From assembly GCA_026390775.1 (NCBI GenBank), contig JAPLFF010000003.1, forward strand, positions 186,001 to 250,000: a DNA stretch of 64,000 bases. Reading direction: 5' to 3'. This document shows, in pieces, positions 1 through 64,000 of the stretch. Every line of letters begins with the position of its first letter. Within the stretch, counting starts at the first letter, position 1. The stretch comes from Ignavibacteriales bacterium (GTDB taxonomy: Bacteria; Bacteroidota; Ignavibacteria; Ignavibacteriales; Melioribacteraceae). The position numbers and the translations under genes were made by a program. The notes below the pieces were generated by a model that saw only the letters and a program-made list of their open reading frames with translations, was not told the origin of the DNA and did not search any database.

Positions 1-463
1 GTCGCTAAAGAATCCGGCCATTCGCGTTGAGATCAACGAACGCTACGATCAATTTTATCCCATACTTCTTGAGAACAAAGCTCGTCACAATGTTAAACCA
101 ACTCACTCATACGAAGATCTTCTTCGCCTAAAAGAATTGATGCCGGATAATCTCAAACTGTTTATGGTTTACCTTGATGACAAACCGATCGGCGGTTCGT
201 CAATGTTTTTTGCCAATAAAAACGTCGCGTTATGTTTCTATAACATGCTTAGGTATGAATATGCTGAATACAAACCAATTCAGCGAGTGATGTACGAAGT
301 TCTGAAATATTCCACCGAGAATAGTTATGCGTATGTTGATATCGGAGTTTCCCAAGACACTAAAGCGCAGAATCCGATGACACCGAGCATGAGTTTGATC
401 GAGTTCAAAGAAAAATTTGATGCAAAGACAATTATGAGAAACACTTTCCATATTAAACTTTGA
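1..463 (+). CDS. GNAT/FemAB-like acetyltransferase, C-terminal part (5' end outside window)
   Basis: The frame is open from base 2 to the TGA at 461-463, so the window holds the last 153 codons of a gene that starts upstream; a TTG at 137 is internal. The text reads like the C-terminal GNAT fold of FemAB-type or Acetyltransf_6 proteins: a helix with an ERYDQFYPILLENK-like stretch, a beta strand followed by PIGGSSMFF, and the late YVDIGVSQDT segment where such enzymes place the acyl donor. These proteins often sit in surface polysaccharide clusters, and a glycosyltransferase follows with a 4-bp overlap (TTGA), suggesting one operon. The family call rests on fold-like pattern only; the substrate is unknown. 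Confidence 0.6.
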   Translation, partial: SLKNPAIRVEINERYDQFYPILLENKARHNVKPTHSYEDLLRLKELMPDNLKLFMVYLDDKPIGGSSMFFANKNVALCFYNMLRYEYAEYKPIQRVMYEVLKYSTENSYAYVDIGVSQDTKAQNPMTPSMSLIEFKEKFDAKTIMRNTFHIKL

Positions 464-1599
464 GCGATTCGAAATGTATGGAACGAACAAAAAAAATTCA
501 CATATCATTTCTTGGAAATCCGCGTTTCGATTCACGCATAACTAATCTTTCTAATTCACTTCGAGAAGATAACTGTAAAGTTTCCGTTCTAGGTTTTGAT
601 TGGTTTATCTCTTCCGAAGATTATATTGATGAAGAAACAAAAATATTTGCGATCAAGAAAAATAAGTTCAGTTTATTTTTTTACCTGCATTTTGTTTTTA
701 TTTTAATAAGTGAACTGGTTAGATCAAGCGCAGATGTTTACTTCGCTGAAGATCTTTACACACTTCCTTTCGTAACAACAATTGCAAAAATTAAGAGAGC
801 CAAAGTCTATTATAACAGTCGTGAGATTTATGCTCACCTTGGAGGATTGCGTAACCGTCCGATGCTTCAAAGTATTGTGAAATCAATCGAAAAATTTTTT
901 ATTAAGCAAATAGATCTTGTCCTTACAACAGGACCGCTTGATTCGGAATACATAGAAAAATTATATAAGATCAGTGAAACTTTAGTTATAAGAAACATTC
1001 CGCTGTATCAAAAGGCAGTTTCAAAAATTGATCTAAGAAAAAAATACAATATTGATCAAGGCAAAATAATTTTAATTTATCAAGGAGTGATATTACTGGG
1101 TAGAGGTCTTGAGCAGATTATTAACGCAATTGCAAGACTTCCAAAAACAGTTTTGATAATTCTTGGCGAGGGTGAACAGAAAAATAATTTTATTGAGCTT
1201 GCTAAAAAGTTGAATGTTTCGGGAAGAATTATTTTCGCAGGATCGGTTGATCAAAAAGATTTGATTAATTATACCGCAGGCGGAGATGTTGGTTTATCCT
1301 TGATTGAAAATATCAGCATTAGTTATTATCACGCTCTTCCTAATAAATTATTCGAATACATTATGGCCGGACTGCCGGTCCTTTGCAGCGATCTTCCTCA
1401 AATGAAAGCAGTTATTGAAAAATACAATGTTGGTGAAAGTATAAATATCGAAGATGAAGAAAATATTTTTTCGACTTTGAATAAGTGGTGCGCAAACCCG
1501 AATCTTCTTGAAGCTTACAAAAAAAATTGTGCTGTTGCAGCTAAAGAGTTAAACTGGCAGGAAGAATACAAAAGAGTGCGAGAGTTTTTGCTAAAATGA
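460..1599 (+). CDS. Glycosyltransferase, GT4-like
   Basis: A 379-residue GT-B type glycosyltransferase. The N-terminal half begins with a strand and the FLGNPRFDSRITNLSNSL segment typical of glycosyl-transferase N domains. The C-terminal half holds the Rossmann donor-binding domain: LIYQGVILLGRGLEQII, then ILGEGEQ, then LPNKLFEYIMAGLPVLCSD, whose conserved Glu and small residues bind the nucleotide sugar in GT4 enzymes. The TTG at 460 overlaps the stop of the upstream gene by 4 bp, which suggests translational coupling; an ATG at 478 would remove only six residues and is equally possible. It probably transfers a sugar to a cell-surface glycan, but donor and acceptor cannot be read from the sequence. 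Confidence 0.8.
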   Translation: MSDSKCMERTKKIHISFLGNPRFDSRITNLSNSLREDNCKVSVLGFDWFISSEDYIDEETKIFAIKKNKFSLFFYLHFVFILISELVRSSADVYFAEDLYTLPFVTTIAKIKRAKVYYNSREIYAHLGGLRNRPMLQSIVKSIEKFFIKQIDLVLTTGPLDSEYIEKLYKISETLVIRNIPLYQKAVSKIDLRKKYNIDQGKIILIYQGVILLGRGLEQIINAIARLPKTVLIILGEGEQKNNFIELAKKLNVSGRIIFAGSVDQKDLINYTAGGDVGLSLIENISISYYHALPNKLFEYIMAGLPVLCSDLPQMKAVIEKYNVGESINIEDEENIFSTLNKWCANPNLLEAYKKNCAVAAKELNWQEEYKRVREFLLK

Positions 1600-1619
1600 A
1601 AAACTTATCAAATACTTTC

Positions 1620-1634
1620 CTTCCCTTTGGGAAG
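1620..1634. repeat. Short hairpin of an intergenic repeat behind the glycosyltransferase gene
   Basis: CTTCCC-TTT-GGGAAG forms a perfect 6-bp stem 20 bases past the glycosyltransferase stop and is followed by AGTTGGGATGG and, from 1651, a T-rich run. It resembles the CCC-TTT-GGG intergenic repeats I associate with Bacteroidota genomes. It may help end transcription, but the T run is 18 bases away. Confidence 0.4.
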
Positions 1635-1669
1635 AGTTGGGATGGACAGGTAATTTTTTTATATTAGCA

Positions 1670-1689
1670 CCTGCCTACCGGTAGGCAGG
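1670..1689. repeat. Perfect 20-bp palindrome upstream of the SRP RNA
   Basis: CCTGCCTACC followed at once by GGTAGGCAGG gives a perfect self-complementary 20-mer, much more GC-rich than its surroundings. It lies 10 bases before the SRP RNA. It has the look of a dispersed repetitive extragenic palindrome; no second copy is seen in this window. Confidence 0.7.
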
Positions 1690-1699
1690 CCCCATTTTT

Positions 1700-1792
1700 G
1701 CCAGGCACTGATCGGCAAGTTTATACCCAACCCCGCCAGATCCGGAAGGAAGCAACGGTCAGTATGTAACTTGGGTGATTGGCTGTCTGGCA
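1700..1792 (+). ncRNA. ffs: Small signal recognition particle RNA (4.5S type)
   Basis: The apical part contains CCGCCAGATCCGGAAGG followed by AAGCA, the conserved tetraloop and asymmetric bulge that binds Ffh. The ends pair: GCCAGGCA at about 1700-1707 with TGTCTGGC at 1784-1791, and an inner ACCCAA (1725-1730) pairs with TTGGGT (1771-1776), giving the long single hairpin of the small bacterial form without an Alu domain. A T run (1793-1798) follows the closing stem and would serve as terminator. The RNA works with Ffh in co-translational targeting of membrane and secreted proteins. The next 200 bases, up to the lipoprotein gene, show no other feature apart from the ribosome binding site. Confidence 0.93.
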
Positions 1793-1993
1793 ATTTTTTC
1801 CCACAATATAACGTGAATTTCACTTGACGATGATTTGAAAAGATTCGTTTGAATAATGATAATATTTATTTTAAGTTGGGTTTAGTTCAAAAGTATGAAT
1901 AATTTGTCTTTACAGTTAAATATATCATTACCTTATATTAATTTGCACAGAAAGGAGACGAAGAAAAGAGTTTAATATTGATGGGAGGATTAT

Positions 1994-3853
1994 ATGAAGC
2001 ATAACATTCTTATTCTTACCTTAACAGTAATAACAATATTTATATTAATTACAAGTTGCAGCAAAAGTGATTCAAATAATCCAGCTAACCCGTCTGCAAC
2101 CGCTCCAGCCATTCCAGCTTTATCATATCCTGCTCATAATTCAACAAATGTTAGTACAACTTTGATATTAAATTGGAACGCAAGCAGTAATGCAGCAAGT
2201 TATGGTTTACAGGTTGCTTCAAACAGTTCTTTTACCAACCTGGTCTTTGATCAGAAAAGTATAACAACTACAAGTCAGCAAATCACACAATTACTTACCT
2301 CAACTAAATATTACTGGAGAGTTAATGCAAGCAATAGTGCAGGGACATCAGATTGGAGTGACTATTGGGCTTTTACAACAACAGCCGGCGGAAGTGTTCC
2401 ATCAATACCAACTTTATTTATGCCGCCTAATAATGCAACGAATATTTCAACTTCACCAACTTTATCATGGAATGAAAGTTCCGGTGCAAAAAATTATAGC
2501 TTGTCAGTCTGGCGGACAGATAATGGTCTAAGTGTTTTTCTTGGTTATGTAACAGGTACAAGTCAACAACTTACCGGATTAGAAAATAATGTTAACTACA
2601 CCTGGTATGTAAATGCAAACAACGATTACGGCTCTTCCGGTTGGTCGGATAGATGGAATTTTACAACAAGTGCCGGTAATCCTCCTGCAGGGCCACCGGT
2701 TTTAACATCACCCACAAATAGTGCAATAAACATTTCCTTAAATCCAACTTGCAGTTGGAATGCGAGCGCCGGCGCTGCAAATTATAATTTACTTGTGTCT
2801 ACAGAAAATATTTTTTCAAACATAGTCTTTACCGGAGAGACAGCAACTACAAGTTTACAGGTAACGGGATTAAATAATTCAATCACATATTATTGGAAAG
2901 TAAAGGCAATAAATAATTATGGTTCATCAAATTGGTCGAGTATTTGGAGTTTTACAACATTATCAGCAGGTACTGCTCCTGACCCGCCAACATTATATTC
3001 ACCGAGCAACGGCGCAGCAAATGTTGAAATACCAACAACATTAACCTGGTATGTTAATACTGGGGCAACAAGTTATGCATTGCAAGTTTCATCAAACAGT
3101 TCATTCAGTGATTACATTTACAATCAAAGCGGATTAACAAAGGTAAACCAAATGGTAACTGGATTGAGCAATTTAACAACATATTACTGGCGAGTAAGTT
3201 CAGCGAATATTTATGGATCATCTGCATATTCAAGTGCCTGGTCTTTTACAACAGCGAGCAGCGGCGGTACGCCGTGTGTAGGAACGCCGACGGTAAATTA
3301 TGGCAGTAAAACATATCACACTGTTCAGATAGGAACACAATGCTGGTTAAAAGAAAATCTTGATATTGGAACAATGAAACTTGGGACAGAAGAACAAACC
3401 GACAACGGAACGATAGAAAAATATTGTTTCAATGATGATCCATATAACTGCGCGTTGTTTGGCGGATTATATGAATGGAATGAAGCAATGCAATATGATA
3501 CAACACAAAAAGCACAGGGTGTTTGTCCCAGCGGATGGCATTTACCAAATTTAGAAGAATTTCAGACTTTAATAACTGCAGTAAATAATGATGGAAATGC
3601 ATTAAAGGAAATTGGCCAAGGTACCGGTAATGGAGCAGGAACAAACACAAGCGGCTTTTCCGCACTGTTAGCGGGCTACCGCTATTCTGATGGTAGATTC
3701 CTCGAATTTGGTCAGAGTATACGCTTTTGGATTTCTACCGAAAAATGGAATACTCACGCTTACGATATCGGCTTGTTTAACATCAATAATTTCATTTTTG
3801 TGTACTATACCGGCAGAAATATTGGTTACTATGTTCGCTGCGTTAAGGATTGA
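1994..3853 (+). CDS. Lipoprotein with four fibronectin III-like repeats and a C-terminal FISUMP domain
   Basis: A 619-residue exported lipoprotein. The start follows GGGAGG at a good distance. Residues 1-22 form a signal peptide ending in a lipobox (LITSC), so the mature protein should be lipid-anchored at about Cys22. Four repeats of about 95 residues follow (roughly 37-130, 133-226, 231-323, 328-423), each with a TxTLxWN entry, a YxLQVS strand, a TxYYWRV strand and a final WSxxWxFTT, the fibronectin III pattern. Residues about 424-619 match the Fibrobacter succinogenes major domain: VNYGSKTYHTVQIGTQCW, WLKENLD, a GLYEWNEAM box, CPSGWHLP and a final YYVRCVKD. These proteins are surface-exposed and their role is mostly unknown. 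Repeats this similar may expand and contract. Confidence 0.88.
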   Translation: MKHNILILTLTVITIFILITSCSKSDSNNPANPSATAPAIPALSYPAHNSTNVSTTLILNWNASSNAASYGLQVASNSSFTNLVFDQKSITTTSQQITQLLTSTKYYWRVNASNSAGTSDWSDYWAFTTTAGGSVPSIPTLFMPPNNATNISTSPTLSWNESSGAKNYSLSVWRTDNGLSVFLGYVTGTSQQLTGLENNVNYTWYVNANNDYGSSGWSDRWNFTTSAGNPPAGPPVLTSPTNSAINISLNPTCSWNASAGAANYNLLVSTENIFSNIVFTGETATTSLQVTGLNNSITYYWKVKAINNYGSSNWSSIWSFTTLSAGTAPDPPTLYSPSNGAANVEIPTTLTWYVNTGATSYALQVSSNSSFSDYIYNQSGLTKVNQMVTGLSNLTTYYWRVSSANIYGSSAYSSAWSFTTASSGGTPCVGTPTVNYGSKTYHTVQIGTQCWLKENLDIGTMKLGTEEQTDNGTIEKYCFNDDPYNCALFGGLYEWNEAMQYDTTQKAQGVCPSGWHLPNLEEFQTLITAVNNDGNALKEIGQGTGNGAGTNTSGFSALLAGYRYSDGRFLEFGQSIRFWISTEKWNTHAYDIGLFNINNFIFVYYTGRNIGYYVRCVKD

Positions 3854-3884
3854 AGAAAAAAAAGTTATGAATTGTGAGTTATGA

Positions 3885-4145
3885 ATGTTACTAAAGTATA
3901 AAAGAAAGAAGAGAAGAAATAAAAAGAGAATTAATTATATATTTATCTTGATTTGGTTCACTGTAAGCACAATGTCTGCACAGACAGTTAGTATTATTGT
4001 AAGTGAAATTAAAACTGATAAAGCTTTTGTCTATTCATTGCAAGGAGAAAAGACTTTTCTTATTGATTCGATTCAAGCATCTGCAAGATCGCCTAACAAC
4101 TGGCGTATGCCTGCATCAGTAGTTCTTCATGTAGCAGCTTCATAA
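3885..4145 (+). pseudogene. Truncated N-terminal fragment of a secreted protein
   Basis: An 86-codon frame with a basic start (KYKRKKRRNKKR), a hydrophobic stretch (YIFILIWFTVSTMS) and AQ, which looks like a signal peptide. It is followed by VSEIKTDKAFVYSLQGEKTF, reminiscent of the first strands of DUF4369-type domains found ahead of thioredoxin domains. After LIDSIQ the text turns into low-quality sequence (ASARSPNNWRMPASVV) and stops, far too short for such a protein. I read it as the remnant of a gene cut off at about base 4077. Nothing else is evident in 4146-4260, where two convergent genes meet. It could instead be a genuine small secreted protein. Confidence 0.4.
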
Positions 4146-4260
4146 AAGTGGGGGTTTCGAATTCCAAAACTATAGACTATCAAATGAACACATGAAAACT
4201 CCTTCTCTAATTGTATTTTATTATTCAGGAAATAATAGTTTTAAATTGAATATGTACAGG

Positions 4261-6090
4261 TTAGGAATCTATATTACGATTATGATAATGTTCAAATATT
4301 TTTTTTGCTTTTGCTATGCCGATAACTTCTGCCAGCTTTGATTCATCTGCGATTTTAACTTCATCTAAACTAAGTTTTGTTAAGAGCTTTTGCGCAACTT
4401 TTTCGCCGACCCCTTTTATTTCCAGTAACTCACTTGTGATAGTTCTTTTACTTCTCCGTTCACGGTGAAATGTAATTGCAAAACGATGGGCTTCATCTCT
4501 TACATGTTGAAGAAGTTTCAAGCTTGATGACGTTTTCGGGATTGATTGCGCTTCAGATTCTCCCGGAAGAAAAACTTCTTCCAACCGTTTAGCTAAACCA
4601 ATGATCTCATAATTTTTAATTCCTAGATTGTCGAGTGAATCTATTGCACTGGAGAGTTGTCCTTTACCGCCATCAACCATAATTAAATCCGGTACAGGCA
4701 ATTTTTCTTCTTTTACTCTATTGTAACGCCGCGTAATAATTTCCTTCATACTTGCAAAATCATCCGGTCCTTCAACGGTTTTGATAATGAACTTGCGGTA
4801 TAAACTTTTCTTTGGTTTACCATCAACAAAAACAACCATACTTGCTACTGCATCGGTTCCCTGAAGGTTACTGTTATCAAAACATTCAATTAATCGCGGA
4901 AGTTTTTTCAAACGTAAATCTCTCTGCAAAGCTGAAAGAACATACGGAACATTCCCTTCCTTCTTCATTTTCTGAAGTTGAATTTCCTTTAATTGGAATT
5001 CGGCATTATGCTTGCACATTAACATCAGCGATTTAGTATCGCTCTGCCTTTGCGGAATTACGAACTTACATTTCTTCAATGCTTTTGTATTCAGCCATTC
5101 AATAAGTGAATCAGAATCTTCCGGTTCTATTTCTAAAATAATTTCCTGCGGTACCTCAACAAACTCATTGTAATAAAATTTTATAATTGCAGAATAGATT
5201 TGTCCTAGTTCTTCATTTTCTCCAATGCTCAAATTGAATTGTCGTTGCCCAACAAGTTTCCCGCATCGAATATTTAATATTGTTGCAGCTGCATCCTTAC
5301 CTTCAAATGCGGCGCTTATAACATCGCGGTCTTCCAAATCATTCGTTACAATTTTTTGTTTTGATGAATAAACTTGTAGCTGATCAATTCGATCGCGCAG
5401 TCCCGCAGCTTTCTCAAATTCATATTTTGCAGAAGCATTTTCCATTTGCGATTTTAACTCTGTAATCAATTCTTCGGTTTTGCCCCGCAGTACTTTTATT
5501 ATCTGGTTAACCATTCCGTTGTAATGTGATTGCGTAACCAATCCTTCGCAAGGCCCTTCGCATTTCTTAATATGATAATCCAAACAAACCTTAATTTTTT
5601 TCTTATCAATAGCTTCTTGTGTTATATCAAGCTTGCAACTTCTAATTTTGAAAAGTTTGTTCAGGATTCGAAGAGAATTTTTCATGTTCTTTACATCTGT
5701 ATAAGGACCGAAATATTTAGATCCGTCTTTTACAACATTTCTTGTCGGAAAGATTTGAGGGAACATCTCATTGGTAACATGAATGTATGGGAATGATTTA
5801 TCGTCCTTAAGAGTTATGTTATAGCGTGGTTTAAATTCTTTGATGAGATTATTTTCTAATACTAATGCTTCAATTTCAGAATCGGTTACGATTAACTGAA
5901 GATCAAAAATTTTGGAAACAAGTATCTCCGTCTTTGGTGAATCAACCTTGATCTTAAAATATGATCGGACTCTATTACGTAGATTTTTAGCTTTTCCTAC
6001 GTAAATCACTTTTCCTTTCTCATTCAGAAATTGATAAATGCCAGGCAAGGAAGGAAGTGAATTAAGTTTATCTTCTAATACAGCATTCAT
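4261..6090 (-). CDS. uvrC: UvrABC system protein C (excinuclease subunit C)
   Basis: 609 residues, full length for UvrC, which makes both incisions around a bulky DNA lesion after UvrA-UvrB loading. An N-terminal GIY-YIG nuclease (LPGIYQFLNEKGKVIYVGKA, residues about 15-34) makes the 3' cut. A UVR motif for UvrB contact lies at about 210-240 (YEFEKAAGLRDRIDQL). The RNase H-like nuclease for the 5' cut carries ECFDNSNLQG, IMVDGGKGQL and AHRFAITFHR. A C-terminal helix-hairpin-helix (LEIKGVGEKVAQKLL) binds DNA. It reads toward the minus side and stops near the truncated fragment; glgC lies upstream on the same strand, separated by 106 bp and a hairpin. Confidence 0.97.
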   Translation of the reverse strand: MNAVLEDKLNSLPSLPGIYQFLNEKGKVIYVGKAKNLRNRVRSYFKIKVDSPKTEILVSKIFDLQLIVTDSEIEALVLENNLIKEFKPRYNITLKDDKSFPYIHVTNEMFPQIFPTRNVVKDGSKYFGPYTDVKNMKNSLRILNKLFKIRSCKLDITQEAIDKKKIKVCLDYHIKKCEGPCEGLVTQSHYNGMVNQIIKVLRGKTEELITELKSQMENASAKYEFEKAAGLRDRIDQLQVYSSKQKIVTNDLEDRDVISAAFEGKDAAATILNIRCGKLVGQRQFNLSIGENEELGQIYSAIIKFYYNEFVEVPQEIILEIEPEDSDSLIEWLNTKALKKCKFVIPQRQSDTKSLMLMCKHNAEFQLKEIQLQKMKKEGNVPYVLSALQRDLRLKKLPRLIECFDNSNLQGTDAVASMVVFVDGKPKKSLYRKFIIKTVEGPDDFASMKEIITRRYNRVKEEKLPVPDLIMVDGGKGQLSSAIDSLDNLGIKNYEIIGLAKRLEEVFLPGESEAQSIPKTSSSLKLLQHVRDEAHRFAITFHRERRSKRTITSELLEIKGVGEKVAQKLLTKLSLDEVKIADESKLAEVIGIAKAKKIFEHYHNRNIDS

Positions 6091-6169
6091 ATATTTTTTT
6101 GAATTAGTATCTCTTAATTATAAAATGAAAATGTGAATTGCAATTAGCGGGGTGATAATATTTTGGTAA

Positions 6170-6189
6170 AGACGGGATATACCCCGTCT
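6170..6189. repeat. Inverted repeat between glgC and uvrC, terminator-like
   Basis: AGACGGG-ATATAC-CCCGTCT forms a 7-bp GC-rich stem just after the glgC stop codon (minus strand). It probably ends or attenuates the glgC transcript, although there is no clean T run on either side. The GACGGG/CCCGTC text is also common as a dispersed intergenic repeat. Confidence 0.5.
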
Positions 6190-6196
6190 CTACAGT

Positions 6197-7435
6197 TTAT
6201 TTAAAAATGTAATTCTTCGGAATTACAACAATACCCGTATCTGAAACAGTAAATCTTTTCCTGTCTAATTCGGGATCAAATCCAATCTCTGTTCCTTCCG
6301 GTATCACTACGTTTTTATCTATGATAGTTCTACGTATTCTTGAGTGTCTGCCTATTTTACAATTATCAAAAATTATTGAATCGGTAATATAAGAGTAGCT
6401 ATTCACTCGTACATTAAAACCAACGATGGAACGTTCAACTAATCCGCCGGAGATTATTGTCCCATCAGATACGAGAGAATTGATAGCACGTCCAACTCGT
6501 TCACCTTCATGAGAAACGGTTTTTGCCGGAGGATATTGCTGCTGCTGAGTTCGTAACGGCCAGTCAAAATCGTACAAATTGAAATGGGGACTAACATTTA
6601 TAAGATCCATACTTGCAGCGTAGTAGCTGTCGATTGTGCCTACATCAATCCAATAAGGCTTATCTTTTTTATTTTCATCAATGAACCGGTATGCTTGAAC
6701 GTGATAATCATTTTTTAGCATAAACGGAATTATATCTTTGCCAAAATCATGATCGGGAATTTTTTCTTTTTCCATTTTAGCAAAGACTTCTTTCATTGCG
6801 GCAATATTAAAAACATAAATTCCCATATTGACTAAAGAATGATCTTGCTTATCCGGAATAGTAGGAGGTGATTTTGGTTTTTCGATAAAGGAAGAAACCT
6901 TATAGTTCGGATCAATCTCAATCACACCAAAACGCGAAGCTTGTTCTTTTGTAACTTCTATTGCTGCTAATGATAAGTGAGCTTTCTTTTCAATGTGGTA
7001 TTGGATCATCTTTAAATAATCCATCTTATAGATATGATCACCGGATAGAATTAAGAGCCATTCGTAATGTTCATCTTCAAGCAGATTGAAGTTTTGGCGG
7101 ATTGCATTTGCGGTGCCCATATACCAGTTGTTGCTAATCTTGAATTGGGGCGGAATCGAATAGATAAATTCTCTTAACTCCGGGTTAAAAATATTCCAAG
7201 CTTCATAAAGGTGGCGGTTAAGAGAATCGGATTTGTACTGAGTTAAAACAAAAATTTTTCTAAAGCCTGAGTTTAAGCAATTGGAGAGAGTGAAATCAAT
7301 TATTCTGTATTTTCCTCCGAAAGGAACGGAAGGTTTTGTTCTATCTTTTGTTAAAGGGAATAATCTTTCACCTTGTCCGCCAGCCAAAACCATTGTTAAA
7401 GTTTTTCTTAGAATTGTTGAACCGGTGTAAGCCAT
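6197..7435 (-). CDS. glgC: Glucose-1-phosphate adenylyltransferase
   Basis: 412 residues; makes ADP-glucose from glucose 1-phosphate and ATP, the committed step of bacterial glycogen synthesis. The nucleotidyltransferase signature is at residues about 16-36 (VLAGGQGERLFPLTKDRTKP), followed by GGKYRIIDFTLSNC. LSGDHIYKMDY and the substrate-site FIEKPKSPP are present, as is YWIDVGTIDSYY near the end of the catalytic domain. The C-terminal part is the left-handed beta helix of hexapeptide-like repeats (VGFNVRVNSYSYITDS and onward) used for allostery and tetramer formation. No other glycogen gene is in the window. It diverges from the M1 peptidase gene with 114 bp between them. Confidence 0.96.
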   Translation of the reverse strand: MAYTGSTILRKTLTMVLAGGQGERLFPLTKDRTKPSVPFGGKYRIIDFTLSNCLNSGFRKIFVLTQYKSDSLNRHLYEAWNIFNPELREFIYSIPPQFKISNNWYMGTANAIRQNFNLLEDEHYEWLLILSGDHIYKMDYLKMIQYHIEKKAHLSLAAIEVTKEQASRFGVIEIDPNYKVSSFIEKPKSPPTIPDKQDHSLVNMGIYVFNIAAMKEVFAKMEKEKIPDHDFGKDIIPFMLKNDYHVQAYRFIDENKKDKPYWIDVGTIDSYYAASMDLINVSPHFNLYDFDWPLRTQQQQYPPAKTVSHEGERVGRAINSLVSDGTIISGGLVERSIVGFNVRVNSYSYITDSIIFDNCKIGRHSRIRRTIIDKNVVIPEGTEIGFDPELDRKRFTVSDTGIVVIPKNYIFK

Positions 7436-7481
7436 AGCAGTCTCTTACGTAGTTAATTAAAATATATCTAATTAGTAATTG

Positions 7482-7510
7482 ATTGGCAATTAAAGAAATT
7501 GTTAACTTTG
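7482..7510 (+). promoter_or_regulatory. Candidate Bacteroidota-type promoter for the M1 peptidase gene
   Basis: A -7 box TAACTTTG (7503-7510) fits TAnnTTTG exactly, and ATTG (7482-7485), 17 bases upstream, fits the TTTG -33 box in three of four positions. This would give a leader of about 33 bases. It is a pattern match only. Confidence 0.45.
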
Positions 7511-7549
7511 AAATGAAATTCATATTTAACCTCTTATAAATTTTCTTAA

Positions 7550-9271
7550 ATGCTAAAACGAAAAAATATTCTATTTGCCGGTCTTTCAATCTTTGCAATA
7601 TTACTGTTGGTTGTAGGATATTTTATAATAAAATGGGCTTTAAATAATTTAGATCAGCTTAGACGAACCAAACAAGCCATCTCTCTCGCTGTCCAAATGA
7701 AAGATTTCAGTGAGAAAGAACTTGAAATCTATAATCCTAAAAGCCAAAGAGCTGTTGATGTTAAACATTACCTGATAAATCTTGATTTGTATCCTGAACA
7801 AAAAAAAATATTTGGAGATGTTACCATTAGCTTAAAAATAAATGATAAACAGTCAGATAGATTCGAAATTAATCTTTATGATAATTTTAAGATTAGTGAT
7901 ATTAATGTGAACGGTGAGCGGGCAGATTATAAACAAACAGAAAAAGTTTTATCTATTCTGAAAAAAAATAAAGAAATTGATTCAGCAGACGTTAGAATTA
8001 AATATGAAGGAACTCCAAAAAGTTTGGGTTTCGGCTCATTCAATTTTGAAGAAGTGGACGGACATTTGCAAACTTATACATTAAGCGAGCCGATCTTTGC
8101 TTCAACATGGTTTCCATGTATTGATTTGCCTGATGATAAAGCTTTACTCGATATTTATGTAACAAATGATTCATCTAACATATCACTTTCGAATGGAAAA
8201 TTGATTGATGTTAAATCAAACAGAGCACGTAGAACTTATCACTGGAAAACATTTTATCCAATTGCCACTTATTTGATCGCTGTTTATTCCGGTAATTATA
8301 AAACGTATTCTGAAAAATATAGAACCGTTACCGGAGACACTCTTAATCTTTCTTACTATGCGCTTCCAAAAAATATTGAAAATGCGAAAAAAGATTTTTC
8401 TGGACATACTTCTTATATAAAAGTATTTGAAGAATTATTTGGTCCTTATCCGTTCATAAAAGAAAAATACAGCGTTGCGGAGTTCTGGTGGCAGGGCGGT
8501 GCGATGGAAAATCAAACATTGACTGGAATTGGTTCTAATTATATAATTGCTCTACGGCTTAGTACTGATATGTTGATTCACGAACTCTCACATCATTGGT
8601 GGGGAGATGCTGTTACCCCAAAAACATGGAAAGATATTTGGCTCAATGAAGGATTTGCAACTTATTCGGAAGCATTGTATTGGGAAAAACAAGCAGGCTT
8701 CAGTGCACTTCAATCAACATTAAGTGCAAAGTTTGGAAAGTTTGACCACGGTACTCTTTATAATCCGGGCAATGCTTTGTTTGGACCCCTCGTTTATAAT
8801 AAAGGCGGATGGGTTCTGCATATGTTGAGAAAGGAAGTAGGGGATGGTGTATTTTTCAGAATATTGAAAGAGTATTTTCTTAAATACAAATATGGCAATG
8901 CTTCAACGGAGGATTTTAAGAATCTTTGTGAAAAAATATCTAAAAAGAATTTGAATCAGTTTTTTAACCAATGGGTTTATAAAGGGGAGGGGATAATTGA
9001 TATAGAATCCGATTGGAAAACGGTTCAAACAAATAATAATTATAATTCAGAAATTAGAATAAAACAGTTACAAAAAGGTTATGATATTTATAAATTTCCG
9101 ATAGATATTAAATTGATTTATGATAAACATGATGATTATACAGTCTCAACTGTTTATGTTTCGTCAAGAGATACTGTTATAAATATTCAGTCAAAGAAGA
9201 AGCCGTCAAAAATTATTTTAGATCCCGATAAATGGCTTCTTGCAAATATTGAAATGGTTAGTGTTAATTAA
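7550..9271 (+). CDS. M1 family zinc aminopeptidase, membrane-anchored
   Basis: 573 residues. A hydrophobic segment at about 6-28 anchors the protein or acts as an uncleaved signal, placing the catalytic part outside the cytoplasm. The M1 hallmarks are present: GGAMEN substrate-binding motif near residue 317 and the zinc site HELSH at 344-348 with the third ligand Glu 19 residues after the second His (WLNEGFATYSEAL). An N-terminal beta-saddle domain (about 70-260) precedes it. These enzymes remove N-terminal residues from peptides. The protein is shorter than the 850-residue PepN form and lacks its long helical C-terminal domain. It starts a run with lpxH and the class A PBP, so it may share their transcript. 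Confidence 0.92.
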   Translation: MLKRKNILFAGLSIFAILLLVVGYFIIKWALNNLDQLRRTKQAISLAVQMKDFSEKELEIYNPKSQRAVDVKHYLINLDLYPEQKKIFGDVTISLKINDKQSDRFEINLYDNFKISDINVNGERADYKQTEKVLSILKKNKEIDSADVRIKYEGTPKSLGFGSFNFEEVDGHLQTYTLSEPIFASTWFPCIDLPDDKALLDIYVTNDSSNISLSNGKLIDVKSNRARRTYHWKTFYPIATYLIAVYSGNYKTYSEKYRTVTGDTLNLSYYALPKNIENAKKDFSGHTSYIKVFEELFGPYPFIKEKYSVAEFWWQGGAMENQTLTGIGSNYIIALRLSTDMLIHELSHHWWGDAVTPKTWKDIWLNEGFATYSEALYWEKQAGFSALQSTLSAKFGKFDHGTLYNPGNALFGPLVYNKGGWVLHMLRKEVGDGVFFRILKEYFLKYKYGNASTEDFKNLCEKISKKNLNQFFNQWVYKGEGIIDIESDWKTVQTNNNYNSEIRIKQLQKGYDIYKFPIDIKLIYDKHDDYTVSTVYVSSRDTVINIQSKKKPSKIILDPDKWLLANIEMVSVN

Positions 9272-9282
9272 ATAATTGTCTA

Positions 9283-10005
9283 ATGAAGAAAACTTATTTT
9301 TTTATATCGGATATTCATCTGGGACTTCAAGCCCAGGAAGTTGAAAAAGAAAAAGAAAAACTTCTTGTAAAATTTTTAGATTATGCACGAACTTCTTGTG
9401 ATGAATTATTTATCATTGGCGATCTTTTTGATTATTGGTTCGAATATAAGCGCGTTATTCAAAAAGGATTTATCAAGACACTAGCCGCTCTTACAGAATT
9501 TGCCGATTCAGGTAAGAAAGTTCATTATGTTATCGGTAATCATGATTTTCTTCATCGTGATTTTTTTGAAAAGGAGATCGGTGTAAAACTTTATCATCAT
9601 TCTATAGATGTATTATTAAATGATAAAAGATTTTTTATGGCTCATGGTGACGGGTTGGTCAAGAATGATCTTGGTTATAAAATATTAAAAAAGATCCTTC
9701 GCAATAAATATTTACAAAAAATTTATTCATTAGTTCATCCGGATCTCGGAATTAAGATAGCTAGTTCAACAAGTAAAACGAGCCGTGATTACACCGCGAA
9801 TAAAAACTATGGAAAAGTTGACGGATTGTTCGAAACAGCAAAACTCAAAATTGATTCCGGATTTGATATTGTAATCTTCGGTCATTCGCATATTAAAGCA
9901 TTGGAAAAATATAAGAGCGGGAACTACATTAATCTTGGCTCCTGGCTTGATAAACCCTGCTATGGAAAATTTTCCAAAACATTTGAGATAATCGACTGGA
10001 AATAA
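9283..10005 (+). CDS. lpxH: UDP-2,3-diacylglucosamine diphosphatase-like metallophosphoesterase
   Basis: 240 residues of the calcineurin-like family. The metal-site motifs appear in order: SDIHLGL, GDLFDYWFE, VIGNHDF, MAHGDG and FGHSHIKA. This arrangement and the length fit LpxH, which cleaves UDP-2,3-diacylglucosamine to lipid X during lipid A synthesis on the inner membrane face. It starts 11 bases after the peptidase gene and ends one base before the class A PBP, so the three genes are probably co-transcribed in an envelope-related operon. No other lipid A gene is in the window, so exact substrate assignment is by family resemblance. Confidence 0.85.
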   Translation: MKKTYFFISDIHLGLQAQEVEKEKEKLLVKFLDYARTSCDELFIIGDLFDYWFEYKRVIQKGFIKTLAALTEFADSGKKVHYVIGNHDFLHRDFFEKEIGVKLYHHSIDVLLNDKRFFMAHGDGLVKNDLGYKILKKILRNKYLQKIYSLVHPDLGIKIASSTSKTSRDYTANKNYGKVDGLFETAKLKIDSGFDIVIFGHSHIKALEKYKSGNYINLGSWLDKPCYGKFSKTFEIIDWK

Positions 10006-10006
10006 G

Positions 10007-12319
10007 ATGAACATAAAACAAATACTAAAATTTGTAAAAAAACTGAAAAAGCCCGATAAGAAAACCTTAAAATATATTTTAATTGGTGGGGGAATCTTTA
10101 TTGTAGTAGCAATCTTTTTATTCATGCAATTCGTTTCCGAAGGATTGCCTTCTCTTGAAGAATTGGAAAATCCAAGCGCTCAACTTGCAACAAATGTTTG
10201 GAGTAAAGACGGACAGCTAATCGGATCATTCTTTAATGAGAACCGTGTTGAAGTTAGTATTGATAGTATTCCTGCCCCTGTAATCAATGCTTTGATCGCT
10301 ACTGAAGACAAAAATTTCTATCATCACTGGGGAGTTGATCTTCAGCGTTTTATTAAGGCAATGGTCAAAAACGTTTTACTTTTCAAACGTGAAGGCGCAA
10401 GTACAATAACGCAACAGCTTGCAAAAAATTTATATGGATTGAAAAGCCATCATGAATCTGCTCGCGGAACTGTTATAAGAAAAATTAGAGAATGGATTAC
10501 AGCGATTCAAATTGAAAAAAATTATACTAAACGTGAAATATTAGAGATGTACTTTAATACATCTTATTTCGGGCATAGTGCTTATGGTCTAAGTGTTGCT
10601 GCTAGAGTTTATTTTAATAAAAATGTCAAAGATCTAACTATTACTGATGCAGGTGTATTAGTATCTCTTCTAAAATCCTCAGTCTATTATGATCCCTTTG
10701 ACAAATATGAAAATTCCATGCGCAGAAGAAATCTAGTTATGCAAAATATGGTTAATGACGGATTTCTTGATGAATCACAATTTGAAAAACTTAAGTTGGA
10801 ACCGATTAAACTTTCATACAAAAAAATTGAAGAAGGAATTCATGGCGGTATTGCACCTCACTTTCTTGAATATGTTCGCCAACAGCTTGTTAAACTTGCA
10901 CCAAAGTATGGATTAAATCTTTATGAAGGCGGATTGAACATCTACACTACATTAGACTACCGAATGCAAAAGATAGCTAACAATGCCGTTAAAGTTCACC
11001 TGGATGATTTTCAAAAACAATTTGATAAAAATTGGAATTGGCAAAAATATTCTGTCTTATTAAACGAGTTAACTGATAAAGCTATTAAGAATCATCCTGA
11101 ATATAAATCTGCTGCTAATCAAGAAGAAAAAAAAAATGTATATAATCGTTTACAGCGGGACAGTCATTTGATTGATTCAGTGAAGAGAATTGGGAAAAGG
11201 ATTGAAGTTGGTTTTGTTGTAATTGATCCGAAGAATGGTGAAATCCGCACGATGGTAGGCGGACGTGATCAAACATTTTTATACGGCTTAAATCATGCAA
11301 CTCAAATAAGACGTCAACCCGGTTCAGCTTTCAAACCAATTGTTTATTCTGTTGCAATTGATGATGGTTTGTATCCTGCGTATCCAATTATGAACCAAAA
11401 ATTTGATTTCCCTGATGGCTCCGGTAAAATTTGGAGTCCGGAAAATTTTGATCGTTCGACAAGTGGATTTGTAACTCTAAGAGATGCTTTGAGAGAATCA
11501 TTAAACTTAGTTTCAGCAAGACTAATTATCGAAGGTCACGCTCCTTTATGGAAGATTGGAAGATTTGCAGAGAAGATGGGAATTAAAACTAAGCTTGATC
11601 TTGTTCCATCAATATCACTCGGTACTTCAGTTGTGTCGCCTATAGAATTAACTTCTGCTTTTGCAACACTTGCTAATCGAGGCATTTATAATGAACCGAT
11701 TTCAATATTAAGGATTGAAGACAAAGACGGTGTACTGGTAGAGAATTTTACTTCGAATGCAAGTGAAGCTATTCCGGAAGAGACGGCATATATTGTAACA
11801 GATATGCTAAGGACAGCAATTGATGCGGGAACCGGACAAGCAGCCAGATCGAGATATAATTTTCAGCGACCGGCTGCAGGTAAAACCGGAACAACCCAAG
11901 ATTATGCAGATGCTTGGTATGTTGGATTTACTCCGCAGTTAACCGCCGGTGTCTGGGTTGGATTTGATGATCAGCGAGTTTCATTTACAGGAGATTATGG
12001 ACAAGGAGCGCGCGCTGCTTTACCAATTTGGGCAATATTTATGCATGATGTTTATGAGCAATTAAATCTTCCTGTTGAAGATTTTATTCCACCTGCAAGT
12101 GGAAAAATTGTTCAAGCTAAGTTTTGTAAAGAATCTATTTTTGAACTTGGTGATCCAAAATTATATTCTGCTGATTGTAGAACAGGTGTATGGGCGGATA
12201 TTATTAACAAGAATGATATGCCTCCTACTTTTGATGCTTATCGCGATACTACTATAAAATTTTTTGATCGCTACCAAATAAAAGATACTGTAAGACATGA
12301 AGCCAGAGAAATTCGCTGA
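10007..12319 (+). CDS. Penicillin-binding protein 1A-type (bifunctional transglycosylase/transpeptidase)
   Basis: 770 residues. A membrane segment lies at about 24-45 (YILIGGGIFIVVAIFLFM). The GT51 glycosyltransferase domain follows, with ATEDKNFYHHWG and GASTITQQLAKNLYG, which polymerises lipid II. The transpeptidase domain has the SxxK nucleophile in GSAFKPI (Ser about 440), the SxN motif in ESLNLVSA and KTGTT at about 625. It therefore both elongates glycan strands and cross-links peptides in the periplasm. The start lies one base after the lpxH stop. A second wall-growth set, mreBCD-mrdA-rodA, is found further along in this window. Confidence 0.95.
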   Translation: MNIKQILKFVKKLKKPDKKTLKYILIGGGIFIVVAIFLFMQFVSEGLPSLEELENPSAQLATNVWSKDGQLIGSFFNENRVEVSIDSIPAPVINALIATEDKNFYHHWGVDLQRFIKAMVKNVLLFKREGASTITQQLAKNLYGLKSHHESARGTVIRKIREWITAIQIEKNYTKREILEMYFNTSYFGHSAYGLSVAARVYFNKNVKDLTITDAGVLVSLLKSSVYYDPFDKYENSMRRRNLVMQNMVNDGFLDESQFEKLKLEPIKLSYKKIEEGIHGGIAPHFLEYVRQQLVKLAPKYGLNLYEGGLNIYTTLDYRMQKIANNAVKVHLDDFQKQFDKNWNWQKYSVLLNELTDKAIKNHPEYKSAANQEEKKNVYNRLQRDSHLIDSVKRIGKRIEVGFVVIDPKNGEIRTMVGGRDQTFLYGLNHATQIRRQPGSAFKPIVYSVAIDDGLYPAYPIMNQKFDFPDGSGKIWSPENFDRSTSGFVTLRDALRESLNLVSARLIIEGHAPLWKIGRFAEKMGIKTKLDLVPSISLGTSVVSPIELTSAFATLANRGIYNEPISILRIEDKDGVLVENFTSNASEAIPEETAYIVTDMLRTAIDAGTGQAARSRYNFQRPAAGKTGTTQDYADAWYVGFTPQLTAGVWVGFDDQRVSFTGDYGQGARAALPIWAIFMHDVYEQLNLPVEDFIPPASGKIVQAKFCKESIFELGDPKLYSADCRTGVWADIINKNDMPPTFDAYRDTTIKFFDRYQIKDTVRHEAREIR

Positions 12320-12363
12320 GTTTTGTAAAACAAAAACGTTTTTTATTTTTTGATTTGAATTTT

Positions 12364-12447
12364 GCCCGGATGGCGGAATTGGTAGACGCGCTAGCTTCAG
12401 GAGCTAGTGAGAGCAATCTCGTAGGGGTTCGAGTCCCCTTTTGGGCA
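12364..12447 (+). tRNA. tRNA-Leu(CAG)
   Basis: An 84-nt class II tRNA. The acceptor GCCCGGA pairs with TTTGGGC (with two G-T pairs), the anticodon arm is CTAGC-TTCAGGA-GCTAG with anticodon CAG, a long variable arm (GAGAGCAATCTC) follows, and the T arm is GGGG-TTCGAGT-CCCC. The 3' CCA is not encoded. It lies between the class A PBP gene and hpnC. Confidence 0.96.
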
Positions 12448-12472
12448 CAACAATTTATTTTGAGGTAAAAAT

Positions 12473-13315
12473 ATTTCATTAACATCGGCATATTCAGAAG
12501 CACTTCTGTTCACAAAATCTCATTACGAAAATTTTCCGGTTGTTTCATTATTTATTCCCCAAAAACTTAGAAAACATATTGCAGTTGTTTACCAATTTGC
12601 AAGACAAGCAGATGATATCGTTGATGAAGGAGAACAGAAATCAGAAATAAGAACTCAGAATTTAGAATTGTATGAAACTTATTTTTCAAAATCCTTGGAA
12701 GGAAAATTTCAAAATGATTTCTGGTTTGCCCTTTACAATACGATCCATGAATTCAATCTTACTCCAAAATATTTTTATGATTTGTTAAGCGCATTTAAAC
12801 AAGACATTTCTAAAACCCGCTATCATTCATTCGATGAAGTATTGAATTATTGTGAACGGTCTGCAAACCCGGTTGGAAGAATTGTGTTAGAATTTTTTAA
12901 TATTCGTGATGATGATTCTAAACGATATTCAGACGCAATTTGTACTGCTCTTCAACTCACCAACTTCTATCAAGATGTTTTAATAGATATCAAAAAAGGT
13001 CGGATTTATATACCGATTGATGAGATTGAAAGATTTGGTGTAAAGTTAAATCAGTTTGAGTTAAAGCAAAATAGTACTAACTTTGAACAGTTATTGAAAT
13101 CCCAGGTAGATCGGACAAAAGATTATTTTTCAATCGGGAGAAATCTTTTTTCAAGATTACCTAGAAAACTTGAAAAGCAAATTAAGGCGACAGTTCTAGG
13201 CGGAGAAAAAATTCTAGAAAAAATTGAAAAAATTAATTTCAATGTTCTAACTCATCGCCCTAAACTTTCGAAAATAGATTATATGAATATTTTATTAAAA
13301 GCATTAATTAAATAG
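12473..13315 (+). CDS. hpnC: Squalene synthase HpnC, probable ATT start codon
   Basis: HpnC converts presqualene diphosphate to hydroxysqualene. The conserved family sequence begins well before the first ordinary start (TTG 12668): SHYENFPVVSLFIPQKLRKH and the diphosphate-Mg motif ARQADDIVDEGE are both upstream of it, in frame. Going back, the frame is closed by TGA at 12461-12463 and there is no ATG, GTG or TTG between. A Shine-Dalgarno GAGGT (12462-12466) is followed after six bases by ATT at 12473, so I place the start there (281 residues). The second metal motif appears as YQDVLIDIKKGRIYIP. The gene is followed after one base by hpnD. An alternative is a CTG at about 12506. Confidence 0.85.
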   Translation: MSLTSAYSEALLFTKSHYENFPVVSLFIPQKLRKHIAVVYQFARQADDIVDEGEQKSEIRTQNLELYETYFSKSLEGKFQNDFWFALYNTIHEFNLTPKYFYDLLSAFKQDISKTRYHSFDEVLNYCERSANPVGRIVLEFFNIRDDDSKRYSDAICTALQLTNFYQDVLIDIKKGRIYIPIDEIERFGVKLNQFELKQNSTNFEQLLKSQVDRTKDYFSIGRNLFSRLPRKLEKQIKATVLGGEKILEKIEKINFNVLTHRPKLSKIDYMNILLKALIK

Positions 13316-13316
13316 T

Positions 13317-14159
13317 ATGGCAGATGATTCAAAACATATAGCTAAAGAAAGCAACAGCAGTTTCTATTACAGCTTTTCTCTTTTGGCCAAACCAAAACGA
13401 GACGCAATGAATACTGTTTATGCATTCTGCCGCAAAACAGATGATATAGTTGATGAAGGAACTGAGCCTGAAGAATTAAAGTACGAGCGCTTACGCAAGT
13501 GGAGAATTGAATTAGAAAAAGCTTTGTACGGAACATCAGATTTCCAGCTCTTCAATAAACTGGCTGCAATAATAAAACAATTCAATATTCCCATTGATCC
13601 ATTCTTTGAATTAATAGTAGGAATGGAAATGGATTTGCAGCGCAAACGATATCCAAGTTTTGATGAATTGAAATTATATTGTTATTGTGTTGCTTCAACT
13701 GTTGGTTTAATATGTATAGAGATTTTTGGCTATAAAAATAAATCCGCAAAAGATTATGCAATTAATCTTGGACTGGCGATGCAGCTAACAAATATTCTGC
13801 GTGATATTAAAAAAGATTCAGATAGAGGAAGAATTTATTTACCTCAAAAAGATATGGCTGATTTCAATTATTCTGAAAATGATCTGATGGAAAGAAAATA
13901 CAATCCGGATTTTGTTTCATTGATGAAATATGAAGCAGCACGAGCGGAAGAATTTTTTAAGAAGGCAGATCAATTTCTTGATTTCGAAGATAAGTCTTCG
14001 ATGTTCCCGGCAAGAGCAATGCAGCATATCTATCATAAACTTCTTACAAAAATTGAAGCTAAGAACTACGATGTATTTAACAAAAAAATAAAAGTCGGTA
14101 AGTTTGAAAAAGCTGCAATCTCAGTTGGAGTTTGGGCAAAGTATAATTTAGTTTATTAA
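13317..14159 (+). CDS. hpnD: Presqualene diphosphate synthase HpnD
   Basis: 280 residues of the trans-isoprenyl squalene/phytoene synthase family; condenses two farnesyl diphosphates to presqualene diphosphate. Both metal-binding motifs are visible: CRKTDDIVDEGTE near residue 39 and LTNILRDIKKDSDRGRIYLP near residue 155. ATMQHIYHKLL-like text near the C-terminus is typical. It is a paralogue of hpnC next door. It lies one base after hpnC and overlaps hpnE by one base (TAATG), so the three are one operon. Confidence 0.94.
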   Translation: MADDSKHIAKESNSSFYYSFSLLAKPKRDAMNTVYAFCRKTDDIVDEGTEPEELKYERLRKWRIELEKALYGTSDFQLFNKLAAIIKQFNIPIDPFFELIVGMEMDLQRKRYPSFDELKLYCYCVASTVGLICIEIFGYKNKSAKDYAINLGLAMQLTNILRDIKKDSDRGRIYLPQKDMADFNYSENDLMERKYNPDFVSLMKYEAARAEEFFKKADQFLDFEDKSSMFPARAMQHIYHKLLTKIEAKNYDVFNKKIKVGKFEKAAISVGVWAKYNLVY

Positions 14160-15451
14160 TGAAACGTGTTATAGTTGTTGGTGGGGGTTTTGCCGGATTA
14201 AGCGCATCAGTATTCCTCGCAGAAAATAATTTTGAAGTTACACTTCTTGAAGCATCTCCTAAATTAGGCGGTCGTGCATACTCACTTTATAATCAGAAGT
14301 TTGATGATTATTATGATAACGGTCAGCATATATTAATGGGATGTTATGAAGAGACGTTATCATTCTTAAAAAAAATTGATTCAACGGATAATATCGAATT
14401 TCAAAATTCACTACGGATTCCTTTCCTTAAAAAGGGTGGAGGAGTTGTTGAATTAAGTACTTACAAAAAATTCTATCCATTAAATCTTTTATTGGGAATA
14501 CTTAATTATAAAATTCTAAGTTTTAGTGAAAGATTAAAAGTAACTGATTTTTTCCTCGATCTAATGTGCTGCTACTCTTGTGATCTCAAAGATAAAACTG
14601 TTAAAGATTGGCTCGAATGTAAGAAGCAGTCTGAAAATACAATAAAATCATTTTGGGAAATTTTGGTTGTTGGTACCCTAAACACAACAACAGAAAAAGC
14701 TTCAGCAGAAATTTTTGGTGAAATTCTACAGCGAATATTTTTAAGCGGGAATAAAGCGGCAACTATTGTCCTACCAAAAACATCTTTAGAAAAATTTTAT
14801 TTAGGAAATGCAAATCGCTTTATTAAATCAAAAAAAGGAAAAACAATTCTTTCAGAACGAGTAGATCGAATTGAAGTTAAGAATAATAAAATTTTCAAGA
14901 TTGTCACTGAAAATAAATTCTATTCTGATTTTGATTTTGTGATCATGGCTCTTCCGGAATATGCTGCAAAAAAAATAATGGATAACTCGAATATTACCTT
15001 AAATTTGCCAGAGTTCGAGTATTCTCCAATCTTAAATGTTCATCTTTGGTTAAAAGAAAACCCATTCAAAGAAAAATTCTATGGATTCATTGGTTCACAA
15101 ATCCATTGGCTCTTTAACCATGGAAAACATATCAGTTTAACCACTAGTTCTGCTGAAAATTTGATCAATTTAGAGAATAGTGAGATAATAAGACATTTCT
15201 GTTCGGAGATAGAATTATATTTTCCTATATTTAAAATAGAAATGGTGATTGATTCAAAAGTAATTAAAGAAAAACGAGCAACATTTATGCCCGATATAGC
15301 ATCAACAGAAAGAAGAAAAAATTTTAATTGGCAGTTAGAGAATTTTCTACTCGCGGGTGACTGGACGAATACAGGTTTACCCGCAACAATTGAGAGTGCA
15401 GTATTGAGCGGTAAAATTGCAGCAACACAAGTGATATCTTCTCTGAAATGA
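14159..15451 (+). CDS. hpnE: Hydroxysqualene dehydroxylase HpnE (FAD-dependent desaturase-like)
   Basis: 430 residues. The N-terminal dinucleotide-binding motif is VVGGGFAGLSASVFLAENNF, followed by LLEASPKLGGRAYS and DNGQHILMGCY, typical of the phytoene desaturase-like amine oxidase group. The C-terminal FAD motif is LAGDWTNTGLPATIESAV. In the known three-enzyme pathway HpnE reduces hydroxysqualene to squalene. Squalene can feed hopanoid or other polycyclic lipid synthesis, but no squalene-hopene cyclase is in the window. Confidence 0.94.
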   Translation: MKRVIVVGGGFAGLSASVFLAENNFEVTLLEASPKLGGRAYSLYNQKFDDYYDNGQHILMGCYEETLSFLKKIDSTDNIEFQNSLRIPFLKKGGGVVELSTYKKFYPLNLLLGILNYKILSFSERLKVTDFFLDLMCCYSCDLKDKTVKDWLECKKQSENTIKSFWEILVVGTLNTTTEKASAEIFGEILQRIFLSGNKAATIVLPKTSLEKFYLGNANRFIKSKKGKTILSERVDRIEVKNNKIFKIVTENKFYSDFDFVIMALPEYAAKKIMDNSNITLNLPEFEYSPILNVHLWLKENPFKEKFYGFIGSQIHWLFNHGKHISLTTSSAENLINLENSEIIRHFCSEIELYFPIFKIEMVIDSKVIKEKRATFMPDIASTERRKNFNWQLENFLLAGDWTNTGLPATIESAVLSGKIAATQVISSLK

Positions 15452-15517
15452 ATTTGCGATTCATTTTTTGAGATAAATATATTATATAACAGATACAGCA
15501 ATAAACAAAACGGAGGA

Positions 15518-16828
15518 ATGATGTCCATCCTAAAACAAAAACTTCGCGAAAAAATATTAATCGAGCGACCAAGAACCGAGAAATTGCTAAAAGAGTATGG
15601 TAATGTTAAGGTTGATGATGTAACTATCGGACAAATAATTGGCGGAATGCGTGATATTAAAAGTTTAGTGACTGATATTTCTTATCTCGATCCGTTCGAA
15701 GGAATACGTTTCCGCGGATTCACAATTCCCGAAGTATTAGAAAAACTTCCTAAAGTGGCTGGTAAAGATATGCCCTCGGTTGAAGCATTCTTCTACCTTT
15801 TATTAACCGGAGATATTCCCACCGCAGCAGAAGTAGATGCCGTTCATGAGGAATTCAACAACAGAAAAGAAGTGCCAAAATATGTTTATGATGTACTTCG
15901 CGCTATGCCGAAAGACTCACATCCGATGACAATGTTTGCAACCGGAATCATGTCGATGCAAAAGGATTCGATCTTTGCCAAAGAATATCACAAAGGATTA
16001 AAGAAAGGTGATTACTGGGAAGCCTACTATGAAGATTCGATGAACTTGTTAGCTAAACTACCGGAATTGGGTGCTTTCATTTACCGTTTGAAATACAGAA
16101 ATGGAAATATTATTGCCGGCGATCCAAAATTAGATTTTGGAGGTAACTTTGCAAAAATGATGGGCATTGATAAACCTTATGATGACATTGCTCGTCTCTA
16201 TTTTATACTTCATAGCGATCACGAGAGCGGAAATGTTAGCGCTCATACTGGCCATTTAGTTGCAAGCGCTTTATCAGATATCTATTATGCTATCAGCGCA
16301 ATGTTAACCGGTTTGGCCGGTCCACTACACGGTCTTGCGAATGAAGAAGTATTACGCTGGCTACATGGTGTAATGGAATCAATGGGTGGTAAGATACCGA
16401 CAGAAGAGGAAATGAAAAAATTCGTATATGATACGTTAGATAGCGGTCATGTTATTCCGGGATTTGGGCATGCTGTTCTTAGAAAAACTGATCCTCGTTA
16501 TACGGCACAAAGAGAATTTTGTATAAAACATTTACCTGATGATCCTATCTTTAAATATGTAGATCTTCTATACAAAGTTGTTCCTCCTATTTTGTTGGAA
16601 AGAGGAAAAGCAAAAAATCCATGGCCGAATGTTGATGCACAATCCGGCGTTATACAATGGCATTATGGAGTTAAAGAATATGAGTTTTATACTGTATTAT
16701 TTGGTATTGGACGTGCACTTGGTGTTTGTTCAAATATCATTTGGGCAAGAGCGTTAGGTTATCCGCTTGAGAGACCGAAGTCTTTAACAACTACTATGCT
16801 TGAAGAAGCAGCTGCTGGGAAGAAATAA
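15518..16828 (+). CDS. gltA: Citrate synthase
   Basis: 436 residues; condenses oxaloacetate and acetyl-CoA. The family signature is present in HVIPGFGHAVLRKTDPRY, with the catalytic His and, further on, the Asp-containing NVDAQSGVIQWHYG. An earlier HESGNVSAHTGHLVAS carries another active-site His. The overall text, including DPFEGIRFRGFTIPE and the late VCSNIIWARALGYPLERPKS, is closer to the long mitochondrial-like form than to the short GltA of enteric bacteria. GGAGG at 15512-15516 is followed by two ATGs; the second (15521) has the better spacing, so the true start may be one codon inside. A strong terminator follows. Confidence 0.95.
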   Translation: MMSILKQKLREKILIERPRTEKLLKEYGNVKVDDVTIGQIIGGMRDIKSLVTDISYLDPFEGIRFRGFTIPEVLEKLPKVAGKDMPSVEAFFYLLLTGDIPTAAEVDAVHEEFNNRKEVPKYVYDVLRAMPKDSHPMTMFATGIMSMQKDSIFAKEYHKGLKKGDYWEAYYEDSMNLLAKLPELGAFIYRLKYRNGNIIAGDPKLDFGGNFAKMMGIDKPYDDIARLYFILHSDHESGNVSAHTGHLVASALSDIYYAISAMLTGLAGPLHGLANEEVLRWLHGVMESMGGKIPTEEEMKKFVYDTLDSGHVIPGFGHAVLRKTDPRYTAQREFCIKHLPDDPIFKYVDLLYKVVPPILLERGKAKNPWPNVDAQSGVIQWHYGVKEYEFYTVLFGIGRALGVCSNIIWARALGYPLERPKSLTTTMLEEAAAGKK

Positions 16829-16852
16829 TTCTAATAGAAATAATTTTCTTTA

Positions 16853-16875
16853 AGCCCCGATTTATCGGGGCTTTT
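16853..16875 (+). terminator. Intrinsic terminator after citrate synthase
   Basis: AGCCCCGA-TTTA-TCGGGGCT is a perfect 8-bp stem followed by TTTTTG, 25 bases past the stop codon of the citrate synthase gene. It isolates that gene from the lytic transglycosylase gene downstream. Confidence 0.9.
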
Positions 16876-16923
16876 TGTTTTAGTATTTATATTTTTACAT
16901 AAAATGATTCGAAAGATTGAATT

Positions 16924-17874
16924 ATGATGGACAAGAAAAAATTATTTTTAATAATTGCAATTCCAATATCGTTTACGGTATTGGTCTTCCTTGTAATATT
17001 CTATTATATCAGAAGTGAAAAAGCGTTACAGCAAAAACATGTAATACTAACTGAAAATGAAAGAAAAATTTATTCACCGCCGATACCGGAAAAATTGGAA
17101 TTTTGCGGAGAGAAAGTTCCGCTTGAAGATTTTGATGTGCGTGAAAGAATTGATAGAGAATTCCTCGTAAATACTTACTGGCATTCCGCAACTTTACTTT
17201 ACTTAAAAAGAGCAAACAGATGGTTTCCGGTTATTGAAAAGATATTAAAGAAAAATGGCATTCCGGAAGATTTCAAATATATGTCAGTTGCTGAAAGCGG
17301 AGTTATTAATTCAGTATCACCGGATGGTGCAACCGGATTTTGGCAATTGATGGAACCAACCGCAAAGAAATACGGTCTCGAGATCAATAAAGAAATTGAT
17401 GAGCGATATAATATTGAAAAATCAACTCAAGCGGCTTGCGATTATTTGAATGAAGCTTATTCGAAATTTGGTAATTGGACATTAGTTGCAGCAGCTTACA
17501 ATATGGGTATTGATGGAATTGAAAAGCAGATTGAGCGGCAGAAAACAAAGAACTATTATAATATGTTTTTAAATGAAGAGACTTACCGGTTTGTATCTCG
17601 AATTGTAACTTTAAAAGAAATTTTTAAGGACCCGAATAAATACGGGTTTTACTATTCAGATTATGATTTATATCCTAACATTGAAACTTATGATCTTAAA
17701 GTAAACTACTCAATAAATGATTTTGCCGATTTTGCCAAACAATACGGAATAAACTATAAAATCTTGAAAATCTTTAATCCATGGTTAAGAGAAAGTTATT
17801 TGAAAAACAAGACCAGGAAGACTTACATTATCAAAATTCCAAAATCTGGTGAAATTACGTTACCGGAGGAATAA
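16924..17874 (+). CDS. Membrane-anchored lytic transglycosylase (SLT domain)
   Basis: 316 residues. A hydrophobic segment at about 7-29 anchors the protein facing the periplasm. The SLT fold covers about 95-235: the catalytic Glu is in VAESGVINSVSPDGATGFWQ, followed by QLMEPTAKKYGL and the AAAYNMG motif with the Asn-Met-Gly signature. It cleaves the glycan backbone of peptidoglycan to give 1,6-anhydro ends, as in MltD/MltE-type enzymes. The last 60 residues end in a LysM-like tail (INYKILKIFNPWL, YIIKIP). The first ATG is used; a second follows three bases on. Confidence 0.9.
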   Translation: MMDKKKLFLIIAIPISFTVLVFLVIFYYIRSEKALQQKHVILTENERKIYSPPIPEKLEFCGEKVPLEDFDVRERIDREFLVNTYWHSATLLYLKRANRWFPVIEKILKKNGIPEDFKYMSVAESGVINSVSPDGATGFWQLMEPTAKKYGLEINKEIDERYNIEKSTQAACDYLNEAYSKFGNWTLVAAAYNMGIDGIEKQIERQKTKNYYNMFLNEETYRFVSRIVTLKEIFKDPNKYGFYYSDYDLYPNIETYDLKVNYSINDFADFAKQYGINYKILKIFNPWLRESYLKNKTRKTYIIKIPKSGEITLPEE

Positions 17875-17900
17875 GTAAAAAATTAAAATGATATAATTTC

Positions 17901-21086
<3,186 letters not shown>

Positions 21087-21183
21087 AAAAGCGAATTAAC
21101 CTCATAAATCTTAGTAAAAGCCATCTTATTAATTGATTATTTACCTTCATTTAGATAATTTTTTCCACCAAAACAAATAATTT

Positions 21184-21795
21184 ATGCTCAATATTGCTGT
21201 TTTTGTTTCCGGCAGAGGTTCTAATTTAAAATCGCTTAATGAATCAGTAATTAAAGAAAAAATTAGAATCTGTGCAGTTGTAAGTGATAAAGAAAATTGT
21301 GGAGCAGTTAGTTACGCAATTGAAAATCAAATTCCTGTATTTCTTGTAAGTCAAAGTGATTCGAATAAATTTTTTAGCTACGATAAATTATTGGACCAGT
21401 TTAAAAAAATTAAAATAGATTTAGTTGTTTTAGCCGGATATTTAAAAAAAATTCCAGATGACATTATTGATAAGTATGAAAATCGGATAATTAACATACA
21501 TCCCGCCTTGCTTCCAAAGTTTGGCGGAAAAGGGATGTATGGAATAAATGTTCACAAAGCTGTTTTTGATTCTTCAGAAAAAATATCCGGTGCTACTGTC
21601 CATTTTGTTGATAAGATTTATGATAACGGTAAAATAATAGCTCAAAGCTTTGTTGATATTTCTGAATTAAATAGTCCGGAAGAAATTGCCGGAAAAGTAT
21701 TGGTTGCAGAACATAAACTTCTTCCTTTTGTTGTAGAAAAATTTGCTGATAAAAAAATTGTAATAAATCATAACTGCGTAATAATAGCGGATTAA
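21184..21795 (+). CDS. purN: Phosphoribosylglycinamide formyltransferase
   Basis: 203 residues; third step of purine synthesis, formylating GAR with 10-formyl-THF. The start of the fold is FVSGRGSNLKSL, followed by LVVLAGYLKKIPDDII. The active-site NIHPALLPKFGGKGMYG contains the catalytic Asn-His, and SGATVHFVDKIYDNGKII gives the Asp. The next gene, purH, begins 13 bases later, so two purine steps that use formyl-THF are co-transcribed. Confidence 0.95.
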   Translation: MLNIAVFVSGRGSNLKSLNESVIKEKIRICAVVSDKENCGAVSYAIENQIPVFLVSQSDSNKFFSYDKLLDQFKKIKIDLVVLAGYLKKIPDDIIDKYENRIINIHPALLPKFGGKGMYGINVHKAVFDSSEKISGATVHFVDKIYDNGKIIAQSFVDISELNSPEEIAGKVLVAEHKLLPFVVEKFADKKIVINHNCVIIAD

Positions 21796-21808
21796 TTGGA
21801 CGGAATGT

Positions 21809-23326
21809 GTGAAAAGATTTGCCTTAATCAGTGTGTCTAATAAAACAGCCATTGTAGAATTTGCCCGCGAATTAAATTCTCTTGAATATCAAATAATTGC
21901 AACCGGAAATACTTTTAAGCTTCTGCAGAGCAATCAAATTAATTGTATTGAGATCAAAGATTTTACCGGATTCCCTGAAATATTTGATGGTAGAGTTAAA
22001 ACTATACATCCAAAAATTTTCGGCGGGATATTAATGCGTACTGATAACGATTCAGATATAAAGCAAGCTAAGCAAAATGATATTTACCCAATTGATGTTA
22101 TTTGTGTGAACCTGTATCCATTTCCTCAAGTTGTAAATAGAAACGATATTTCGCTTGAAGAGAAGATTGAAAATATAGATGTAGGCGGGCCAAGTTTAAT
22201 CCGTGCATCAGCAAAAAACTATGAACGCGTTTCTGTTTTAACTGATCCTTCTCAGTACTCAGAATTTCTCAGCGAAATTAAAAAAGGGAAAGTAAGTGAG
22301 GGGACGAGAAAAAAATTAGCTTACGCCGCTTTCAGTTACACTTCATATTATGATACTCTGATTGCCAATTATTTCGAGAAAGAATTTAATCAACCGAAAG
22401 CAGCAATCAGGTTAAACTATAAGTCGTCGTTCGATCTTCGATATGGTGAAAATCCTCATCAAAGAGCTTACCTTTTTGGCGAGTTCGAAAATTATTTCAA
22501 CATTCTTCATGGTAAAGAATTATCTTACAATAACATTGTTGATCTTACTGCAGCTTATGAATTGGTAAATGATTTAGACGGTTGCGCTTGTGCGGTTATC
22601 AAGCATACTAATCCATGCGGCGCATCTATCGGGAAAAATGTTTTGGATGCTTATGAACGCGCACTTTCATGTGATCCGGTTTCTGCTTTTGGCGGAATTG
22701 TAGCATTCAATAAAGAAGTTGATGAAAGCACAGCTAAAAAATTGAATGAGATATTTCTTGAAATTGTTATTGCGCCGTCTTATTCTGAAAAGGCGATTGA
22801 GCAATTAAAAACAAAAAAGAACCGCAGAGTTATTAGTGTTAATAAAAATCAGTTTGATAATTCATTACAGATTAAATCTATTCCTGGTGGTTTGTTGGTT
22901 CAAGAGAAGGATAATTCAAAATTAAGTAATGATTCACTGAAGTTAGTTACAACTAAAAAATATTCTGATAAGGAATTAAAAGATCTTAAATTTGCTTGGA
23001 CAGTTTGCAAGCATACAAAGTCCAATGCGATTGTTTATGTGAAAGATGAAATGACAATCGGTGTCGGAGCTGGACAGATGTCGCGTATTGATTCGACAAA
23101 AATTGCTTCATCAAAAGCTAAACAGTTCGGGCATGATCTAAATGAAGCTGTTGCTGCTTCAGATGCTTTCTTTCCGTTTGCTGATGGATTATTAGAAATA
23201 ATTTCTAATGGAATTACATCTATAATTCAACCCGGGGGATCTGTAAGGGATGACGAAGTTATCGATGCTGCAAATGGAAAAAATATTTCAATGGTATTTA
23301 CCGGGATTAGAAATTTTAAACACTAA
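21809..23326 (+). CDS. purH: Bifunctional AICAR formyltransferase/IMP cyclohydrolase
   Basis: 505 residues; catalyses the last two steps to IMP. The GTG start at 21809 follows GGACGGA. The N-terminal MGS-like cyclohydrolase domain holds ALISVSNKTAIVEFAREL, DGRVKTIHPKIFGGIL and IDVGGPSLIRASAKN. The C-terminal transformylase has LRYGENPHQRAYL, AVIKHTNPCGASIG with the catalytic Lys-His, FGGIVAFN and the final FPFADGLLEI and IQPGGSVRDDEVIDAA. Together with purN it forms a short purine operon that ends eight bases before mreB. Confidence 0.97.
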   Translation: MKRFALISVSNKTAIVEFARELNSLEYQIIATGNTFKLLQSNQINCIEIKDFTGFPEIFDGRVKTIHPKIFGGILMRTDNDSDIKQAKQNDIYPIDVICVNLYPFPQVVNRNDISLEEKIENIDVGGPSLIRASAKNYERVSVLTDPSQYSEFLSEIKKGKVSEGTRKKLAYAAFSYTSYYDTLIANYFEKEFNQPKAAIRLNYKSSFDLRYGENPHQRAYLFGEFENYFNILHGKELSYNNIVDLTAAYELVNDLDGCACAVIKHTNPCGASIGKNVLDAYERALSCDPVSAFGGIVAFNKEVDESTAKKLNEIFLEIVIAPSYSEKAIEQLKTKKNRRVISVNKNQFDNSLQIKSIPGGLLVQEKDNSKLSNDSLKLVTTKKYSDKELKDLKFAWTVCKHTKSNAIVYVKDEMTIGVGAGQMSRIDSTKIASSKAKQFGHDLNEAVAASDAFFPFADGLLEIISNGITSIIQPGGSVRDDEVIDAANGKNISMVFTGIRNFKH

Positions 23327-23334
23327 GAGGAAAA

Positions 23335-24360
23335 ATGGGAATTTTTGATTTCTTTTCGACTGACATAGCAATTGACCTTGGCACTGCGAATACTCTTATT
23401 TATATCAAAGGAAAAGGGATTGTTCTTAACGAACCATCAATAGTTGCATTTGATAGGAACACAAAAAAAATTATCGAGCTTGGAAATAAAGCTAAGGAGA
23501 TGCAAGGTAGAGAACATAGGGAAATCCGTGTTACAAGACCTATGCGTGATGGAGTGATAGCCGATTTTGAAATTGCTGAAGGCATGATTCGAGCTTTTAT
23601 TAAAAAAGTTACTCCTAACTCTGTAACTAGTAAGAGAATTGTAATTGCAGTACCAAGCGGAGTTACTGAAGTTGAAAAGAGAGCGGTGCGTGATGCAGCA
23701 GAACATGCCGGTGCAAAAGAAGTTCATTTAATTGCAGAGCCAATGGCTGCAGCTATTGGAATCGGTATTGATGTTGAAGCTCCGGTTGGAAATATGATTA
23801 TTGATATCGGTGGAGGTACAACTGAGATAGCTGTTATTGCACTTGCCGGGATCGTAAATGAAGAATCTGTTCGTATAGCAGGAGACGAAATGAATAATGC
23901 TATCATGCAGTTCTTCAAAAAGAATTATAATTTGTTGATTGGTGAAAGGACAGGTGAATCTATAAAATGCGAAGTTGGCAGTGCTGTTCCGCTAAAAGAA
24001 GAAGTTACTATTCAAGTTAAAGGACGTGATCTTGTTGGTGGAATTCCTAAAACAGTTGAAGTTAGCTCTGTTGAAATTAGAGAAGCATTAAATGAAAATA
24101 TTTCCCAAATTGTTGAAGCCGTTAAACAAACACTTGAAAGAACGCCTCCCGAACTTTCAGCAGACATTCTTGATAGAGGTGTTATGTTAACCGGTGGCGG
24201 AGCGTTATTAAAAGGGCTTGATGAACGTATCAGAATGGAAACTAATCTGCCTGTACATGTTGCAGATGATCCGTTAACAGCTGTTGTCCGCGGTGCTGGA
24301 CGTGCTATCGAGAATTTAAATAAATACTCTAAGGTGTTCATTCGTAAAAGAACATATTAA
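23335..24360 (+). CDS. mreB: Rod shape-determining protein MreB
   Basis: 341 residues of the actin fold. The phosphate-1 segment is IDLGTANTLIYIKGKGIV, the phosphate-2 segment MIIDIGGGTTEIAVIAL and the adenosine segment VMLTGGGALLKGLDER. MreB filaments on the inner membrane guide the elongasome. First gene of a tight set mreB-mreC-mreD-mrdA-rodA; its TAA overlaps the mreC ATG by one base. The preceding purH gene is only 8 bp away, so the purine and shape genes may share a transcript. AGAGGAAA serves as the ribosome binding site. Confidence 0.97.
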   Translation: MGIFDFFSTDIAIDLGTANTLIYIKGKGIVLNEPSIVAFDRNTKKIIELGNKAKEMQGREHREIRVTRPMRDGVIADFEIAEGMIRAFIKKVTPNSVTSKRIVIAVPSGVTEVEKRAVRDAAEHAGAKEVHLIAEPMAAAIGIGIDVEAPVGNMIIDIGGGTTEIAVIALAGIVNEESVRIAGDEMNNAIMQFFKKNYNLLIGERTGESIKCEVGSAVPLKEEVTIQVKGRDLVGGIPKTVEVSSVEIREALNENISQIVEAVKQTLERTPPELSADILDRGVMLTGGGALLKGLDERIRMETNLPVHVADDPLTAVVRGAGRAIENLNKYSKVFIRKRTY

Positions 24361-25187
24361 TGAGAAAATTTTTAAGACGACTTGTTTCAGATTATAAAGA
24401 ATATCTTCTACTAATAGTTCTATCCATAATTAGTCTCACAATTTTAGCTCAGAATGAAAAACCGGCGGCAAAACATTTGAAGACTTTTGCTCTCGGTAAT
24501 TTTGCAGTAGTAAATGAAATTACAAACTCGATTGTATCAATCTTTAAAAGTAATGAATCACGTGATGATTTAAGAAATGAAAATGCGCATTTGATGCTTG
24601 AGTTAAACCGGTTACGAAAATACCGTATTGAAAATGAAGAATTACGTTCGATGATCGCATTTAAAGATACAAGTAAGTATCCTCTAATACCCGCTAAGAT
24701 TATTTCGAAACTTGTTACAAAAAGCCAGGGCAATTTTATAATTAATAGAGGATCAAATAATGAAATTAGGAAAGGAATGCCGGTTATTAATTACAAAGGT
24801 CTGATCGGATTGATTATGGATGTGACTGAAAATTATTCTGTTGTTCAAAATTTGTACAATAGTAATTTAAGTATAGCTGTAACACTACAACGAACAAACG
24901 TTGACGGTATTCTAAATTATGATGGCAACAATCTTATTATTAAGGATATACCAACTACGTATGATGTACAAATTGGAGATATTATAGAAACTTCAGACTT
25001 TAGTTCTCTTTTCCCTCCTTCGATTCCAATTGGGATTGTGTCGAAAAAGGAATCGAATATACTTGGGTTACTTCATAACTTAACCGTCGAACCATTTGCA
25101 AAAATTTCTGCTGCAAATAATTTATTTATCCTAAAAATTCTTCCCAGTAAACAGATCAATCAACTTGAAATGAATTTAATTAAATAG
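24360..25187 (+). CDS. mreC: Rod shape-determining protein MreC
   Basis: 275 residues. A membrane segment at about 13-32 (EYLLLIVLSIISLTILAQ), a coiled coil at about 66-98 (SRDDLRNENAHLMLELNRL) and two beta domains from about 100 on, with INRGSNNEIRKGMPVINYKG and PIGIVSKKES, follow the MreC plan. It couples MreB inside the cell to PBP2 outside. Co-translated with mreB through a one-base overlap. Confidence 0.92.
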   Translation: MRKFLRRLVSDYKEYLLLIVLSIISLTILAQNEKPAAKHLKTFALGNFAVVNEITNSIVSIFKSNESRDDLRNENAHLMLELNRLRKYRIENEELRSMIAFKDTSKYPLIPAKIISKLVTKSQGNFIINRGSNNEIRKGMPVINYKGLIGLIMDVTENYSVVQNLYNSNLSIAVTLQRTNVDGILNYDGNNLIIKDIPTTYDVQIGDIIETSDFSSLFPPSIPIGIVSKKESNILGLLHNLTVEPFAKISAANNLFILKILPSKQINQLEMNLIK

Positions 25188-25194
25188 TGTTTGA

Positions 25195-25680
25195 ATGAAT
25201 ATCCAATACTTAAAACCAATTTTATTTTTTATTCCTCTTGCTGTAATTCAGCTTGTAATAGTTCCATTAATTTCGATAAGTAACATTGCCCCGAATCTAG
25301 TTTTTATCTTAATAACTTATTTTACATTGAGACACGGACAGACTTATGGAACAATCCTTGGATTTATTTTGGGTTTTCTTTTTGATATTATCTCGGGAGG
25401 ATTAATTGGCGCATTTATGTTTTCATTTACCTTATCGGCATTTGTAGTCGGTTACTTTTATAGTGACAATAAAATTGACATTAATATTTCAACTTACTTT
25501 TTCTTGTTTATTTTATTTGTCTGCGGAAGTATCAATTCGTTCTTGTACGCTGTGATATCTAATTCGAATTCCAGCATAAGTTTATTTTTTATGATGCTCG
25601 AAGAAGGAATTTTACCGGGATTGTACACAGCTCTTTTTGGATTGCCAATTGTAATCTTTCATCCGAAAGAAGGAATTTAA
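25195..25680 (+). CDS. mreD: Rod shape-determining protein MreD
   Basis: 161 residues, almost wholly hydrophobic with about five membrane segments. The text LRHGQTYGTILGFILGFLFD is typical of MreD, a polytopic partner of MreC. Identification leans on position between mreC and mrdA as well as the pattern. The stop TAA overlaps the mrdA ATG by one base. Confidence 0.88.
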   Translation: MNIQYLKPILFFIPLAVIQLVIVPLISISNIAPNLVFILITYFTLRHGQTYGTILGFILGFLFDIISGGLIGAFMFSFTLSAFVVGYFYSDNKIDINISTYFFLFILFVCGSINSFLYAVISNSNSSISLFFMMLEEGILPGLYTALFGLPIVIFHPKEGI

Positions 25681-27497
25681 TGGACGATAATTATTTCGGC
25701 TCATATTTTAGAAGAAGAATTGTATTTGTATTTATGATCGGCTTTTTTGCGGTCTCTATTACACAATTATTTAATATGCAGATTCTTGAACAACCATCAT
25801 ACTCTGAAAAATCTGATGAAAATAGTGTAAAGCCGATTTATCAAACAGCACCGCGCGGAGTATTCTTTGATCGGAATCATAAAGTTCTGGTTGGAAATAA
25901 ACCATCATTTACTCTTCGTATCACACCTTCTACATATGATAAAAAATTAACTCCATATATTGAAGCAATACTTGGCACAAGCCCTGGATATATTGATCAC
26001 ATATTGAAACAGAATGAATCGTATTCAAAATTTATTCCTCGCAGAATTGCAAAAGATGTTAGTTTTAAAGTTATAGCTTGGTATGAAGAAAATGCATCTA
26101 AATTGCCGGGTGTAGACTATATAATGGAAACTCAACGTGATTATTCTTTTGGTATAATAGGTTCTCATATGTTCGGTTATACAAAAGAAATTCCTATGGA
26201 AACTTATCTACATAGAAAAAATGAATATGATATTGGCGATAACATAGGTTTTGGAGGAATAGAAAAAACTTACGAAGATTATCTACGCGGAGATAAAGGA
26301 ATTAAGTACATGCTTGTTGATGCAAAACAAAAGACTATCGGCAGATACAAGAATGGTGAAGAAGATCAGACAACTGTTAAAGGCGACGATTTAATTCTGA
26401 CAATTGATAAAGAAGCACAAAGTGTAGCAGAGGAAGCATTTAAGGATAAAAGAGGTGCTGTTGTTGCTATTGAACCGTCTACCGGTGAGATAATTGCTTT
26501 CTTAAGCGCCCCTCAATATGATCTGCAAGATTTTGCTAAAGTTACAACAAATGAAATGTGGAGAGATCTAAATAATAATCCCGACAAGCCGATGTTCAAT
26601 AGAGCTTCAATGTCAACATTTGCGCCGGGTTCTACTTTCAAAATGATCTCTGCAATTGCCGCTCTTGAAGAAGGAATAATTGATACTAATTTTAGAGTTA
26701 CTTGCGGCGGAGGTTATCAGTTTGGTGATCGGTATTTCAAATGTTTGCACGTTCATGGAACAGTTAATGTTCAAACCTCGATAGAAAAATCATGCAACAC
26801 ATTTTATTATACGCTTGTTAATAAAATCGGTCTTGATATTTGGTCCAAATATGCAAAGAAATTTGGATTCGGAAGTAAATCCAGAATAGATATTCCGGAA
26901 GAAGCTGCTGGAATTGTTCCATCAACTGATTATTATAATAAAGTTTACGGAAAGAGCGGCTGGACTAAAGGTTTTGTAATTAGTTTAGGAATTGGTCAAG
27001 GTGAACTTAATGTTACACCTCTTCAACTTGCTCAATATGCTGCACTCTTTGCCAACTCCGGAAAATCTGCCAGACCACATTTCTTAAAAGGTTATACTGA
27101 CACTCGAACAAATCAGTATGTCGAAGTGAAACCTCAAACGTATGATATAGGAATTAGTAAAAAGTCATTCGATATAGTACGACGTGCAATGTACCTTGTA
27201 GTTAATGGTGCAGGTACAGCTACAAATATTAAATCTGATGAATTGCAGATATCAGGTAAAACTGGTACTGCTCAGAATCCGCATGGTAAAGAACATGCAT
27301 TATTTATTGGATTCGCTCCTTATAACAATCCTAAAATTGCAATTGCAGTTTTAGTCGAGAATGCGGGATTTGGAAGTACAATTGCTGCACCAATTGCGCG
27401 CGATATAATTAAAGCATATTTGATAAAGGGAAATAAAGAAGGAAATAAAAACCTCGCTGCTTCAACTAATGTACAGGAGGAACAGATTGCACATTAA
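25680..27497 (+). CDS. mrdA: Penicillin-binding protein 2 (elongasome transpeptidase)
   Basis: 605 residues of the class B PBP type. A membrane segment lies at about 13-30, the N-terminal dimerisation domain begins APRGVFFDRNHKVLVGNKPS, and the transpeptidase domain has SxxK in APGSTFKMISA (Ser about 317), SxN in EKSCNTFYY and KTG in SGKTGTAQNPHG (Lys about 526). It cross-links peptidoglycan made by RodA during side-wall growth. The ribosome binding site of rodA (AGGAGG) is inside its last codons. Confidence 0.96.
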   Translation: MDDNYFGSYFRRRIVFVFMIGFFAVSITQLFNMQILEQPSYSEKSDENSVKPIYQTAPRGVFFDRNHKVLVGNKPSFTLRITPSTYDKKLTPYIEAILGTSPGYIDHILKQNESYSKFIPRRIAKDVSFKVIAWYEENASKLPGVDYIMETQRDYSFGIIGSHMFGYTKEIPMETYLHRKNEYDIGDNIGFGGIEKTYEDYLRGDKGIKYMLVDAKQKTIGRYKNGEEDQTTVKGDDLILTIDKEAQSVAEEAFKDKRGAVVAIEPSTGEIIAFLSAPQYDLQDFAKVTTNEMWRDLNNNPDKPMFNRASMSTFAPGSTFKMISAIAALEEGIIDTNFRVTCGGGYQFGDRYFKCLHVHGTVNVQTSIEKSCNTFYYTLVNKIGLDIWSKYAKKFGFGSKSRIDIPEEAAGIVPSTDYYNKVYGKSGWTKGFVISLGIGQGELNVTPLQLAQYAALFANSGKSARPHFLKGYTDTRTNQYVEVKPQTYDIGISKKSFDIVRRAMYLVVNGAGTATNIKSDELQISGKTGTAQNPHGKEHALFIGFAPYNNPKIAIAVLVENAGFGSTIAAPIARDIIKAYLIKGNKEGNKNLAASTNVQEEQIAH

Positions 27498-28716
27498 TTA
27501 TAAACTTCAGGATAGATTTGATCTTGCAATTTTTATCCCCATGATAATTCTTGTTATTTTTGGTTTGCTCGCTATTTATAGTTCAACATATAATCATCCT
27601 ACAGCTAGCGGAAATTTTCAGAAGCAATTGGTTTTTGCTATTGTAGCAATCATTGCATTCTTTATTACATTCTCGTTACCTCAACAATTATTCAAATCGT
27701 TTGCTATACCTGTTTTCTTTGCATCATTATTTTTTCTCCTTGCCGTGCTTGTTGTTGGTAAAACAGTTTATGGCGCTAAAAGTTGGTTCGGTGTCGGTGG
27801 ATTCGGATTTCAACCTTCTGAACTTGCAAAGCTTGGTACGATTCTAATGTTAGCGTATTGGCTTACTTATAAAAACCGCGATATAAATAATCTTTTAGAT
27901 ATTGGCGTTGCTCTCGCAATTGGTTTTGTTCCAATCATGTTGATTATGCTTGAACCGGATATGGGTACTTCAATTGTATTTGCAATTATTACAATATCAT
28001 TAATTTTTTGGAGTGGAATAAGTTTATTTGGTCTATTCGTTGTACTCTCGCCGGGGTTTATTGTGTTTGCATCTTTATTCGGAGTTTATGCTTTTACTGC
28101 TGCGCTGCTTTTGATTGTTGCCGCTTTATTTTTTTTCAAGAGAGATTTATTTAATAGCGTTACGGTTTTCATAATTAATCTCTCGGCAGGTTTCTTTTTT
28201 GATTACGCATTTAAAATACTTAAACCTCACCAACAAAAAAGAATTGCTTCATTTCTTGATCCATCTGCAGATCCATTAGGTTCAGGTTACAATGCTCTTC
28301 AGGCAAAAGTTGCAATCGGTTCTGGCGGCTTTTTCGGAAAAGGTTACTTGCATGGCAATCAAACTCAGCTAAGATATATCCCTGAACAATGGACTGATTT
28401 TATTTATTGTGTAATTGGAGAAGAATTTGGATTTATTGGCAGTGTACTTGTCATAACATTATTCCTGATAATATTTTTAAGGTTATTCAAACTTTCTGCA
28501 ACTGCCAAAGATAAATTTAGTGTACTGATAATTATCGGTGTCCTAACTTTATTATTCACACACTTTGCAATCAATGTTGGAATGAATCTTGGCATAACAC
28601 CGGTTATTGGATTGCCTCTTCCTTTTTTAAGTTACGGAGGGAGTTCTTTACTGATTAATATGGTTATGCTGGGGATCGTGATGAACATTTATAGGAACAG
28701 AAAACTTCATACTTGA
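27487..28716 (+). CDS. rodA: Peptidoglycan glycosyltransferase RodA
   Basis: 409 residues from TTG 27487, a SEDS-family polymerase with ten or so membrane segments. The SEDS signature is seen as LEPDMGTSIVFAI, YNALQAKVAIGSGGFFGKG and the C-terminal GLPLPFLSYGGSSLLINM. I choose the TTG because AGGAGG (27475-27480) lies six bases upstream; the in-frame ATG at 27469 precedes this site and would lie too early. The start overlaps the end of mrdA. RodA and PBP2 act together as the polymerase and cross-linking pair. Confidence 0.94.
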   Translation: MHINYKLQDRFDLAIFIPMIILVIFGLLAIYSSTYNHPTASGNFQKQLVFAIVAIIAFFITFSLPQQLFKSFAIPVFFASLFFLLAVLVVGKTVYGAKSWFGVGGFGFQPSELAKLGTILMLAYWLTYKNRDINNLLDIGVALAIGFVPIMLIMLEPDMGTSIVFAIITISLIFWSGISLFGLFVVLSPGFIVFASLFGVYAFTAALLLIVAALFFFKRDLFNSVTVFIINLSAGFFFDYAFKILKPHQQKRIASFLDPSADPLGSGYNALQAKVAIGSGGFFGKGYLHGNQTQLRYIPEQWTDFIYCVIGEEFGFIGSVLVITLFLIIFLRLFKLSATAKDKFSVLIIIGVLTLLFTHFAINVGMNLGITPVIGLPLPFLSYGGSSLLINMVMLGIVMNIYRNRKLHT

Positions 28717-28723
28717 GAATGTT

Positions 28724-29530
28724 ATGACTGCACAGGAAAAACTTCAGCAAAAATTAAATCAAAGTTTGCATATATGTGTCGGACTTGATACGGATTTCAA
28801 TAAAATTCCAAAACATTTACAAAATAACTCTTCTCCAATTGTTGAGTTTAATAAAATCATTATAGAGAACACTTACAAAGAAGCAGCCGCTTATAAAATC
28901 AATTTTGCTTTTTATGAAAAGGGCGGCACAAAAGGGATTGATAACTTATACAAAACATTAGAACTCATTCCCAATGACGTTTTAACTATAGCCGATGCAA
29001 AACGCGGTGATATCGGTAATACATCACAAATGTATGCTCAATCAATTTATAATCATTTTCATTTTGATTCTGTAACTCTCCATCCATATATGGGGTTTGA
29101 TTCATTAAGTCCCTTCTTCGATTATAGAGACAAAATAAATTTTATTCTTGCGCTTACTTCTAATAAGGGATCAGAAGATTTTGAAAAGTTAAAACTTTCG
29201 GAAGGGAAGTTTCTTTTTCAAAAAGTAATTGAAAAAGTTAACGAGTGGAATAAAAATCAAAATTGCGGAATTGTTTTTGGTGCGACAAATTCATCAGAGC
29301 TTAGAGATAATATTTCTAGTTTTAAGAACTTACCTGTATTAGTACCCGGGGTTGGCGTTCAAGGTGGAAGTTTGGAAAAAGTAGTAAGAATATTTAAGGA
29401 AAATAAATCCAATCATTTTCTGATCAATGTAAGCCGATCTCTAATCTATTCTGATCCAACAATAAATTTTGCAGCAACCACCTCTAGAATAATTAAAGAC
29501 TACAACTCGCTTATTAGATCCTTATCATAA
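28724..29530 (+). CDS. pyrF: Orotidine 5'-phosphate decarboxylase
   Basis: 268 residues; last step of UMP synthesis. The catalytic Asp-x-Lys-x-x-Asp motif is in TIADAKRGDIGNTSQMYA, and the phosphate loop is VPGVGVQGGSLEKVV. The length and the text HPYMGFDSLSPF place it in the longer type 2 family common in Bacteroidota and mycobacteria. It follows rodA by 7 bp, thus probably on the same transcript. With pyrG it is the second pyrimidine gene of the window. Confidence 0.95.
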   Translation: MTAQEKLQQKLNQSLHICVGLDTDFNKIPKHLQNNSSPIVEFNKIIIENTYKEAAAYKINFAFYEKGGTKGIDNLYKTLELIPNDVLTIADAKRGDIGNTSQMYAQSIYNHFHFDSVTLHPYMGFDSLSPFFDYRDKINFILALTSNKGSEDFEKLKLSEGKFLFQKVIEKVNEWNKNQNCGIVFGATNSSELRDNISSFKNLPVLVPGVGVQGGSLEKVVRIFKENKSNHFLINVSRSLIYSDPTINFAATTSRIIKDYNSLIRSLS

Positions 29531-29629
29531 AAGATTGATAGCTTTTACCACGGTATTATATTAAATTTTAATTGAAAAATGATTTAGTCGAAATGTAATC
29601 TAAAGCGCAATTCAATCCTCAATTATAAC

Positions 29630-31114
29630 ATGGGCGAGAAAAATTCCATAGTTCTTGAAACCACTCTTTACGAAATTTGGAAAAATCAATATTACAACAG
29701 CTCACTAAAAACTAATTCCGGCGAAGATATAACAGTCCTTGACGTAGGGATTCATAATGATGAATTTGCCGGACCGGATTTTAAAAATGCACGTATCAGA
29801 ATTGGCAACTTAACATATATAGGCGATATAGAAATTGACCGCGATTATTCAGATTGGAAAGCACACGGACATCATATTGATAATAAATATTCTAAGGTTA
29901 TACTCCACGTTTCTCTGTTAAATAAAAATAAATATGGACACGTTTATACAAGAGACGGCAGAAAACTACCATCAATTTGTATATCTGAATTCATTGAAAA
30001 AAATATTCTTGATGGAGTACACAATGAACTTGATGATATAAAAACCAACCCGATATCAAATATCAAATGCAGCAATTATATCAATAGCATTCCCCATGAA
30101 GTTAAAGAAAAATATTTATACCAGCTTGGTATTAGTAGATTCGAAAGGAAATGTAAAAAAATATTTAATCGTCTTAAAGAACTACAATTTATTAATGAAC
30201 TTCACATTAAAGAGCCTGTAATTACTTACGAACTAACATCACAATTTCAAGAAAGGAAATTCAAACATTCTGATTTTGTCTCGAAAGAAATATGGCAACA
30301 ATTATTGTATGAATTGATCTTTGAAGCTCTTGGCTATTCTAAAAATAAAAATCAAATGATGAATCTTGCTCAAGTGGCAAATATTAATTTTTTGGCAAAA
30401 ATAGATTATGACGGAATACTTGTTGAAAAATATGAAGCTGCGTTATTAAATATCGGCGGATTTTTCCAAGATGCAAGTATAGCTTCTGAAGTACACACAA
30501 AAAACTATTTGGAAAAAATATCTCTTCATTGGAATTCTATCCGCTCTTTTTATGATGGTAAAATATTATCTGAAACCGAATGGCATTTTTTCAGATTGCG
30601 GCCGCAAAACTTCCCTACAGTTAGAATTGCTGGCGGTGCTAGGATCTTAAAAGAATTACTTCATAATAATTTGATTGGCATAATGTCCAAGAAAATATCC
30701 GAAATCCATAATCTTACAGTATTGATAAATTCTTTACGTTCTTTGTTTGTAATTAAATCAGACGGTTATTGGAAAGACCATTATGTCTTTGATCAAACTG
30801 CAAGCGGAGAAATCAAATATTTTGTCGGCGCTTCTCGTGCAGATGAAATTGTTGTAAATGTAATTATACCGTTCTACTCAGTTTATTTTGAAATATTCGG
30901 CAATGGAATCCTTTCAAAAAAAATCTCAAGTCTTTATAGTATCTACGAACAGCGGTCGGAAAATCAAATTATAACCGAAGTTGCGGAAGCATTGAATTTT
31001 ACTGATCAGGTTAGAAGAACAGTAATGTCTCAAGGTATGATTGAACTATTTAGAAATAATTGTTCGAAGAATAAATGTCTGGAATGTGAAATTGGAAAAG
31101 TAGTTTTTAATTAA
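29630..31114 (+). CDS. DUF2851 family protein
   Basis: 494 residues. The N-terminal region, with [18 protein letters not shown] and then [19 protein letters not shown] and [18 protein letters not shown], matches the DUF2851 family widespread in Bacteroidota. The acidic and His residues of GDIEIH-like text recall a nuclease fold, but no function is established. The C-terminus ends with a cysteine group ([15 protein letters not shown]) that could bind a metal. Convergent with the bifunctional nuclease gene, their stop codons overlapping by 4 bp (31111-31114). The 100 bases before it show no clear site. Confidence 0.82.
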
Positions 31115-31719
31115 TTTGTACTTCCGCCTAATTTATTTATTTCATCTCTTAATTTTGCAGCTCTCTCATAATCTTCTTTGTCAATTGCTTCTCTAAGAAG
31201 ATCTTGTAGTTGTGCTAATTTTGTCTCAGATAAATTTTTCTTAGGTCCCTTTGTTCCTGATTCGGAGGTAGGTTTAGCCGTCTCATTGAATTCATCGTCA
31301 GAATCTTCGCTTGAAGGTACGAATGCCGCTATTTTCATAACTTCTTCGGCAACATATAAAGGAGCTCCTGTTCGAACTGCAAGTGCAATTGCATCACTGG
31401 GACGAGAATCAATTTCATTCGTCATTGTTGCAATCTCTAATTTAATTTTTGCATAAAATGTATTTTCTCTTAACTCATTAATAATTATTTCATTAATTGT
31501 TGCACCAAGATTATCAATAACACTTTTAAGAAGATCGTGTGTGAGTGGGCGAGGGGGTTTTATTCCTTCCATTTCAAGTGCAATTGATTGAGCTTCGTAC
31601 TGACCAATAATAATTGGCAAACGGCGAACACCAAACACTTCTTTTAGCAACAGAGCATAAGCTCCGCCCGCCGATGGACTTGCTGATAAACCTAATATTT
31701 CAACTTGTACTTTGTGCAA
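31111..31719 (-). CDS. Bifunctional nuclease family protein with C-terminal UVR motif
   Basis: 202 residues. Residues about 1-135 form a DUF151/bifunctional nuclease domain: [32 protein letters not shown] and [21 protein letters not shown] charged linker ([20 protein letters not shown]) leads to a UvrB/UvrC motif at about 165-198 ([20 protein letters not shown]). Such fusions are common in Bacteroidota and Chlorobi; the family name comes from RNase/DNase activity reported for a plant relative, and the bacterial role is unknown. It lies 8 bp downstream of etfA on the same strand, so likely in one operon. Confidence 0.88.
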
Positions 31720-31727
31720 TTAACCTT

Positions 31728-32696
31728 CTATGATTTAATTTTTTTGATTTCTTCAATCATTGCCGGTACAATTTCAAAAACATCTCCAGCGATTCCATAA
31801 TCAGCTACTTGAAAGATTGGTGCATCTTTATCTTTATTGATTGCAACAATATACTTTGAAGAACGCATTCCTGCCAAATGTTGAATTGCACCAGAGATTC
31901 CTAAAGCTATATATAAATTTGGGGAAACAGTTTTGCCGGTTTGTCCAACTTGCTCGGAATGTGGGCGCCAGCCGGCATCTACTACTGCACGTGAAGCACC
32001 AGATGCAGCACCAAGAACTTCTGCTAAGTCTTCAACAAGTTTGAATTGTTCCGGACCTTTCATACCACGTCCGCCGGAAACTATGATATCTGCTTCGGCA
32101 ACATCTATCTTACCTTCGGATTTTTTGATATCAATTACTTTAACGCTCAAATTTGGTGATGAAATATTTACAACAGAAACTTCGGCTTTTTTATCTGTTG
32201 GTATTCCGGGATTAAAAACATTAGGACGAAGTGCAAAAACTTTTTTTGGAGAAGTTAATTTTACATTAAACAATGCCTTGCCGGCATATATAGGGCGCGT
32301 TGCGATTATATCATTAGATTCACAATTTAATAAGATACAATCCATTGCAAGTCCGGAATCTGTTTTGACTGCAACACGCGGGGCTAAATCCTTACCCATA
32401 GAACTTGCAGCAAAGAAAAATAAATCAATATTATTCTCAGTTGAATACTTTGCGATTATATCTGCATAAGCACTTGGAGAATAATTATCTAAGTCAGCAT
32501 TCTTAAAATGAGTAACCTTAGCTGCACCGAATCCGCCCACTTTCTCTAAATTTTCAATTTCATTACCAATAGAAATTGCTTCAACAGATCCGGAAACTTT
32601 TTGTGCAATATCAGAAGCGGTTTTAACTGCTTCAAATGATGACTTTTTTATTTTCCCGCTTCGCTGTTCAATAAAGACTAAAATTTTATTTGCCAT
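31728..32696 (-). CDS. etfA: Electron transfer flavoprotein subunit alpha
   Basis: 322 residues. The C-terminal FAD-binding domain is clear: IIVSGGRGMKGPEQFKLVED, AVVDAGWRPHSEQVGQTGKT, ALGISGAIQHLAGM and INKDKDAPIFQVADYGIAGD. The N-terminal half has the weaker alpha/beta fold. With EtfB it takes electrons from acyl-CoA dehydrogenases and similar enzymes and passes them to the quinone pool. The gene is 11 bp downstream of etfB. Confidence 0.96.
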   Translation of the reverse strand: MANKILVFIEQRSGKIKKSSFEAVKTASDIAQKVSGSVEAISIGNEIENLEKVGGFGAAKVTHFKNADLDNYSPSAYADIIAKYSTENNIDLFFFAASSMGKDLAPRVAVKTDSGLAMDCILLNCESNDIIATRPIYAGKALFNVKLTSPKKVFALRPNVFNPGIPTDKKAEVSVVNISSPNLSVKVIDIKKSEGKIDVAEADIIVSGGRGMKGPEQFKLVEDLAEVLGAASGASRAVVDAGWRPHSEQVGQTGKTVSPNLYIALGISGAIQHLAGMRSSKYIVAINKDKDAPIFQVADYGIAGDVFEIVPAMIEEIKKIKS

Positions 32697-32707
32697 AATA
32701 TTTTTCC

Positions 32708-33454
32708 TTAAATGACTTTTGCTTCTTCTCTTAATAAACGGACTAATTCAGGAACAGCAGTTTCATCTGTTCCAAGAATTTTTCCGGCTTGTTTAGGTGA
32801 AGGTTTTTTCATCGAAATAATTTCTACGGAATTATTTACAGCGGCTGGTTGTTTTTCTAAAATTTCTTTTTTCTTAGACGCCATAATGCCTTTAAGCGAG
32901 GCATATCTTGGATCATTCAAACCCTTTTGAGCAGTTATTAAAGCCGGTAGTGTTGTTTCAACAATTTCTTTACCGCCTTCAATCTCGCGTTCGCAAGTAA
33001 TCTTATTGCCGTCCAATAAAAAACTTACTACGACTGAGATACAGTTGTAACCTAGAATTTCGGCAGTAAGTTGCCCAACAACTGAATTATCAAAATCTAC
33101 AGATTGTTTGCCAAAGAAAACCAACTCAGCATTTTGAGCTTTGATTTCTTCTGCAAGAGCTTTTGCTACTGAGAAAGAATCACGATAGCTATCATCTTTT
33201 AGTAAAACTGCATTATCTATACCCATTGCAAGAACCTTACGCAATGTTTCTTTGTTAGCATTACCGCCTAAACTTATAGCTACAGTTTCTCCGCCAATTT
33301 TTTCTTTAGTTTTTAGAGCTTCTTCAACTGCAAATTCATCATATGGATTTACTATAAACGTAACGCCATTAGGATCTAATGTTTTGCCATCACTTCCGAT
33401 ATTAATTTTGGCAGCAGTATCGGGAACATGACTAACACAAACAGCAATTTTCAT
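32708..33454 (-). CDS. etfB: Electron transfer flavoprotein subunit beta
   Basis: 248 residues, with the AMP-binding fold of EtfB: MKIAVCVSHVPDTAAKI, NPYDEFAVEEALKTKEK and the later DFDNSVVGQLTAEILG. A strong ribosome binding site (AAGGAGG) is followed after five bases by ATG. A possible -7 box TATATTTG lies on the minus strand at 33522-33529, though no matching -33 box is seen. It leads the minus-strand operon etfB-etfA-bifunctional nuclease. Confidence 0.95.
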   Translation of the reverse strand: MKIAVCVSHVPDTAAKINIGSDGKTLDPNGVTFIVNPYDEFAVEEALKTKEKIGGETVAISLGGNANKETLRKVLAMGIDNAVLLKDDSYRDSFSVAKALAEEIKAQNAELVFFGKQSVDFDNSVVGQLTAEILGYNCISVVVSFLLDGNKITCEREIEGGKEIVETTLPALITAQKGLNDPRYASLKGIMASKKKEILEKQPAAVNNSVEIISMKKPSPKQAGKILGTDETAVPELVRLLREEAKVI

Positions 33455-33577
33455 TTATCCTCCTTAAAATCAAATTACTTAATGATTAGGAACAAATTAA
33501 TAATCTTATCTTATGGGAGAACAAATATAATTAAAATTTATTTTTGTGAGGCAATTTTATAAATTGAGTAAGAATTG

Positions 33578-33874
33578 ATGAAAAATATGAACGAAGAAAG
33601 ACCACATGGAATAATTGAGCCCGAATCCGAAAATGAAGTAGTTATTGGGTCGCCATATAAAGTCATTTTATTTAATGATGACTGGCATAGTTTTGACGAT
33701 GTAATAAATCAAATAATCAAAGCGGTTAAGTGCAGTTATAAAGAAGCCCGCTCTTACGCTTTTGAGGCACATGTTAAAGGGAGAACACAAGTTTTTAACG
33801 GCGAATTAAACGAATGCTTGAAAGTTAGTTCAATACTTGAAGAGATCGCGCTTCACACACAAATTATTTCTTAA
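33578..33874 (+). CDS. clpS: ATP-dependent Clp protease adaptor ClpS
   Basis: 98 residues from the ATG at 33578 (a TTG sits just before it). The core is PYKVILFNDDWHSFDDVINQ, with the NDD motif that contacts N-end rule substrates, followed by EARSYAFEAHVKGRTQVFNG. ClpS delivers N-degron proteins to ClpAP. A -7-like box TATTTTTG lies at 33539-33546, without a good -33 partner. No clp gene is adjacent. Confidence 0.93.
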   Translation: MKNMNEERPHGIIEPESENEVVIGSPYKVILFNDDWHSFDDVINQIIKAVKCSYKEARSYAFEAHVKGRTQVFNGELNECLKVSSILEEIALHTQIIS

Positions 33875-33970
33875 TCTTACACCAACTCGCACTACAGTTG
33901 TTATCCAATTCCATCAAAATTTACTTATATTTTAGATAGTAATTGTTCACTCTAATTGTTGAGATAAAAT

Positions 33971-35047
33971 ATGCAAATAGGTCTGGTCGGATTACAATTT
34001 TCCGGTAAAACAACTTTATTCAATACTTTGGCAAAGAAAGAAATCGAAGCTTCGTCCAAAGAAGAAGCATCAATTGAAGTTGTAAAAATTCCGGATGACC
34101 GGTTAGATCAGCTCACCAAAATTTTCAATCCTAAAAAACAAGTAAACGCTACAATTGAAGTATTTGACATTCCCGGTTTGAAAATGTCGGAAGATAATAA
34201 AGTTAAAATCACTTCTATTTTTCTGAATGCAGTAAAAAATAACGATGCGCTTTTTTATATTGTCCGCGGCTTTGAAGATCAATCAATTTCTCATCCGATG
34301 GAAAGCTTAAATCCGTTAAGGGATATTGAATTTCTGGAAACAGAATATCTTCTTTCTGATCTAGGATTTTTAGAAACACGATTAGAAAAATTGAAAAGAG
34401 ATGTTTTAAAATCCAAAGATGAAAAACTTAAACGTGAGATTCCCATTTTAGAAAAATGCCAAGCGCATTGCGAAAAAGAATTACCTTTAAGAACTCTTCA
34501 TCTTGATGAAAATGAATTCAAATTATTATCCGGTTATCAATTGTTAACAATTAAGCAGCTTGGAATTGCGATAAACTATGATGAAAACTCAATACCTTCA
34601 GTAGAAAAAGAAATTGATCAACTTAAAATGAAACTGAATAAATTGCACGCAACTATAATTCCTTTTTTTGCAAAAATAGAATTAGAACTTTCTAGAATGA
34701 GCGATGATGATCAATTAGTTTTTATGCAAGATTATGGAATTAAAGAATCTGCATTAAGTAAAATATTAAGAACATCTTACGAAATGCTTGGACTTCAATC
34801 TTTCTTCACAGTAGGTGAAGACGAATGTCGTGCTTGGACTATTAAAAAGAATTATACTGCTCAGCAAGCGGCTGGTGTAATTCATACTGACTTTTTTAAT
34901 CGTTTCATTAGAGCTGAAGTAGTTCACTACGAAGATTTTATTAAACATGGTTCGTTCGCAAAATGTAAAGATGCCGGTGCATGGCGGCTTGAAGGAAAAG
35001 AGTATATCGTTAAAGATGGAGATATTCTTAACATTCGTCACAATTAA
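33971..35047 (+). CDS. Divergent YchF/Obg-type P-loop NTPase with TGS domain
   Basis: 358 residues, the plan of YchF (OLA1): N-terminal P-loop GLVGLQFSGKTTLFNTLA, switch II-like EVFDIPGLKMSED, a helical insertion at about 115-185, and a C-terminal TGS domain ending with FAKCKDAGAWRLEGKEYIVK and DGDILNI. The P-loop differs from the usual GLPNVGKS, and the guanine/adenine specificity motif (normally NxxE-like) reads INYDEN here. It may be a YchF paralogue with altered nucleotide preference rather than the housekeeping copy. YchF proteins bind ribosomes and prefer ATP. Confidence 0.82.
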   Translation: MQIGLVGLQFSGKTTLFNTLAKKEIEASSKEEASIEVVKIPDDRLDQLTKIFNPKKQVNATIEVFDIPGLKMSEDNKVKITSIFLNAVKNNDALFYIVRGFEDQSISHPMESLNPLRDIEFLETEYLLSDLGFLETRLEKLKRDVLKSKDEKLKREIPILEKCQAHCEKELPLRTLHLDENEFKLLSGYQLLTIKQLGIAINYDENSIPSVEKEIDQLKMKLNKLHATIIPFFAKIELELSRMSDDDQLVFMQDYGIKESALSKILRTSYEMLGLQSFFTVGEDECRAWTIKKNYTAQQAAGVIHTDFFNRFIRAEVVHYEDFIKHGSFAKCKDAGAWRLEGKEYIVKDGDILNIRHN

Positions 35048-35062
35048 AAATTTGGAGTAAAA

Positions 35063-36538
35063 ATGTTAACATCAGCTATTGAAGGACTTTCACCAATTAA
35101 ATTGTGGAAAAGATTTTTTGAAATAAGTCAAATCCCACGACCATCTAAAAATGAAGAGAGAGTTCGTCTTTATCTTAGAAATTTTGCCGGACAAAATAAT
35201 TTTGATATGAAAGAAGATGAGGTAGGGAATGTTGTGATTTTAGTTCCATCTAAACCAAGATTTGAAAACGCACAGACTGTTGTTATTCAGAGTCATGTTG
35301 ATATGGTCTGCGAAAAGAATAAAGACATTAAACATGATTTTACAAAAGACCCGATAAAACTACTACGTGATGGCGAATGGATCAAAGCTGATGGAACAAC
35401 CTTAGGTGCAGATAATGGAATTGGTGCAGCAGCAGCATTAGCAGTATCGCAAGATGATGATTTTAATCATGGCCCTTTAGAATTACTTTTTACAGTTGAT
35501 GAAGAAACCGGACTGACCGGTGCAAACAATTTAAAAAAAGATTTCATAACCGGAAAAATGTTATTGAATCTTGATACCGAGGAGGATGGAGCGTTTTATG
35601 TAGGTTGTGCAGGAGGAATGGACTCCGTCGGAACTTTTAAGATTGAATATGAGGAACCTAAAAAAGGTTACGTCCCATTCACTTTTTTTGTCTCGGGATT
35701 AAAAGGTGGTCATTCGGGCATTAATATTTCAGACGGAAGAGCTAATGCCATTAAAATCATGGCGCAACTTTGTAGTATGATTGAAAAATATGATTATCAA
35801 CTTGCTTATATAAATGGCGGGTCTAAACGTAATGCAATTCCGCGTGAAGCTGAAGCAGTAATTTTCCTAAGTCCTGATAACGATTCAGATGTACGCGAGT
35901 TGATAAATGAATTTACAATCGAGACTGTTTTAGAATTCAGATTAAGAGACGATAGCATTAAAATAAATTTTGAAAGAGATGATGCTGCAGTTAAAACTTA
36001 TCCAAAAGTTTATACAAAACAATTTTCGACAAATGTTATTAATACAATTCTTGGAATGCCGCATGGTGTTATTGCAATGAATGCAGAAATACCCGAACTT
36101 GTTGAAACTTCTACAAACCTTGCAACAGTGTTAGTGGAAGGGGATAAACTAAAAATTGGAACCAGCCAACGTAGTTCAATTGAAAGTGCAAAGAAAAATA
36201 TTGCAAAAAGTGTTAAAGCAGTTTTTGATTTAGCTGGAGCTGAAGTTACAGTTGGTGATGGTTATCCCGGCTGGCAACCTGATATGAGCTCAGAGTTATT
36301 AAAGACCTCAAGGAAAGTTTTTATAGATTTATTTTCTAAAGAACCCGAATTGAAAGCTGTTCATGCAGGATTGGAATGCGGAATTTTGGGTGATAAATAT
36401 CCCGGGCTCCAAATGGTATCATTCGGTCCCACAATCGAAGGAGCTCACTCACCTGATGAAAAAGTGAAGATTGCAGATGTTGATAAATTTTATAGATTGC
36501 TAAAAAATATATTAACGGAAATAGCTAATGCAAAATGA
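35063..36538 (+). CDS. pepD: Aminoacyl-histidine dipeptidase (PepD, M20 family)
   Basis: 491 residues. Metal-site segments in order: VVIQSHVDMVCEKN, GTTLGADNGIGAAAALA, FTVDEETGLTGANN and NLDTEEDG, with the last His in GPTIEGAHSPDEKV. A lid domain (about 185-390) contains GGHSGINISDGRANAI. The enzyme releases amino acids from Xaa-His dipeptides such as carnosine and from other dipeptides. It starts 15 bases after the YchF-like gene with AGTAAAA only as a weak binding site. Confidence 0.95.
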   Translation: MLTSAIEGLSPIKLWKRFFEISQIPRPSKNEERVRLYLRNFAGQNNFDMKEDEVGNVVILVPSKPRFENAQTVVIQSHVDMVCEKNKDIKHDFTKDPIKLLRDGEWIKADGTTLGADNGIGAAAALAVSQDDDFNHGPLELLFTVDEETGLTGANNLKKDFITGKMLLNLDTEEDGAFYVGCAGGMDSVGTFKIEYEEPKKGYVPFTFFVSGLKGGHSGINISDGRANAIKIMAQLCSMIEKYDYQLAYINGGSKRNAIPREAEAVIFLSPDNDSDVRELINEFTIETVLEFRLRDDSIKINFERDDAAVKTYPKVYTKQFSTNVINTILGMPHGVIAMNAEIPELVETSTNLATVLVEGDKLKIGTSQRSSIESAKKNIAKSVKAVFDLAGAEVTVGDGYPGWQPDMSSELLKTSRKVFIDLFSKEPELKAVHAGLECGILGDKYPGLQMVSFGPTIEGAHSPDEKVKIADVDKFYRLLKNILTEIANAK

Positions 36539-36730
36539 GTAATGAAGATGTTTTTCATTAGTTGATTTTTGTCCTTCTTGATTCTATTCGATCATTCACA
36601 AAAAAAAATAGATCAAACATGAAAAAAGAAGTTAAGCTAAACAACGTCCCTCATATTATTTCTATCCAGGATATGATTTTACTACTACACAAAAGATCAA
36701 GAGATATCTCGTAAAGAGTGAGAATTGATA

Positions 36731-36761
36731 AATCAAAAAAAGAGAAGCCCTATCTGTAGGG
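36731..36761 (-). terminator. Intrinsic terminator of the tRNA/GIY-YIG array (minus strand)
   Basis: CCCTA-TCTG-TAGGG at 36748-36761, read on the minus strand, is followed by CTTCTC and a run of seven T (A run 36734-36740 on the plus strand). It stands right after the last tRNA-Cys relic and would end the transcript that includes tRNA-Gly, tRNA-Cys and the two GIY-YIG genes. The preceding stretch from 36539 holds nothing I can identify. Confidence 0.75.
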
Positions 36762-36777
36762 TTTTCCACTTTTTTAG

Positions 36778-36821
36778 AGGCGCCGGTCGGATTCGCCCGG
36801 CAAAACCGGGTTGCAGACCTT
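36778..36821 (-). repeat. tRNA-Cys relic 1 (44 nt)
   Basis: Read on the minus strand this begins AAGGTCTGCAA, exactly the 5' anticodon stem and part of the loop of tRNA-Cys, then has the hairpin CCCGG-TTTTG-CCGGG in place of the rest of the anticodon and variable regions, and ends with GAATCCGACCGGCGCCT, identical to the T arm/acceptor end of the tRNA. It lies 14 bases downstream of GIY-YIG copy 1. The 5' half of the tRNA is missing, so no functional tRNA can form. Confidence 0.88.
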
Positions 36822-36834
36822 ATTCCACAATAAA

Positions 36835-37074
36835 TCATTTACCAATTGAATTTAGAAAATTTCTACCTGGATGAGTTTTAAAATATTTTTCTCTCATCAT
36901 TGCATCAGATTTATTTCCAAAATGTTCTGAATATATTAACTCAAAAGGTTTACGATTCTTTGTTGACTTAACTTTACCGGAGTTGTGTTCAATAAGTAGT
37001 CTTTCAATGTTATCGGTGTAACCAATGTAACGATGGTTATCGACTTTACTTCGAAGGACATAGATTGTGAACAT
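36835..37074 (-). CDS. GIY-YIG nuclease domain protein, copy 1
   Basis: 79 residues, the whole length being one GIY-YIG domain: YVLRSKVDNHRYIGYTDN carries the two core strands, a helix with LIEHNSGKVKSTKNRKPF follows, then LIYSEHFGNKSDAMMREKYF with the catalytic-type Glu, and a C-terminal KTHPGRNF. Standalone proteins of this size are frequent in Bacteroidota and candidate phyla and are often found beside RNA genes; their true role is not known. It is 72% identical to copy 2 by my count (57 of 79). It forms one unit with the tRNA-Cys relic behind it. Confidence 0.88.
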   Translation of the reverse strand: MFTIYVLRSKVDNHRYIGYTDNIERLLIEHNSGKVKSTKNRKPFELIYSEHFGNKSDAMMREKYFKTHPGRNFLNSIGK

Positions 37075-37094
37075 AAAGATTTGATGAAGAGTTG

Positions 37095-37138
37095 AGGCGC
37101 CGGTCGGATTCGCCCGGCAGAGCCGGGTTGCAGACCTT
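37095..37138 (-). repeat. tRNA-Cys relic 2 (44 nt)
   Basis: Same structure as relic 1: AAGGTCTGCAA, then CCCGG-CTCTG-CCGGG, then GAATCCGACCGGCGCCT on the minus strand. It differs from relic 1 mainly in the hairpin loop. It lies 14 bases downstream of GIY-YIG copy 2 and 20 bases upstream of copy 1. Distances between equal points of the three tRNA ends are 317 and 319 bp. Confidence 0.88.
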
Positions 37139-37152
37139 TCATTTTACTATAA

Positions 37153-37392
37153 CTATTTACCAATTGAATCTAGAAAATTTCTTCCCTGATGAGTTTTAAA
37201 ATATTTTTCTCTCTTCATTGCATCGGATTTATTTTCATACTTCTCTGAGTAAATTAATTTTAGGGGTCGCCTATTCTTTGTAGATTTTACTTTTCCCAAA
37301 CCGTGTTCAATAAGCCTTCTATCTAAATCGTCTGTAAAACCAATATAACGTTTGTTGTCTTTTTCGCTAAGAAGTATATATACAGTGAACAT
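37153..37392 (-). CDS. GIY-YIG nuclease domain protein, copy 2
   Basis: 79 residues with YILLSEKDNKRYIGFTDD, LIEHGLGKVKSTKNRRPL and AMKREKYFKTHQGRNF in the same positions as copy 1. The start, 21 bases after the 3' end of the intact tRNA-Cys on the same strand, follows GAAAGG-like text that may act as ribosome binding site. Being closest to the tRNA it may be the most recent insertion. The conserved motifs look intact, so it is probably an active nuclease. Confidence 0.88.
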   Translation of the reverse strand: MFTVYILLSEKDNKRYIGFTDDLDRRLIEHGLGKVKSTKNRRPLKLIYSEKYENKSDAMKREKYFKTHQGRNFLDSIGK

Positions 37393-37413
37393 ATAGAAAG
37401 GAATTGAGATTTG

Positions 37414-37487
37414 AGGCGCCGGTCGGATTCGAACCGACGAATAAAGGTTTTGCAGACCTTCCCCTTAAGCCACTTGGGTACAGCGCC
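37414..37487 (-). tRNA. tRNA-Cys(GCA)
   Basis: A 74-nt tRNA read on the minus strand: acceptor GGCGCTG pairs with CGGCGCC (one T-G), the anticodon arm is AAGGT-CTGCAAA-ACCTT with anticodon GCA, and the T arm GTCGG-TTCGAAT-CCGAC is perfect. The 3' CCA is not encoded. Its last 17 bases recur in the two relics downstream, so the gene appears to be the target of the tandem GIY-YIG units. Confidence 0.96.
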
Positions 37488-37497
37488 AATAAAACAA

Positions 37498-37516
37498 ATC
37501 CCGATTTTATCGGGAT
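37498..37516. repeat. Hairpin between tRNA-Gly and tRNA-Cys
   Basis: ATCCCGAT-TTT-ATCGGGAT is a perfect 8-bp stem in the 34 bases between the two tRNA genes. It may be a processing signal for the joint transcript or a weak terminator; there is no T run. Confidence 0.55.
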
Positions 37517-37521
37517 CGTAG

Positions 37522-37594
<73 letters not shown>

Positions 37595-37704
37595 ATATCA
37601 AAATTTTTAGAACGCTAATTTCTCGCACCGCAAATATAATACTGCAGAATCATTAATCGCAAGATTAAGATTTTTTTACTGAACTTTTGAACAATTAACA
37701 AATG

Positions 37705-37738
37705 ATTGCTTAGAATAAGTTCTAAGTTTTTATCTTTG
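37705..37738 (+). promoter_or_regulatory. Candidate Bacteroidota-type promoter of pcm
   Basis: TATCTTTG at 37731-37738 matches TAnnTTTG; ATTG at 37705-37708, 22 bases upstream, matches the -33 box in three of four positions. The predicted leader to the ATG at 37767 is about 20 bases. Confidence 0.5.
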
Positions 37739-37766
37739 CTGTGCAAATTTAACATCTAATATTTAA

Positions 37767-38405
37767 ATGTACGAAACCGAAAGAAAAGAACTAGTAGAAA
37801 TTTTACATAGCAAAGGAATATCTAATCAGAGAGTTCTTGATGCATTTTTGAAAGTAGAAAGACATCTCTTTGTTCCGGATATAATGAAACAGCACGCATA
37901 CAAAGATGTTGCACTTCCAATCGGGTTAGGGCAAACTATTTCTCAGCCGTATACCGTTGCATATATGACGCAGGAAATTGATCCGCAGCCGAAACAAAAA
38001 ATTTTAGAGGTCGGAACCGGTTCAGGATATCAAGCTGCAATACTTTATGAGTTGGGTGCAAGGGTTTTTTCTATTGAGCGTCATAATGATTTATATAATT
38101 CAGCAATGAAAATGTTCGATAAACTTAATCTTAAAATAGCAGCTCGTTGCAGTGATGGAACTATTGGATGGGAAGAATTTTCTCCATATGATGGAATAAT
38201 TGTTACAGCAGGAAGTCCAACAGTTCCTATCAACCTTAAAAAGCAGCTTGCTGTTGGCGGTAAGATGGTTATACCAATAGGTGATAAACAAGTTCAAACT
38301 CTGCAGATTATTACAAAAATTTCCGAAGAAGAATTTAAAACACAAGAAGTTCCGTATTTTGCTTTTGTACCACTCATCGGCAAAGAAGGATGGAAAGAAA
38401 AGTAA
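37767..38405 (+). CDS. pcm: Protein-L-isoaspartate O-methyltransferase
   Basis: 212 residues. The family signature GLGQTISQPYTVAYMTQ and the SAM-binding ILEVGTGSGYQAAIL are present, followed by VFSIERHNDL and IIVTAGSPTVP. The enzyme methylates isoaspartyl residues in aged proteins so that they can revert to aspartate. The last 16 bases overlap the beginning of miaA, so the two are translated together. Confidence 0.96.
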   Translation: MYETERKELVEILHSKGISNQRVLDAFLKVERHLFVPDIMKQHAYKDVALPIGLGQTISQPYTVAYMTQEIDPQPKQKILEVGTGSGYQAAILYELGARVFSIERHNDLYNSAMKMFDKLNLKIAARCSDGTIGWEEFSPYDGIIVTAGSPTVPINLKKQLAVGGKMVIPIGDKQVQTLQIITKISEEEFKTQEVPYFAFVPLIGKEGWKEK

Positions 38406-39307
38406 TTATCATAACCGGGCCTACTTGTTCCGGAAAAACTAAAATTGGGATTTCTCTTGCAGAGAAATTTAACACTGAAATAATTTCTGCAGACAGCCGC
38501 CAAATTTTTAAATATCTGAATATCGGTACAGCAAAACCTACCGCTGATCAACTTCAACTTGTTAAACATCACTTCATTGATTTTTTAGAACCTGATGAAG
38601 TTTACAATGTTAGCCGCTTCGAAACAGATTCTCTCAAAATCATTAATAAATTATTTGTAAACGGTAAGACTCCGATTGTTGTCGGTGGATCCGGGCTTTA
38701 CATTAAGGCCTTGGTTGAAGGGATCTTTGATTCGGTTGATGTTGATAAAGAATTCCGTGAAGAATTAAAACAAAAACGTGAAAAGTTTGGGAATGAATAT
38801 TTGTATGATGAACTAAAGAAAGTTGATCTACAGAGTGCTTCAAAGATGCTTCCTCAAAACTGGAAACGCGTTATGCGTGCGCTTGAAGTTTTTCATTTAA
38901 CCGGCGAACCAATCTGGAAATTCCAAAAGAATTATGAAAGGGAAACAGATTATAAGTTTATTCTGTTCGGATTGAATTGGGAAAGAGAAAAGTTATACCG
39001 CAATATAGAAGTCCGTGTTGATAGAATGATTCAAGACGGATTAGTTGATGAAGTGAAGAATATTTTATCTTTAGGTTATTCAAAAAATATAAATTCCCTT
39101 AACACAGTCGGCTATAAAGAAATCATATCTTATCTTGAAAGTGAAATCACCTTAGAAAGGGCAATTGAACTCATCAAACGCAACACCCGCCGATATGCAA
39201 AACGGCAAATGACTTGGTTCAGAAAGACAAAAGAAATTCATTGGCTCGCATGCGATGAAAATACAACTTCAGAACAATTAGTTTCGCTAATAATAAAAAA
39301 AATGTAG
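38390..39307 (+). CDS. miaA: tRNA dimethylallyltransferase
   Basis: 305 residues; adds a dimethylallyl group to A37 of tRNAs that read UNN codons. The P-loop is IITGPTCSGKTKIG, followed by ISADSRQIFKYLNIGTAKP, IVVGGSGLYIKALVEG, and the C-terminal TRRYAKRQMTWFRKTK that contacts tRNA. The start overlaps the pcm end by 16 bp. Confidence 0.96.
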   Translation: MERKVIIITGPTCSGKTKIGISLAEKFNTEIISADSRQIFKYLNIGTAKPTADQLQLVKHHFIDFLEPDEVYNVSRFETDSLKIINKLFVNGKTPIVVGGSGLYIKALVEGIFDSVDVDKEFREELKQKREKFGNEYLYDELKKVDLQSASKMLPQNWKRVMRALEVFHLTGEPIWKFQKNYERETDYKFILFGLNWEREKLYRNIEVRVDRMIQDGLVDEVKNILSLGYSKNINSLNTVGYKEIISYLESEITLERAIELIKRNTRRYAKRQMTWFRKTKEIHWLACDENTTSEQLVSLIIKKM

Positions 39308-39396
39308 ATAGTTGATTAATCAATTCATAATTTACTTCCAGAATCAAATTGTGTAACAACATTTAACTGAACAACAGACATAAACCAGAGGATAAC

Positions 39397-40443
39397 ATGA
39401 TTGGAATAGTGGGTTATGGCTCTTACCTGCCACGTTATCGAATCAAAGTAGATCTAATAGCAAAACAGTGGGGTGCCGATCCCGAAGCAATTAAACGCGG
39501 ATTGATGCTCTACGAAAAAACAGTTCCCGGACAAGATGAAGATACAATCACAATTTCTGTGGAAGCGGCGTGTTACGCATTGCAGCGTGCACGAATTAAT
39601 CCGCAGAAAATTGGTGCAGTGTATATCGGTTCGGAATCACATCCTTATGCAGTGAAACCAAGCGCAACAATTTTAATTGATGCACTAGGCATCGGTCCGC
39701 ACGTTCACGTTGCGAGTTACGAATTCGCATGTAAAGCCGGAACAGAAGCAATGTATGTAGCTTACAGTTTGGTAAAAGCAGGTGAGATGGATTACGCACT
39801 TGGTATAGGCGCAGATACTTCTCAAGGTGCACCCGGTGATGCTTTGGAATATTCTGCATCTGCCGGAGGAGCTGCGTATATAATGGGAAAAGAAAATGTT
39901 ATTGCAGAAATTCTTTTTACTAATTCTTACACATCGGATACACCGGATTTTTGGCGACGCGAACATGAATATTATCCGCGCCACGCCGGAAGATTTACCG
40001 GTGAACCCGCTTACTTCAAGCACGTTCACAACGCCGGAAAAACTCTGTTGGAAAAATCCGGAATGTCTCCGAAAGATTTTCAATTCGCAGTCTTCCATAT
40101 GCCGAATGGAAAATTTCCGCAGGAAGCCGGTAAGAAACTTGGATTCACAAAAGAGCAAATGGAAGTTGGTTGGATTTCTCCTTGGATGGGAAACACTTAT
40201 TCCGGTTCATCACCAACGGGACTTGCTGCAATTCTTGATGTAGCAAAACCCGGTGATAAAATTTTTATGGTTTCGTTCGGTTCTGGTGCGGGAAGCGATG
40301 GATTCATTTATAAAGTTACAAACGAAATAGATAAAGTTAGAGACTTGGCTCCCAAGCTTAGAGATATGCTAGACAACGATAAAATTTATTTGGATTACGG
40401 TCAGTATGCAAAATTCAGAAAAAAAATTATTCTTAATGAGTAG
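39397..40443 (+). CDS. Hydroxymethylglutaryl-CoA synthase, archaeal type
   Basis: 348 residues of the thiolase superfamily (KAS III-like). [16 protein letters not shown] starts it, [17 protein letters not shown] holds the acyl-accepting Cys near residue 112, [18 protein letters not shown] has the catalytic His, and [16 protein letters not shown] and [12 protein letters not shown] end the fold. Text and length match the archaeal HMG-CoA synthases rather than the longer eukaryotic ones. In archaea this enzyme forms a complex with a thiolase and a DUF35 protein that channels acetoacetyl-CoA; here the same three genes follow each other (39397-42033). The substrate in this bacterium is uncertain. 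Confidence 0.88.
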
Positions 40444-40456
40444 GGAGAAAATTGAT

Positions 40457-41647
40457 ATGTCGAATGAAATGAATTCGCCAAAGGCGAACCGCTCTGCGGG
40501 AAAAGAAGTAGCAGTAGTTGGTGTTGGAATGACAAAATTCGGAGAGCTGTGGAAAAAATCTTTACGGGATATTTTTGTTGAAGCGTCTTTGAAAGCGATA
40601 GAAAATTCCGGAGTTGATCATATTGATTCTATGTATGTCGGAACAATGTCCGGAGGATTATTTGTAGGACAAGAACATATTGGTGCGGTTATGGCTGATT
40701 ATCTTGGTGTTACGCCTGTCCCGGCGACAAGAGTTGAATCTGCTTGTGCATCCGGCGGCGCTGCATTTCGCCAAGCATATTTTGAAGTTGCTTCCGGACA
40801 AAGTGAAATTGTTCTTGCCGGCGGAGTTGAGAAGATGACAGACGGTGCAGACGTAACTGATGCATTGGCAACCGCCGCTGATCAGGAATATGAAGTTTAT
40901 AATGGAATTACTTTTCCCGGATTGTATGCAATGATCGCTCGGGCGCACATGCATCAATATAAAACTACGCGAGAACAACTAGCACATGTTGCGGTGAAGA
41001 ACCATAAAAACGGTTCGATGAATCCGAATGCACAGTTTAGATCGCCAGTAACTCTTGAACAAGTTATGAAAGCAACAATGGTTGCTGATCCGCTTCGATT
41101 GCTTGATTGCTCTCCGGTTAGCGATGGTGGTGCGGCAGTGATTGTCTGTTCTGTTGATTATGCGAAGAAATTGAAACAACCTTACATAAAAGTTATTTCT
41201 TCTGTACAAACTTCGGATACAATTGCACTTCACAGCAGAGAAAGTTTAACTGCTTTGAAATGTGTTTCTGTTGCCGCAGAGAAAGCTTATAAACAATCCG
41301 GACTGAAACCATCAGATATAAATTTTGCCGAAGTGCATGATTGTTTTACGATTGCAGAAATAGTTGTTACAGAAGATTTAGGATTTTTCGAGAAGGGAAA
41401 AGGCGGTGCAGCCGCTGAAAACGGATCAACAGCAATCGGCGGAAAAATTCCAATTAATACAAGCGGGGGATTAAAATCAAAAGGGCATCCGGTTGGTGCG
41501 ACTGGCATAGCACAGATCATAGAATGTTATGAACAATTAACCGGAAATGCCGGTGAACGCCAAGTTAAAAATGCTAAGTACGGTTTAACACAAAACATGG
41601 GCGGTTCCGGTGCAAGTTGTGTAATTCACATATTGGAGGCAGTATGA
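40457..41647 (+). CDS. Thiolase, archaeal SCP2-like type
   Basis: 396 residues from ATG 40457, which follows AGGGAG (40442-40447). ATGs further upstream (40406, 40436) lie inside the previous gene. The active-site Cys is in [18 protein letters not shown], a His in [12 protein letters not shown] and the last catalytic segment is [18 protein letters not shown]. It lacks the second Cys region of classical thiolases, as do archaeal thiolases paired with HMG-CoA synthase. It would join two acetyl-CoA or cleave a ketoacyl-CoA. Residues 2-16 ([15 protein letters not shown]) are an extra head encoded largely by a palindromic repeat (40474-40499); the family start is at [13 protein letters not shown]. 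Confidence 0.88.
40474..40499. repeat. Palindromic repeat read in frame in the thiolase N-terminus
   Basis: TTCGCC-AAA-GGCGAA (40474-40488) followed by CCGC-TCT-GCGG (40489-40499) makes two perfect hairpins in a row. They encode SPKANRSAG between the start codon and the conserved first strand of the thiolase. The look is that of a mobile extragenic palindrome captured inside a coding frame, like the Rickettsia palindromic elements. Confidence 0.6.
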
Positions 41648-42033
41648 TCAGTCCAAGATATCATCGTGAAGTTCCTCAGCGTTATCGTCTTGAAGCAGGT
41701 AAATGCAAACAATGCGGACATATTTCCTTTCCGCCAAGATTGGTTTGTCCTAAATGTAAATCAAAAACTTTTGAAACAGTGAATTTAAGCAGAGAAGGAA
41801 AAATTTTAACGTTTACAATTATTCGTGTTGGACCGGATAAATTTTCCAAAGAAACTCCTTATGTAGTAGCCATTATAGAATTGAATGATGGAGTTCGTCT
41901 TACAGCTCAAGTAACAGATTGCGATGTGGATAAAGTAGAGATCGGTAATAAAGCAAAATTGATCTTCCGCAAAATACAAGATGAAGGGAAATCCGGTTTG
42001 CATTGTTATGGGTACAAAGCGGTTTTAGTATAA
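41644..42033 (+). CDS. DUF35 zinc-ribbon/OB-fold protein
   Basis: 129 residues. ATG 41644 follows GGAGG and overlaps the thiolase stop (ATGA). A zinc ribbon with four Cys, [18 protein letters not shown], comes first, then an OB fold with [28 protein letters not shown] and [11 protein letters not shown]. In archaea the DUF35 protein holds thiolase and HMG-CoA synthase together and shares a CoA-binding site. Its position immediately after the two enzyme genes is the same here. Confidence 0.92.
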
Positions 42034-42048
42034 TATATTTTTGTGAAA

Positions 42049-42092
42049 CTCTGTGTCTCTCTGTATAATATTTTCAGCAGAGTTACACAGAG
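42049..42092. repeat. Inverted repeat behind the DUF35 gene
   Basis: CTCTGTGT at 42049-42056 pairs with ACACAGAG at 42085-42092 across a loop of 28 bases. It lies in the 298-base gap between the DUF35 and AtuA genes, which contains this and the next repeat and no gene. Confidence 0.5.
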
Positions 42093-42144
42093 AATTCACA
42101 AAAACTAACAGATAGTTCATTTTCATCCCAATTATACTTTTCAT

Positions 42145-42242
42145 GTCTCCGCGTTCTTTGCGAATCTTTACTTTGCGTCCTCTGCGTATAAAAGATTTTA
42201 CCGCAAAGGGCGCTAAGAAAGCGCAAAGTTCGCAGAGAGTAG
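42145..42242. repeat. Dispersed intergenic repeat with TTTGCGTCC/CGCAAAG arms, copy 1
   Basis: The stretch contains CTTTGCGTCCTCTGCG, then AAAAGATTTTACCGCAAAG and GCGCTAAGAAAGCGCAAAG. A related sequence is present at 63790-63866, sharing GCGTCCTCTG, AAAAGATTT and a downstream CGCAGAG. This is a known kind of noncoding repeat in Bacteroidota genomes, able to fold back on itself; function unknown. Confidence 0.6.
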
Positions 42243-42302
42243 ATTTATTTTATTAGCTAACCGAGTTCAATCACTTCATTTTTATTCCAACCTGACCTTT
42301 CA

Positions 42303-42310
42303 TATCTTTG
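42303..42310 (+). promoter_or_regulatory. Candidate -7 box of the AtuA operon
   Basis: TATCTTTG at 42303-42310 is an exact TAnnTTTG. No TTTG is seen 17-23 bases upstream, so the promoter is incomplete by pattern. It would start a leader of about 15 bases before the TTG at 42332. Confidence 0.35.
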
Positions 42311-42331
42311 CACAGAAAATTTGGAGAATGT

Positions 42332-43693
42332 TTGAAAGACAAAATTCGCATCGCATCCGGATCCGGTTTCTGGGGCGATCTTCAATCAATTCCTTTACAG
42401 CAAGTAACCAAAGGTCCAGTTGATTATTTGATGATGGACTTTCTTGCAGAAGTTACTATGTCCATCATGCAGAAACAGAAGAAGAGAAATCCTGCTGCGG
42501 GATACGCAAAAGATTTAATTCAAATCATGAAAGATTTACTTCCTTACATTTCTGAGAAAAATATAAAAGTAATTACAAACGGCGGCGGCGCTAATCCAAT
42601 GGGCTGTGTTGAAGAAATTGTAAAGTGCGCACACAAACAAGGTATCAAAGGATTGAAGATTGGCGTTGTTACCGGAGATGATATTTTAGATTCACTTGAT
42701 AATCTATTGAAACACGGTGCCGGTTTGGATAACATGGAATCCGGTCAACATATAAAAGATGTGAAAGAAAAATTGATCAGCGCTAATGTTTATTTTGGTG
42801 CGCGACCAATTGTAGAAGCGTTGAAAAAAGGTGCGCAGATTGTTATCACAGGAAGAACGACAGATACTTCTCTAACTTATGCACCGATGATTCATGAATT
42901 CAAATGGGCGTGGGATGATTGGGATAAACTTGCCGCGGGAGTTATTGCCGGACATATTCTTGAGTGCGGCGGACAAGCAAGCGGAGGAAATTTTCTTGGC
43001 GATTGGAAATCTGTTCCCGACCTAGCACATATCGGTTTTCCAATTGCAGAAGCATATCCGAACGGAGAATTTGTAATTACAAAACATCAGAATACCGGCG
43101 GAATGGTTTCTGTTGAAACGGTGAGCGAACAACTGATGTATGAAATCGGCGACCCGACAAGTTATATCACTCCGGAATGTGTTGCGGATTTTACGTCTAT
43201 AAAGTTAGAGCAATTAGAAAAAGATAGAGTTAGAGTTTATGGAATTAAAGGAAAGCCCGCGACAGATTTATTTAAGGTCTCGATGGCTTATAATGATGGT
43301 TACACAGCAATAGGCAGTTTAACTTATAGTTGGCCGGATGCATTAGAGAAAGCTCAGAAGGCGGATGAAATTTTGCGGACACGTCTTTCTGATTTGGGTT
43401 TGAAGTTCGATGAAATTAGAACTGAGTTCCTTGGTGTAAATGCTTGTCATGGTCCGCTAGCATCTAAGCAAAATGAAATCAATGAAGTAGTTCTGCGGGT
43501 TGGAGTTCGGAGTATTCACCATCATGATGTTGAAGCATTTGCAAAAGAGATAGCACCGTTGATCTTAACCGGTCCGCCAAGTGTTACAGGCTTTGCGGGC
43601 GGTCGTCCTAAACCGAATGAAGTTATTGCTTACTGGCCTGCACTAATGCCGAAGAAACTAGTTCATCCAAAAGTTGAGATAATAACAACATGA
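42332..43693 (+). CDS. AtuA family protein (DUF1446)
   Basis: 453 residues. TTG 42332 follows GGAG at a five-base distance; an earlier in-frame TTG (42308) lies within the -7 box. The N-terminal text IRIASGSGFWGDLQSIPLQQ and LMMDFLAEVTMSIMQKQK, then ITNGGGANPMGCVEEI, VITGRTTDTSLTYAPM and ECGGQASGGNFLGDW, matches AtuA proteins. These are linked to acyclic terpene (citronellol/geraniol) and leucine-type degradation in Pseudomonas, but their reaction is not settled. With its small partner it follows the HMG-CoA synthase cluster, suggesting metabolism of a branched acyl-CoA. Confidence 0.85.
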   Translation: MKDKIRIASGSGFWGDLQSIPLQQVTKGPVDYLMMDFLAEVTMSIMQKQKKRNPAAGYAKDLIQIMKDLLPYISEKNIKVITNGGGANPMGCVEEIVKCAHKQGIKGLKIGVVTGDDILDSLDNLLKHGAGLDNMESGQHIKDVKEKLISANVYFGARPIVEALKKGAQIVITGRTTDTSLTYAPMIHEFKWAWDDWDKLAAGVIAGHILECGGQASGGNFLGDWKSVPDLAHIGFPIAEAYPNGEFVITKHQNTGGMVSVETVSEQLMYEIGDPTSYITPECVADFTSIKLEQLEKDRVRVYGIKGKPATDLFKVSMAYNDGYTAIGSLTYSWPDALEKAQKADEILRTRLSDLGLKFDEIRTEFLGVNACHGPLASKQNEINEVVLRVGVRSIHHHDVEAFAKEIAPLILTGPPSVTGFAGGRPKPNEVIAYWPALMPKKLVHPKVEIITT

Positions 43694-44004
43694 GTAAAAT
43701 AAAATTAATAGATATTGCACACGGACGCAGCGGTGATAAAGGCGATGCCGCAAATGTTGGAATCATTGCCTACGACGATAAAGGTTATGAAATAATTAAA
43801 AAACATCTGACTACCGAAAGAGTGAAAAAACATTTTGAAGGAATCTGTCTTGGTAAAGTTGAGCGTTTCGAAATGCCGAACATTCGTGCATTGAATTTTT
43901 TACTGCACAACACTCTTGGTGGCGGTGGAACTGTTTCGTTAAAACATGATGCTCAAGGTAAAACTCTTGCCGCAGCACTGCTAAGAATGGAAATTGAAAT
44001 TTAA
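43690..44004 (+). CDS. AtuA-associated small protein (ferredoxin-like fold)
   Basis: 104 residues, overlapping the AtuA stop by 4 bp (ATGA). The text IDIAHGRSGDKGDAANVGII and the C-terminal NFLLHNTLGGGGTVSL are typical of the small partner that in many bacteria is fused to the C-terminus of AtuA. Here it is a separate gene, so the two probably form one complex. Confidence 0.87.
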   Translation: MSKIKLIDIAHGRSGDKGDAANVGIIAYDDKGYEIIKKHLTTERVKKHFEGICLGKVERFEMPNIRALNFLLHNTLGGGGTVSLKHDAQGKTLAAALLRMEIEI

Positions 44005-44024
44005 TTATAAAAAAGGAATAGAAA

Positions 44025-45126
44025 ATGTTCGAAGATCAATTAAAAAGATTAAACGGCTACGCACAGAAGATCGAAAATTTACGGGGTTATCTTTAAGTTA
44101 GCCGATAAAGAAAAACAAATCGAAGAAATCCGAAAACAATCCGAAGCGCCTGGATTCTGGAACGATCAGAAAAACGCACAATCAGTTTTCCAAAAATCAA
44201 AATCTCTTCAAATCTGGATAGATGCATGGAATAAAATTGATGCTCAGCAAAAAAATCTAAGAGAGTTCATTGAACTTGCAGAAGCTGAACAAGATGAAAA
44301 GTTAGGAAGTGAAATTGATGCCGAACTTGATATCTTAGAAAAATCTTATTCCGATATAGAACTTAAAAGTATGCTCAGCGGTAAAGATGACGATAAGAAT
44401 TGTATTATGACAATTCATTCCGGTGCGGGTGGAACTGAATCTCAAGATTGGGCGCAGATGTTAATGAGAATGTATTTGCGTTGGGGCGAGCAGAACGGTT
44501 ACAAGATGAATTTAGTTGATTGGCTTGATGGTGATGGAGCGGGAATTAAAAGTGCTACCATCGAAGTTGAAGGTGAATTTGCTTTCGGATATTTAAAAGC
44601 TGAGAACGGTGTTCACCGTCTTGTTCGCATTTCTCCGTTCGATTCCAACAAACGAAGACATACTTCATTTGCATCAGTGTTTGTTATCCCGGAAGTTGAC
44701 GATACAATCGAGATTGATATTAATCCCGCTGATTTAAGAATTGATACTTTCCGTTCCGGTGGAAAGGGAGGACAAAACGTTAACAAAGTCGAAACTGCAG
44801 TACGCATTACTCACATCCCTACAGGAGTTGTAGCTGCATGCCAGACGGAACGGTCTCAGCTTCAAAATAAAACCAATGCTTTTAAAATGCTGCGTTCCCG
44901 TCTTTACCAGATTGAAGTTGAAAAGCAAACTGCTGCAGCTGATGAAATAGAAAAAACAAAAATGAAAATAGAATGGGGAAGTCAAATCCGTTCTTATGTT
45001 TTCCATCCTTATAATATGGTTAAAGATCACAGAACCAATCATGAGACGTCGGACACTCAGGGTGTAATGAATGGTGAAATAAATAATTTCATTAAAGAAT
45101 ATCTTCTAAAATTTACTCAGAACTAA
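44025..45126 (+). CDS. prfB: Peptide chain release factor 2, programmed +1 frameshift
   Basis: RF2 ends translation at UGA and UAA. The zero frame starts at ATG 44025 (after AGGAA) and runs 23 codons to LRGYL, where CTT is followed by TAA (44094-44096). The rest of the protein is in the +1 frame from AAG 44095 to the TAG/TAA-type stop at 45124-45126, total 366 residues, normal for RF2. After the shift the text [16 protein letters not shown] matches RF2 well. The tripeptide SPF ([18 protein letters not shown]) reads the stop codon and GGQ ([18 protein letters not shown]) hydrolyses peptidyl-tRNA. The in-frame stop is UAA, not the usual UGA. Confidence 0.95.
44083..44096 (+). promoter_or_regulatory. 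prfB +1 frameshift site
   Basis: GGGG (44083-44086), acting as an internal Shine-Dalgarno-like stimulator, TTAT, then the slippery CTT followed by stop TAA (44091-44096) and G. The layout equals the classical site except for the stop and one extra spacer base. When RF2 is scarce the ribosome slips from CTT to TTT and continues in the +1 frame. Confidence 0.88.
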
Positions 45127-45129
45127 GAG

Positions 45130-45543
45130 ATGAAATTTCTAACAGAATATCTTTGGTTTAGTACTTCAAAGAAAAGAGAATACATAAACATCACGGGTGA
45201 GGTAGAAAAGGCACTAAAGAAAAGCGGAATCAATGAAGGTATGATCTTAGTCTCTGCGATGCATATTACAGCTGGAGTTTATGTGAACGATGCTGAGAGC
45301 GGGTTGATTCAAGATATAGATGAATGGCTCGAAAAACTTGCACCGTTTAAATCTGATTATAGGCATCACAGAACCGGAGAAGATAACGGCGATGCACATT
45401 TGAAAAGCATGTTGGTCCATCATGAAGTTATTATTCCTGTAACAAACGGTAAACTTGATTTCGGTCCATGGCAGCAAGTTTATTATGCAGAGTTTGACGG
45501 GCAACGCAGGAAAAGAGTTTTAATAAAAGTTATGGGAGAATGA
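45130..45543 (+). CDS. YjbQ family protein (UPF0047)
   Basis: 137 residues, the full length of the family. Conserved segments are [31 protein letters not shown], the metal-binding-like [20 protein letters not shown] and [18 protein letters not shown]. The family has a weak thiamine-phosphate synthase activity, but the natural role is not established. It starts 3 bp after prfB. Confidence 0.92.
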
Positions 45544-45578
45544 AAGAGTAATTGAGAATTGAAAATTGCGAAATGAAG

Positions 45579-45599
45579 AATGGAGGACTTTTCCATTCT
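45579..45599 (+). terminator. Hairpin between yjbQ and the MGMT-like gene
   Basis: GAATGGA-GGACTTT-TCCATTC is a 7-bp stem in the 76-base gap. There is no T run, so it may be a weak terminator or an RNA-stabilising hairpin. The bases before it (TTGAGAATTGAAAATTGCG) are simple-sequence text frequent in such gaps. Confidence 0.4.
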
Positions 45600-45619
45600 C
45601 GAGAAGTTGAGATTGCCAA

Positions 45620-45961
45620 ATGAAACAAGATTTTTTTGATCGTGTTTATAAAGTTGTTGCTAAGATTCCAAAAGGAAAAGTTACCACGTATGGTGCAATT
45701 GCAGAAGTATGCGGAATTAGATCTTCAGCAAGAACGGTTGGCTGGGCATTGAATGGTGCAACACAATCCGGATTACCATGTCACAGAGTTGTAAATCGTT
45801 TAGGTGCTCTTACAGGTAAAGTACATTTTGGAGATATTCACTTAATGGAAGAACTCCTTCGAAGTGAAGGAGTTGAGTTTGATGAAAAAGGTTATGTGAT
45901 AATGGAAAAATATTTTTGGCAACCGAAAAAACTTAAAAAGAGTAAAAAGAAAAAAAATTAA
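45620..45961 (+). CDS. MGMT family protein, short form with PCHR motif
   Basis: 113 residues covering only the C-terminal DNA-binding domain of O6-alkylguanine-DNA alkyltransferases: IPKGKVTTYGAIAEVCGI, ARTVGWALNG and LPCHRVVNRLGAL. The size is that of alkyltransferase-like (Atl) proteins, yet the motif is PCHR with the acceptor Cys, where Atl proteins carry Trp or Ala. It might therefore still be able to take an alkyl group, or act as a lesion sensor. The C-terminus is very basic (KKLKKSKKKKN). It converges with the next gene, overlapping by 4 bp. Confidence 0.88.
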   Translation: MKQDFFDRVYKVVAKIPKGKVTTYGAIAEVCGIRSSARTVGWALNGATQSGLPCHRVVNRLGALTGKVHFGDIHLMEELLRSEGVEFDEKGYVIMEKYFWQPKKLKKSKKKKN

Positions 45962-46854
45962 TATCTGTTAACAGTCAGCGAAGAAACACCAGCATTTACA
46001 TCAATAATAATTCTTTTACCAATACTCGAAAAATTTTCCGTAATGTAATGACCTTTACCTTTACTATTAAAACCATGAATATTTTTTGATGATAATGCCA
46101 TATCAGTTTGAATTTCACATCCAACATTTGTCGGAACATCTATAGTGATATTTGCTGCACCCATTTCAACATTTACATTTGTAGTTTCTGATTTGTCACC
46201 AAGTTTTACGTATGTGCTTGTGGCACCGGAACGAAGTTCGAGATTTCTAATCTTAAATTTTGATAAATCCAGATTCGCTTTTGAAGCACCATAATTCAAT
46301 CTTATATCCCATATAGGATTTTCATTCATATTTACTTTTAAGTAATTCTTAAATCTTCCACCAAAGAAATTAAAATTTCTTTTGTGCAGATTGAATCTTA
46401 CGTTTGCTTTGTCATCATCTTTCCAAGTTTCAAAATCATATTCTGCTATATTCCCTTTCGTTTTGCCCTCAACCAATTTATCGGTAGTCTCTCCGAGAAT
46501 AAAAGTTCCGGCACCGGAATTAATTTCTAGATCTGCATTTGTAATCGCGGATTCGTAATCCTCGTTATAATACTCGGTATATTTTCCATCGTGTTCTGGA
46601 AAATCAAAACTATTAAAAGCATTTTCTACAAATCCAAAAAGAAGAAGTGCAAGAAAAATTCCGAACAAAGCACTTATTACAGGTTTAGCTAATGAATTTT
46701 TGAAAATTACTAGAGCACCCCAAAAGACAAAGATCATTGGCCAGATAGCGTAAACAAAATCAAATGAACTCTGAACAACATCGTACTTTGTCAAAAGGAA
46801 AAGAGCGCCGAGAGCTAAAAGAAAAAATCCCCAAAATAATTGTCCGCTTTTCAT
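45958..46854 (-). CDS. LiaF/DUF5668-like membrane protein
   Basis: 298 residues. Three or four membrane segments occupy residues about 1-80 (LFWGFFLLALGALFLL, AIWPMIFVFWGALVIF, ALFGIFLALLLFGFV). The remainder is a beta-rich domain with LEINSGAGTFILGE, LDLSKFKIRNLELRSGATS and VNVEMGAANITIDVPTNVG, the DUF4097/LiaF beta-helix pattern. Such proteins often pair with PspC proteins as envelope-stress sensors; a pspC-like gene lies just upstream on the same strand. Confidence 0.8.
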   Translation of the reverse strand: MKSGQLFWGFFLLALGALFLLTKYDVVQSSFDFVYAIWPMIFVFWGALVIFKNSLAKPVISALFGIFLALLLFGFVENAFNSFDFPEHDGKYTEYYNEDYESAITNADLEINSGAGTFILGETTDKLVEGKTKGNIAEYDFETWKDDDKANVRFNLHKRNFNFFGGRFKNYLKVNMNENPIWDIRLNYGASKANLDLSKFKIRNLELRSGATSTYVKLGDKSETTNVNVEMGAANITIDVPTNVGCEIQTDMALSSKNIHGFNSKGKGHYITENFSSIGKRIIIDVNAGVSSLTVNRY

Positions 46855-46867
46855 TTCTACCTCTCCA

Positions 46868-47317
46868 TTACTTTTTCATTGAATTCCAAATTAATGATCC
46901 TCCAATAAGTACAAACGCGATTGGAAGAACATCTCTTAAATCAAATGACGGAATTATGCGGTCTGCGAAAAAAATTAATCCAATAACAATTAGAATTATT
47001 CCGACAACAATTCTTCCTGAACCTTGTTTCTTCGGAAGAGATTGAGCTCCATCGAAATTCATAGAACTGGTTTGTGCAGATTGTCCGCCGGCATTTGTTG
47101 GATCATCAGTATTAACTTTATATGCGATCTCGAACGGTTCTTCCGGTACTACAATCCAAAGAATTATATAAAGAAGAATTCCAAACCCATGAAGGATTGT
47201 GACAACAACAAATAGAACTCTGACAAGTATTGGATCTAAATTAAAATACTGTGCAAGTCCTCCGGCAATACCCCCAAAAACTCTCACACGCCGTGAACGG
47301 TATAACTTGTCTTTCAT
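46868..47317 (-). CDS. PspC domain protein
   Basis: 149 residues from the ATG at 47317, which follows AGGTGAT; an ATG 24 bases earlier has no such site. The PspC domain covers about 1-62 (RRVRVFGGIAGGLAQYFN, VRVLFVVVTILHGFGILLYI, IVVPEEP). A linker leads to two more membrane segments near 95-145. It is 13 bp from the LiaF-like gene and probably co-transcribed in a membrane-stress module. Confidence 0.88.
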   Translation of the reverse strand: MKDKLYRSRRVRVFGGIAGGLAQYFNLDPILVRVLFVVVTILHGFGILLYIILWIVVPEEPFEIAYKVNTDDPTNAGGQSAQTSSMNFDGAQSLPKKQGSGRIVVGIILIVIGLIFFADRIIPSFDLRDVLPIAFVLIGGSLIWNSMKK

Positions 47318-47404
47318 GGCATCACCTTTTATTGTTTTCAATACTTAAGACGCACCTCAAATCAAAAGGTTTGCAAAATTTTAAAAACAAAATAGAGCTT
47401 CTGA

Positions 47405-47435
47405 TTTGAAAATACTATGCTTCTTACTAACTTTG
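47405..47435 (+). promoter_or_regulatory. Bacteroidota-type promoter of nadE
   Basis: TTTG (47405-47408) and TAACTTTG (47428-47435) with a 19-base spacer fit the TTTG/TAnnTTTG consensus exactly. The leader to ATG 47463 would be about 20 bases. Confidence 0.7.
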
Positions 47436-47462
47436 GTCAAAAGATAAAATGATTTTTCATTA

Positions 47463-49103
47463 ATGAAAATAGCAATCTGTCAATCAAATCCAATAATTGG
47501 TGATCTTAAAGGGAATTCCGCAAAGATTCTTTACAGATATAAGCAAGCTGTTTCTGATGGGGCAGACCTTGTGATCTTTCCGGAATTGTTTTTATGCGGA
47601 TATCCGCCGCTTGATCTTGTAGAAAAAAAAGAATTTAGAGAAGCCGTAAAAAATGCCGCAAATGAAATTGCATTTCAAACTAAAAAAGTCGGATTGATCT
47701 TTGGTACAATCACCGAAGATTATGAAGATAAAGTTGGGACGGGAGTTTACAATTCTGCCGCACTTTGTTATGATGGAAAGATTCAATTCGTTCAGAATAA
47801 AACTTTAATACCAAATTATGATGTATTTGATGAAGTCAGGTATTTCGAATCTGCAAAAGATGTTTTTGTTCATGAGTTCATGGGAGAAAAACTCGGTATC
47901 TCAGTTTGTGAAGACATTTGGAACGATGCAGATTATTGGAAACATAGACGATATACAACTGACCCGGTTCAAAAACTTGCTGATGATGGCGCTACTTTAT
48001 TGATAAACATTTCTGCCAGCCCATATGCATATGGTAAACGGAAAGAAAAATTTGAAATGCTGTCAGTCCTTACTAAAATAGATAATCTTCCTCTAGTTTA
48101 TGTTTGCTGTGTCGGCGCTCAAACAGAATTGATCTTCGACGGCGGAAGTATGTGCTTAAATTCTTCAGGTAAACTTCAAATGTTAGGCAAAACTTTTGAA
48201 GAAGATTATTTCATTTATGATTCGAAGAAAAATTATTCGGAAATAAAAGAGATTGAAAGTTCATTCGAAGAAGAAGTGTTGAACGCATTAATTCTTGGGA
48301 TGAAAGATTATGCAAACAAAACCGGTTTTAAAAAAGCTTTGGTTGGATTAAGCGGCGGGATTGATTCTGCGATTGTAACTTACATCGCAGCTAAAGCATT
48401 TGGTCCTCAAAATGTTCACGTTGTTTTGATGCCATCGAAATACTCAAGCGAAGGAAGTGTAACGGATTCTGAAAAATTAATTTCTAATCTCGGCATTACA
48501 TCAGAGAATATTTCGATTCAACCGGTTGTTGATAAAGCACTTGAGATGTTGAACTCGGCATTCAAAGAAAAATCTGAAGATGTTACTGAAGAGAATTTGC
48601 AATCACGTATCCGCGGTATATACTTGATGGCTCTTTCGAATAAGCATGGCTATTTGCTCTGCACAACAGGGAACAAATCGGAAATTGCAACTGGGTACGC
48701 TACTCTTTACGGCGATATGTGCGGAGCGGTATCGGTTATTGGTGATGTATATAAAACTCAGATTTATAAAATTTCCAACTTTATAAATCGAAACGAAGAA
48801 ATAATTCCTAAAGAAATAATTCTGAAAGTTCCTTCCGCAGAATTGCGTCCTAATCAAACAGACCAGGATTCACTACCGCCTTATGATTTACTTGATAAGG
48901 TCCTTAAAATGTATCTTGAAGAGCAAAAAGAATTTGGAGAAATTTGCAAAGAAATCGGTGATGCAAATATTGTAAAGAAAGTCTTGCGGTTAGTTGATAT
49001 GAATGAGTTCAAGCGCAAACAAACAGCGCCGGTACTTCGTGTTTCAACAAAAGCATTTGGTTATGGCAGAAGATTCCCAATTGTACAAGGTTGGAGAAAA
49101 TAA
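47463..49103 (+). CDS. nadE: Glutamine-dependent NAD+ synthetase
   Basis: 546 residues. The N-terminal nitrilase-like glutaminase has the catalytic triad in FPELFLCGYPP (Glu), NKTLIPNYDVFDE (Lys) and GISVCEDIW (Cys). The synthetase domain has the ATP loop GLSGGIDSAIVTYIAAK and CTTGNKSEIATGYATLYGD. It amidates nicotinic acid adenine dinucleotide with ammonia channelled from glutamine. Confidence 0.96.
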   Translation: MKIAICQSNPIIGDLKGNSAKILYRYKQAVSDGADLVIFPELFLCGYPPLDLVEKKEFREAVKNAANEIAFQTKKVGLIFGTITEDYEDKVGTGVYNSAALCYDGKIQFVQNKTLIPNYDVFDEVRYFESAKDVFVHEFMGEKLGISVCEDIWNDADYWKHRRYTTDPVQKLADDGATLLINISASPYAYGKRKEKFEMLSVLTKIDNLPLVYVCCVGAQTELIFDGGSMCLNSSGKLQMLGKTFEEDYFIYDSKKNYSEIKEIESSFEEEVLNALILGMKDYANKTGFKKALVGLSGGIDSAIVTYIAAKAFGPQNVHVVLMPSKYSSEGSVTDSEKLISNLGITSENISIQPVVDKALEMLNSAFKEKSEDVTEENLQSRIRGIYLMALSNKHGYLLCTTGNKSEIATGYATLYGDMCGAVSVIGDVYKTQIYKISNFINRNEEIIPKEIILKVPSAELRPNQTDQDSLPPYDLLDKVLKMYLEEQKEFGEICKEIGDANIVKKVLRLVDMNEFKRKQTAPVLRVSTKAFGYGRRFPIVQGWRK

Positions 49104-49122
49104 ATAAGTATGGAGTTCTTTT

Positions 49123-50871
49123 ATGGTAATACGTAAAATTTTTTTTCTTTTTTCCATTTCGATAATTTCATCATATGCGCTTTTTGGTCAGACTGATTTA
49201 GTAAAGGTTAAACTCTCTCAAAACAATTGGAAAGTTGATGCAGGAAGTAATTTCAAAATTATTCTTAGTGCAAACATAAAAGAATCATGGCATATTAATT
49301 CCAATAAACCGAATGATGAATTTCTAATCGCTTCTAAAGTAGCTGCCAAAAGCGAAGCAGTTATATTGACAAGCATAAACTATCCGAAGCCGAAAGAATT
49401 AAAACTTGAGTTCTCTGAAAAACCGGTCTCTGTTTTTGATGGCGATATTAAAATCGAATTAACATTTACTGTGGATAAAAATACTGTTTCCGGTAAATAC
49501 ACTATTCCTGTAAAACTTAGTTACCAAGCTTGTAACGACAAAATATGTATGCCTCCAACTGAAGTTTCAGATAAGCTGAATGTGGAAATTGTTGGAACAG
49601 TACAAGAAGTAAAAAGTGAAACGTCAAACGCGAGAGGCGAGAAGCAAGAAGTAAGAATAGAAAAGAAAGATGATAATTCAATAGCATCCACACTTGAAAA
49701 AAGCGGATTAATTTTAAGTCTAATTTTTGTATTCCTTGGGGGACTTGCACTCAATTTAACCCCGTGTGTCTATCCACTCATCCCAATTACGATTGGATAT
49801 TTTGGCGGTCAGAGTGAAGGCAGAACCAGCAGACTTTTTCTGCTTGGAATTCTTTATGTGTTAGGTATGGCACTTACATATTCTGTTATTGGTGTCGTTA
49901 CTTCATTAAGCGGAGCTGTGTTCGGCACTTTATTGCAAAACACATTTGTAATAATTGGAATTGCAGTTCTGTTTGTTGTATTGGCTTTAAGTCAATTCGG
50001 TGTTTATGAATTTAAGCTGCCGGACTCATGGGTTATGAAAGCAGGTGGTGCAAAGGGTGGTGCATTTGGTGCATTCTTTATGGGATTAACAATGGGAATT
50101 GTTGCTGCCCCGTGCATTGGTCCTTTCGTTCTCGGATTAGTTACTTATGTTGCAGCAAAAGGTGATCCATTTTATGGCTTCTTAATGTTTTTTGTTATGG
50201 CAGTTGGACTTGGATTCCCATATTTACTGCTAGCACTATTTTCCGGAAAAATTAAAAAGCTCCCGCGTGCCGGTGATTGGATGGAAGGAGTAAAACATAT
50301 TTTTGGTTTCTTACTTCTAGGTATGGCAATATATTTTGTAGCTCCGCTTCTGCCAAAAGAATTAAATAAATATTTACTACCGGTCTTTGGAATTTTAGCT
50401 GCTCTTTTACTTTTGTTCATGGATAAGAAGGCAAATAATGTTAAAGCATTTAGAATCTTTAAAATTATTTTTTCATTGGTAATTGTTGCCGTTTCTATTT
50501 ATGCGCTTATTCCGACAAAGCATTTAGAACCGCAATGGCAAAAATTCAGTGAAGTTAAATACGAACAGTCATTAAAAAATAATGAAAGAATGGTTGTAGA
50601 TTTTTATGCCGATTGGTGTATTCCGTGTAAAGAATTAGATGCACTTACTTTTTCTGATCCAAGAGTAATTGAAACATTGGGAAAGTTTACTTCATATAAA
50701 GTTGATATGACAAAAACTTTATCCGATGAGACTGAAGCTTTAAGAACTAAATTTAAGATTGTTGGTATGCCTACAGTATTGATAATAAATGCTAAAGGTA
50801 AAGAAGTAGAAAGATTAACAGGTTTTATCAATGCAGATGAATTTTTGAAAATATTAGATAAAGTTAATTAA
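49123..50871 (+). CDS. dsbD: Protein-disulfide reductase DsbD-like
   Basis: 582 residues in three parts. A signal peptide (about 1-22) and a DsbD alpha-like immunoglobulin-type domain (about 25-150) with KLSYQACNDKICMPPTEV, whose Cys pair accepts electrons. A membrane domain of about eight segments (195-450) with the two conserved cysteines in NLTPCVYPLIP and AAPCIGPFVLG. A C-terminal thioredoxin domain with ADWCIPCKELD (about 500-510). It carries reducing power from cytoplasmic thioredoxin to the periplasm. The linker at about 163-187 (EVKSETSNARGEKQEVRIEK) is repeat-like low-complexity text. Confidence 0.93.
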   Translation: MVIRKIFFLFSISIISSYALFGQTDLVKVKLSQNNWKVDAGSNFKIILSANIKESWHINSNKPNDEFLIASKVAAKSEAVILTSINYPKPKELKLEFSEKPVSVFDGDIKIELTFTVDKNTVSGKYTIPVKLSYQACNDKICMPPTEVSDKLNVEIVGTVQEVKSETSNARGEKQEVRIEKKDDNSIASTLEKSGLILSLIFVFLGGLALNLTPCVYPLIPITIGYFGGQSEGRTSRLFLLGILYVLGMALTYSVIGVVTSLSGAVFGTLLQNTFVIIGIAVLFVVLALSQFGVYEFKLPDSWVMKAGGAKGGAFGAFFMGLTMGIVAAPCIGPFVLGLVTYVAAKGDPFYGFLMFFVMAVGLGFPYLLLALFSGKIKKLPRAGDWMEGVKHIFGFLLLGMAIYFVAPLLPKELNKYLLPVFGILAALLLLFMDKKANNVKAFRIFKIIFSLVIVAVSIYALIPTKHLEPQWQKFSEVKYEQSLKNNERMVVDFYADWCIPCKELDALTFSDPRVIETLGKFTSYKVDMTKTLSDETEALRTKFKIVGMPTVLIINAKGKEVERLTGFINADEFLKILDKVN

Positions 50872-50959
50872 CTATATAAATTGCTTAACGAACGTAGCTT
50901 TCATATTTTTTGGTGCGCTTAAAAAAAACTAATTGTTAATTAATTATTGAGCATTACAG

Positions 50960-52813
50960 ATGGCACAAGAAACAGAAAAAGAAATACTTGGTTTGAGTGA
51001 TGTAACTATAAGGTTTGCAGGCGACTCCGGCGATGGTATGCAGTTAACGGGTTCACAATTTAGCGATACAACTGCATTAATGGGCAATGATCTTGGAACA
51101 CTTCCTGATTATCCTGCAGAAATTAGAGCTCCTGCCGGAACACTTTATGGCGTTAGCGGATTTCAGTTACACTTTAGTTCAAACGATGTTCATACACCGG
51201 GCGATACACCAGATGTTTTAGTAGCAATGAATCCTGCTGCATTAAAAATAAATTTAAAGGATCTTAAAGAAGGTGGAATGCTAATTACAAATTCAGATTC
51301 CTTCGATGCAAAGAATTTGAAAATGGCCGGTTATTCAACCAATCCTTTGGAAGATGATAGTCTTTCACGTTATAAACTTATTTCGATACCAATTACATCT
51401 CTAACAAGCAATGCATTAAAAGACTCGGGATTAAGTATTAAAGAAATCACCAGAAGTAAAAATTTCTTTACTCTTGGAATTACTTACTGGTTATTTAATC
51501 GTCCTCTTGAACCGACATTAGCTTGGATCGAAAGTAAATTTGCAAAGAATAAAGCTATAGCTGATGCAAATTCAATTGTACTAAAAGCTGGTTACTACTT
51601 CGGAGAAAATACAGAACTTTTCACAACACGTTATACAGTAGAACCTGCCCAACTTCCAAAAGGAATTTATAGAAACATTTCCGGCAACGAAGCGATTGCA
51701 TTAGGATTTGTTGCAGCATCAAAGAAAAGCGGATTGCCTTTGTTCCTCGGCTCATATCCTATAACTCCTGCATCAGACATTTTACATTTCTTAAGCGGGT
51801 TTAAAAATTTTGGTGTAAAAACTTTTCAAGCCGAAGATGAGATTGCAGGTATTGCATCTGCTATCGGTGCATCGTACGGCGGTTCTCTAGCAATAACAAC
51901 CACAAGCGGTCCAGGTATGGCTCTCAAAACAGAAGCAATGGGACTTGCAGTAATGACTGAACTTCCTTTAGTAATTATAAATATTCAGCGCGGAGGACCG
52001 AGCACAGGACTTCCAACAAAAACAGAACAAGCAGATTTATTTCAGGCTATTTACGGAAGGAACGGTGAGTCGCCAATTCCAGTACTTGCAACATCAACTC
52101 CAAGCGATTGTTTTAATATGTCGCTTGAAGCTGCTCGAATTGCTATCAAATATATGACTCCTGTTATCCTTCTTAGTGATGGTTACATTGCAAATGGAAC
52201 CGAACCTTGGAAACTTCCACATGAAAATGAAATACCGGAAATTCCTGTTCATTTCTGGACTGATAAAGAAAGTTTTGCACCATACAAACGTGATGAAAAT
52301 CTTTCCCGTCCTTGGGTTAAACCGGGAACACCGGGTCTCGAACATAGAATCGGCGGACTTGAAAAAGCACACATCACAGGTAATGTTAGTTATGATCCTG
52401 ATAATCATGATTTTATGGTGAGGATGCGTGCAAACAAAATAAAAAATATTGAGAATGATATTCCCGATTTAGAAGTTAAGTATGAACAAGAAGGTGATCT
52501 GCTTGTATTAGGTTGGGGCGGAACTTATGGAGCTATAACGGAAGCTCTAATAAAAGTTAGAGCACAAGGCAAGAAAGTATCGCAAGCTCACTTAAAATAT
52601 CTTTTCCCGTTCTCAAAAAATACCGGGGACGTATTAAAACGTTTCAAGAAAATTCTTATTCCGGAAATTAATCTTGGACAGCTTACAACAATAATTCGCA
52701 GTGAGTTTTTAATCGCTCCGATTTCATTTACAAAAATTAAAGGTCTTCCTTTCAAATCAAGTGAAATACAAAATAAAATTTTAGAAGTTCTTGGAGGCAG
52801 CAATGGTAAATAA
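50960..52813 (+). CDS. korA: 2-oxoacid:ferredoxin oxidoreductase, gamma-alpha fusion subunit
   Basis: 617 residues. The N-terminal gamma-type domain (about 10-190) starts [20 protein letters not shown] and includes [18 protein letters not shown]; the alpha domain (about 215-600) has [47 protein letters not shown] and [16 protein letters not shown]. This fused form is typical of KorA, which with KorB oxidises 2-oxoglutarate (or reduces succinyl-CoA) with ferredoxin. In a cell with citrate synthase nearby it can serve an oxidative or reductive TCA cycle. Substrate call by family only. Confidence 0.93.
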
Positions 52814-53834
52814 TATAGATGCACCTGTTAAATATACAGCAAAAGATTTTACTTCGAATCAAGATGTGCGCTGGTGTCCGGGTTGCGGCGATTACTCAAT
52901 CCTCGCGCAAGTACAAAGATCATTTCCTGAAATCGGAAAGAAGAAAGAAGAGATCGTATTCATTTCCGGTATTGGCTGTTCAAGTCGGTTTCCTTATTAT
53001 ATGGATACATACGGTTTCCATTCTATTCACGGAAGAGCTGCTGCAATTGCATCCGGTTTAAAAATTGCTCGACCAGAACTTTCGGTTTGGGTTGCAACCG
53101 GCGACGGCGATTTAATGAGCATTGGCGGAAATCATTTTATCCATACATGCAGAAAAAATATTGATCTAAAAATATTAATGTTCAATAATAGAATTTACGG
53201 ATTGACCAAGGGACAATATTCACCGACTTCTGAAAAAGGAAAAGTAACTAAGAGTTCTCCTTACGGAAGCATTGACTATCCGTTCAATCCGCTTTCACTT
53301 GCACTCGGTGCAGAAGCAAGTTTTGTTGCACGTACAATAGACCGCGATCCTAAACATTTGCAGGAAATGGTTAAACGTGCAGCCGAACATAAAGGAACTG
53401 CATTCATAGAAATTTATCAGAACTGTAATATCTTTAACGACGGTGCTTTCAGCATTCTAACAGAAAAAGAAACTAAAGGTGATAACGTTCTTGTCCTTGA
53501 ACAGGGAAAGCCGATGGTTTACGGAAAAGAAAATGATAAGGGAATTAAGCTTGATGGATTTACGCCAGTTGTTATTGATTTGAAAGACGGTAAGAACTCA
53601 ATTAATGATTGCCTCGTTCATGATGAAAAAGATCCCGACCCGATTCGTGCATTTATTTTAGCGCATATGACAGATCATGAAGGAATGCCGACACCAATCG
53701 GAGTTGTTCGCCAAATATTCAAAGAAACTTATAATGAAGGTGTAGAAAGACAAATAAAACATATTACAGAGAAGAAAGGTAAAGGTACAATTGAAAAACT
53801 TCTCTTCACTGAAAATACTTGGGAAGTGAATTAG
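52803..53834 (+). CDS. korB: 2-oxoacid:ferredoxin oxidoreductase subunit beta
   Basis: 343 residues from ATG 52803, which follows GGAGG and overlaps the korA end. [16 protein letters not shown] gives the CxxC region, [20 protein letters not shown] the TPP pyrimidine contacts, and [17 protein letters not shown] the Mg-TPP GDG motif. No four-Cys ferredoxin domain is fused, consistent with the two-subunit Kor type. A terminator follows. Confidence 0.94.
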
Positions 53835-53887
53835 CTTATAGCTTTCAGCTATCTGCTGTCAGCCATCAGCTTTTTTAAAATTGTTCG

Positions 53888-53916
53888 GGCGAAGTTTATT
53901 CTTCGCCTTCTTTTTT
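53888..53916 (+). terminator. Intrinsic terminator after korAB
   Basis: GGCGAAG-TTTATT-CTTCGCC is a perfect 7-bp stem followed by TTCTTTTTT. It lies 54 bases after the korB stop. Confidence 0.85.
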
Positions 53917-53937
53917 CATAAACTATTTTTTTATTAA

Positions 53938-53957
53938 CCCCGCGATTCATCGCGGGG
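53938..53957. repeat. GC-rich hairpin between korB and nrnA
   Basis: CCCCGCGAT-TC-ATCGCGGGG is a perfect 9-bp stem in AT-rich surroundings, part of a row of hairpins in this gap. Confidence 0.6.
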
Positions 53958-53983
53958 GATTGAAAAGATAGACAAACACATAG

Positions 53984-53999
53984 AACCGTTTCAACGGTT
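53984..53999. repeat. Hairpin just upstream of nrnA
   Basis: AACCGTT-TC-AACGGTT, a perfect 7-bp stem, ends 23 bases before the nrnA ATG. It could influence translation of nrnA or be a remnant of a dispersed palindrome. Confidence 0.45.
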
Positions 54000-54022
54000 T
54001 ATTGGTTTATACAGGAAATACA

Positions 54023-55003
54023 ATGAGTGATTTTTTTCTACTGAAAAAAATAATTGATGAGCATAATTCGTTTCTTTTATCTACGCACGTTAATCCCGAT
54101 GCAGATGCATTGGGAAGTGAATTAGCATTTTATCTTATCCTTAAAAAACTTGGCAAGAAAGTTAAAGTTGTTAATCACAGTTCTACTCCGTACAATTTAG
54201 AATTTCTTGATGAAGAAAAAGTAATTGAAAAGTTCGATGAGAAAATCCATAAAAATATTTTTGATGAAGCAGAAGTATTCCTACTGCTCGATCTTAATCA
54301 AGCTAACAGAATTGTAAAAATGGAAAAAGGATTCCGTTCATTTAAGGGAATTAAAGTTTGCATAGATCATCATCTGGATCCGGAAAATGTTTTCGATAAT
54401 TATTTCGGCAGTGCCGATTATTCCGCAACATCCGAAATTATTTATGAATTTATCGAGCAGACAAAAATAGTTGAGATAGATTACTCGATAGCACTTCAAC
54501 TTTATGCCGGAATAATGACCGACACCGGTTCATTCCGTTTTGATAGAACTAATCCGAGAATTCATAGAATCATGGCTGAGCTGCTTGAAACAGGTGTTAA
54601 CCCAACAACCGTTTACGATAAGATCTACGATCAATTTAAATTTGCCCGCATAAAACTTTTAGGCGAAGCGCTTTCAACTATCGAGCTTGATTCAACAAAA
54701 CAGATTGCAGCTATGTGCATCAAGAAGGAGGTTTTAGCAAGAACAGGTGCAACTGAAGCTGATATTGACGGCTTTGTAAATTATTGTTTAACAATTCAGA
54801 ATATAAAAATTGGTATTTTGTTCTATGAATTAAGAGACGGATTGAAAATCAGTTTTAGATCGAAAGGGGAAATCCCGGTTAATAAATTAGCAGTAGAGTT
54901 CGGCGGTGGCGGACATACAAATGCTTCCGGCACACGGCTTTTTAATACAAACATTGAAGAGTACAAAGAGAAAGTAATTAAAGCAGCACAACAATATCTA
55001 TAA
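54023..55003 (+). CDS. nrnA: Bifunctional oligoribonuclease/PAP phosphatase NrnA (DHH family)
   Basis: 326 residues from ATG 54023, which follows ACAGGAAA. The phosphoesterase motifs are HVNPDADALGSELAF, LLDLN, CIDHHLDPENVFDNY and the DHHA1 GGGGHTNASGTRL. NrnA degrades short oligoribonucleotides to mononucleotides and removes the 3' phosphate of pAp. The TTG at 54002 lies within the upstream hairpin and is not used. Confidence 0.94.
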   Translation: MSDFFLLKKIIDEHNSFLLSTHVNPDADALGSELAFYLILKKLGKKVKVVNHSSTPYNLEFLDEEKVIEKFDEKIHKNIFDEAEVFLLLDLNQANRIVKMEKGFRSFKGIKVCIDHHLDPENVFDNYFGSADYSATSEIIYEFIEQTKIVEIDYSIALQLYAGIMTDTGSFRFDRTNPRIHRIMAELLETGVNPTTVYDKIYDQFKFARIKLLGEALSTIELDSTKQIAAMCIKKEVLARTGATEADIDGFVNYCLTIQNIKIGILFYELRDGLKISFRSKGEIPVNKLAVEFGGGGHTNASGTRLFNTNIEEYKEKVIKAAQQYL

Positions 55004-55022
55004 TTGTTAGAATGAGGGAATT

Positions 55023-56519
55023 ATGTATTTCAATCTGAAGATCAATTCTTCAAAAGATGAACTGAGTTTCAAAAAGAACTCTGCACTAGTAAAATTCTTT
55101 GTCGAATCAAAAAAAATAGAAAAGACTTTAGATGATTTTTTTCTCTCACTGAACTATCCTCTGGGAAAAATCCAGAAGAAGAATTTCCTCGACAAAAAAT
55201 CAAATGAGTTGACTTATTACAGCCAATCCGGTGAGCCATCGGTTTTGTATATAAAGAAAGCAAAAATTGATAAGGATTTCTCCGTAGATTTTTTCAGAAA
55301 TTATTTTGCCGGACTTGTTCCGTCATTAAAAAAGAAAAATCTAAATTCCGTTCATATTGTTGTTCCGTCGTTCCTCGATCTCAAAGATCATCTTGAAAAT
55401 GAATCCCAATTATTAAGATCTATTATAGAAGGAATCCACCTCGGCAATTACACTTTTGATAATTATAAATCTGACAAAGAGAAATCCGAAGAGCTTTCTT
55501 TCTTTATCCATTACACAGATCAGAAAATATTAAACAGTGCGATTGATTATTCTAATAAGCTTATGAACGCCGTTTTTTTCACACGCGATTTGGTTAACGA
55601 ACCGGCAATAACACTTACTCCGGAAGAATTAGCTAATCGAACCAAGAAAGAACTTACTAAACTTGGTGTAAAAGTTATCGTATTTAATAAAGCAGAGTTG
55701 AAGAAAAGAAAGATGAATGCAATTCTTGCAGTTGGTGGTGCAAGCGATAAACCTCCTTGCTTGATTACAATACATTATAAACCGCGCGGAAAAGCAAAAA
55801 GAAAAATAGCACTTGTAGGCAAAGGTGTCTGTTATGATTCAGGCGGACTTACTATTAAACCAACATCCGGAATGCTTGAAATGAAAGCTGATATGGCAGG
55901 CGGCGGTGCTGTAATTGGAATTATCAAAGCCGCTGCTATGATGAAATTGCCGGTAGAAATAATTGGAGTTGTTCCGGCAGTTGAAAACATGATCGGCGGT
56001 TCTTCTTACAAACCGGGTGATGTTGTAAAAGCTGCTTCAGGTAAAACAATTGAAGTAAAAGATACCGACGCCGAAGGAAGAATTGTTTTAGCAGATGCTC
56101 TTCATTATGCATCTCAACAAAAACCGGATGAGATAATTGATTTTGCAACCTTAACCGGCGCGGTCTGTGTTGCACTCGGATTAATTGCCGCGGGATTATT
56201 TACAAAAGATGATCGTCTTGCTGATGAGCTTTTGCAATCGGGTAAGACTACTCATGAAAGATTATGGCGGTTACCGTTTTGGAATGATTATAATGAAATG
56301 ATAAAAAGTGATATTGCCGATGTAAGTAATCTTGGTCCGCGATGGGGCGGGGCAATAACAGCCGGAAAGTTTTTAGAGCTTTTTGTTAATGAAAAAATTC
56401 CGTGGGCGCATATTGATCTTGCAGGTCCGGCTATTAAACATAAATACAACAACTACACTGAAAAATTTGACACCGGTTTTGGTGTGAGATTGATGATTGA
56501 GTATTTAAGTAAGATTTAA
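55023..56519 (+). CDS. pepA: Leucyl aminopeptidase (M17)
   Basis: 498 residues. The M17 signature NTDAEGR appears as KDTDAEGRIVLADAL, with the other metal ligands in LVGKGVCYDSGGLTIKP and LEMKADMAGGGAVIG. The N-terminal domain (about 1-170) is the variable macro-like one. The C-terminal WAHIDLAGPAI is conserved. It works as a hexamer in the cytoplasm, cutting N-terminal residues from peptides. RBS GAGGGAA before the ATG. It is 19 bp downstream of nrnA. Confidence 0.95.
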   Translation: MYFNLKINSSKDELSFKKNSALVKFFVESKKIEKTLDDFFLSLNYPLGKIQKKNFLDKKSNELTYYSQSGEPSVLYIKKAKIDKDFSVDFFRNYFAGLVPSLKKKNLNSVHIVVPSFLDLKDHLENESQLLRSIIEGIHLGNYTFDNYKSDKEKSEELSFFIHYTDQKILNSAIDYSNKLMNAVFFTRDLVNEPAITLTPEELANRTKKELTKLGVKVIVFNKAELKKRKMNAILAVGGASDKPPCLITIHYKPRGKAKRKIALVGKGVCYDSGGLTIKPTSGMLEMKADMAGGGAVIGIIKAAAMMKLPVEIIGVVPAVENMIGGSSYKPGDVVKAASGKTIEVKDTDAEGRIVLADALHYASQQKPDEIIDFATLTGAVCVALGLIAAGLFTKDDRLADELLQSGKTTHERLWRLPFWNDYNEMIKSDIADVSNLGPRWGGAITAGKFLELFVNEKIPWAHIDLAGPAIKHKYNNYTEKFDTGFGVRLMIEYLSKI

Positions 56520-56540
56520 CAAAGAAATAAATGGGGTGAT

Positions 56541-57095
56541 ATGAGCAAGCCAAACTATCTTCCGTTAGAAATAATTGAAAAGAAAATCTTTATTATCCGG
56601 GGACAGAAGGTAATGTTAAGTCCCCATCTCTCGGAGTTATATGGTGTGGAAGCCAGGGTCCTCATTCAAACCGTTAAGAGAAATATTAATCGTTTCCCAT
56701 CTGATTTCATGTTTCAACTAACAAAGAAAGAGTATGAGGATTTGAAATCACAATTTGTGATTTCAAGTTGGGGAGGCGCTAGAAGAGCAAATCCTTATGC
56801 ATTTAATGAACAAGGAGTAGCAATGCTCTCTTCAGTACTAAGAAGCGAACGTGCTGTTCAAGTGAACATTCAGATTATGAGGGCATTTGTTAAACTGCGG
56901 GAAATTATTTCTACTCACAAAGAACTTGCACAAAAGCTGAAAGAATTGGAATTGAAAATAGAATCTCACGATAAAAATATTACTGCAATCTTTGAAGCGA
57001 TAAATCAATTAATTGCATCGGAAGAAAAGTCGAAGAGAAAAATAGGTTTTGATGTTAAAGAGAAAAGTTATAAGTATAAAGCGCGGCGCAAATAA
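56541..57095 (+). CDS. ORF6N domain DNA-binding protein
   Basis: 184 residues. The ORF6N domain covers about 10-100: FIIRGQKVMLSPHLSELYGV, NINRFPSDFMFQLTKKEYE and NPYAFNEQGVAMLSSVLRSE. A coiled coil (about 118-150) follows. The domain is known from phage antirepressors and is widespread as single chromosomal genes in Bacteroidota, possibly left by phages or other mobile DNA. It stands at the edge of the cassette-like region. Confidence 0.9.
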   Translation: MSKPNYLPLEIIEKKIFIIRGQKVMLSPHLSELYGVEARVLIQTVKRNINRFPSDFMFQLTKKEYEDLKSQFVISSWGGARRANPYAFNEQGVAMLSSVLRSERAVQVNIQIMRAFVKLREIISTHKELAQKLKELELKIESHDKNITAIFEAINQLIASEEKSKRKIGFDVKEKSYKYKARRK

Positions 57096-57110
57096 AAATT
57101 ATTTTTGTCA

Positions 57111-57158
57111 AGCTTACCCGCCATCTTTTTGGTGGGGCGTGGTCCTTGACGACCGAGT
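57111..57158. repeat. Imperfect inverted repeat between the ORF6N gene and the alcohol dehydrogenase gene
   Basis: GTCAAG at the left and CTTGAC at the right enclose ACCCGCCATCTTTTTGGTGG, giving a stem of two parts around a T-rich loop. It lies where two genes converge and may be a two-way terminator, or the outer boundary of the cassette-like region. Confidence 0.45.
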
Positions 57159-57168
57159 AAAAATTTTA

Positions 57169-58137
57169 TTAAATATTAATTACTACTTTTCCTTTTGCAT
57201 GTCCTTCTTCAATATAACGCATAGCATCGGCAGCTTCACTTAACTTGTAACGTTTATCTATAACCGGTACAATCTTTCCGGCTTCAAGAAACTCTTTCAG
57301 AAGAACCAAATCCGTTTTTTTTATCTTCGCCATGAAGCTGCACATCTTCTTACTCCCAATCATTGATAGTAATGATTGAAGCAGCATTCCGAGCAACATA
57401 ACAAGCAGACTTTGACCGCCTCCACCAGCACCGACATAAATTCCGTTCCGGCTCAACGCACGCCTGTAACCGAAAATCGAATGATATGCGTTAGCACCAA
57501 GAATCAGATCATAATGTTTTCCGCTTTTTGTGAAATCTTCCCGTGTGTAATCAATGACATGGTCTGCACCGATCGATAGTGCTGTTTCCAAATTTTTCGT
57601 ACTGCATACTGCAGTAACTTCTGCACCAAACGATTTTGCGATCTGCACGGCAAATGTACCTACACCGCCGCCCGAACCATCAACTAAAATTTTTTGCCCG
57701 GACTGAATCTTCCCTTTATCACGAAGACCCTGAAGGGCAGTGATTGCTGCAATGGGTACGGCTGCCGCTTGCTCGAAAGATATGTTGGACGGCTTCAGCG
57801 CCAATTTATTCTCATCAGCACAAACATACTCAGCCAAAGTGCCGATACATGCACCGAACACTTCGTCGCCAGGTTTGAATTGTGTTACATTTTTGCCGAC
57901 TGCTTCAACTACGCCGGCAGCATCCCGCCCAGGTTGTATAATCTTTGGTTTGCGCAACCCGCCTATCATTAAACGGACGGCAAACGGTTTACCTCTCATT
58001 AAGTGCCAGTCGAGTGCATTTAATGATGCTGCCAGAACTTTTATCAACACTTCATCGTCTTTGGGAGAAGGTTTTTCTACTTCCTTTAATTCAATTACAT
58101 CCGGTGATCCATATTTTGTGTACACAATTGCTTTCAT
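57169..58137 (-). CDS. NAD(P)-dependent alcohol dehydrogenase/quinone reductase (MDR family)
   Basis: 322 residues of the zinc-free medium-chain reductase type. KPGDEVFGACIGTLAEYV and AALNALDWHLMRGKP-like text form the catalytic fold; the cofactor motif is DGSGGGVGTFAVQIAKSFGA; CSTKNLETALSIGADHVIDY follows. The typical Cys/His zinc ligands of alcohol dehydrogenases are not seen at their places. Related proteins reduce quinones or enones with NADPH. It is the last gene of the minus-strand cassette-like array and has no functional link to its neighbours. Confidence 0.85.
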   Translation of the reverse strand: MKAIVYTKYGSPDVIELKEVEKPSPKDDEVLIKVLAASLNALDWHLMRGKPFAVRLMIGGLRKPKIIQPGRDAAGVVEAVGKNVTQFKPGDEVFGACIGTLAEYVCADENKLALKPSNISFEQAAAVPIAAITALQGLRDKGKIQSGQKILVDGSGGGVGTFAVQIAKSFGAEVTAVCSTKNLETALSIGADHVIDYTREDFTKSGKHYDLILGANAYHSIFGYRRALSRNGIYVGAGGGGQSLLVMLLGMLLQSLLSMIGSKKMCSFMAKIKKTDLVLLKEFLEAGKIVPVIDKRYKLSEAADAMRYIEEGHAKGKVVINI

Positions 58138-58163
58138 AAGTCTCCACTAAATGGATTTTCAAA

Positions 58164-58238
58164 ACCTAACGGCATTGCCGCTAACCGGCAGCCCAAAACA
58201 GGAATACCGAATAGTTGCAACAACTTTTATTTATTAAA
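58164..58238 (-). repeat. Cassette boundary B, between the phosphatase and dehydrogenase genes
   Basis: On the plus strand AACGGCATTGCCGCTAACC and GGCAGCCCAAAAC lead to TTGCAACAACTTTTATTTATT. The ending resembles the boundaries at 59613-59685 and 60356-60430. Read on the minus strand, GTTAGGT at 58166-58172 fits the GTTRRRY core of integron attC sites, and a GCCCAAC that would fit the opposite core lies near 58359, but the arms between do not pair well. TGCCG-GTTAG-CGGCA forms a hairpin. Confidence 0.45.
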
Positions 58239-58378
58239 AAATACTTTTAGAACAACCTACCTTAAAAAGCAACTTAACTTTACAAACTCACTTTTATAAT
58301 TACAAAAATGCTACGCTGAAAGACAATTTACACTGCTCTACCAAGCTTTTCGTGTTGGGCAGCTGGTTATTTGCATTT

Positions 58379-59587
58379 CTATTTTAGTAATAAAAATTTT
58401 TTTGTTTCAGCATAATCTCCCACTGTTATTCTATAATAGTAAACACCACTTGCACAACCAGCTGCATTCCATTCTGTTTGATACGAACCTGCATTCATCT
58501 CTTGTGATAAAAGTTGTGACACTTTTCGTCCCACTGCATCATAAATTTTCAATGTTACATAAGTTGTTTTGGGAAGTGAAAATCTTATGATTGTATTTGG
58601 GTTGAATGGATTAGGATAATTCTGTTCAAGATGTATCATATTGCTTGGTACTTTATCCAGTATTTCTGAATCTACTGAAGTCATAATTTCCATTATAGTT
58701 TTGCCTGTGGCATATGGAGTTGGAAAATTTAGAAGAGATCCTATTGTTGGTGTGATATCTATGATTGAACGCCGAGTTGATGTATGGACTCCCTTCGGCA
58801 TACCTAAACCAACACCTAGAAACATGACATGCTGGCATCCAAAGCAATTATCACCATGGCTTTTGAATCCATCTTGAATATTGTCGAGATGTCGGCCATG
58901 ATCATTAGTTACCAATAAGGTCGTTGTATTTTGATAGACTGGATCGCTTTGTACGAAATCCCAAATCATCCCAACAATACTGTCGGCTATCATAATTGAT
59001 TGTGTATAAGCAGACCAACCACTTGCTGGGGATGAATCCACATCAGGCAGATAGATCACCGTAAGCTCCGGATGATACATTTGAAGCTTCGATTTTGCAT
59101 TTTGCCATACGTCCAAATCCGTTGTTCCCTGAAGAACATACCATGGCCAGTACTTTTGGCCGTAATCATAATAGAAACTTTGTATCCATGGAGTTGTCAA
59201 CATCTTCATAATATACATTGCGTGAGTTGAATCCACTCCTCGATTCTTTCGAAAATACTCCCATAAAGTTGGGACAGTTGCATATTGGTTAGCAACACCG
59301 TTTACAACCGTATCTTTTGGTGTTGACCAAGAGCCGCACCATATTGCAGGAATGGCACGCTTAGTAAGTGTAATATTATCATTAAGCATTGTGTCAACTA
59401 CCACACCTTGCTGTGACAGTTGGTACATGTGAGGTACATATCTTACAAGCGGGTCACCAAGTGTTTCAGAGTACCGAGCCCCATCTATAATCACCATAAT
59501 AACATGGTTATCTCTTTGCGCAAATATTTTAACAGTGGAAATACTAACAATTAGAGTAATTAAAACGAACTTTTTTATCGTCGTCAT
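58379..59587 (-). CDS. Secreted alkaline phosphatase-superfamily protein with type IX sorting domain
   Basis: 402 residues. A signal peptide is at 1-23 (FVLITLIVSISTVKIFAQ). The nucleotide pyrophosphatase/sulfatase-like fold has the metal motifs VIIDGARYSETLGD near the start and LLVTNDHGRHLDN and FKSHGDNCFGCQHVMFLGVG later. The place of the usual Thr/Ser nucleophile is around YSET. The last 80 residues are a type IX secretion C-terminal domain: NYPNPFNPNTIIRFSLP, VTLKIYDAVGRKVSQLL and SGVYYYRITVGDYAETKKFL. So it should be sent through the outer membrane and attached to or released from the surface. Substrate unknown. Confidence 0.88.
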   Translation of the reverse strand: MTTIKKFVLITLIVSISTVKIFAQRDNHVIMVIIDGARYSETLGDPLVRYVPHMYQLSQQGVVVDTMLNDNITLTKRAIPAIWCGSWSTPKDTVVNGVANQYATVPTLWEYFRKNRGVDSTHAMYIMKMLTTPWIQSFYYDYGQKYWPWYVLQGTTDLDVWQNAKSKLQMYHPELTVIYLPDVDSSPASGWSAYTQSIMIADSIVGMIWDFVQSDPVYQNTTTLLVTNDHGRHLDNIQDGFKSHGDNCFGCQHVMFLGVGLGMPKGVHTSTRRSIIDITPTIGSLLNFPTPYATGKTIMEIMTSVDSEILDKVPSNMIHLEQNYPNPFNPNTIIRFSLPKTTYVTLKIYDAVGRKVSQLLSQEMNAGSYQTEWNAAGCASGVYYYRITVGDYAETKKFLLLK

Positions 59588-59612
59588 TTTTTCTCCAGCA
59601 TTTTAATTATGT

Positions 59613-59685
59613 TGCATAAAACGACGTAGTTTTTAGCCCGCCGCCAAAAACAACAATGCCACTTTTGTCAACGCAACTTTATTTT
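59613..59685 (-). repeat. Cassette boundary A, between the hypothetical and phosphatase genes
   Basis: On the plus strand AAACGACGTAGTTTTTAGCCC, CGCCGCCAAAAACAACAATG and TCAACGCAACTTTATTTTT. It aligns with boundary C from GACGT through TCAAC and the following CAA-TTTTATTT with about 70% identity allowing one gap. It lies directly upstream of the phosphatase gene. The rest of the 246-base gap (59686-59833) has no gene. Confidence 0.5.
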
Positions 59686-59833
59686 TATCTGTCCCGCGTT
59701 CTTTGCGGGAAAATCAGTTTGTTTACTAATCACACTTTTAAGAACAACCAGCACTGAAAAACTAAACCCGAAAAACTTACTACGACCGATTCGGAGAAGC
59801 GGCAGGGCTAAGACGCGGGTTAGGATTTATATA

Positions 59834-60343
59834 TTATTTTATTTTAACTTTTTCTATCAAAACTTCATCTTCATATTTTAAGATACCACTTTTAACTTTT
59901 AGTGGAATTGGAAACAAAAAATCCACATACTCAACTTTTTCTTCTTCAGGTGGAGTCATTTCATAGTACTTACCTTTATCTAATTCATCATTTAAAATCC
60001 AATGTCCATCTTTGTTTTCTTCTGACATAAGAGTCATTCCAAGACACGGCGCTTTTATCTTTACACCTTTATCTTCTATCTCAAAAATTAAGTATAAAGT
60101 TTTCAATGATTCCATTGTAGGTGTTTTAAACATTTTTACTTTAATGACAAGTCCCTTTGTCTTGCTAGTATCGGTCGAATGCCAGTCGCCACCAAATGCT
60201 GCATCTACTCTATTTACCAATTTAGTTGATATCAGTTCAATCTTGAAACCGCTCTGACCATTTAGTTTAGTAGTAATGCAAATAAATAATAACGAAGAAA
60301 ATAATAGAACATATAATAATTTCTTTTTCATTTCATATCTCAC
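59834..60343 (-). CDS. Hypothetical secreted protein
   Basis: 169 residues from GTG 60343, or 165 from the ATG at 60331, which is the more natural start. KKKLLYVLLFSSLLFICITT is a signal peptide core, with NGQ as likely cleavage region. The mature part is about 140 residues, beta-rich and charged (TKGLVIKVKMFKTPTMESLK, EEEKVEYVDFLFPIPLKVKS). I do not recognise a family. A single small unknown gene flanked by similar boundaries suits a gene cassette. Confidence 0.7.
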   Translation of the reverse strand: MRYEMKKKLLYVLLFSSLLFICITTKLNGQSGFKIELISTKLVNRVDAAFGGDWHSTDTSKTKGLVIKVKMFKTPTMESLKTLYLIFEIEDKGVKIKAPCLGMTLMSEENKDGHWILNDELDKGKYYEMTPPEEEKVEYVDFLFPIPLKVKSGILKYEDEVLIEKVKIK

Positions 60344-60355
60344 TTATTTTTAAAG

Positions 60356-60430
60356 TCTAGTGACGTTATTTTAAGTCACCACCCATAACATATATGACGG
60401 AATTATCAACACAATTTTATTTATTAATAA
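60356..60430 (-). repeat. Cassette boundary C, between two hypothetical genes
   Basis: On the plus strand GTGACGTTATTTTAAGTCAC makes a short hairpin, followed by CACCCATAACATATATGACG and ATCAACACAATTTTATTTATT. This is the clearest match to boundary A. It fills nearly all of the 105 bases between the two genes. Confidence 0.5.
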
Positions 60431-60448
60431 GTTTTTTGTATTTCCTAG

Positions 60449-60925
60449 TTACTTTAATATATAAAGATGGTTATACCTTCCCTTCCGAGACAATAAAGGT
60501 ACATCCCAAGACTTACCAAGCGATTCTCTACATGCATCGGAAAGTGCTAATGAATAATACTGAAGAGTATCAATGTTTTTTATTTCTCCTTTTTCAAGAA
60601 GAGCTAATATATTTCCATAATCAATCATTGAACTATTAACAGTAGAATCAGTAATTATATTAAAAGAACCATAATACAATTCCCAAAAGCGTTGACGCGC
60701 ATTTACAATTTCACTTGCTTTCAGATTAGTCGCTAGTGATATTTTTGATGCAACTTCGGATGATTCTATATATATTTTTATTTGGTTTGAAAAAAAATCC
60801 TTTTTGAAATCATGGTCTTTTGTTTCATAATATATAAAGGTACCCCAAAAAAAAGTTATTAAAATACCTAAACCGCCAACTACTTTTACGATGACATCCC
60901 AACGTCTATATTTTCCTTCTTCCAC
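60449..60925 (-). CDS. Hypothetical membrane-anchored protein
   Basis: 158 residues. A charged start (MEEGKYRRWD) leads to one membrane segment at about 12-30 (VIVKVVGGLGILITFFWGTF), after which the protein continues with helical text (FFSNQIKIYIESSEVASKIS, NARQRFWELYYGSFNIITD). I do not recognise a family. Small proteins with one membrane segment and a four-helix-like tail of this type are frequent among mobile cassette genes, but no function can be given. Confidence 0.7.
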   Translation of the reverse strand: MEEGKYRRWDVIVKVVGGLGILITFFWGTFIYYETKDHDFKKDFFSNQIKIYIESSEVASKISLATNLKASEIVNARQRFWELYYGSFNIITDSTVNSSMIDYGNILALLEKGEIKNIDTLQYYSLALSDACRESLGKSWDVPLLSRKGRYNHLYILK

Positions 60926-60941
60926 TTTGAATACTCCTTGT

Positions 60942-60970
60942 TATTTCATATAACGGTGTTGTACCTAACT
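60942..60970 (-). repeat. Cassette boundary D (partial), upstream of the first array gene
   Basis: TATAACGGTGTTGTACCTAAC on the plus strand matches TAACGGCATTGCCGCTAAC of boundary B in 14 of 19 positions. On the minus strand it offers GTTAGGT, again fitting GTTRRRY. The region from here to 61200 contains no gene. Confidence 0.4.
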
Positions 60971-61200
60971 ATTAATTATTCTCTACAAAAAAGCGGACAG
61001 GCCCGCCATCGGATACAATTGCGAGGAATATATTCTATCTACATCTATTTTAATTGTGTTTATATCCACTGATGGAAGAAAGGAAATCTATATTCTTTGT
61101 TCTTATTATTTCAAACAAAGTATCCCGGTTAAAGAATTGATTTGGTGCTAACTCAACTTAGCGTAAAAGGGAATTGATGTCAAACGTTTTCTTACCCACC

Positions 61201-61260
61201 ACCTCACCCCCGGCCCCTCTCCTTAATAAGGAGAGGGTGGCCCGAAGGGACGGGTGAGGT
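61201..61260. repeat. Nested inverted repeat at the 3' end of cstA
   Basis: Outer arms ACCTCACCC (61201-61209) and GGGTGAGGT (61252-61260) enclose CCCTCTCCTT-AAT-AAGGAGAGGG (61215-61237). All stems are perfect. The right arm runs into the cstA stop codon (TGA, 61260-61262). This is a widespread type of intergenic repeat in Bacteroidota; it can form a strong RNA hairpin that may protect or end the cstA mRNA. Confidence 0.75.
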
Positions 61261-62999
61261 CAAACAATTACTCTTTTAGTTTTTTTCAAGAAAATATTTA
61301 CTGCTAAGAATACAACACCAAGTGAAAGCAGAAACAGTAAAACATCAACTGCAATTAGAATGTAATTGCTATTCTTAATATAATCTAAAAACAGAATTAC
61401 TAAAGACGTAATAGTTGTAGCAAGCATAAAGAGAGCAGGGAAGAGCGCAAAGAAATATTTTTTTCCTTTCAAGACTAACCAGCTTGAAACCGTTATTAAT
61501 GCAAGTGCGGCAAGTAACTGATTTGCAGTTCCGAAGATCGGCCAAAGAACAGAAAATGCATTTGAGTATGCAAGTATGAACATGAAAATTACAGTCAATA
61601 AAGAATTGAACCAGTAATTTTTTAGAAATGGTTTCGGATTCTTAAAAAGAATTACCCACAACTCTTCAAATAAATATCTGTTCAATCTTACAGCCGCATC
61701 AAGAGTTGTAATTACAAATCCCTCGACAAGTAAAATCCCGAATACAGTACCGAGAGAAATTGGAATTCCTAAACCTTGATGGAATAAATTTCCCGCCGCT
61801 AAAGAAAATCCTAAAATCGGATTTGACTTGACTAACGGATCCGACGGCCATACAATGGATTTATAATCCACGAAACTTAATCCAACACCGATTGCAAGAA
61901 GTACGCAAATGGCAAGCAGTGATTCCAGCAGCATAGAATTGAAACTTACTTTACGTGCATCGGTTTCATTTGAAAGTTGTTTGCAAGTGGTTCCGCCGCC
62001 AACGAGAGAATGGAAACCCGATATTGCACCGCAGGCAATTGTTATAAACATCATCGGCCAAATCATACCGAGATTTTTAGCTCCTTCAACAAAATTAAAA
62101 TTTGGAAGCGAGACAACTGCGCCGCCAAATCCAACGAACAACAAAGAAACTGCCATTAAAATAATTCCGCCGTAAAGAATTTGTACGTTTATAAAATCTC
62201 TGGGTTGAAGAATAACCCAAACCGGTGTTCCGGAAGCAATTAAAACGTAAATTGAAATTATGATCATCCAATGAAACGGCTGAAGTGAAACCGGGAATTG
62301 AATTCCGAGAAGAACCGAAACTATGCAGATTGCGGAAGCAAGCAAGTAAGCATATAATGTTTTTATTTCTTTCTTATGAATTAGCCAGCCAATAAAAGGC
62401 GCGCAAAGAGTTATAAATATTACTGATGTTGAAGCGATGCCGCCGATTCTTCCATAAGTAACTCCATCGGTCGTTACGGTTTTTAAGATTGTATCAGTTC
62501 CTTCAACGCCAAGTTTTGTAAGCGGCCAAAGTGATGTTAAAGAAATTGCCGTTGCACTCAAAAAAGATGAGCAAACCAAAAGCAGCATTACAATTGTGAA
62601 AGTGATCATCAAATTAAAACCGGTTTTGCCAAGAGTGGTTCTTGCAACTTCTGCAATTGATTTTCCTTTTTCACGCAGACTGATGAACATCGTTGTAAAA
62701 TCATGAACTGCACCGAAGAAAATTCCTCCAACTACTATCCACATCCATGCGGGAATAAATCCGTAGAGCACTGCCATTGTTGGTCCTATAATTGGACCTG
62801 CGCCGGCTATTGCCGAAAAATGATGAGCAAACACAACGTAACGTTTTGTCGGAACATAATCGCGTCCGTCGTTTATTGTTACAGCGGGAGTAGGATTGTT
62901 TGGATCTTCACCCAGAGTTTTTGCAATAAACTTTGCATAAAATTTACTTGCTAAGTAAAATAAAACAATCGGAATTGCTAAGAAGAATAAAACGTTCAT
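61260..62999 (-). CDS. cstA: Carbon starvation protein A family transporter
   Basis: 579 residues with about 15 membrane segments. The CstA signature is clear at the N-terminus: VVFAHHFSAIAGAGPIIGPT, GFIPAWMWIVVGGIFFGAVH and DFTTMFISLREKGKSIAEVA. GFHSLVGGGTTCKQLSNETD and GFVITTLDAAVRLNRYLFEE follow. In enteric bacteria family members take up peptides or pyruvate under carbon limitation. It lies 59 bp downstream of the ABC ATPase gene on the same strand. Confidence 0.93.
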   Translation of the reverse strand: MNVLFFLAIPIVLFYLASKFYAKFIAKTLGEDPNNPTPAVTINDGRDYVPTKRYVVFAHHFSAIAGAGPIIGPTMAVLYGFIPAWMWIVVGGIFFGAVHDFTTMFISLREKGKSIAEVARTTLGKTGFNLMITFTIVMLLLVCSSFLSATAISLTSLWPLTKLGVEGTDTILKTVTTDGVTYGRIGGIASTSVIFITLCAPFIGWLIHKKEIKTLYAYLLASAICIVSVLLGIQFPVSLQPFHWMIIISIYVLIASGTPVWVILQPRDFINVQILYGGIILMAVSLLFVGFGGAVVSLPNFNFVEGAKNLGMIWPMMFITIACGAISGFHSLVGGGTTCKQLSNETDARKVSFNSMLLESLLAICVLLAIGVGLSFVDYKSIVWPSDPLVKSNPILGFSLAAGNLFHQGLGIPISLGTVFGILLVEGFVITTLDAAVRLNRYLFEELWVILFKNPKPFLKNYWFNSLLTVIFMFILAYSNAFSVLWPIFGTANQLLAALALITVSSWLVLKGKKYFFALFPALFMLATTITSLVILFLDYIKNSNYILIAVDVLLFLLSLGVVFLAVNIFLKKTKRVIV

Positions 63000-63058
63000 C
63001 TCTGCCTCTCAAGATTCGTGAAAGATTTAAAGTAATATAAAAATATTTTTAGTGATTC

Positions 63059-63757
63059 TTAAAAGATTTTAACCGGAGCGGTTTGGATTATTCCATCCTT
63101 CATTTCAAAAATTTTATCGCCGAGTCTTACTAACTGCGGGTTGTGAGTTACAATTAAAAAAGTAACTTTCAACTCATCTCTAAGTTGTACAAAAAGTTTA
63201 TGCAGAGACTCACTGTTTATAGAATCCAAATTACCGGTTGGTTCATCGGCAAAAATTATATCGGGATTATTTGCAAGTGCGCGCGCAACGGCAACACGCT
63301 GCTGCTCGCCTCCGCTAAGTTCCGCCGGTTTGTGATGAATGCGGTCGCTCAATCCAACTAAAGCAAGCAGTTCTTCTGCACGTTTAGTAGAATTTAATTT
63401 TGTTTCACCGTAGATCATTAAAGGAATAGCAACATTTTCTGCGGCGTCAAACTCCGGCAGTAAATGATGAAATTGAAATACAAATCCGATATGTTTATTT
63501 CTAAACTTGGAAAGTTTATCATCGGAAAGAGAAAAAATATTTGTTCCTTTTATTTTTATCTCGCCTTCATCGGCATTATCCAATCCGCTTAGAATATGAA
63601 GAAGCGTACTTTTACCGGCACCGGAAGCTCCGACGATCACGCTGATCATTTTGCTTTCGACTTGCAGAGAAACACCTTTTAGGATTTCCAGCTTGTGTTC
63701 ATTCTGTTTGTAAAATGATTTGTGAATGTTCTTCGCTTCAATAATAATTTCGTTCAT
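63059..63757 (-). CDS. ABC transporter ATP-binding protein, LolD/MacB type
   Basis: 232 residues. Walker A is VGASGAGKSTLLHILSG, the Q loop FVFQFHHLLPEF, the signature LSGGEQQRVAVARAL and Walker B DIIFADEPTGNLDS, with the switch His in LIVTHNP. The text LLPEFDAAENVAIPL is typical of LolD, which powers release of lipoproteins from the inner membrane. A permease with an FtsX-type end lies directly upstream on the same strand, supporting LolCDE. Confidence 0.92.
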   Translation of the reverse strand: MNEIIIEAKNIHKSFYKQNEHKLEILKGVSLQVESKMISVIVGASGAGKSTLLHILSGLDNADEGEIKIKGTNIFSLSDDKLSKFRNKHIGFVFQFHHLLPEFDAAENVAIPLMIYGETKLNSTKRAEELLALVGLSDRIHHKPAELSGGEQQRVAVARALANNPDIIFADEPTGNLDSINSESLHKLFVQLRDELKVTFLIVTHNPQLVRLGDKIFEMKDGIIQTAPVKIF

Positions 63758-63789
63758 AATAATTCTTCTGTATTATATTTTAAAATCTC

Positions 63790-63866
63790 TATGTACTTTG
63801 CGACTTCTTAGCGTCCTCTGTGGTTAAAAAGATTTAACGCAGAGTGCGCAGAGGAGACGCAGAGAA
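63790..63866. repeat. Dispersed intergenic repeat with GCGTCCTCTG/CGCAGAG arms, copy 2
   Basis: Contains CTTTGCGACTTCTTAGCG, then TCCTCTGTGGTTAAAAAGATT and CGCAGAGTGCGCAGAGG. Related to the copy at 42145-42242. It separates the permease end from the ATPase gene. Confidence 0.6.
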
Positions 63867-63870
63867 AATT

Positions 63871-64000
63871 TTATTCATATTTTATTGAATCAATAATTTT
63901 TGTATTAGCGGCTCTTTTAGCCGGATAAATTGCGGCGATAAACGCCATCAACAAGGCCATCATGCCGATTGCAAATATATCGCTTGTCCTAATTTCAACC
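63871..64000 (-). CDS. ABC transporter permease, FtsX/LolC-E type, C-terminal end (partial)
   Basis: The last 43 codons of a minus-strand gene that begins beyond the window; the stop is TAA at 63871-63873. The text EIRTSDIFAIGMMALLMAFI, then AAIYPAKRAANTKIIDSIKY ends the protein: a final membrane segment followed by YPAxxAAxxxxxxxIKYE, the closing pattern of FtsX/MacB permeases. It is upstream of the LolD-type ATPase gene and so probably its permease. Confidence 0.85.
   Translation of the reverse strand, partial: VEIRTSDIFAIGMMALLMAFIAAIYPAKRAANTKIIDSIKYE

Follow-up and report, generated by a model that had tools for sequence, protein, structure and literature searches.

Phage SegB of T4 and T6 is described as cutting inside tRNA genes at the motif RAWTSGAAC and as driving tandem amplification through homologous recombination (PMC13096335). 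Integrative elements that target tRNA genes are described as having a whole tRNA at one end and a partial copy at the other (PMC9897764). Group I introns with homing endonucleases, which occupy tRNA genes, are presented as nuclease-driven elements (PMC3984707). The insertions reported from CPR rRNA genes encode GIY-YIG nucleases and are described as fitting neither intron group, most of them lying at the top or the base of a stem-loop (PMC11270868).

The locus analyzed here lies in a 64,000-nucleotide stretch of an Ignavibacteriales genome (the window, meaning the whole stretch of DNA that was analyzed). As with SegB, its GIY-YIG genes lie among tRNA genes on the same strand, and by our own derivation the complement of the SegB motif, GTTCSAWTY, would resemble a T-loop. 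Unlike SegB, which is found in phages and is 221 aa long, the present nucleases are about 79 aa, have no C-terminal part and belong to chromosomal units. Membership of the SegB family was rejected on this difference in length, together with the failure of the family profile to match the segB region of T4 and a BLASTP comparison with SegB that gave an E value of 0.064 over 25 residues. No tRNA relic was found near segB in a 4-kb stretch of T4. On our best reading, the element may work like SegB yet is not recognisably SegB. The UPF0213 (YhbQ-YazA) proteins likewise consist of a single small GIY-YIG domain; set beside UPF0213, which was compared by profile only, the present family is mostly tRNA-linked, often arrayed and accompanied by relics. 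As in the integrative elements, a whole tRNA lay at one end and a partial copy at the other (113 of 138 loci). Those elements encode an integrase and measure kilobases, whereas the present unit is about 300 bp, has no integrase, carries hairpin-interrupted relics and also occurs in 5' layouts. In contrast to the CPR insertions, which sit in rRNA, the units sit at tRNA genes; in contrast to Group I introns, they showed no catalytic intron RNA by Rfam in the window positions and 11 loci scanned, and the tRNA is whole with the unit outside it.

Organization of the tRNA-Cys locus

The original prediction had placed here an intact tRNA-Cys gene followed by two 79-residue GIY-YIG genes, each with a broken, hairpin-bearing tRNA-Cys copy behind it, and this arrangement was confirmed with ARAGORN and PF01541. 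All features lie on the minus strand. The tRNA cluster begins with tRNA-Gly(gcc) (37521..37594; ARAGORN; Rfam tRNA, 72.7 bits), which is context outside the element. The one whole tRNA-Cys that ARAGORN found in the locus, tRNA-Cys(gca) at 37413..37487 (Rfam tRNA, 62.3 bits), would be the restored target gene. Nuclease gene 1 (37153..37392; 79 aa) starts 20 nt past this tRNA, and nuclease gene 2 (79 aa) occupies 36835..37074; they scored 61.9 and 60.6 bits against PF01541, above its cut-off of 22.6 bits, and their proteins were identical at 57 of 79 positions (72%).

Relic 1 (37094..37138) consists of about nt 28-38 of the tRNA, a hairpin and nt 57-75 up to the exact 3' end; the hairpin, CCCGG-CTCTG-CCGGG (37113..37127), stands in place of tRNA nt 39-56. 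Relic 2 (36777..36821) has the same composition, with the hairpin CCCGG-TTTTG-CCGGG (36796..36810), and the two relics were identical at 43 of 45 positions. The tRNA-Cys 3' end, CGAATCCGACCGGCGCCTC, was present three times (36777, 37094 and 37413), so that the predicted spacings of 317 and 319 held, as did the 72% identity of the nucleases. The relics were found where expected but measured 45 rather than 44 nt each, and ARAGORN ended the tRNA at 37413, not at the predicted 37414 that Rfam gave. A chance origin was excluded because of the 45-nt match and its recurrence at other loci.

Past the last relic, the terminator scan gave a terminator-like hairpin (36748-36761) with a T-rich tail (together 36738..36761), which probably marks where transcription of the tRNA unit natively ends. 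The scan of 36600-37800 gave three terminator-like sites (mean of shuffles, 0.8), with none between tRNA-Cys and relic 2. One such site separates tRNA-Gly from tRNA-Cys, and the window scan gave no promoter-like site just upstream of tRNA-Cys; with regard to the route of expression, both observations count against the model proposed below.

The nuclease ORFs were the only ORFs inside the window units, and no integrase was present. The pair had a dN of 0.178 and a dS of 1.34, and the nuclease genes are under purifying selection. The relics differed at 2 of 45 sites, as against 59 of 234 in the nuclease genes (Fisher p 0.0013), which indicates that they are not simply decaying. Because the units share 75% nucleotide identity, they are old relative to each other and do not represent a fresh duplication.

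The nuclease family

Among 34 family sequences, Y5, Y16, G18 and E62 were invariant and R26 was conserved in at least 90%; we take the two Tyr motifs, the Arg and the Glu to be the conserved motif and catalytic residues of GIY-YIG nucleases. The profile scores of the window nucleases and these residues thus place them in the GIY-YIG superfamily (PF01541). The nearest solved relatives of the profile were UPF0213 proteins, SLX1 and I-TevI, the closest being the UPF0213 structures 1zg2 (E 1.1e-14, 107 aa) and 1ywl (E 3.7e-13, 96 aa). A length of 79 aa leaves scant room for sequence recognition, which counts against the model. Some nuclease copies carry stop codons.

Linkage to tRNA genes

The phylum sample of 110 clusters comprised the 30 best loci and 80 of about 88 further clusters, counted by eye among the matches listed; no two shared an exact sequence, and the 110-cluster figure alone represents a single sample. 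Many of the genomes are available as drafts or were assembled from metagenomes. An intact tRNA or tmRNA gene lay within 150 bp of 81 of the 110 clusters, and in no case was the nearest one on the opposite strand. A further 12 clusters were 151-643 bp from a tRNA or tmRNA, and 8 others had tRNA relics. The targets spanned 29 tRNA anticodon classes and tmRNA (110 clusters, 46 genomes). Nuclease genes also lie near the tmRNA gene of the cultured Salinimicrobium catena, one of them (L212) at 415 bp from it. Of the 43 loci in the GTDB scan, which was seeded with the tRNA-Cys clade, 26 had a tRNA within 150 bp, always on the same strand, and 16 had none in reach. An HNH control gave 0 of 26 near a tRNA, and the expected adjacency was about 0.4% by arithmetic from an assumed tRNA density.

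Isotype labels on the nuclease tree required 35 changes (130 rows), compared with a shuffled mean of 89.3, and none of 200 shuffles was as low; without duplicates (127 rows) the lowest of 200 shuffles was 81. The tree was built on only 79 columns, and support is weak at most forks. The nuclease phylogeny tracks tRNA identity, nuclease lineage being tied to target gene.

Layout and ends of the relics

The relics, their ends and their hairpins were analyzed in a mixed set of loci from close relatives, the phylum sample and the GTDB scan, from which 19 overlapping or repeated loci had been removed. Four exact-sequence duplicate pairs (L008/L176, L012/L180, L013/L181 and L175/L213) were kept, and counts are also given without them. 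Two layouts were found. In type A, as in the window, the nuclease lies downstream of the intact tRNA and is followed by a 3' relic; in the mirror layout, type B, a 5' relic comes first, then the nuclease, and the intact tRNA last. Type B accounted for 39 of 141 loci, and the predicted specificity for the tRNA 3' end was therefore not borne out.

A cognate relic was detected on the far side of the nuclease at 113 of 138 loci, or 112 of 135 without exact duplicates, where the reverse-complement control gave 3 of 135. By type, the figures were 78 of 100 for A and 35 of 38 for B (control, 3/100 and 0/38); without duplicates they were 77 of 97 and 35 of 38 (control, 3/97 and 0/38). At 22 of the 100 loci of type A, and at 3 of the 38 of type B, no relic scored above threshold. 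The original prediction would have fallen to mere local duplication if relatives lay mostly away from tRNAs and had no relic; with 81 of 110 clusters near a tRNA or tmRNA and relics at 112 of 135 loci, the search came out on the side of an element.

Type A relics reached the last tRNA nucleotide in 66 of 78 cases, and type B relics started at nt 1 in 33 of 35. The other end was variable: A relics began anywhere between nt 1 and nt 65 and B relics ended anywhere between nt 15 and nt 85, and the anticodon loop was rejected as the sole insertion point on this account. The relic ends matched the tRNA of the host itself in a comparison that covered 79 of the 113 (groups of three or more with a differing foreign tRNA, L008 and L176 both included), which points to local formation or renewal of the relics and not to import from a donor. 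Two of the 79 were closer to a foreign tRNA than to their own, which counts against the model. The A and B layouts were modestly clustered on the nuclease tree (22 changes; lowest of 100 shuffles, 27).

Hairpins in the relics

A stem of at least 6 was found in 83 of 113 relic breaks, compared with 48 of 565 random segments. When each break was compared with its own shuffles, with tmRNA loci excluded, 69 of 113 hairpins reached p 0.05. No break with a stem of 5 was found in 24 of the 113 relics. The hairpin had been expected simply to travel with the unit. The data showed that tRNA-Cys hairpins occupy a common position in 12 of 13 resolved relics (11 of 12 minus one duplicate) but have several unrelated stem sequences, and that expectation was given up. 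In tRNA-Pro, tRNA-Asp and tRNA-Arg relics the stem looked alike between genomes by eye.

In 35 of 113 breaks the right-hand piece began within the T-loop, 17-19 nt short of the 3' end of the tRNA, and 11 insertions lay between C56 and R57 with no nucleotide lost. A broad rule assigned breaks to class T if the right piece starts no more than 26 nt from the 3' end, to class D if the left piece does not extend past nt 24 and no more than 7 nt are missing, and most others to the anticodon arm; breaks with an insert shorter than 10 nt were excluded. By this rule, whose class sum says little, the T-loop side was the commonest site (55 of 110 breaks), a result that is suggestive only. Mapped on the nuclease tree, the hairpin site took 34 changes, against a minimum of 39 in 200 shuffles, and this modest clustering lends only modest support to a site set by nuclease lineage. 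Of 67 A relics with the T-loop motif GTTCRANTY in their intact tRNA, 17 had retained it; the hairpins therefore cannot always block this motif. The minimum-energy fold computed for the 45-nt relic RNA of the window was not the hairpin, which was rejected as the dominant fold of that RNA.

Arrays and alleles

The tandem piling-up seen in the window recurred in arrays of up to 8 units, in which the nuclease was again the only protein, and the whole tRNA beside a broken copy recurred across loci, all as foreseen. Neighbouring array pairs were 86-100% identical in nucleotide sequence in 58 of 64 cases, and successive nuclease genes lay 249-474 bp apart (64 pairs). No integrase was found in the arrays inspected. 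Rfam gave no intron or ribozyme family in window positions 36000-38500 or in 11 loci, and a Group I or other intron RNA was rejected for the loci scanned.

Empty and filled loci were also compared, at tRNA-Leu and tRNA-Met. At an orthologous tRNA-Leu locus in 11 genomes of one genus, one locus was filled, five held a scar of relic and hairpin with no nuclease, and five had neither (by eye); the hairpin sequences varied between these orthologous loci. At a tRNA-Met locus on the same contigs, genome G005 was filled and G011 was empty, with the flank TTAAATTGA common to both. The family thus shows three features of a free-standing homing endonuclease, namely its own ORF outside any intron or intein, presence/absence polymorphism and a tie between lineage and target.

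A proposed element and its alternatives

We consider it likely that these units are minimal chromosomal, tRNA-specific homing-endonuclease elements that restore the tRNA they interrupt. The nuclease would cleave the tRNA gene, and the hairpins would be blocked cut sites. Such a unit, of about 300-450 bp, would pair a single-domain GIY-YIG gene with a truncated copy of the tRNA that it adjoins; the copy lies on the side of the gene away from that tRNA, which stays intact. The nuclease, oriented with the tRNA and perhaps co-expressed with it, would cut the same tRNA gene in DNA that has no unit. Repair by recombination with a unit-bearing copy would then leave the nuclease and a partial tRNA beside the whole one, with a 3' copy downstream (type A) or a 5' copy upstream (type B), outcomes for which filled and empty loci were seen. 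The loop region of the partial copy (T-loop, D-loop or anticodon arm) would be swapped for a GC-rich hairpin, as the observed hairpins and their sites suggest, and this most likely renders the copy uncuttable. The observed arrays could arise when a tRNA end recombines unequally with a relic, or by a second insertion, and decay or loss of the nuclease, of which broken copies and scars were seen, would leave a relic scar. The intact tRNA of the donor should still bear the target, and the model does not account for self-protection, which counts against it.

The mobile part could instead be the hairpin, a palindromic cassette entering the loops of structured RNAs, with the GIY-YIG gene as cargo or helper, sometimes inside the hairpin, and bare-hairpin relics as non-autonomous copies. 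The recurrent break spots (35/113 at 17-19 nt; 11 lossless insertions between C56 and R57) fit this reading, as do the relics and hairpins without a nuclease at 5 of 11 tRNA-Leu loci. Two genomes have the nuclease gene embedded in RNase P RNA, flanked by the two halves of a 19-24 bp stem, and a separate clade includes members within protein genes, bounded by inverted repeats. CCCGC-type palindromes also occurred at 20 sites elsewhere in the genome, compared with a single site of the reversed pattern; two of these 20 sites belong to the tRNA-Ser relic. However, 9 of 15 palindrome loci inspected by eye had A-rich and T-rich flanks as in terminators and none of the 15 gave a tRNA match; given this terminator-like appearance, a host repeat in dispersed copies is a poor explanation for the hairpins of the relics. 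The variation of hairpin sequence between orthologous loci and the tracking of tRNA identity by the nuclease, which a cargo gene would not need, also argue against the cassette, and we regard it as unlikely. Less probable still is a stable gene pair in which the nuclease acts on the tRNA as a toxin or regulator and the transcribed relic serves as decoy or antitoxin RNA. An RNA function could lie behind the strict same-strand linkage to the cognate tRNA, the recurrent hairpin positions and the stronger conservation of the relics compared with the nuclease gene, but the empty and scar alleles in one genus and the nucleases with stop codons suggest a dispensable gene that turns over. The nearest solved relatives (UPF0213 proteins, SLX1 and I-TevI), a window relic that does not fold around its own hairpin, and a locus type inside RNase P RNA with no adjoining tRNA speak against it as well.

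A partial tRNA beside a whole one is a footprint of integration as described for integrative elements (PMC9897764), and the units might be eroded ends of larger elements of that kind, the partial tRNA being left behind at the attachment site. This appears very improbable, given nuclease genes only 249-474 bp apart in 64 array pairs, arrays free of integrase where inspected, and relics that bear inserted hairpins and occur in both 5' and 3' forms. The two similar direct-repeat units of the window could by themselves have come from a local duplication that by chance copied a tRNA end along with an ordinary chromosomal GIY-YIG gene; recurrence of the arrangement at 29 anticodon classes and tmRNA (110 clusters, 46 genomes), together with mirror layouts and empty alleles, refutes this.

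Wider occurrence of the family

Family members were present in 72 of 118 sampled genomes of the phylum, and at least one clade (16 rows) was without any tRNA linkage. More tentatively than for the tRNA-specific element itself, the units may belong to a general class of minimal mobile units, hitherto without a name and found in Bacteroidota and candidate phyla, in which a single-domain GIY-YIG nuclease and a GC-rich hairpin jointly colonise structured-RNA genes (tRNAs of most isotypes, the tRNA-like end of tmRNA and an RNase P RNA stem). Each lineage would be specialised for one RNA gene and would restore its target, its own leftover copy being marked by the swap of loop for hairpin.

If the hairpin swap is a mark of self against non-self, it would represent a novel means by which a homing element shields its own footprint from cutting. 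If the proposed element is right, the units would be selfish DNA of roughly 300 bp in most sampled genomes of a large phylum, mostly beside tRNAs left whole, among the smallest autonomous mobile elements proposed and a chromosomal counterpart of SegB-driven amplification. They would account for stray tRNA fragments and unexplained small GIY-YIG genes, would supply a natural set of nucleases, each with an apparent specialisation for a single tRNA gene, and would raise the question of how the host survives with a nuclease aimed at an adjacent intact gene.

Carriage by phages or plasmids was rejected: the phage matches (20 records, all below 60% identity) and plasmid matches (4 records) were distant, and one viral-contig scan with 240 pattern matches gave no relative of the family. 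The family did give weak profile matches to phage homing-endonuclease families, with phrog_314 matched by 16 of 34 members at a best E value of 1.2e-6.

Linkage of the nuclease family to tRNA genes

Four genes of this GIY-YIG family are present in the genome of the window, and each lies at a tRNA: a tandem pair follows tRNA-Cys, and single genes precede tRNA-Leu(taa) and tRNA-Ser(tga). The family was present in 42 of 57 genomes (this one and related ones). In the phylum sample of 118 genomes, each with a completeness of 90% or more, 72 had it, with as many as 21 matches in one genome. From the phylum search 110 clusters were taken, among the matches listed, covering 46 genomes and 13 family codes. 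An intact tRNA or tmRNA lay within 150 bp in 81 clusters, always on the same strand, preceding the nuclease in 67 and following it in 14. The other 29 clusters comprised 12 with a tRNA at 151-643 bp (also on the same strand), eight with tRNA relics only, four bounded by inverted repeats, two of these inside RNase P RNA, and five without assignment, three of which were at contig ends. A random gene would be expected near a tRNA in about 0.4% of cases (arithmetic, assuming 45 tRNAs in 3.7 Mb). HNH nucleases, examined as a control in 20 genomes, had a tRNA nearby at 0 of 26 loci, a comparison limited because these loci look largely like one orthologous gene. The GTDB scan gave 43 loci, of which 26 had a same-strand tRNA within 150 bp, one lay 415 bp from tmRNA, and 16 lacked a tRNA in range. 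Gracilibacteria, Doudnabacteria, Kuenenbacteria, and further candidate phyla are represented among the 26.

Organization of the window locus

The minus-strand order at the window locus was tRNA-Gly, tRNA-Cys, 20 nt, a GIY-YIG gene (79 aa), a tRNA-Cys relic (45 nt), a second GIY-YIG gene (79 aa), a second relic (45 nt), and a terminator-like hairpin. The neighboring genes are ordinary: the locus is flanked by beta-Ala-His dipeptidase and, at its opposite end, by protein-L-isoaspartate methyltransferase and MiaA. tRNAs were found in the window only at 12364 and 37413-37594. Both relics retain AAGGTCTGCAA, about nt 28-38 of tRNA-Cys, carry a CCCGG-N5-CCGGG hairpin where nt 39-56 would be, and keep nt 57-75 to the exact end. 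The two nucleases were 72% identical in protein, and their genes diverged strongly at silent sites (dS 1.34, dN 0.178), which indicates purifying selection. The relics differed at only 2 of 45 sites, compared with 59 of 234 in the nuclease genes (Fisher P = 0.0013), and are thus being kept or renewed, not decaying.

The terminator scan found no terminator-like site between tRNA-Cys and the last relic, one immediately after that relic, and a further one between tRNA-Gly and tRNA-Cys; no promoter-like site was found by scanning just upstream of tRNA-Cys. The unit may be co-expressed with its tRNA. Elsewhere in the window, a palindrome at 1670-1689, CCTGCCTACCGGTAGGCAGG, is nearly identical to the hairpin of this genome's own tRNA-Leu relic (L003).

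Two layouts and their relics

Two layouts were distinguished among 141 loci. In type A (102 loci) the intact tRNA comes first, followed by the nuclease and a relic that usually ends at the exact 3' end; in type B (39 loci) a relic usually starting at nt 1 is followed by the nuclease and the intact tRNA. Among the 100 type A and 38 type B loci with enough flank, 78 and 35, respectively, had a relic of their own tRNA beyond the nuclease, against 3 and 0 in the reverse-complement control. With exact duplicates removed, the counts were 77/97 and 35/38, with 3/97 and 0/38 in the control. The last tRNA nucleotide was reached by 66 of the 78 type A relics, and 33 of the 35 type B relics started at nt 1, whereas the opposite ends varied widely. 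For 65 of 79 relics the host's own tRNA was a better match than any foreign tRNA sharing its anticodon (12 ties, 2 worse), which shows that it is in the host that the tRNA-like parts arise or are renewed.

Hairpins in the relics

We analyzed 113 relics, of which 102 consist of at least two pieces, with 113 breaks in total. A perfect stem of at least 6 pairs was present at 83 of the 113 breaks, compared with 48 of 565 length-matched random segments, and 89 of the 113 relics had at least one stem of at least 5 pairs. Against their own shuffles, 69 of the 113 breaks reached P = 0.05, a figure limited because the inserts are short and GC-rich. Under a broad rule (n = 110), 55 breaks fell on the T-loop side, 29 in the anticodon arm, and 24 in the D-loop; 53 of the 55 T-side breaks were in type A and 23 of the 24 D-loop breaks in type B, so that the hairpin often occupies the first loop inward from the preserved end. 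The right-hand piece began 17-19 nt from the tRNA 3' end at 35 of the 113 breaks, and eleven insertions lay between C56 and R57 with no base lost. In 12 of 13 tRNA-Cys relics (11 of 12 with one duplicate removed) the hairpin took the same place, and the stems were partly unrelated in sequence; in tRNA-Pro, -Asp, and -Arg relics the stems looked alike, by eye, across genomes. The hairpin of the window relic is not that relic's best RNA fold, which counts against a simple RNA role. At L013:2015-2302, tRNA-Gly relics stand upstream of tRNA-Gly, beside a filled tRNA-Cys, and one has its anticodon arm replaced by TCCCGACTTGTCGGGA.

Empty, filled, and scar alleles

The orthologous tRNA-Leu-tRNA-Val locus could be compared in 11 of the 12 genomes of the genus, its states being read by eye from the sequences. 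A nuclease was present in one (the genome of the window), a 5' relic with hairpin and no nuclease in five, and neither in five. At tRNA-Met, which lies on the same contigs as that locus, genome G005 has tRNA, nuclease, relic, and then TTAAATTGA, while in genome G011 TTAAATTGA directly follows the tRNA. These states are filled, scar, and empty alleles.

Nuclease-less 5' tRNA relics with hairpins were observed upstream of tRNA-Leu (L237, L238, L241, L242, L243) and of tRNA-Cys (L060), and are either scars or nuclease-free units. In the five at tRNA-Leu the hairpin lies in the D-loop region, with mostly different sequences. At L236, between tRNA-Met and tRNA-Leu, the terminator region that would follow tRNA-Met is replaced by a short insertion whose ends are inverted (GAGGCTGT...ACAGCCTC).

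Target specificity, possible transfer, and arrays

The nuclease tree comprised 178 sequences and 79 columns, with 130 rows labeled by tRNA isotype; most of its forks were weak. Isotype required 35 changes on the tree (least possible 16), compared with a shuffled mean of 89.3, and none of 200 shuffles was as low. With duplicates removed (127 rows), there were 35 changes against 81, the lowest of 200 shuffles. The Leu, Asn, Asp, Pro, Val, and Ser groups each combine host families of different classes. Vertical descent could account for the Lys rows (four) and for one Gly group of four, since each of these two sets comes from a single host family. Two candidate-phylum nucleases were placed beside the window's sequence on the tree, which suggests transfer, with the reservation that their source is metagenome bins. 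These two (L182 and L183, Gracilibacteria and Doudnabacteria records) were 61-64% identical to the window's and lie at tRNA-Trp and tRNA-Pro; they may reflect a cross-phylum transfer accompanied by a switch of target, or bin contamination.

In arrays, 58 of 64 neighboring pairs were 86-100% identical in nucleotides, as recent duplication would leave them. The window pair was 75% identical, and the sixth low pair (L196), from the clade without tRNAs, was 64% identical. Identity between neighbors was just 45-56% at L111, L161, L207, and L212, a level that repeated invasion would predict.

Proposed mechanism and relation to known systems

The layout, cognate relics, exact ends, hairpin sites, lineage specificity, arrays, purifying selection, and empty and scar alleles were established by the analysis, and we interpret the unit as a target-restoring homing-endonuclease element. 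The nuclease would cut the tRNA gene, recombinational repair would generate the relic, and the hairpin would render it uncuttable; arrays may have been built by unequal exchange.

SegB of phages T4/T6 is a direct precedent for the cutting and the array growth. This GIY-YIG nuclease is encoded among tRNA genes and cuts within tRNA genes, prefers the motif RAWTSGAAC (23 of 83 sites), and promotes tandem amplification via homologous recombination (PMC13096335). The homolog search described there covered phage and archaeal-virus proteins, and self-cutting is named as an important open question, with earlier work cited to the effect that cutting of the donor allele is typically inefficient (PMC13096335). 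The complement of the SegB motif resembles the T-loop, the commonest hairpin site in the present relics. Membership of the window family in SegB was considered and rejected; UPF0213 proteins are the family's closest relatives of solved structure, and the GIY-YIG superfamily itself is already known. Integrative elements likewise leave partial tRNAs (PMC9897764), but the present units lack an integrase. GIY-YIG genes are also on record in non-intron insertions of CPR rRNA (PMC11270868), which are the nearest cellular parallel. In the open-access literature, among the matches listed, nothing described GIY-YIG units that are linked to tRNAs and carry hairpin relics in bacterial chromosomes, which is weak evidence of absence. 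We call the units a free-standing homing endonuclease of tRNA genes, a known kind in a new form.

Members outside tRNA genes

At L119:909-1212 and L088:1467-1770 (the latter in reverse-complement coordinates) the nuclease lies within an RNase P RNA gene (RF00010 scores 196.9 and 157.8 bits). A 19-24 bp stem, which we read as helix P3, encloses the ORF between its two strands, so the true 5' strand of the RNase P RNA precedes the ORF. tmRNA (ssrA) is followed by nuclease genes at a distance of 15 to 415 bp at L024:1124-1488, L153, L170, and L212, and L024 has a tmRNA 3'-end relic with a double hairpin in the T-loop. The members at tmRNA and within RNase P RNA support a bolder reading, to which we lean less than to its opposite, that hairpin-plus-nuclease cassettes colonize structured-RNA genes in general.

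A separate nuclease clade of 16 rows, many of which end in KNRLKNYLTG, had no tRNA; its members L015, L016, L018, L020, L195, and relatives are bounded by 11-13 bp inverted repeats of the CCCGTGAGATA type. Judging by motifs, L016 and L018 lie inside what we take to be a tyrosine-recombinase gene, and L015 and L020 perhaps within four-helix-bundle genes.
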